A stretch of DNA of 7,788 bases, from NCBI GenBank assembly GCA_016928495.1, contig JAFGKQ010000047.1, forward strand, positions 1-7,788, written 5' to 3'. A program made the translations under genes and the position numbers. Of the stretch, positions 1 through 7,788 are shown in pieces. The DNA is from Candidatus Fermentibacterales bacterium. GTDB taxonomy: Bacteria > Fermentibacterota > Fermentibacteria > Fermentibacterales > JAFGKQ01. The notes beneath the pieces are model-generated. The model was not told where the DNA came from. It saw only the letters and a program-made list of their open reading frames with translations, and did no database searches. Position 1 is the first letter of the stretch. Every line of letters starts with the position of its first letter.

Positions 1-2259
1 GAGCACACCATCGTGGACATAAGCGTCAGCGGCAACATACAGAGGGCGAGGGTCAGGCAGGTCTACGGCAACCCCTACGACGAGGTGATCGAGGCCGTCT
101 ATACCTTTCCTCTCCCCGAGTCCGGGGCCGTGGACAGGATGGACATGTGGATCGGAGACCGGCTGGTTCATGGCGAGATCCACGAGCGTGACGAGGCCAG
201 GACCATCTACGAGCAGGCCATCAGCGCCGGGCGGACCGCTGCGCTGCTGGAGCAGGAGCGGCCCAACATCTTCACCCAGAGCGTGGGCAACATCCTCCCG
301 GGCGACAGCATCGTGATAGACATAAGCTACGTCGCCCCGGTGGAGTACGACTCGGGCGAGTACGAGCTGTCCTTCCCCACGGTCGTGGGGCCCAGGTTCG
401 TGCCCCCGGGCGCCCATACCCGCGTGATCTTCGGGACGGACACGGTGCAGACCTCCGTGGCGGACGCCCACCGCATAACCCCTCCGATCGTGCCGGAGGG
501 CACCAGGCCGGGCTACGACATCGAGATATCCGTCACCATAGACGCGGGCGTCGCGGTCATGGGGCTCTCGTCACTGAACCACGAGATAGACTGGGACATC
601 GACGAGGACGGGGTTGCGACGGTGGAGCTGCGCAACGAGGGCGAGATCCCCAACAGGGACTTCGTGCTCTCCTACAGGACCTCCGCGATGTGGATCCAGA
701 CCGGCGTGCTGGCACACAACGACCAGCTGGGCGGCCACTTCATGCTGGTCATGCAGCCCGACGTTGACGTGCCGGTCAGCAGGATCGCGCCCAAGGAGAT
801 GTTCTTCGTGATAGACTGCTCGGGCTCCATGAGCGGCTTCCCGATGGACACGGCCAGGGAGACGGTCAGGACCTTCGTGCGCGGTATGAACCCGGGCGAC
901 TCGTTCCAGATCATGAGGTTCTCGGAGACTGCGAGCAGCATGTCTCCCGCGCCCCTGGCCTACGACCCCGAGAACATAGAGCGGGGCATTGAGTACATAG
1001 AGCGGCTCTCGGGGCAGGGCGGGACCATGATGATCGAGGGCATCCGGGCGGCGGTTGGCTACCCCGAGGACCCCGACAGGATGCGCTTCATCATCTTCCT
1101 TACCGACGGCTACATAGGCAACGAGAGCGAGATCCTCGCGGAGCTGGAGTCCACGCTCGGACCGAGCACCAGGCTCTTCAGCATAGGCGTCGGCTCCTCC
1201 ACAAACAGGTACCTGATCGAGGGGCTTGCCGAGGCCGGACTGGGCCAGGCCTTCTACGTCGGACTCGGCGAGGACCCCACCGAGGCCGTCTCGACGATCT
1301 ACGAGAAGATCAACAACCCCTACCTGGTCAACATCTCGGTGGACTGGGGCGACCTGGGCGTCCACGACGTGTACCCCTCCCGGGTGCCGGACCTGTTCGC
1401 GGGCCAGCCTCTGGTGGTGGTAGGGCAGTACGAGCGGGGCGGGAGCGACCGGATCACGATCAACGGGACGCTCGCCGGCAGGCCCTGGAGCTCGGAGCTG
1501 GACGTGGATCTCCCTGCCTACGAGCCGGACCACGACGTGGTGGCCACTCTCTGGGCCCGGAGGAAGATCCACGAGTTGAGCAACCGTATGAACGACCCCT
1601 ATAGACCGGCGCCTCCGGGGATCGTCGAGGAGATCACGCAGACGGCTCTCGACTACCAGATCGTCAGCCAGTACACCTCCTTCGTGGCCGTCAGCGAAGA
1701 GGTCAGGGTGGACTCCGGCGGGCAGCCCGTGACGGTGGCCGTGCCGGTGAACATGCCCGACGGGGTCTCCTACCAGGGCGTGTTCGGCAACGACGGCGCG
1801 GAGGGCGGCTACATGCCGGGGGCACACACCTTCCAGTACAGGGGCATGGCGGCCGGCGAGTCGCTCTGCTGCACCGAGGAGATCGCGCCGGAGGTCGGCT
1901 GGCATGACTACCAGCAGGTGGAGCCGAGAGCGTCCATCTGGTCGGTCGCTCCCGGCCTCGGGCTGGCGCCCTCGGAGATCAGGGTCCCGTTCGACGCAGT
2001 GATGGAGGAGGTCGGGGAAGCTTACAGGCAGTACGTCGATGCTCTGCCGGAGGACCAGTGGATCCCACAGGGCAGCCTGACCTTCCTGATCAGGTTCGGG
2101 GACGACGGCCGCGTGCTCGAGGCCAGCGTTCTGCTGGACGAGACGGGCGATCCCGAGGTTGCCGAGCTGGTCCTGGACATCCTGAGGGACGTGGTCATCC
2201 CGGTCCCTCCCGATGGCGGAGGCACCGTCCAGGTCGGGATGTGGGTCTACCCCTACTGA
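1..2259 (+). CDS. VIT-VWA domain surface protein with TonB/AgmX-like C-terminal domain (5' partial)
   Basis: The frame is open to base 1, and the first codons already lie inside the VIT domain, so the true start and any signal peptide are upstream; the GTG at 13 is not a credible start. Counting residues from base 1, the VIT domain covers about 1-140, with the hallmarks FPLP, LLEQERPNIFTQSV and VVGPR. A VWA domain follows at about 266-435. Its metal-ion (MIDAS) site looks complete: DCSGS at 272-276, Thr342 in GGTMM, and Asp369 in LTDG. The linker WARRKIHEL and the motif YTSFVAV (558-564) are typical of inter-alpha-trypsin-inhibitor-like VIT-VWA proteins. A glycine-rich stretch leads to a C-terminal domain (about 691-752) that resembles AgmX/PglI or TonB C-termini (FLIRFGDDGRV, then VPPDGGG and a terminal VYPY). 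By family, such proteins are secreted or envelope adhesion-type proteins; the ligand is unknown. The stop lies inside a direct repeat shared with the convergent gene ending at 3101. Confidence 0.9.
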   Translation, partial: EHTIVDISVSGNIQRARVRQVYGNPYDEVIEAVYTFPLPESGAVDRMDMWIGDRLVHGEIHERDEARTIYEQAISAGRTAALLEQERPNIFTQSVGNILPGDSIVIDISYVAPVEYDSGEYELSFPTVVGPRFVPPGAHTRVIFGTDTVQTSVADAHRITPPIVPEGTRPGYDIEISVTIDAGVAVMGLSSLNHEIDWDIDEDGVATVELRNEGEIPNRDFVLSYRTSAMWIQTGVLAHNDQLGGHFMLVMQPDVDVPVSRIAPKEMFFVIDCSGSMSGFPMDTARETVRTFVRGMNPGDSFQIMRFSETASSMSPAPLAYDPENIERGIEYIERLSGQGGTMMIEGIRAAVGYPEDPDRMRFIIFLTDGYIGNESEILAELESTLGPSTRLFSIGVGSSTNRYLIEGLAEAGLGQAFYVGLGEDPTEAVSTIYEKINNPYLVNISVDWGDLGVHDVYPSRVPDLFAGQPLVVVGQYERGGSDRITINGTLAGRPWSSELDVDLPAYEPDHDVVATLWARRKIHELSNRMNDPYRPAPPGIVEEITQTALDYQIVSQYTSFVAVSEEVRVDSGGQPVTVAVPVNMPDGVSYQGVFGNDGAEGGYMPGAHTFQYRGMAAGESLCCTEEIAPEVGWHDYQQVEPRASIWSVAPGLGLAPSEIRVPFDAVMEEVGEAYRQYVDALPEDQWIPQGSLTFLIRFGDDGRVLEASVLLDETGDPEVAELVLDILRDVVIPVPPDGGGTVQVGMWVYPY

Positions 2260-2273
2260 TCCGTCGGGGCGAT
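2252..2273. repeat. Left copy of 22-bp exact direct repeat flanking vapBC
   Basis: This 22-bp stretch is identical to 3100-3121, 848 bp away. It begins in the penultimate codons of the VIT-VWA gene and contains its TGA stop (2257-2259). Weaker similarity continues on both sides: 2243-2251 against 3091-3099 matches at 6 of 9, and 2274-2290 against 3122-3138 at 10 of 17, with most differences transitions. On the minus strand this copy would encode IAPTDQ-stop, the same tail as the propeller-like protein. A chance 22-bp match within 7.8 kb is very unlikely. Confidence 0.9.
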
Positions 2274-2280
2274 TCCGGGG

Positions 2281-2320
2281 AACAGGCGGGCTGCCGGCCG
2301 CGAGGCCGGCAGCCCCTGTT
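2281..2320. terminator. Strong bidirectional hairpin terminator
   Basis: A perfect 12-bp GC-rich stem (2288-2299 with 2304-2315) closes a GCGA tetraloop of the GNRA type. It is extended by a second 5-bp helix, AACAG (2281-2285) with CTGTT (2316-2320), across a two-base bulge. It sits 21 bp after the VIT-VWA stop and 54 bp after the vapC stop, where two convergent genes need termination. The downstream T run is short (CTGTTTG), so efficiency is inferred from stem strength. Confidence 0.75.
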
Positions 2321-2374
2321 TGACCGTAATAGCTTTGCTGTATCCAGGTACGGAGTGAGTCAGCCTGCGGTGTA

Positions 2375-2761
2375 TCAGGGCTTCCGGTACGGCGGCTCCA
2401 CGCCCTCGATCATAGGGAAGTGCCTGGTGTTCAGGGTCGCCAGTTGCGCGTGTGCCGCCTCCGCGGTCGCGGCGACGACCGCATCGGCTATTCCGGTTCC
2501 ATGAGAGGCCCGGTACCGTCCCCTGTAGATGCCGGCCTGCCTGGCGATTGCTGCCGTGACAGGCAGGATCTCCATTGTGGAGAACAGAGCATCGATCTGC
2601 TCCGCGTCCCTGTCGCTCCTGACGCCGGCGAAGACCTCGGCAACCGAGATGGCCGACACGCTCGTGCGGCCCAGGTGCGAGTCCATGAAGCCTGCCGCCC
2701 GCTCGTCGCCCCTGAGGAAGTCGATCAGGACATCGGTGTCGACTAACACGAGCCCGCTCAC
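2375..2761 (-). CDS. vapC: VapC-family PIN-domain toxin (ribonuclease)
   Basis: This 128-residue protein has the usual length and pattern of a type II VapC toxin. PIN nucleases of this family cleave RNA (often tRNA or rRNA) using Mg2+ or Mn2+ held by acidic residues. The expected ones are visible: Asp8 in LVDTDVLIDF, Glu42 in SVAEVFAG, and Asp93 in IADAVVAATA. The C-terminus (NTRHFPMIEG then EPPY) is typical of the FitB-like branch. I place the start at the GTG at 2761, which overlaps the antitoxin stop as GTGA and gives a classical coupled start. An in-frame ATG at 2782 would add seven residues inside vapB and is less likely. The toxin looks intact and follows its antitoxin in one operon, ending before the terminator at 2281-2320. 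The molecular target cannot be told from sequence. Confidence 0.9.
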   Translation of the reverse strand: MSGLVLVDTDVLIDFLRGDERAAGFMDSHLGRTSVSAISVAEVFAGVRSDRDAEQIDALFSTMEILPVTAAIARQAGIYRGRYRASHGTGIADAVVAATAEAAHAQLATLNTRHFPMIEGVEPPYRKP

Positions 2762-3000
2762 CTGCCGAGACCCCTCTCCCACTCCTCCCGCACCTCGCGG
2801 AAGTAGGGAAGGTCGTCTCGGTCCCGCCAGATCCCGGCAAGGCTCCTGAGCACCTCTCTCCTGCCGGAATGGCCCGTTCGCCTCACCACTGAGTCTATGG
2901 CCTCGCGTATGAGCTGGCTCATGGGCTTGCCGGTGCTGCGCGAGAGCTCGCGCAGGGCCTGACGCTCCCTCTCGGTGAGATAGACCTGTGTGCGTATCAT
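2758..3000 (-). CDS. vapB: VapB-like ribbon-helix-helix antitoxin
   Basis: An 80-residue protein with an N-terminal ribbon-helix-helix (CopG/MetJ-type) DNA-binding fold: beta strand RTQVYL (3-8), then helix-turn-helix with GKPMSQLIREAI (24-35). The C-terminal tail (AGIWRDRDDLPYF) is the kind that wraps around and inhibits the PIN toxin in related VapB proteins. The ATG at 3000 is chosen because GAGGTGAT (3012-3005) is an excellent ribosome site whose GAGG core lies 8 nt upstream; GTG at 3009 and ATG at 3006 are in frame but overlap that site. It is first in the operon, and its stop overlaps the vapC start by four bases as GTGA. By family it neutralises VapC by direct binding and, with it, represses its own promoter. 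Confidence 0.9.
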   Translation of the reverse strand: MIRTQVYLTERERQALRELSRSTGKPMSQLIREAIDSVVRRTGHSGRREVLRSLAGIWRDRDDLPYFREVREEWERGLGR

Positions 3001-3015
3001 ATGCATCACCTCATG

Positions 3016-3044
3016 GTGTATACATTACATTGTGATGTATATAC
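3016..3044. promoter_or_regulatory. Palindromic operator of the vapBC operon
   Basis: A near-perfect palindrome is centred on base 3030. Positions 3016-3044 pair symmetrically except at 3018/3042 and 3026/3034, with TATACAT (3019-3025) opposite ATGTATA (3035-3041). It is AT-rich in a GC-rich region, lies 16 bp before the vapB start, and covers the promoter spacer and -10 region. This is the expected placement for autoregulation by a ribbon-helix-helix VapB-VapC complex; the binding itself is inferred. Confidence 0.75.
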
Positions 3045-3050
3045 GGTCAA
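3022..3050 (-). promoter_or_regulatory. Predicted vapBC promoter
   Basis: On the minus strand, TTGACC (3050-3045) matches the -35 consensus at five of six positions. It is followed after 17 bp by TAATGT (3027-3022) as a -10 element. Transcription would begin near 3015, just upstream of the GAGGTGAT ribosome site, giving a very short leader. The whole unit overlaps the operator. Confidence 0.55.
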
Positions 3051-3099
3051 GCACTGCCCGAGTGCGGCTGGGCCGTTGGGGTCGGTAGCCGGATCTGCG

Positions 3100-3121
3100 C
3101 CTACTGATCCGTCGGGGCGAT
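3100..3121. repeat. Right copy of 22-bp exact direct repeat flanking vapBC
   Basis: Identical to 2252-2273. Here the repeat carries the TAG stop (minus strand, 3103-3101) and the last six codons (IAPTDQ) of the propeller-like gene. The bases just before it (3091-3099) resemble the end of the VIT-VWA coding sequence at 2243-2251, as expected if this flank were a decaying duplicate of that gene's tail. Confidence 0.9.
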
Positions 3122-4363
3122 CCTGAGGAGCCTGCAGGCCATCCGGTCGACGTAGAACACGAGGTCCTCGAACAGGGCGCTCGTGGCCCTGTCCTCCAGG
3201 AAGCTGCCGCAGGTCGCGTCGAAGATCTCCTCGAACCCGGGCTCGAGGTTGCCGGATGACCAGACAGGAAGTCCCTGCCCGTCCAGCAGCAGGAAGCCGT
3301 TCATGAAGGGCCGGTCGGGCCCCCCGTCGAGCAGGACGAGGCACCTGCCCTCGTTCGACACGGCCTCCACCCGGGCCCCGGCCAGGGACCTGGAGTCGGC
3401 GCAGGTCTCCCAGAGGAGACCGATGTCCGGACGGAGGGAGAGGCACGCGATCCGTGTGAGTGCCTCGCCGGCGTGCTCGGGGACGGAGCGGGCTGACCGG
3501 CAGCACAGGCAGGCCTTCGAGCCGTCATCGCTCGTCATGAGGCTGCCGTCGAACACATCTCCCGGGCCGCTCCAGAGAAGGGTGCCGGTCTGACCGTCGA
3601 GGACCTCCACGCCCGACTCTCGGGTCACGACCAGAGTCTGCCCGTCAGGAGTGATGCAGAGGCCCATGGCGCCCTCGTCCGTGCCGGTGGCCTGCCAGAG
3701 CTCGATTCCATCCCCGTCGGTCACGGCCAGCCTGAAGTCGCCATGCCTCAGCCCCTCGCGCATCAGGAAGGCGCAGAGGCCCCCCCCGGCTGCGCGGGCG
3801 ATCTCCTGCGGGTACTCGTAGAGCAGCTCCAGCCTCCAGCCCGTCCATGGCTCGATGAGGGTGCAGTTGCCGGTGTACACGAGCAGGAAGCCGTGATGCG
3901 AGACATCCGTCTCGGGTATGCCCATCCCCTCGGGCGAGGGGTATGAGCAGTGCTCCCCGACGAGCATGTCGAGCAGGAAGCAGGGATAGTCAGACCAGGG
4001 CAGCGGGAGCCCCACCGCCCAGGTGACATCCCTGGAGAAGGAGACACGGTATATCTCGTCCAGGTGGACCTCGATCGACCGGACCGGCTGGCCGTCCTCG
4101 AGCAGCAGTACCTGCGAGGCCGTGCCGATGCCCAGTCGCAGATGGACGCCCGAGGAGTCGCGGTGGAGGAACGGGGCCACGGCGTAGAGGGGAACCGGCG
4201 AGGGCGGCTCCGGGAAGGGCTCTCCAAGCTCCCGCGGGTTGAGCGCGAGAAGCTCCTCCACAGTGTAGCCGGGCGCCAGCCATGGCTCCTCGAGACTCGC
4301 CAGCAGGCTGTCGGGAATCGCGTTGCTGCCCACGATGCACAGGGTCAGGATCGAGCCGATCAT
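3101..4363 (-). CDS. Secreted beta-propeller-like protein of unknown function
   Basis: A 420-residue protein that I cannot assign to a named family. The N-terminus (MIGSILTLCIVGSNA) is a short hydrophobic segment that could be a signal peptide, though it lacks the usual basic n-region. The body has repeated beta-strand patterns of the WD40/PQQ kind: ITPDGQTLVV, then VEVLDGQTGTLLWSG, and later LLLDGQGLPVWSSG. These suggest a propeller fold with about six or seven degenerate blades. Cysteines are scattered, including a CLCC cluster near the middle. The ATG at 4363 follows AGAGAAGGA, a usable but close ribosome site; no in-frame start lies just upstream. A run of eight G (3787-3780, minus strand) occurs in the coding sequence. 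The last codons lie in the direct repeat shared with the VIT-VWA gene. The gene is real; function is unknown. Confidence 0.8.
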   Translation of the reverse strand: MIGSILTLCIVGSNAIPDSLLASLEEPWLAPGYTVEELLALNPRELGEPFPEPPSPVPLYAVAPFLHRDSSGVHLRLGIGTASQVLLLEDGQPVRSIEVHLDEIYRVSFSRDVTWAVGLPLPWSDYPCFLLDMLVGEHCSYPSPEGMGIPETDVSHHGFLLVYTGNCTLIEPWTGWRLELLYEYPQEIARAAGGGLCAFLMREGLRHGDFRLAVTDGDGIELWQATGTDEGAMGLCITPDGQTLVVTRESGVEVLDGQTGTLLWSGPGDVFDGSLMTSDDGSKACLCCRSARSVPEHAGEALTRIACLSLRPDIGLLWETCADSRSLAGARVEAVSNEGRCLVLLDGGPDRPFMNGFLLLDGQGLPVWSSGNLEPGFEEIFDATCGSFLEDRATSALFEDLVFYVDRMACRLLRIAPTDQ

Positions 4364-4433
4364 GTCCTTCTCTTCCGGGATGGAGGTTTCCTTTCCGAAC
4401 CGCGGAACGCCAATGGGTTACGATCGTCACAGG

Positions 4434-4462
4434 AGTGTAGCCTCTCCGGCTCGATGGGGCAA
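4434..4462 (-). promoter_or_regulatory. Candidate promoter for the propeller-like gene
   Basis: On the minus strand, TTGCCC (4462-4457) and TACACT (4439-4434) are separated by 17 bp, each matching four of six consensus bases. The -10 element lies about 70 bp before the ATG at 4363. It is a plausible housekeeping promoter, but such matches arise easily by chance. Confidence 0.3.
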
Positions 4463-4470
4463 GACCGGGC

Positions 4471-4578
4471 CTGCTCCGTTTCGAGGGTCGGCACCTGGAA
4501 GAAGAGCCCGTCGCTCGTGATCAGACGCCTCCCGAGGCGCGACGGCGCCTCCGGCGACCCTGCGATCCTGTCTGCCGG
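4471..4578 (-). pseudogene. Remnant of a PIN-domain (vapC-like) toxin gene
   Basis: In the minus frame running from 4638 to 4360, residues PADRI, then LGRRLITSDGLFF, QVP and LETEQ reproduce in order the C-terminal signature of a common VapC branch. That signature contains PADRIIAATA, LG..LITSD and a VP.LET-like ending. The N-terminal half of a PIN domain, with the first Asp and the Glu, is not seen upstream. The stretch between PADRI and RLG does not match in this frame, while the next frame gives VAGGAVA, so a pair of frameshifts is possible. The open frame ends in TGA overlapping the downstream ATG (ATGA at 4363-4360). The residue pattern is recognised from family knowledge; a non-functional relic is more likely than a live gene. 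Confidence 0.45.
4534..4551. other. Short GC-rich hairpin inside the gene-poor stretch
   Basis: GAGGCGC (4534-4540) and GCGCCTC (4545-4551) form a 7-bp stem around a GACG loop. There is no T run on either side, so it is not a convincing terminator. It falls within the possible PIN remnant, at the place where that frame loses its match. Confidence 0.3.
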
Positions 4579-4649
4579 GAAGGCGGACGGGGGCTGCAGG
4601 CAAGAGCACGGCTCCTGACCGGGAACGGGGCTGATCATGCTTCTGCGGA

Positions 4650-4715
4650 TCAGCTCTTGCGGTAGGGCGGCTCCAGGCCTTCCGACACCGGCAAATCCCC
4701 GGTGATGAGCCTTGC
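4650..4715 (-). pseudogene. C-terminal fragment of a second vapC toxin
   Basis: The minus-strand frame ending in TGA at 4650 encodes ARLITGDLPVSEG followed by LEPPYRKS. Its last 12 residues match the intact VapC tail (ending EG-VEPPYRKP) at 8 of 12 positions. The last 30 bases match the vapC 3' end (2375-2404) at 25 of 30. Only this tail is present: upstream in the same frame lies the TAA of the RCC1 gene (4749-4751) with no PIN core. It is therefore a truncated relic of a related toxin gene. A 7-bp inverted repeat (4630-4636 with 4648-4654) overlaps its stop. Confidence 0.55.
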
Positions 4716-4748
4716 CTGTCGCGAGAAGCGAGGGCAGGGCCGAAGCCG

Positions 4749-5669
4749 TTATCTCTCCCGGAGCGCCAGGCAGTGCGAGTGACCGGCGGAGATCGCCACG
4801 AAGCTCGAGTCGGGATCGGGAACTCCGGACAGGTAACCATGGTCGTAGTCATCCGTGCCCCAAGCGACGATGGTGCCTTCAGCCTTGAGGCCGACGCTGA
4901 AGTCCTGACCTCCATCCACCGAGACGAAGCCCTCGTTGGGCTCAGGCACGTCACACTGGCCCTCGTCGTTGTCGCCCCAGGCTTCGACGGAGCCGTCATC
5001 CCTGATTGCCAGGCTGTGTCCTGCCCCGCAGGCGATGGCAACGAAGCCCTCGTTTGGCTCGGGTACCTGGCATTGGCCGTAGTGGTCCCATCCCCAGGCA
5101 TTGATCGAGCCGCCCTGCCTCAGTCCCAGGCTGTGCATCTCGCCTGCCGCGACAGCGACAAAGCCCTCGTTGGGCCCTGGCACATCGCACTGGCCGGAGT
5201 CGTTGTCGCCCCAGGCGACTATGGAGCCGTCCTCGCGAAGGCCCAGGCTGTGGTCGCCGCCGGCCGCGACGGCGACGAAGCCTTCGTTGGGCCCGGGCAC
5301 GTCACACTGCCCCTGGCCGTTGGCTCCCCACGCGACGACCGAGCCATCCTGCCTGAGGCCCAGGACGTGCAGGGTGCCGTCCACTGCGATGAACCCGGAG
5401 TTCGGCTCAGGCACTTCACAGCCGCCGAAGATATTCCACCCCCAGACCGCGATGGAGCCGTCCGCTCTCAGCGCCATGCTCAGCTCCACCCCGCCTGCGA
5501 TGGACACGAAGTCCGCGTTGGGCTCGGGCACGTTGCACTCGCCACGGCCGTTCTCACCCCATGCGGTGATGGAACCATCCTGCGGAGGCGTGTCGGGCGG
5601 TGCGGTCACCGAGTTCCAGCAACCCGAGAGCAGCAGCGCCGTGATGGCTACGACGAGAGTCCTGCTCAT
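4749..5669 (-). CDS. RCC1-repeat beta-propeller lipoprotein
   Basis: A 306-residue protein. It begins with a type II signal peptide whose lipobox LLSGC ends at Cys17, predicting lipid anchoring, followed by a short Pro/Thr linker. Residues 31-306 are seven tandem repeats of 38-43 residues with the pattern DGS-AWG-N--GQC-VP-PN-GFVAVAAG--HSLGLR. This is an RCC1/ALS-type repeat, and seven copies would close a complete propeller. Blades 1-6 each have a cysteine at the same position (45, 84, 122, 161, 200, 239); the last blade lacks it and carries a four-residue insertion. The ATG at 5669 follows an excellent purine-rich site (GGGAGGAAG). The gene is transcribed away from the small secreted protein at 5850. 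RCC1 propellers usually mediate protein or carbohydrate contacts; the partner is not visible. Confidence 0.92.
   Translation of the reverse strand: MSRTLVVAITALLLSGCWNSVTAPPDTPPQDGSITAWGENGRGECNVPEPNADFVSIAGGVELSMALRADGSIAVWGWNIFGGCEVPEPNSGFIAVDGTLHVLGLRQDGSVVAWGANGQGQCDVPGPNEGFVAVAAGGDHSLGLREDGSIVAWGDNDSGQCDVPGPNEGFVAVAAGEMHSLGLRQGGSINAWGWDHYGQCQVPEPNEGFVAIACGAGHSLAIRDDGSVEAWGDNDEGQCDVPEPNEGFVSVDGGQDFSVGLKAEGTIVAWGTDDYDHGYLSGVPDPDSSFVAISAGHSHCLALRER
4752..5579 (-). repeat. Seven tandem ~117-bp coding repeats (RCC1 blades)
   Basis: The coding DNA is a tandem array of about 117-bp units, one per propeller blade. The central units (blades 3 and 4, about 5115-5348) are the most alike, sharing long runs such as the codons for GQCDVPGPNEGFVAVAAG. 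This points to recent internal duplication or gene conversion. The end units are the most divergent. Confidence 0.85.
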
Positions 5670-5752
5670 GCTTCCTCCCCCTCCCGCGATATCCTCGCAA
5701 CTCTGGATCAGAGATGACTCGCCCGTGTCGGCAAGTCAATCCGGAATCACTG

Positions 5753-5782
5753 TTGGCATTACTTATGTAACTGGTCTGTATT
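5753..5782 (+). promoter_or_regulatory. Candidate promoter in the divergent intergenic region
   Basis: TTGGCA (5753-5758) and TGTATT (5777-5782) with an 18-bp spacer lie in a locally AT-richer patch between two divergent genes, about 67 bp before the ATG at 5850. On the opposite strand, TTGACT (5739-5734) could serve as a -35 for the RCC1 gene, but no good -10 follows it. Both are weak predictions. Confidence 0.3.
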
Positions 5783-5849
5783 GGCTTGCACTGGCGGTGA
5801 GGACCTCCAGGGGCGATATGTAGGAAGCACGCGGTTGAAAAGCGGCATC

Positions 5850-6335
5850 ATGGGCAAGAGGTGTGTGGCAGCGCTCGCTCTCTGCCTCGTGCTGGGCCTG
5901 GCCGGCCCGGCAACGGGCACCGACCCCGAGGACCTGAGTCCTACCTTCATCATCACGGTCGGGGAGGAGACCTGGGAGCTGAGCGGAAGAGTAGTGGTGG
6001 CGGGTGGCCAGACGATGATAATGGGGCTTCCCGACGGATATGGCGAGGAAGGCCCCGTCACCATAGTCATCCAGGGCGATCCCTCGGTCGGGTTCACGAC
6101 CACCTACGGCAGCTCGGTCAGCCAGATCATGATAGGTGGGATGCTCTACGTGGCCAACAGGAACACGGTGGAGCAGGGCACCGAGCTGCTCGTGACCTTC
6201 GGCGAGCTGGTCAACGGCTGGTCGGGGACCTTCGAGGGGGCGGCCATCTACGCGGAGCCCGGCGCGCTGGGCCCGAGCCTGATCGAGTTCCAGGGCTCCT
6301 TCGACATCCCGCAGGAGAGCGTCACCCAGTACTGA
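5850..6335 (+). CDS. Small secreted protein of unknown function
   Basis: A 161-residue protein with a clear Sec signal peptide: basic MGKR, then a hydrophobic core AALALCLVLGLAG, with likely cleavage after the PATG segment (about residue 23). The mature part is acidic and beta-rich, with alternating strands such as FIITVGEETWELSGRVVVAG and TIVIQG, and no motif I recognise. The codon bias matches neighbouring genes and the frame is uninterrupted. I chose ATG 5850 because the signal peptide starts there. Extension to an upstream ATG at 5781 would add 23 residues without secretion features and would overlap the predicted promoter. The ribosome site is poor (GAAAAG only). It is probably periplasmic or surface-exposed and monocistronic. 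Confidence 0.75.
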   Translation: MGKRCVAALALCLVLGLAGPATGTDPEDLSPTFIITVGEETWELSGRVVVAGGQTMIMGLPDGYGEEGPVTIVIQGDPSVGFTTTYGSSVSQIMIGGMLYVANRNTVEQGTELLVTFGELVNGWSGTFEGAAIYAEPGALGPSLIEFQGSFDIPQESVTQY

Positions 6336-6343
6336 GAGCCGGA

Positions 6344-6396
6344 CGTCCCGCAGGACGGAGACGGGACAGCGCCGAAGGGAACCGGGAACCTTCCGG
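6344..6396 (+). terminator. Weak hairpins after the small secreted protein
   Basis: Two modest hairpins follow the stop at 6335: CGTCC-CGCA-GGACG (6344-6357), or alternatively GTCCCG with CGGGAC (6345-6350 and 6362-6367), and then CCGAAGG with CCTTCCGG (6372-6396, one bulge). Neither is followed by a T run. The remaining bases to 6484 hold only another small GGGGA/TCCCC hairpin (6431-6446) and no gene that I can see. Confidence 0.25.
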
Positions 6397-6484
6397 GACT
6401 GATCGTTGTATTCGCCTATGGGGGCTGACAGGGGAGCACGTTCCCCGTGGGGCAGGCAGTTCGCGTCACCAGGAGGTGATGGAG

Positions 6485-6946
6485 ATGTCTGCTGGTCGTC
6501 AGGTCAGAGGTCCCGCTGGCGGGATGCCCGCCCTGATCTGGCTCTTCGCTGTGTCCATGCTGGTTTCGGGCTGCAGCACGATGGCCGTGTACGGGTTCGT
6601 CTGCGAGAGGCAGGGCGCGCACGGAGTCCCGGTGTCGGGATGCGAGGTAACGGTCTACAGGGACCACGGAGACAGGCTGTCAGTGGCCGGCAGCGCCGTG
6701 TCGGAGCAGGACGGGTACTACCTGTTCGAGGTCATCAGCCCCGGCTACTACGCCATATGCTGCAGCCGCCCGCAGGCGGAGGACACATGGGTCCTGGTCA
6801 GGCTGAGGCCCACGACGGACCCGGTGCGGCTGGACCTTCCCGTCGCGGAGAACACCGCCGGCATGGCCATGGTGGACTACACTGAGCGCTACATGAGGTG
6901 GTGGCAGTCCGACCTGGAGGTTCCTCTGGCGAGGCTGGAGCGCTAA
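6485..6946 (+). CDS. Lipoprotein with carboxypeptidase-regulatory-like domain
   Basis: A 153-residue protein. A near-ideal ribosome site, AGGAGGTGA (6471-6479), places the start at ATG 6485; an ATG at 6479 is in frame but overlaps that site. The N-terminus has Arg5 and Arg8, a hydrophobic stretch (ALIWLFAVSMLV) and a lipobox VSGC with Cys30, predicting a lipid-anchored protein. The mature region VYGFVCERQG, then GVPVSGCEVTVYRD, then SEQDGYYLFEVISPGYY follows the strand order of carboxypeptidase-regulatory/transthyretin-like beta domains, often found in envelope proteins. The C-terminal part (DYTERYMRWW then LARLER) looks helical. Several cysteines (CER, GCEV, CC) could form disulfides. Function beyond a structural or binding role is unknown. 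Confidence 0.82.
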   Translation: MSAGRQVRGPAGGMPALIWLFAVSMLVSGCSTMAVYGFVCERQGAHGVPVSGCEVTVYRDHGDRLSVAGSAVSEQDGYYLFEVISPGYYAICCSRPQAEDTWVLVRLRPTTDPVRLDLPVAENTAGMAMVDYTERYMRWWQSDLEVPLARLER

Positions 6947-6955
6947 CGGCCGGAG

Positions 6956-6980
6956 AGACCCCGCTTCTGTACGCGGTCTT
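6956..6980 (+). terminator. Probable terminator after the lipoprotein gene
   Basis: A 7-bp stem formed by AGA-CC-CCGC and GCGGTCT (two unpaired C) with an 8-base loop starts 10 bp after the stop at 6946. A pyrimidine-rich tract, TTCCTCTCTTCCT, follows. It resembles an intrinsic terminator with an imperfect U tract. Confidence 0.4.
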
Positions 6981-7054
6981 CCTCTCTTCCTATTGAATCA
7001 CCGCAGGAAACACGCGCAGGCAGTGATCGGCAATCGGGCCTGAGGGGAAGCACA

Positions 7055-7609
7055 ATGAAGGTATTCCGCTACCTTGGCTCCACGGCATTCGCCGTCGGGC
7101 TGTTCGTCGTGGTGTTCATCGCCGTTCCCTGGCACATGTCGCAGGAGGAGCCCGCGCCTCCCTGGTGGGTGGCAACCGCGGTCTTCTGCGTGCTCGGCGG
7201 CATTCTCCTGGTCCTGGTCACGGTCGCCATCGAGATGGCCCTGCGGAAGAAGCCCGATCTGGAGCCCGCGGCGGAGGAGCCGGGGCGGGAGCCCGTGCTC
7301 CTCACCAACGCCATGACTCTGCCGAAGGGCAAGGTCAGAGAGGTACTGGGACTGGTGCAGGGGCAGACCGTCTACGCGATATGGCTGGGCAAGGACCTGG
7401 CCTCGATCATCCGGCTGGTGCTGGGCGGAGAGCTTACCGAGTACACCGAGATGATGGCCAGGGCGCGGCGTGTGGCTACCCAACGGATGACCGCGAACGC
7501 GAGGAGGATGGGCGCCGATGCCGTCATAAACGTCCGCTACATGACGACCAGCGTGATAGCCAGCGCCGCCGAGATAGTCGCCTACGGAACTGCGGTGAAG
7601 CTCAAGTAG
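7055..7609 (+). CDS. Membrane-anchored YbjQ/UPF0145-family protein
   Basis: A 184-residue protein. Two transmembrane helices lie at about 9-26 and 37-63, separated by a short Pro/Glu loop and followed by basic residues RKK that suggest a cytoplasmic C-terminal part. Residues about 80-184 match the YbjQ family (often called a heavy-metal-binding domain): TLPKGKVREVLGLVQGQTVY, GGELTEYTEMM, then ARRMGADAVINVRY and a final YGTAVKL. In stand-alone family members this domain forms a ring-shaped pentamer; its true function is not established. The ATG at 7055 follows GAGGGGAAG at good spacing. It ends 6 bp from the convergent TPR gene. The N-terminal membrane part is an addition to the usual ~105-residue family length. 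Confidence 0.88.
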   Translation: MKVFRYLGSTAFAVGLFVVVFIAVPWHMSQEEPAPPWWVATAVFCVLGGILLVLVTVAIEMALRKKPDLEPAAEEPGREPVLLTNAMTLPKGKVREVLGLVQGQTVYAIWLGKDLASIIRLVLGGELTEYTEMMARARRVATQRMTANARRMGADAVINVRYMTTSVIASAAEIVAYGTAVKLK

Positions 7610-7615
7610 GCCGGC

Positions 7616-7788
7616 TCACTCCCGGTAGCCGTACTCCAGGGCCCTCGCGTAGTCCTCTTCCGCGCTCTCCAGGTCTCCGATGGCCTCTTCGGCTCGTGAC
7701 CGTTCAGCGTATGCCTCCGCGAAGCCACTATCGAGCGAGATGGCACGGGAGAAGTCCTCGATTGCCTCCTCGTAGCGCTCCATGAGAC
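7616..7788 (-). CDS. TPR-repeat protein, C-terminal end (5' partial)
   Basis: The minus frame is open from the window edge to the TGA at 7618-7616. It contains RYEEAIEDFSRAISLD, then FAEAYAERSRAEEAIGDLE and EEDYARALEYG, which are one full tetratricopeptide repeat and part of a second with the usual A, Y, G and A positions. TPRs form helical scaffolds for protein-protein contact. The start and the rest of the repeats are beyond the window; the ATG at 7783 lies inside a repeat and is not the start. It is convergent with the YbjQ-like gene. Confidence 0.82.
   Translation of the reverse strand, partial: LMERYEEAIEDFSRAISLDSGFAEAYAERSRAEEAIGDLESAEEDYARALEYGYRE

Follow-up and report, generated by a model that had tools for sequence, protein, structure and literature searches.

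Comparison of the two sides of a vapBC toxin-antitoxin (TA) operon in the window, the whole 7,788-nucleotide stretch of DNA analyzed here, from an uncultured Fermentibacterota-like bacterium, revealed a long direct repeat of the junction between the neighboring genes, as would be left by insertion of vapBC with a long target duplication that spared both neighbors. This is the best reading of the locus and a likely one, if unproven, to which we give a little under half of our belief.

A 22-bp direct repeat carrying the stop codons of both neighbors, as reported by the first-pass annotation, was confirmed on the forward strand at 2252–2273 and 3100–3121, with the 22-mer CCTACTGATCCGTCGGGGCGAT common to both places as an exact match. 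Copy 1 contains the TGA stop of the VIT-VWA gene (2257–2259) and copy 2 the stop of the opposite-strand gene (3101–3103, CTA on the forward strand). With a per-base match probability of 0.275 in the window, about 1.4e-5 exact 22-mers would be expected by chance over all pairs within it; for a 2.3-Mb genome, the expectation from base composition is about 1e-3 at a spacing of <1 kb. The suggested search of the genome for additional copies revealed no third place in the MAG, even at up to three mismatches; the 22-mer is also absent from the viral contigs searched and, at up to two mismatches, from all of the order-mates (0/41), with only scattered places found at three mismatches (3/41 order-mates). 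The core is consequently private to the locus and not a dispersed genomic motif. A scan of 677 kb of the same genome, sampled by stretches, for exact direct repeats of at least 18 bp with 300–3000 bp spacing revealed, as other such repeats, a CRISPR array, apparent tandem paralogues or RCC1 repeats, and REP-like elements.

Various other repeats were observed in this MAG. One family, REP/MITE-like, carries CTTAAGTTTCTTTAACTACGTCCCC in inverted orientation at its ends, with 21 end matches in the MAG and none within the window; copies are located in L104 (6966–7127 and 9006–9153) and L183 (1050–2310), and also in L184, L185, L186, and L187. The L183 copy, which is 1261 bp long, encodes what we take, by eye, to be a REP-associated tyrosine transposase, with the other copies being mostly 148–206 bp and lacking a gene. 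At L125 (1649–3018), two ends of the family surround a 219-aa ORF that is outer-membrane protein-like and not a transposase, an arrangement that may reflect either gene capture or a pair of independent repeats. A CRISPR-like array with ∼61-bp spacing sits at a contig end (L117, 15069–16019), and a repeat array in L078 (9301–9712) is similar to that of the RCC1-like gene in the window (4749–5669, reverse strand), which is built of 117-bp tandem repeats.

The exact core sits within a longer, ungapped similarity of 83 nt (2209–2291 versus 3057–3139; 72% identical), comprised of 43 nt on the left, the 22 exact positions, and 18 nt on the right. The left arm of copy 1 (2209–2251, forward strand) represents the native VIT-VWA 3′ end (PDGGGTVQVGMWVYP), and its counterpart in copy 2 (3057–3099, forward strand) appears to be a non-coding relic, with PECGWAVGVGSRICA as its translation in the VIT frame. 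These arms are identical at 27 of 43 positions, a similarity also attained by 18 of 200,000 pairs from the window and by 33 of 1,000,000 random pairs from the genome. The right arms (2274–2291 and 3122–3139; 11/18 identical) are weak by themselves, with ∼2% of random pairs being as good, and that of copy 1 is possibly a decayed relic of the 3′ end of the opposite-strand gene. Jointly, the left and right arms were equalled by 15 of 1,000,000 random pairs, where the sum was examined only for left scores of at least 5. Translation in the VIT frame gives PECGWAVGVGSRICAY and a stop for the copy 2 arm versus PDGGGTVQVGMWVYPY and a stop for the native end, and the copy 2 left arm looks like a decayed end of the VIT gene, placed where it would no longer be usable. 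The mismatches in the arms fall 7/3/6 and 4/2/1 by codon position, counts that cannot separate decay from coding divergence because the C termini of real orthologues also show little bias. An outward fading of similarity on both sides had been described previously; the similarity does extend beyond the core, but there is no smooth fade, the arms being ∼62% identical throughout, and the differences are not mostly transitions as had been claimed (11 transitions versus 12 transversions).

The VIT-VWA gene (1–2259, forward strand) is open at the start of the window and encodes a sortase-target-like protein (Pfam VIT, 2.8e-33; NCBIfam TIGR03788, below cut-off). The convergent neighbor, referred to as the propeller gene (3101–4363, reverse strand; 420 aa), is an ORF that has no match in Pfam or NCBIfam, and its homologues in order-mates are all distant, at about 20–37% identity. 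When the two copies of the repeat are merged into one, both genes remain intact and convergent with their reading frames unchanged and a 7-bp overlap, in agreement with the earlier claim of two intact genes overlapping by about that length. The closest VIT-VWA relatives (L028–L031), at 52–62% identity, are found in Candidatus Fermentibacteria and related MAGs. No empty site, in the form of the junction without vapBC, was found among these nearest relatives, and the neighboring genes differ in L028, L030, and L031.

Located between the two copies, the vapC toxin gene (2375–2761, reverse strand) and the vapB antitoxin gene (2758–3000, reverse strand) are adjacent and co-directional, with the GTG start of vapC overlapping the stop of vapB. 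Both have Pfam matches above cut-off, vapC to the PIN domain (8.6e-14; NCBIfam VapC below cut-off) and vapB to the ribbon-helix-helix (RHH) domain RHH_3 (1.8e-6). The starts were picked by comparison with the relatives L059–L061, where vapB likewise starts at an ATG (MVRTQ...). As judged by these matches and this gene order, 2375–3000 is a complete type II vapBC toxin-antitoxin operon. An operator-like palindrome of the RHH type is located upstream of vapB at 3016–3044 (arms GTGTATACATTACA and TGTGATGTATATAC, 86% complementary), and a strong hairpin (−40.6 kcal/mol, z −5.3) at 2280–2322 separates the convergent VIT-VWA and vapC genes. This hairpin is likely to be a two-way terminator and may serve both converging transcripts. 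The first-pass description of the insert as a TA operon with its operator and terminator stands for vapB, vapC, the palindrome, and the hairpin; as a terminator, the hairpin has a poor T-run and is missing from the list of the terminator consensus scan. The single-copy part (2292–3056) corresponds almost exactly to the TA operon plus its signals, with the similarity ending at 3057, just beyond the vapBC promoter region. The GC content of the insert (0.643) equals that of the host (0.658), so composition gives no sign of a foreign origin. As noted previously, no recombinase is encoded in the window (ORFs, Pfam); the window also contains no tRNA and has no match in Rfam. The best candidate for a terminal inverted repeat is an inner and weak one of 12 nt (2317–2328/3042–3053), which was reached by 14 of 300 shuffles when scored as the best 15-mer and by 5 of 300 as the longest exact match.

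The insertion reading would proceed as follows. A bare vapBC addiction cassette of ∼0.77 kb (hairpin, vapC, vapB, and promoter/operator) would have entered a formerly single convergent-gene junction with a 7-bp overlap, and a target of ∼83 bp or more would have been duplicated upon its entry, presumably through repair. Copy 1 would have retained the functional end of the VIT-VWA gene and copy 2 that of the opposite gene, leaving the redundant half of each copy to lose its function and drift to ∼62% identity. The position at convergent 3′ ends would then reflect the survival of harmless insertions, since gene-end placement needs no targeting if insertions there do no harm and so survive. A direct repeat of the target is present on both sides of the module (83 nt, 72%, 22 exact), and insertion is further supported by the extent of the similarity, which is far above chance, the locus-private nature of the repeat, the intact genes after collapse, the match of the single-copy part to the TA operon, the lack of convincing terminal inverted repeats, and the resemblance of the copy 2 left arm to a decayed VIT C terminus. 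Under uniform decay of the 83 nt, an exact run of 22 bp has a probability of 0.014, or 0.034 when allowing for eight doubly coding bases; at 1–3%, the core need not be a special site. As counter-evidence, 14 bases of the core lie past the VIT stop in copy 1 with no known reason for conservation, and the probability for these alone is 0.0013. Of the two routes proposed in the first-pass annotation, a target duplication of at least 22 bp or recombination at an attachment core, the former is thus the best reading, with a longer duplication than supposed, whereas the latter is unsupported.

Bracketing repeats were sought around other vapBC operons; the same test, with the decayed vapC described below left out of the TA range, recovers the window's own repeat. 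The nearest three vapBC pairs from the order (G015, G020, and G027; 45–51% protein identity) are unbracketed: L059 and L061 gave no repeat, and a candidate at L060 scored 14 versus a shuffle maximum of 12, but its copies are ∼3 kb apart and it was taken as chance. Relatives of vapC on plasmids are distant (29–43% identical) and provided no lead. With the 22-mer not conserved among the 41 order-mates, and with no bracketing at these three vapBC pairs, neither a reusable attachment site nor the stop-codon targeting suggested earlier is supported, the core being explicable as a run within a decayed duplication.

The window also contains the remains of a second vapC (4653–4715, reverse strand), consisting of the last 20 codons and the stop, in the same orientation as the intact gene and following the RCC1-like gene. 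It shares 60% amino acid identity with the intact vapC over 20 residues, and the DNA is 69% identical over 106 nt (E 1.7e-11). This suggests that vapBC entered the locus at least twice, or that a single module gave rise to two copies, one of which has since decayed. As a sign of repeated vapBC turnover at the locus, the remnant counts in favor of the insertion reading. A possible third copy of the core beside this remnant, part of a 203-nt match from 2249, was rejected: 40 of 1000 shuffles did as well as the non-coding half of the match, which leaves the vapC portion and ∼30 nt downstream of it.

The remnant, together with the VIT C-terminus-like left arm in copy 2, could also point to regional duplication and/or deletion, in which a local rearrangement apart from the arrival of vapBC duplicated the VIT-VWA 3′ end (for example as a tandem copy deleted down to its tail) with vapBC already present. 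We consider this doubtful, as a second event would be required to put the repeat exactly around a complete TA operon, and no VIT remnant is visible past 43 nt. A repeat arising by chance in a 7.8-kb MAG contig, or an assembly graph error threading the vapBC path through a short repeat, is unlikely. The assembly is fragmented (337 contigs, 81% complete), and with many genomes scanned even the ∼1e-3 such 22-mers expected per genome at this spacing carry some weight, but a similarity over 83 nt clearly exceeds what chance would give, and a misassembly would still require the 22-mer in two contexts.

A Campbell-like homeologous crossover, in which a circular or linear donor with a diverged VIT end exchanged within the 22-bp identity, would naturally account for a core that is perfect although the arms to its left and right have diverged. 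Neither a donor locus nor a homologous VIT-vapBC arrangement was found among the relatives, however, the closest vapBC relatives being just 45–51% identical in protein, and we regard this route as quite unlikely. The same core with differing arms, the restored gene ends, and the weak 12-nt inner inverted repeat are consistent with site-specific recombination in which a recombinase would act in trans on an attachment core of 22 bp. This appears improbable given the absence of the core elsewhere in the MAG, in the viral contigs, and in the 41 order-mates (up to two mismatches), the unbracketed vapBC relatives, and a window without a recombinase gene. Least credible, and in our judgment highly improbable, is a recombinase-less vapBC moving by a dedicated mechanism that recognizes or recreates a short core where two stop codons converge; if true, the toxin-antitoxin pair would itself be a mobile element that spares its neighbors.

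Some integrative elements insert at the 3′ ends of genes with direct-repeat att cores. The present locus shares with them the direct repeat and the preservation of both host genes, but differs in having no integrase, a core that is private to the locus, and arms that are also similar on both sides. TA pairs move widely between genomes, and the insertion route of bare ones is rarely seen. According to PMC2654758, ccdO157 of Escherichia coli is a chromosomal TA islet, and vapBC here likewise stands alone as an islet made up of one TA pair; strain collections allow an empty-site comparison for ccdO157, whereas no empty site was found for the present locus. As with the superintegron TA cassettes treated in that article, the mobile unit would be an entire TA operon, promoter included, but here there is no attC site (by eye) and no integrase gene in the window, and the repeat consists of neighboring gene ends.

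The closest parallel is with RM units, which move unlinked to mobile elements and with target duplications of ∼100 bp (PMC3874152; PMC3031569; PMC1643837); insertion of RM gene complexes with long target duplication is attributed to Nobusato et al. 2000 in the reviews PMC3874152 and PMC3031569. The likeness lies in a bare addiction-type module with no recombinase of its own and a direct repeat of target DNA of ∼100 bp. The differences are that the module here is a type II TA system, that the repeat is degenerate outside an exact core of 22 bp, and that no empty-site genome was found to establish the polarity of the event. Taken together, the locus plausibly represents a known type of event, here involving a TA system. 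If the insertion reading is true, the long-target-duplication pattern argued for RM modules would extend to TA modules, favoring a shared route by which addiction modules insert without a recombinase.
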